Source: Nitrososphaerota archaeon
GTDB taxonomy: Archaea > Thermoproteota > Bathyarchaeia > Bathyarchaeales > Bathycorpusculaceae
Direction of reading: 5' to 3'
Assembly (NCBI GenBank): GCA_031283385.1
Contig: JAITBW010000043.1
Span: 1-10,020, forward strand
DNA: 10,020 nt
Positions 1 to 10,020 of this stretch are shown in pieces (position 1 is the first letter of the stretch; the number at the start of each line of letters is the position of its first letter). Made by a program: the position numbers and the translations under genes. A model generated the notes under the pieces. That model worked only from the letters and a program-made list of their open reading frames with translations, was not told the origin of the DNA and did no database searches.

Positions 1-2
1 GG

Positions 3-152
3 TCGCAAAATGTTGAAAATCACGATAAAGTACGGGGCATGTTCTTTGAGCGAGCCGCTAAATCGGTAAAAAACATGAAAAAATCCTGTCGTCTCCCTAA
101 ACGTGAACACTCTCAAAAAATAATGATGCGGCTAACACTTTTTTTTCATTAA
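3..152 (+). CDS. Possible C-terminal tail of an unidentified protein, 5' end outside window
   Basis: An open frame enters from the left edge and runs 49 codons to a TAA at 150-152. The visible peptide is basic (several Lys and Arg, for example the stretch around DKVRGMFFERAAKSVKN) and ends in TLFFH. No family is recognised. Two oligo-T runs sit at and just after its end, which is where a plus-strand archaeal transcript would terminate, and this is the main support for a real gene here. Another frame is open from position 1 to a TAA at 67-69, so the true frame is not certain. The gene would be convergent with the operon that ends at 166. Confidence 0.35.
   Translation, partial: SQNVENHDKVRGMFFERAAKSVKNMKKSCRLPKREHSQKIMMRLTLFFH
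115..120 (-). terminator. Oligo-T tract downstream of the three-gene operon
   Basis: A6 on the plus strand reads T6 on the minus strand, about 46 bases past the stop of the Mrr-like gene. Archaeal RNA polymerase commonly terminates at such tracts without a hairpin. A second A6 run at 78-83 could be a backup. The assignment rests only on position and composition. Confidence 0.35.
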
Positions 153-164
153 ACACTTTTTTTG
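134..164 (+). terminator. Duplicated oligo-T terminator on the plus strand
   Basis: The motif AACAC followed by seven or eight T occurs twice, about 19 bases apart. The first copy overlaps the last codons of the possible left-edge gene and the second follows its stop. Tandem T tracts are typical archaeal terminators and would stop plus-strand transcription before it enters the convergent operon. Confidence 0.4.
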
Positions 165-165
165 T

Positions 166-1092
166 TTACTCCAAAAACTGCTCCAAATACTCAATTACCC
201 GTGTATATGCACCAACGTCTTCAGGTCCAAAACGATTACCAGATTTATCATAACCAAACAATACCTCACCAGCGTGTTCCCCAACAGATTCATTATATTT
301 AACCCTAAAAACAAGCCGAGTTACCAACTCTTTTTGCACATGAAAAGTCAATAGAGGAAAATTTACCCCAGGAAAAAACAGATCAAACTTTTCACCAACA
401 CGCCTCTCTATAATGAAAACCTTACAGTCTGCTAAAGACATAAGACTATCAAAAAGAGACCGCTCATACTTTGGAAGAGAAACTTGAACAGACAAATCAG
501 CCTTCTTCCGAAAATCCACAGCTTTTTCACAAACATTTTGAACATCCCAAAGCTCAACACCACACTTTTCCGCAGCCAATCTCGCCTGCTCAGAAAAAAA
601 GGCAGTAACTAAAACAATAACATGCTCACATTGATAACTAATCTTTGCCTGCTCAGCCAACAAAACAGCCACATCAGAAACCACACAATCTCCACAATAC
701 TTACGAGCCAAAATAGCAGTCTTTAAACCATCCTTTACAGATATAAAATCCACACCAAACCGCTCAAAAGCCTTCTCAGAAATAACACTATAACCTAACC
801 CCTGCAGAAACCATGTCATAAATACTTCAAACTCTTTATTCGACAAACATCCAAAATTATAAACAGCCGCCTTACACTTCGCTAAATCTACAGGTTTTTC
901 AGCAATTAATCTAACATGTTTTCGCTCAGTATCCTCAACAATAGCTTGTAGACAGTCTTTCTGTATTCTACACGCAAGCACCTCTGCCTTATCAAGAGAC
1001 AAAAAAAGGCGATCCTGAAGAAACTCTACAAGATCAACAGTGGGGTTTTCAAGTATTTCTTGCAAAAAACCATTAAATTTTACACAACACAT
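166..1092 (-). CDS. Mrr-like restriction-endonuclease-fold protein
   Basis: A 308-aa protein and the last gene of the helicase operon. Residues about 85-190 look like an Mrr_cat-type PD-(D/E)xK domain. There is a helix with KEFEVF (E87 and E89 are candidate acidic residues), then a YSV strand, FGVD with D115, and a following strand ending in ARK (K131). After that comes a long helix, a VIVLVT strand and the FFSEQARLAAEKCGVELWD stretch, the usual Mrr C-terminal part. In typical Mrr proteins the lysine lies in a QxK motif; here the Gln position is Ala129. The first 80 residues (mostly helical by eye) and the last 110 match nothing I recognise and may bind DNA or a partner. The ATG is supported by GATGAGG at 1100-1106, seven bases upstream. 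The gene begins 22 bases after the zinc-protein stop, so it is probably co-transcribed. In the family this domain cleaves foreign or modified DNA; the activity here is inferred. Confidence 0.72.
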   Translation of the reverse strand: MCCVKFNGFLQEILENPTVDLVEFLQDRLFLSLDKAEVLACRIQKDCLQAIVEDTERKHVRLIAEKPVDLAKCKAAVYNFGCLSNKEFEVFMTWFLQGLGYSVISEKAFERFGVDFISVKDGLKTAILARKYCGDCVVSDVAVLLAEQAKISYQCEHVIVLVTAFFSEQARLAAEKCGVELWDVQNVCEKAVDFRKKADLSVQVSLPKYERSLFDSLMSLADCKVFIIERRVGEKFDLFFPGVNFPLLTFHVQKELVTRLVFRVKYNESVGEHAGEVLFGYDKSGNRFGPEDVGAYTRVIEYLEQFLE

Positions 1093-1114
1093 ACCATAGC
1101 CTCATCAGTAATTT

Positions 1115-2464
1115 TCACATTTTTTTATGTTTAGGACATAACTTGTGCTCAAACGCGTCAGTATATGATAAATTATCCTTTGAGTAAATTTTTTCATTAC
1201 CACAAGCATCACAATAATCATAATGTTGAATACAAACACTTGAACCATCATAACTACATTTGAACTCAAGCAAACGACTATAACGCTTCCTACACACAGA
1301 ACACACAAACCCAGAACCTTGCTCGATATACTCATTTAATATATCATCAAAGCTTAAACAAGCCTTTTTAGAGTACAATTTACCCGAATCTATAGACTGC
1401 TTAACACAGTTCCCACATACATACAAACCGTCATGCGTAGCATACCCTTCAGTAAAACCTTTCTTACACAAAGGACAAGTAACTTCAACAACAGAATTTA
1501 ACCCCAAAACTAAACTTGAATGAAACAGGGCATTATTGTTAAGAAGTACATCAAATTTTACTTTACACGTATTAATAACCAAAAAATTTACCAATTTCAC
1601 TGAAACACTAGTTAAATAAGACTCCTCTTCCCGCTTCAACAACGCTTGATAATTATTTTGCCACTTTAAAGGATCAAAATCATGCTTATGAGAAAGAATA
1701 TGTTCACGCCGCTCCTGCTTAAGCCTCTTCTCAAAAGCCCTAAGCCTAACATTTCTCTCTTTACTAAGAGGCAAATCAAAAAGCGCAACTTTATCACGAA
1801 GCAAAGATTGCAAAGTTTCATCAGCAACCTCCAAAAGTTGGTCAAACACGTCAGGTTTAACCTTACCTTTACCTTCAGAAACTGACAAAGTATTACATGC
1901 TATATCAAGGCAAGTATCAAAGTTTGTTTCAATAACGTTAGCTTTTTCGTCAAGCCAAACGGTTATTAATTCTTCATTTTTTTGCCGTAACTTGTTATGA
2001 AAAGTAACGGAATAGAAGAATTGAAAATATCGCACGGGTTCTTGTTTGCCTATTTTTATCTGCATAATTTTGCCATGGTTAATTTTGTGGTAACAATTTT
2101 TAGGTTTTATACATATGTTAAACGTTTTTTGTTCAACAGTTATTTTGCCACAGTCTATGCAAACAATTTTTGAGTCCTTAAAGTAGTGTTTAATGCTGGT
2201 TTCTAAATTTTCTTTTGGACAAAGTTGTATTTGACAGGGAACCCCAGTTTCTTGACAGTCACGTATTACCTGTTGGAAAGCTGGACTTCCAGGAGCTATA
2301 AGAGGGATTTTATTTTCGCGACTAATATTTGGGCAGTAAGTAAAAGTTTCTGGCTCGCAGGTATCAGAATAAGTTACGTATATAATGTTGTTTTCAATGG
2401 TTAATTTGCCGTCTTTGGATTTAATGTATGCTTCAAAAAAGTTTTCAATGTTTGTTTTGCTCAA
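1115..2464 (-). CDS. Cysteine-rich multi-zinc-binding protein coupled to SNF2 helicase
   Basis: A 449-aa protein and the middle gene of the operon; I do not recognise it as a named family. The N-terminal third (about 1-190) is a mixed alpha/beta region with a lone CxxC at C102/C105. Residues about 200-290 are charged and probably helical or coiled. The C-terminal 120 residues carry several candidate zinc sites: C330xxC333 with C350xxC353, C388xxC391 with C403 or C411/H414, and C418xxC421 with C443xxH446. This suggests tandem treble-clef or zinc-ribbon modules for nucleic-acid or protein binding. The start is a TTG that overlaps the helicase TGA in TTGA, with AGAGG upstream; the next in-frame ATG is at about residue 134. 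The arrangement implies translational coupling and a fixed ratio with the helicase. A loose analogy is the Bacillus subtilis YqhH (SNF2 helicase)/YqhG gene pair; this is from memory and unverified. Confidence 0.68.
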   Translation of the reverse strand: MSKTNIENFFEAYIKSKDGKLTIENNIIYVTYSDTCEPETFTYCPNISRENKIPLIAPGSPAFQQVIRDCQETGVPCQIQLCPKENLETSIKHYFKDSKIVCIDCGKITVEQKTFNICIKPKNCYHKINHGKIMQIKIGKQEPVRYFQFFYSVTFHNKLRQKNEELITVWLDEKANVIETNFDTCLDIACNTLSVSEGKGKVKPDVFDQLLEVADETLQSLLRDKVALFDLPLSKERNVRLRAFEKRLKQERREHILSHKHDFDPLKWQNNYQALLKREEESYLTSVSVKLVNFLVINTCKVKFDVLLNNNALFHSSLVLGLNSVVEVTCPLCKKGFTEGYATHDGLYVCGNCVKQSIDSGKLYSKKACLSFDDILNEYIEQGSGFVCSVCRKRYSRLLEFKCSYDGSSVCIQHYDYCDACGNEKIYSKDNLSYTDAFEHKLCPKHKKM

Positions 2465-4332
2465 TCAATTATGCCTCTGGTAAATTTTTCAGATAGTTCT
2501 TGACGGGTTTTTGATGTGTTCAAGTTATTAGCTAGTTTTTCTAGTTCATTTTGGATGTCTATGCGTGATTTGCTGCGTAGGAGGATTTCTGCTATGGTTT
2601 TTTGGATGTCCTGGTCGCCTTCTTTAAGTTCTGCAAGCACGGTTTCCATTTTACCAATTGTCATAGTGAATAGTTCGATTTTTTGGTATAAAATATGTAG
2701 TACATAGTCATCTATAGTGTCTTTAACCGCTAGGTTGAAGACTGTTACATCTCGTTCTTGTTTGAATCTGTGAATTCTGCCGATTCGTTGTTCAATTTTC
2801 ATAGGATTCCAGTGTAAATCGTAATTAAACATCATGGCACAATTCTGTAAGTTAAGACCCTCAGCTGCAGCGTCTGTTGCAATTAAGTATTGTATATCGC
2901 CTTTTTTAAAGGCTGAAATAGTTGCGTCTCTTTCAATTTGAGTCATATCGCCTATGTACAGTTCAGCTCTGCCAAATTCTTTATCAAGCATTTCTTTAAT
3001 TTTGCGTGCAGTAACTTTTCGTAAACAAAAAATTAGCGTTTGCTCTTTAAGAGTTTCATTTAAAATGTTTCTTAGTAAGTCCATTTTGGCGCTTTTGATG
3101 TTTTTAGCCATTTCAATAAGCTTATTTGTAGCTTCGGCTTCCATAGGAAAACGTTGTTGTCGTTTTTTTAGTGACTCTATAACAGCTTCAGGGGAGCTAG
3201 AGAAGGATTGTTGAAGAGTTATTGCTTGAAAGACAAGTATGGCGTGACTTTGAGGGCCGCTTATTTTTCTATTAGGATTTTCAGCCATTAGGGCTTCAAT
3301 TGTTTTAAATTTGTTTTGACTAACGGCATGTAGATACTCTGTTGCTTTATCTATAAATTCACGCTCACATGGATTAGCTTCAAGTGTTCGGGATTCAACA
3401 ATTCGTTTGGTAAAAGGAACCTCTGCTTGTTCTCGGCGTGTACGGCACATAACGTCTGTAAGGACTCTTTTAAGCAGAGGTACTTCTTCTTGTCTAACTA
3501 TACGACCTCGTGTATCCTCAGCAAATCTAGAAATGAACACGCGTTCACTATCTAAAACTCCGGGTTGAACTAAGTCGACTATGCTGTAGAGATCTAGAAG
3601 CTTATTGCATAAAGGCGTAGCTGTAAGCAATAAAAAATGACTCTTACGCATATTTCCAAGACAAATACGACCCTTACTGTGAACATTCCTAAAAGCATGA
3701 GCCTCATCTACAACAATTAAATCCCAAACGCGGCTTGCAAACTCTTCAAATTTTCGAGACAGCAAGTTATGAGAGCAGATAATTCTATTATCAACTCTAA
3801 AATTCACACGCTCACCGGGGTAATTAGCTATAAGAAAATTTTCCCCAAACTTTTCAGCCATCTCCATTTTCCATTGAAAGAGCAAACTTTTGGGAGAAAT
3901 AATCAAAATAGAGTTAACTTCTCCGCGTAAAAGTAGCTCTTTTATAATTAAACCCGCCTCTATAGTCTTACCTAAGCCTACCTCATCGGCTAAAATAGCG
4001 TTTGCATTCATATCATTAATAACTTGTAGGGCAGTTCGCATTTGAAAATTATAAGGAACCAATTTAGATCGTATAGCATCCAACGCAAGTAGCTGATCAA
4101 ATTTACCAACATTGCCTATTTGGAGTGCTTCAATGTTAAGCAGAAACTTTTGATAAGGTGAGAAACGGTTTGTTAAAACCAGTTTTTTAAGGTTATATGG
4201 ATCACTATAAGTATAGCTGTATTTATGCAGCAGTTTTTTATCTGCAATTACTTCTTCAAAACTACACAGAACAGTTTTTTCCTTGCTTTTTTGATAAGAT
4301 CGAGAGTTTTTTAGTTTTTCAGGCAAATGCAT
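2461..4332 (-). CDS. SNF2/RapA-like superfamily 2 DNA translocase
   Basis: A 623-aa protein and the first gene of the operon. All core SF2/SNF2 motifs are visible: motif I ADEVGLGKTIEAG (Walker A K122), Ia with SPKSLLFQW (about 146-154), motif II DEAH (209-212), motif III LTATP (236-240), motif V ATDAAAEGLNL (485-495) and motif VI QRIGRIHR (515-522). Between the lobes, SSSPEAVIESLKKR (about 378-391) is the kind of segment found in RapA/HepA-type bacterial and archaeal SNF2 proteins. The N-terminal 95 residues lack any recognisable RapA-type accessory domain, and the last 80 residues are Lys/Glu-rich and probably coiled. All catalytic residues are intact, so it should translocate on duplex DNA using ATP, displacing or remodelling bound protein. 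The ATG is favoured because a TATA box about 26 bases upstream predicts a leaderless mRNA beginning at it and no Shine-Dalgarno site is present. It overlaps the next gene by four bases. Confidence 0.92.
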   Translation of the reverse strand: MHLPEKLKNSRSYQKSKEKTVLCSFEEVIADKKLLHKYSYTYSDPYNLKKLVLTNRFSPYQKFLLNIEALQIGNVGKFDQLLALDAIRSKLVPYNFQMRTALQVINDMNANAILADEVGLGKTIEAGLIIKELLLRGEVNSILIISPKSLLFQWKMEMAEKFGENFLIANYPGERVNFRVDNRIICSHNLLSRKFEEFASRVWDLIVVDEAHAFRNVHSKGRICLGNMRKSHFLLLTATPLCNKLLDLYSIVDLVQPGVLDSERVFISRFAEDTRGRIVRQEEVPLLKRVLTDVMCRTRREQAEVPFTKRIVESRTLEANPCEREFIDKATEYLHAVSQNKFKTIEALMAENPNRKISGPQSHAILVFQAITLQQSFSSSPEAVIESLKKRQQRFPMEAEATNKLIEMAKNIKSAKMDLLRNILNETLKEQTLIFCLRKVTARKIKEMLDKEFGRAELYIGDMTQIERDATISAFKKGDIQYLIATDAAAEGLNLQNCAMMFNYDLHWNPMKIEQRIGRIHRFKQERDVTVFNLAVKDTIDDYVLHILYQKIELFTMTIGKMETVLAELKEGDQDIQKTIAEILLRSKSRIDIQNELEKLANNLNTSKTRQELSEKFTRGIID

Positions 4333-4354
4333 CGCGGAGTCTATCGCTTATCAA

Positions 4355-4364
4355 GATATAAAAA
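4355..4364 (-). promoter_or_regulatory. TATA box for the helicase operon (leaderless)
   Basis: The minus strand reads TTTTTATATC. Its centre is about 26-27 bases before the helicase ATG, the normal TATA-to-start-site distance in archaea, so transcription is predicted to begin at or next to the first base of the start codon. The absence of a Shine-Dalgarno motif agrees with a leaderless message. Confidence 0.55.
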
Positions 4365-4478
4365 CTTAAAGTCACTGAAAAACCATTTTCCGCGAGACAC
4401 CTAATAACATTAATTAATGGTTAAAACGCTAGAAAATAACAAAAAATGTACTTACCACAGATGATTTAAGTGTATTTT

Positions 4479-4490
4479 AGATATATTTAA
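4479..4490 (+). promoter_or_regulatory. TATA box for the divergent small gene
   Basis: AGATATATTTAA-type sequence about 45 bases before the TTG of the 57-aa gene. A start site about 26 bases downstream, near 4510, would leave a short leader holding GGGAGAT. The region 4365-4478 between the two divergent TATA boxes is AT-rich, and I see no further gene in it. Confidence 0.45.
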
Positions 4491-4528
4491 TTAAGATTGT
4501 GTATTAAACTAAATGGGAGATTGGCGCA

Positions 4529-4702
4529 TTGGTTAAAAAGAAAGAAGAAAGTGTAGAAGTTACTGAAGCAGAAACTTTTGCGTCTTACAGTGGAAAGCTA
4601 AAACAGAAGTACGGAGATAATTGGCTTGGGAAAGGCAAATGTACAGGTCTTGAATTCAAACGCTGGTTAGCTCTACGAGACAACAAAACAGAAATCCCCT
4701 AA
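4529..4702 (+). CDS. Small lysine-rich protein of unknown function (57 aa)
   Basis: The reading starts at TTG and runs to TAA at 4700-4702. The start is supported by GGGAG at 4515-4519, nine bases upstream, and by a TATA box at the right distance before that. The protein begins with a charged segment rich in Lys and Glu, then has SYSGKLKQKYGDNWLGKG, one Cys (C38), two Trp (W32, W46) and a final basic helix around FKRWLALRDNK. There is no signal peptide or membrane segment, so it should be cytoplasmic. No family is recognised. It is divergent from the helicase operon and shares its promoter region, so it could be a regulator or simply a neighbour. An oligo-T terminator follows. The combination of promoter, ribosome site, protein-like composition and terminator argues for a real gene. 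Confidence 0.6.
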   Translation: MVKKKEESVEVTEAETFASYSGKLKQKYGDNWLGKGKCTGLEFKRWLALRDNKTEIP

Positions 4703-4898
4703 CATACAAAATAACCATTTTTTTGGAGCCCAGAGTAATTTCGCAAAAGACCTAATATACAATGTCGATTAAATTATTTTTTAGTGTAATTGCTAAAACG
4801 TTTTTGGATGTTAAAGTTGATGGTTTAGTGTTTATTTTTGGTTTTTAAAGTCGAAATAGTCTTAAAGTTGAGGCTTAGAATATTTCGTTGAAGTTTAC
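4703..4898. other. Intergenic region before the GTPase gene, no clear gene
   Basis: AT-rich spacer. It holds the terminator of the small gene and probably the GTPase promoter. Weak TATA-like stretches are TTTTTAAAG near 4842-4850 and CTTAGAATA near 4874-4882, and neither is decisive. No Shine-Dalgarno motif precedes the GTPase ATG. A 28-codon open frame at 4762-4848 lacks supporting signals. Confidence 0.4.
4718..4724 (+). terminator. Oligo-T terminator after the 57-aa gene
   Basis: T7 run 16 bases past the stop codon, with no hairpin; a typical archaeal U-tract terminator. Confidence 0.5.
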
Positions 4899-6080
4899 AT
4901 GCCGACAAATCTTCCGCCTGATGCTCTTGATAAGTGGGAGGAGGTAGAAGCTGCCCATACCCCGAGAGAAAAAATGGAGAAAATGATAGAATTTCTAAAG
5001 TATGTTCCGCAGCATAAAGGCACGTTAAAGCTTCGTGGTGAGATAAGAAGAAAAATTGCGGTAATTCGGGAAGATTTGGAAGATAAGAAGCGTAAGGGTA
5101 CGGGTAAGAGTAGTGGTGGGCCAAAGTTATTTGTGGAAAAAGAAGGTTCAGCGCAAATTGCTATTTTGGGTCCAACTAATGCGGGTAAGAGTAGTCTATT
5201 GCAGGCAGTTACTAAAGCTAATGTTGTTGTTTCGACCACTAATTATACTACCATTCAGCCTGTTCCAGGTATTATGGATTTTGGAGATGTGCAGTTTCAG
5301 TTAGTTGAAACTCCGGCAGTTATGGAGGGCAGTGGTGATGGTCGTGCTTGGGGTCCTATGACTTTGGGTGTGGCGCGAAATGCTGATGGGGTGCTTTTAA
5401 TGGTGGATTTGTCTAAAAATCCAGTTGTGCAGGTGAAGCTTTTGATTTCTGAGTTGGAGAAAAGCAGGGTGTTGGTAAAGAAGCCAAATGGTCGTGTGGA
5501 AGTTGAGAGGCGTCATGCTGGCACGGCGTTACGTATTATTTTGGTTGGTAGGTTAATTGGTTGTAGTATGAAAGAAGTAGAGGTTTTATTGCGTAATTAT
5601 AAAATTCATGATGCTATAGTTAGGATTAGTGGTGAGGTGTCTCTTGAGGATATAGAGGATGCTATTTTTGAGACGACTACGTATAAGCCGGCTGTTATTG
5701 TGGCAAATAAGGCTGATTTGCCAGATGCTGTGCAGAATTTTCAGTTGCTTAAAAAGTATGTTAATAATAGAATTCCAATTGTGCCTATGTCGTGTGAGAA
5801 AAGGTTTGGTATTGAGGTATTAGGTAAGACGTTAATTCAGAGTTTAGGCATTATCCGTATTTATACTAAAGAGCCAGGTTCAAGGACTGATACAGGGCGT
5901 CCGTTTGCGTTAAAAAGTGGAACAACTATTGGTGATTTGGCAAAAAATATTCATAAAGAATTTGTTAGTAATTTTTTATTTGCCATGGTCTGGGCTAAGC
6001 GTTTGCCATTTAGTCCTAAAAAAGTTGGGTTAAGTTTTGTTTTAGATGATGGAGATATCGTTGAAATTCACACACGATAA
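4899..6080 (+). CDS. Obg/DRG-like GTPase with C-terminal TGS domain
   Basis: A 393-aa protein. The N-terminal helical region (1-70) begins MPTNLPPDA and contains VPQHKGTLKLRGEIRRKIA, which I associate with an archaeal TGS-domain GTPase family related to, but distinct from, classical DRG. GTPase motifs: G1 GPTNAGKSS (91-99), G2 region around T117/T118, a G3 position reading VETPA (136-140) instead of DxxG, G4 NKAD (270-273) and G5 SCE (298-300). A segment of about 100 residues between G3 and G4 corresponds to the extra subdomain of DRG proteins. Residues about 318-393 form a TGS domain (ending with VLDDGDIVEIHTR). Relatives bind ribosomes or tRNA and act in translation or ribosome assembly; that role is inferred from the family. 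The ATG start fits the conserved N-terminus, although no ribosome site is visible. The gene is monocistronic, with a hairpin/T-tract terminator at its stop. Confidence 0.88.
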   Translation: MPTNLPPDALDKWEEVEAAHTPREKMEKMIEFLKYVPQHKGTLKLRGEIRRKIAVIREDLEDKKRKGTGKSSGGPKLFVEKEGSAQIAILGPTNAGKSSLLQAVTKANVVVSTTNYTTIQPVPGIMDFGDVQFQLVETPAVMEGSGDGRAWGPMTLGVARNADGVLLMVDLSKNPVVQVKLLISELEKSRVLVKKPNGRVEVERRHAGTALRIILVGRLIGCSMKEVEVLLRNYKIHDAIVRISGEVSLEDIEDAIFETTTYKPAVIVANKADLPDAVQNFQLLKKYVNNRIPIVPMSCEKRFGIEVLGKTLIQSLGIIRIYTKEPGSRTDTGRPFALKSGTTIGDLAKNIHKEFVSNFLFAMVWAKRLPFSPKKVGLSFVLDDGDIVEIHTR

Positions 6081-6094
6081 AAACGTGTGTTTTA
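6070..6094 (+). terminator. Hairpin plus T-tract terminator overlapping the GTPase stop codon
   Basis: ACACACG (6070-6076) and CGTGTGT (6084-6090) are perfect reverse complements separated by a seven-base A-rich loop, followed directly by TTTT. The stop TAA lies in the loop. The form is like a bacterial intrinsic terminator and stops transcription towards the convergent surface-protein gene. Confidence 0.55.
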
Positions 6095-6108
6095 GAAAAG
6101 ACATAAAG

Positions 6109-6115
6109 AAAAAAA
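6109..6115 (-). terminator. Oligo-T terminator after the FxLYD surface-protein gene
   Basis: A7 on the plus strand is T7 on the minus strand, about 14 bases beyond the stop at 6130. It is the minus-strand partner of the plus-strand hairpin terminator next to it. Confidence 0.45.
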
Positions 6116-6129
6116 TTAAAGTGTTTGAC

Positions 6130-7119
6130 TTATTCTGTCGTGTCTGCTGTCACATTTGTTTCTGTTGATGTCGTTGTTTGTTTGTGTTTGTCGCGGTTGG
6201 TTAGGACTAGGATTACGCCTATTGATGTGATAGCTACTAGTATAACTATGATAATTAGGATAGTTCTATGTGATCCAATAAAGGAATTTGATGACGACGA
6301 CGATGATGATTGTGTATTTTGAGGTGCAGTTGTTGAAGTTGAGGGTGCTTTTGTGTTTGAGGGGTTAGTTGTTATTGTTCCGTCAGGTTGTTGTATGGTG
6401 CTTTGGATTAGTGTGTCATAGCTGGCTATATCTCCGGAGTAGTAGTCTACGGGTGTTGCAACAAAGTTTTTAGATATTCCGGGAGCGATATTTTCTGAGA
6501 AAACATCTGTGTAATTTAGGCTAACAACAGTGCCTGCAGCGTTGTAGAATGTTGTTATTACGCGGACATCGCCTACAGACTCTGTACCAACGTTTTCGAA
6601 TTTACCTACTACAGTATACACACCAGATCTATAAGCGCCTTCTGAGGAAACTGTTAAGCCTTGATACATGCTTTTATCCGTATTAGCAAGATAGCCAACA
6701 GTTACCTTTACGTCAGTAACATCTGCCCAGTCTTCAAAATCATCAACAAAAATAGTGCTAGGCACAAAATCTAGATAAAAAGGAGCCTTCTGCCCAGGCA
6801 ACAAGTTATTCCCAAACACTTGCCAAGAACCACTAGCCACTTTTTCATCACCAATATATGCAGAACCAGCAACGTAAACATAAAAAATGTTAGTTGAACC
6901 AACATTTTGCAACTCACCTACAACAATTAAGTCACCCACATAAGCAGCCAACTCGTTTGTAGGAGCCTGATACCAGCTATAGCTAAGAATTTTCGCATCC
7001 GAAGATGCCCCATTGACTGGAACAAGAGTCAACGCTGTAAAACAAGTTAAAGTTAAAACACACAACATAAATGTTAGCAATAATGATTGTTTTTTCAATT
7101 TTTTACACCAATTTATCAA
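6130..7119 (-). CDS. Secreted, membrane-anchored protein with two FxLYD-like domains
   Basis: A 329-aa protein with a clear extracytoplasmic layout. There is a basic N-terminus (KKLKKQ), a hydrophobic signal sequence (about 12-33) with likely cleavage near VNGASS, and then two related beta-rich domains. Each domain contains a VVGxxxNVG motif, at about 66-74 and 170-178, followed by a tyrosine-rich strand and an LLPGQ or IAPGI turn, as in FxLYD/CARDB-type domains. A Ser/Thr/Asn/Gln-rich linker (about 250-280, including seven consecutive Ser) leads to a C-terminal membrane helix (about 286-307) and a basic then Thr-rich tail. The protein should sit outside the cell, anchored by its C-terminus, and the linker may be glycosylated. 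The start is TTG at 7117-7119 with no Shine-Dalgarno site. TTG at codon 8 is an alternative that still leaves the signal sequence. Ligand and function are unknown. Confidence 0.78.
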   Translation of the reverse strand: MINWCKKLKKQSLLLTFMLCVLTLTCFTALTLVPVNGASSDAKILSYSWYQAPTNELAAYVGDLIVVGELQNVGSTNIFYVYVAGSAYIGDEKVASGSWQVFGNNLLPGQKAPFYLDFVPSTIFVDDFEDWADVTDVKVTVGYLANTDKSMYQGLTVSSEGAYRSGVYTVVGKFENVGTESVGDVRVITTFYNAAGTVVSLNYTDVFSENIAPGISKNFVATPVDYYSGDIASYDTLIQSTIQQPDGTITTNPSNTKAPSTSTTAPQNTQSSSSSSSNSFIGSHRTILIIIVILVAITSIGVILVLTNRDKHKQTTTSTETNVTADTTE

Positions 7120-7264
7120 TATACGCTACTTAACGTTTTATTAACTTATTCCCAATTTTAACCGCTATTTACAAAAAGTTAACTAAAACATGCCATGATA
7201 TAGAAGATAGTTTAGTTAATAATGTGAAAATATAAAATAGAATATGAAAAGAATAGGGGCAGTT

Positions 7265-7858
7265 TTATCTGCTGCTTTGTGCAACGCGTTCGATTTCGTT
7301 GCGTTTTGCTACTGCGGCACTTTTTATGTCTTTGTTTGCTGCTAGTATTAGTTCGTCTGCAAGTGTTTCTTGAATGCTGCGTGAGGTATTTAGTGATGAA
7401 TTTCTTGCGCCTGTTGTTAAGTGTCGAAGGGCTAGGTCAATTCTGCGTTGTGGTGCAACGTCGACTGATAAGTGATAGACAACTCCACCGGAGCTGATTC
7501 TTGTTGTATCTTCGCATGGGGAAGAGTTTTCTACTGCTTTAACAAGAACGTCAATGGGGTTTTTGTTTGTCTTTATGTTGATAATTTCGAATGCTTCTTT
7601 AACAATGTTTGCAGCTTTAGCTTTTTTACCGCTATTCTTGCCACTACGCATTAACCCGTTGATTAACCGCTCAACAATATTTACCTTTGATTTGCGGAAT
7701 CTTTGATGTTCATGGCGTCCCATACTGTGTGGGGCAACCATAGGGGTTAAGTTTAGATAGCGTTGTAAGCCAATGTCAGTTACAATTATTTCTTTAAATG
7801 ACCATTTTTGGAAAAGTTTGATTTCCTGTTGTTGTGCTGCAGTTATTTGTGTACTCAT
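7265..7858 (-). CDS. rps7: 30S ribosomal protein uS7 (archaeal S7)
   Basis: A 197-aa protein of normal archaeal uS7 length. Recognisable elements are NLTPMVAPHSMGRHEHQRFRKSKVNIVERLINGLMRSGKNSGKK written across residues 36-79, the PIDVLVKAVENSSPCEDTTR segment (101-120), and the C-terminal region ALRHLTTGARNSS (143-155) with LADELILAA (167-175). uS7 nucleates assembly of the 3' major domain of 16S rRNA, forms part of the small-subunit head near the E site and contacts mRNA at the exit channel. ATG is preceded by AAGGT, eight bases upstream, which overlaps the uS12 stop region. The gap to rps12 is six bases, so the two are co-transcribed and probably translationally coupled. No elongation factor gene follows. 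Confidence 0.97.
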   Translation of the reverse strand: MSTQITAAQQQEIKLFQKWSFKEIIVTDIGLQRYLNLTPMVAPHSMGRHEHQRFRKSKVNIVERLINGLMRSGKNSGKKAKAANIVKEAFEIINIKTNKNPIDVLVKAVENSSPCEDTTRISSGGVVYHLSVDVAPQRRIDLALRHLTTGARNSSLNTSRSIQETLADELILAANKDIKSAAVAKRNEIERVAQSSR

Positions 7859-7864
7859 AAATGA

Positions 7865-8305
7865 TTACCTTGAGGGTTTTTGTTTTCGACCGTAAACTAG
7901 TTCATTTAATGATACGCCGTTTACCATTACTACTTTCCAGCGTACACCCGGAATGTCTCCCATAGCGCCGCCTCTTGTACCACCGATGCCTTCAACAACG
8001 ACTTCGTCGTGTTCATCGACAGAGTTAAGTGCGCCGTCACCGGGTAAGAATGCTGTAATGGTTCTGCCGTTTTTAATTAACTGTGTACGGACACATTTTC
8101 TAACGGCACTGTTAGGCTGTTTAGATTCGACACCTACTTTTTCTAGAACAATTCCCCGTGATTGGGGTGCGCCCTGCATAGGGTCAACTTTTTCATCTAA
8201 CATAAGCATGCGTCGGTTAAAGTATCGATCGTGCCAACGGAAGTTTTTCCGCTTTTTTGCTAATTGCCTTGCAGCAAATTCGCCTCTTGGAGACTTGGAA
8301 CCCAT
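7865..8305 (-). CDS. rps12: 30S ribosomal protein uS12 (archaeal S12)
   Basis: A 146-aa protein of standard archaeal/eukaryotic-type uS12 length. Diagnostic parts are [20 protein letters not shown] at the N-terminus, the decoding-loop motif [13 protein letters not shown] (61-73), [17 protein letters not shown] (76-92) and [16 protein letters not shown] (108-123). The protein lines the decoding centre and helps monitor codon-anticodon pairing; the [10 protein letters not shown] loop corresponds to the streptomycin-related loop of bacterial S12. It is the first gene of the rps12-rps7 pair, with its own TATA box. AAGAGG lies 13 bases before the ATG, rather far for a Shine-Dalgarno site. In many archaea this gene follows the RNA polymerase subunit, rpl30e and nusA genes; here none of these is immediately upstream. 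Confidence 0.97.
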
Positions 8306-8351
8306 ATTTGAAATATTCCTCTTTAATGCACAACCATAGTTAAAACACCAG

Positions 8352-8360
8352 TATATAAAT
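8352..8360 (-). promoter_or_regulatory. TATA box of the rps12-rps7 operon
   Basis: The minus strand reads ATTTATATA, a near-ideal archaeal TATA box. A start site about 26 bases downstream, near 8330, would give a leader of about 25 bases containing AAGAGG. Confidence 0.6.
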
Positions 8361-8573
8361 TAAACGAAAAAAAACTACACTGAACATTAACAATTTTAAC
8401 GATATTTCAAGTTTCCCAAACTAACACCACATCCAATTCACAATTCAGCGCCAGCAAGACTCTTAAAAGCCTAAAAGCATGTAACATACATAAACATTAT
8501 TGAAACAAAAAACTTGACACCCATAGAGTTATTTTAGAAAAACTTTTTAGGCAAATCAACAGATAAAAAGTGA
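8361..8573. other. Spacer between rps12 and the zinc microprotein, no gene seen
   Basis: The plus strand is A- and C-rich. No open frame with a ribosome site, no tRNA-like fold and no repeat array was found. A TATA-like TTATTTTAG at 8529-8537 could drive the microprotein gene, placing its start site near 8558. Confidence 0.4.
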
Positions 8574-8580
8574 GAGGTGA
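8574..8580 (+). promoter_or_regulatory. Strong Shine-Dalgarno site deciding a GTG start
   Basis: GAGGTGA, preceded by A and G, is a long match to the anti-Shine-Dalgarno end of 16S rRNA. It lies five bases before GTG at 8586-8588, marking that codon as a start for a very short gene. Confidence 0.7.
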
Positions 8581-8585
8581 ACTGC

Positions 8586-8690
8586 GTGGATAAAAAATGT
8601 GCTGTATGTAAACAAAAATTTGTAACCTTTGATGCTAAAAAGAAATACTGTAGCGATGCTTGCACTAAGAAAGCTAACAAAGCAAAATAA
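8586..8690 (+). CDS. Zinc-finger microprotein (34 aa)
   Basis: GTG start to TAA at 8688-8690. The protein has a CAVC pair (C5, C8), a phenylalanine-centred spacer, then KYCSDAC (C22, C26) and a lysine/alanine-rich tail. The pattern CxxC-x13-CxxxC with YCSDAC resembles short zinc fingers such as the YacG-like and DUF2116-type proteins, in which four cysteines hold one Zn ion. A protein this size is essentially a single zinc knuckle with a basic tail and may bind RNA, DNA or a larger partner; the role is inferred. Evidence for a real gene is the strong Shine-Dalgarno site five bases before the GTG, intact paired cysteines, a possible TATA at 8529-8537 and a T6 terminator five bases after the stop. 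It lies divergent to rps12 and convergent to the beta-propeller gene. Confidence 0.78.
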   Translation: MDKKCAVCKQKFVTFDAKKKYCSDACTKKANKAK

Positions 8691-8694
8691 CCTC

Positions 8695-8700
8695 TTTTTT
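8695..8700 (+). terminator. Oligo-T terminator after the zinc microprotein
   Basis: CCTC then T6, starting four bases after the stop codon, with no hairpin; typical archaeal U-tract. Confidence 0.5.
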
Positions 8701-8741
8701 AGCATTAACACTAAAAATTAACACTGCTTTTTAAAATTAAC

Positions 8742-8748
8742 AAAAAAA
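8742..8748 (-). terminator. Oligo-T terminator after the beta-propeller gene
   Basis: A7 on the plus strand gives T7 on the minus strand, seven bases past the propeller stop. Two copies of ATTAACACT lie nearby on the plus strand (8704-8712 and 8718-8726), with no assigned role. Confidence 0.45.
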
Positions 8749-8755
8749 GAGAATT

Positions 8756-10020
8756 TTAGTAGAGAACGACTTTAGCTATCAAGCGAAAATCGTCTAAACT
8801 ATTTAGCTGTATCATATCATTCGAAATAGTGTATAGCGTATTACCTATGTACAGTGAACGAGATACTGAGTTATACCACCAATTGTTGGCTCCAGCAGGT
8901 TTATGAGATAAAGCATTTTGCAATGTAAAACCGTTCTCCGGAGAAACATTAAAGATATACACACCTGACCAGAAATCGCCATTATGCCACACACCCGGAG
9001 CGGATATATAGATTGGAAAGATTGGGTCAGCAATATCCTCTGCACTAGACTCGTCGTCAACATTGGGTTCAGATCGCGTAGTGGGTGCAGGTATGGGGAT
9101 TTGGTCAGGATCGTCGATTATTTCAAAGTAGCCGGGATGTTGAATTGATATGGGTATGACTAAGAGTTGTTTTTGTTGGTCAAATAGGAAAGCTTTAGGA
9201 TCATGTTGAGCCGCAGAATAAACCCAAGCATCGTTTTCTGCTATGAGGTATTTTGCAACTTCGACGGGGTTGTTCATGTCTGTGACATCAAAAAGTGACA
9301 GCTTAACAGCATCGTCTTCTTGACCTAAGCCTATGATATAGTTTTCATTATATGGATGTAGATAGTTTGAGAATCCTGGAATTTTGAGTTCGCCTGCAAC
9401 TTTGGGTGCTGTGGGGTTTTTAAGGTCTAAGACAAAAAATGGGTCTACTTGTTCAAAAGTAACCAGATAAGCTTTGTCGCTTGCAAATCGTGCTGAGAAG
9501 ATACGCTCGCCGTTTGCCAAGTTTTCAATTTTGCCAACCGTATCAAGATTCATATTTAAAACGTACAGGTTGTTGTATTCTATTCTTTCATCCCATCTAT
9601 CCCATAGTCCTGTAGTTACTGTTGTTGCTATGCGGAAGTAATTGTTGTATTCATCCATGCTGTACTGATTTAGCACATATCCCGGTACAGTGCCTTGTGC
9701 TTTAAAGCTTAGATTTGCACCGTTAAATGCTATGCGATAGAGTTCTGTGCTTTCGTATTTGTTAAATGTTACATACAGGTTGTTTGTCGAAGCATACATA
9801 CAACTTGAGGCACCCATAAGAATAGTCATATCTGTTGGCTGCTCGGAATCGTTCATTATGTTAACGCTGCTAAATATGGTGTATGAGAAAGATGTATCTT
9901 GTAGGTCTGTATAGTAAATTTTTGTTGGATCAATTGTCGTAGCTTCTTCGTTTATATTGACTCGTGGAAGAATTATCGCATAATCATTTGCATACGCGTA
10001 CTCGCTAGTTACTAAGTAAA
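8756..10020 (-). CDS. Secreted C-terminal beta-propeller protein (COG4880-like), 5' end outside window
   Basis: 420 codons are visible and the frame stays open to the right edge. The Met encoded at 9854-9856 is internal: upstream residues include YLVTSEYAYANDY, ILPRV and TKIYYTDLQ, which belong to the same propeller family, so the gene begins beyond 10020. Family features are LMGASSCMYASTNNLYVTF, repeated blades such as VFxLDLKNPTAPKVAGELKIPGF and LSLFDVTDMNNPVEVAKY, and the C-terminal YNSVSRSLYIGNTLYTISND segment. Such proteins are secreted or surface-attached and distantly WD40-like, common in Methanosarcina and in TACK archaea, and of unknown biochemical role. A low-complexity acidic/Pro loop (IPIPAPTTRSEPNVDDESS) interrupts one blade. 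The signal peptide cannot be judged because the N-terminus is missing. The gene is convergent with the zinc microprotein. Confidence 0.85.
   Translation of the reverse strand, partial: YLVTSEYAYANDYAIILPRVNINEEATTIDPTKIYYTDLQDTSFSYTIFSSVNIMNDSEQPTDMTILMGASSCMYASTNNLYVTFNKYESTELYRIAFNGANLSFKAQGTVPGYVLNQYSMDEYNNYFRIATTVTTGLWDRWDERIEYNNLYVLNMNLDTVGKIENLANGERIFSARFASDKAYLVTFEQVDPFFVLDLKNPTAPKVAGELKIPGFSNYLHPYNENYIIGLGQEDDAVKLSLFDVTDMNNPVEVAKYLIAENDAWVYSAAQHDPKAFLFDQQKQLLVIPISIQHPGYFEIIDDPDQIPIPAPTTRSEPNVDDESSAEDIADPIFPIYISAPGVWHNGDFWSGVYIFNVSPENGFTLQNALSHKPAGANNWWYNSVSRSLYIGNTLYTISNDMIQLNSLDDFRLIAKVVLY

Follow-up and report, generated by a model that had tools for sequence, protein, structure and literature searches.

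A three-gene module of Bathycorpusculum and haloarchaeal plasmids combines a predicted split RapA/BrxHII-class motor and an Mrr-like partner

The three genes described here constitute a real gene module, for which no name appears to exist and whose action on DNA probably involves no cleavage. They lie in the window, i.e., the whole stretch of 10,020 nucleotides that was analyzed, which its closest relatives would assign to Bathycorpusculum; this genus, formerly PALSA-986 in GTDB, comprises termite-gut, peat, sediment and digester lineages according to an excerpt of PMC10684969. The trio is a split RapA/BrxHII-class motor, as judged from predicted structure, together with an Mrr-like partner, and it crosses archaeal phyla: since the same threesome occurs on haloarchaeal plasmids, we regard it as a genuine module. 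The first-pass annotation knew of no named system with these components, and in the literature searched (open-licence works, with PMC12839542 present as an excerpt) we likewise found the trio neither described nor named.

The genes form an operon on the minus strand. Gene 1 (2461..4332; 623 aa, ATG start) encodes an SNF2/RapA-class ATPase motor and overlaps by 4 bases (2461-2464) with gene 2 (1115..2464; 449 aa, TTG start), which encodes a predicted detached RapA-type C-terminal half with a zinc array; a gap of 22 bases (1093-1114) follows before gene 3 (166..1092; 308 aa, ATG start), which encodes the Mrr-like protein. A TATA-like TTTTTATA element is located at 4357-4364 on the same strand, 25-32 bases 5' of the gene 1 ATG, and the coordinates bear out the arrangement of three same-strand genes, overlap, gap and TATA box proposed earlier. 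TTTTTATA was found within 90 bases upstream in seven of the eight loci inspected (the window counted), and the TATA-to-ATG spacing suggests a leaderless transcript. The remainder of the window encodes a TGS-domain GTPase, a 329-aa protein without Pfam family, a beta-propeller protein and the ribosomal proteins S7 and S12. A 57-codon ORF with TTG start (4529-4702, plus strand), situated between the GTPase gene and the trio, may be a real small gene, as the stretch 4537-4710 is 82% identical in G031, a genome holding only a relic of the trio. A further ORF of 34 codons with GTG start (8586-8690, plus strand) has a translation that resembles a small zinc-binding peptide, its Cys residues forming two pairs.

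Gene 1 matched the Pfam families SNF2-rel_dom (6.9e-30) and Helicase_C (7.1e-27), and the 27 orthologues all keep the five tested SNF2 motifs unchanged, in agreement with the intact translocase assumed at the outset. By sequence it corresponds to the ATPase core of RapA. The nearest profiles were DrmD, DpdE and RapA, all scoring far below their own cut-offs, e.g., 172.4 bits against a cut-off of 576 for the RapA equivalog PRK04914 of NCBIfam with gene 1 alone as query. The N-terminal domain of RapA, described in an excerpt of PMC8501970 as residues 1-107 gating the ATPase, was not seen in gene 1, where matches start near RapA residue 115 and the model is without the first ~50 residues.

In the predicted structure of gene 2, residues 1-302 (1559..2464, minus strand) match RapA 710-968, with an alpha/beta part followed by a beta sheet carrying two long helices; these coiled-coil-like helices (residues 204-282; 1619..1855, minus strand) are inserted between strands, as in the fold given for the corresponding part of RapA and BrxHII in the excerpt of PMC12839542. 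The RapA-type C-terminal half is accordingly a predicted feature of gene 2. Residues 330-446 (1127..1477, minus strand) form the tandem C-terminal zinc array already recognized from the window, with 12 of its 13 Cys/His positions conserved in 27/27 orthologues and H446 in 26/27, the remaining row being a gap. Neither a Pfam family above cut-off nor a PADLOC family was matched by gene 2, and its profile gave nothing significant in a PDB sequence search (best E 0.018). Sequence links of the gene 2 families were sought and undetected for RapA, for a single-chain haloarchaeal SNF2 protein (979 aa, RapA_C by Pfam) and for a Thioclava SNF2 protein. One metagenome contig encodes a 784-aa protein (P0070) that joins gene 2 and the Mrr-like gene 3 in a single chain, which lends indirect support to an association of the trio subunits. 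In G003, gene 2 is frameshifted into two overlapping pieces (L015:8610-9945), owing to gene decay or to misassembly.

Gene 3 contains an Mrr_cat domain (Pfam, 1e-9; 526..846, minus strand) and thereby the PD-(D/E)xK fold of Mrr, a type IV restriction enzyme, with D-L-R in place of D-Q-K at the active-site positions. Across 27 orthologues the aspartate was present in 22, Q/E in 7 and the lysine in a single one, which is without the aspartate; all three residues were found together in none. Of the Mrr-like nuclease originally annotated, the fold therefore stands and the active site does not, and as its catalytic residues are missing, gene 3 is unlikely to be a nuclease. Residues 205-308 (169..480, minus strand) constitute a C-terminal domain with a strongly conserved block, PLLTF followed by R and a KYNE.VGE-like stretch. 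The structure search concerned mostly residues 75-201; in PDB sequence searches the gene 3 profile returned no significant match (best E 0.17) and gene 3 alone returned nothing.

Within the genus, gene 2 was found in 26/32 genomes (19/23 among the good ones), and outside of it only in one sister-genus genome, G146, among 256 genomes of the class, giving 27/256 genomes and 2/108 genera overall. All 14 matches in a 398-genome sample of the phylum fell within the genus, and the best 120 of 174 relatives retrieved by a protein search all belong to Bathyarchaeota, Bathyarchaeia or Nitrososphaerota where the organism is named. Full-length gene 3 occurs in the same 27 genomes, its profile matching 86/256 class genomes and only partially outside these carriers, and gene 1 orthologues (E <= 1e-60) were recovered from the same 27 plus G096. 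As anticipated from the window, the genes co-occur in a fixed order: they are adjacent, in the same order and on the same strand, in 26/26 genus genomes with gene 2 (the window counted, and G003 with its frameshifted copy). Four of the 23 good genus genomes (G005, G012, G013 and G031) are without the trio, and G031 retains gene 1 and gene 3 remnants on one contig with the window's GTPase gene, which is a deletion scar at the locus of the window; the trio is therefore dispensable.

Inheritance within Bathycorpusculum is broadly vertical. Distances of the trio genes correlated with those of rpoB at Mantel r 0.61-0.66 (23 genomes), compared with 0.34 for a core GTPase (25 genomes), and the three matrices correlated with one another at r 0.79-0.88. 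A quick tree search with SH-aLRT support gave 100 for clades of 8 and 5 genomes, and the rpoB tree recovers both, at 100 for the first with G031 included and at 98 for the second. Other forks of the trio tree differ from rpoB or are weak, e.g., the place of G015. The trio of G146 (L137) nests inside Bathycorpusculum, which reflects either horizontal transfer or bin contamination, estimated at 8% for this genome. All three genes are under purifying selection, with dN/dS well under 1, and dN of genes 2 and 3 exceeds that of gene 1 by a factor of 1.5 to 4.8. The S12-S7-GTPase neighborhood of the window recurs only in G026 and five loci have a different common block, so the chromosomal place of the trio varies. 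Patchiness and horizontal movement, the marks of a mobile defence system, are thus not what we see in this genus. The first-pass annotation itself deemed such a system unlikely should the trio prove universal and syntenic in one clade next to housekeeping genes; it is indeed near-universal in one genus, with mostly metabolic, transport or repair genes among the flank families listed, but it does not keep one chromosomal place. Given that the trio is near-universal and broadly vertical and that gene 2 as query found no relative among viral contigs, plasmids and phages, a mobile restriction system is unsupported in the lineage of the window.

In G096, from another family of the class, a gene 1 homologue with 37% identity is followed 4 bases on by a gene for a 378-aa protein with a coiled coil and CxxC ends, after which no Mrr gene was found. 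A match to gene 1 was present in 1197 plasmid records, of which 40 were listed and 18 of these examined. Sixteen of the 18 carry a short SNF2 gene (about 570-605 aa) followed by a second gene, which in H12 and H30 is open in the DNA and absent from or incomplete in the gene table, and two encode a single long chain. In three of the 16, from Haloferax lucentense, Halorhabdus tiamatea and Halocatena salina, the third gene is an Mrr_cat gene, i.e., the same trio in the same order and strand, and when the Haloferax gene 2 and gene 3 were searched against plasmids, these three trio records were returned again; the Haloferax gene 2 had no relative among viral sequences. Nine of the 16 are haloarchaeal two-gene loci, seven of which include DUF499 or DUF1156 genes in the same stretch, and four are cyanobacterial. 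Profile comparison relates gene 2 to the haloarchaeal trio proteins (96.9%, P 1.4e-10, 370 columns), which in turn are linked to eight partners from the two-gene haloarchaeal loci (99.9%) and to the G096 type (99.2%); directly, gene 2 matched the two-gene partners at 92.7% over its first 81 columns and the G096 type at only 24.6%, with P values of 0.1-0.88 for one reversed and five shuffled controls. Bathyarchaeial gene 2 variants of 578 aa share a C-terminal domain with the haloarchaeal proteins (best BLAST: Haloferax 7e-8, Halorhabdus 3e-9, Halocatena 6e-6). For the cyanobacterial second genes (four plasmids), which occupy the same place, homology to gene 2 was undetected (P 0.24), and their comparison with the haloarchaeal trio proteins gave 36.9% (P 3.6e-4).

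The haloarchaeal gene 2 proteins contain 16 to 48 CxxC motifs, compared with 5 in the window protein. Two of them represent giant tandem zinc arrays, one of 1245 aa with 48 CxxC (L190:7662-11399) and one of 1095 aa with 38 (L186:7728-11015), and the giant Haloferax protein is absent as a gene from the plasmid table. The Mrr active site D-Q-K is kept in Halocatena and not in Haloferax and Halorhabdus. A divergent pair, consisting of a PbeA-like helicase and a ~280-aa protein (L190:2029-5751 and L186:2005-5796), adjoins two of the three haloarchaeal trios and shows 58-60% identity between the two plasmids.

The surroundings of the bathyarchaeial trio were surveyed in 126 of 171 flanking ORFs (at least 150 aa, within 6 kb) from 20 loci, leaving out four loci redundant with L022 and one 1443-aa ORF; L020 had no flank ORF. 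At 1e-30, 23 PADLOC families were matched: mad3 in three ORFs, mad8, DndA and SspA in two each and the others in one each, a tally which is descriptive and does not express enrichment. DndA and SspA models match cysteine desulfurases generally. HamB, PDC-M23B, SngC and BrxHI all derive from one helicase (L017), the PbeA match would correspond to the XPB-type helicase of L031, and single AbiEi and AbiEii matches could stem from an AbiE pair of a single locus. The 1e-30 limit is too strict for DUF499, a true member of which scored 2.7e-12. Among the 25 Pfam families listed of 147, most are metabolic, transport or repair families, and DUF1156, the methyltransferase mark of BREX-related (BR) systems, was found in 3/32 genus genomes and on none of the trio contigs, some of which are short. 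A UvrB gene adjoins the trio in G001, where shared families and tallies suggest UvrA/UvrC-type neighbors as well, with UvrA/UvrC-type genes near the trio in G026 (stretches L013:632-7162 and L035:11637-18957 for G001/G026), and an XPB-type helicase lies near the trio in G022 (L031:2836-4185). A link to excision repair is accordingly possible.

We tentatively favor, at slightly less than an even chance, a non-cleaving DNA-clearing or immune complex, i.e., one DNA-acting machine resident in Bathycorpusculum. The operon would encode a single complex in which gene 1 serves as the RapA/BrxHII-class translocase that moves along dsDNA at the expense of ATP; gene 2 would supply the other half of such an enzyme as a subunit, comprising a degenerate nuclease-like domain, the beta sheet with its two long helices and the added zinc array, and gene 3 a PD-(D/E)xK subunit whose active site was lost here and which selection has kept. 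The motor may be recruited to its DNA target, probably by the zinc array together with both nuclease-like folds; translocation might then strip, displace or block what is bound, be it stalled protein complexes or invading DNA that is being expressed or replicated. The module could descend from a DNA-targeting defence machine also present on haloarchaeal plasmids, the company of its relatives pointing to such a function, and would now act as a resident non-cleaving complex, to which its broadly vertical inheritance, lost active site, selection and dispensability in Bathycorpusculum point. The defence reading of the first-pass annotation thus finds support in the two-gene relatives, which adjoin DUF499/DUF1156 genes of BREX-related defence systems, but not as a mobile restriction system in the lineage of the window.

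Rather unlikely, in our estimation, is a housekeeping role as archaeal counterpart of RapA, freeing stalled RNA polymerase or roadblocks, perhaps linked to repair, with the zinc protein and the dead Mrr as adaptors; a repair-linked role was also the main alternative of the first-pass annotation and is still plausible. It would be consistent with the predicted RapA-type architecture spanning genes 1 and 2, with broadly vertical inheritance under purifying selection, with the missing nuclease site and with the Uvr and XPB-type neighbors; however, other genera of the class are without the trio except for one genome, good genus genomes can dispense with it, the RapA N-terminal domain was not seen, genes 2 and 3 have the higher dN, and the haloarchaeal relatives are plasmid-borne, several in BREX-related loci. 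Active restriction, as first proposed, in which DNA found by the motor is cut by gene 3 or by a nuclease from outside the trio, appears improbable in view of the catalytic residues, the scarcity of DUF1156 and the lack of visible mobility within the genus. A chance neighborhood or decaying genes could explain the frameshifted gene 2 and the deletion relic, yet this is very improbable indeed, being contradicted by invariable adjacency, dN/dS and the recurrence of the trio in haloarchaea.

Beyond the preferred non-cleaving complex, a bolder reading, somewhat less likely than not, is that an undescribed three-gene system is common to Bathyarchaeia and Halobacteria, with ATPase and zinc-array subunits of a split RapA/BrxHII-class motor and an Mrr-like partner, which exists in a potentially cutting form (Halocatena plasmid) and a dead form adopted by one genus as chromosomal machinery for immunity or silencing without degradation, its dead nuclease folds being sensors of foreign or stalled DNA. 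If so, the RapA-type SNF2 enzyme of transcription recycling and BREX-type defence would also occur as a machine of two separable subunits that includes a zinc array, and a nuclease partner could persist long after loss of its active site. As Haloferax is genetically tractable, cutting, protein-stripping and polymerase-freeing by SNF2 systems would be directly testable in an archaeon.

With respect to known systems, gene 1 matches the DrmD profile of DISARM better than any other (251.1 bits in PADLOC, 253.9 in NCBIfam), but scores of 253.9 and 218.8 bits stay below the cut-offs of 950 and 610, and drmA, drmB and drmC, or any other DISARM model, were absent from the 23 families matched at the strict 1e-30 limit in the 126 flank ORFs of 20 loci. 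Zorya offers a similar combination in ZorD, labeled SWI2/SNF2 helicase and Mrr-like nuclease in PADLOC (gene 1, 7e-36; gene 3, 6e-5), whereas gene 2 has no PADLOC family and no Zorya model, including ZorA, ZorB and ZorC, was among the same strict flank matches. The bacterial RNA polymerase recycling ATPase RapA (HepA) is alike in its SNF2 core and, by predicted structure, in its C-terminal half, but differs from the two-gene split with added zinc array and Mrr-like gene. BrxHII of Type-3 BREX and the BR helicases combine an SNF2 core, an inactive nuclease-like domain and an alpha+beta domain with two long helices, and in Type-1 BR helicases a PD-(D/E)xK domain comes last (PMC12839542, excerpt); the domain order is that of the trio, but on one polypeptide rather than three genes with a zinc array and an Mrr without active site. 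By the features tested, the trio is thus neither DISARM (DrmD score) nor a BR system (DUF1156). By analogy, it might be likened to the SNF2 arm of BREX-related systems, and the haloarchaeal plasmid trio, with its profile-homologous gene 2, presents the same gene order in a plasmid-borne form richer in CxxC motifs and with an intact Mrr site in Halocatena only.
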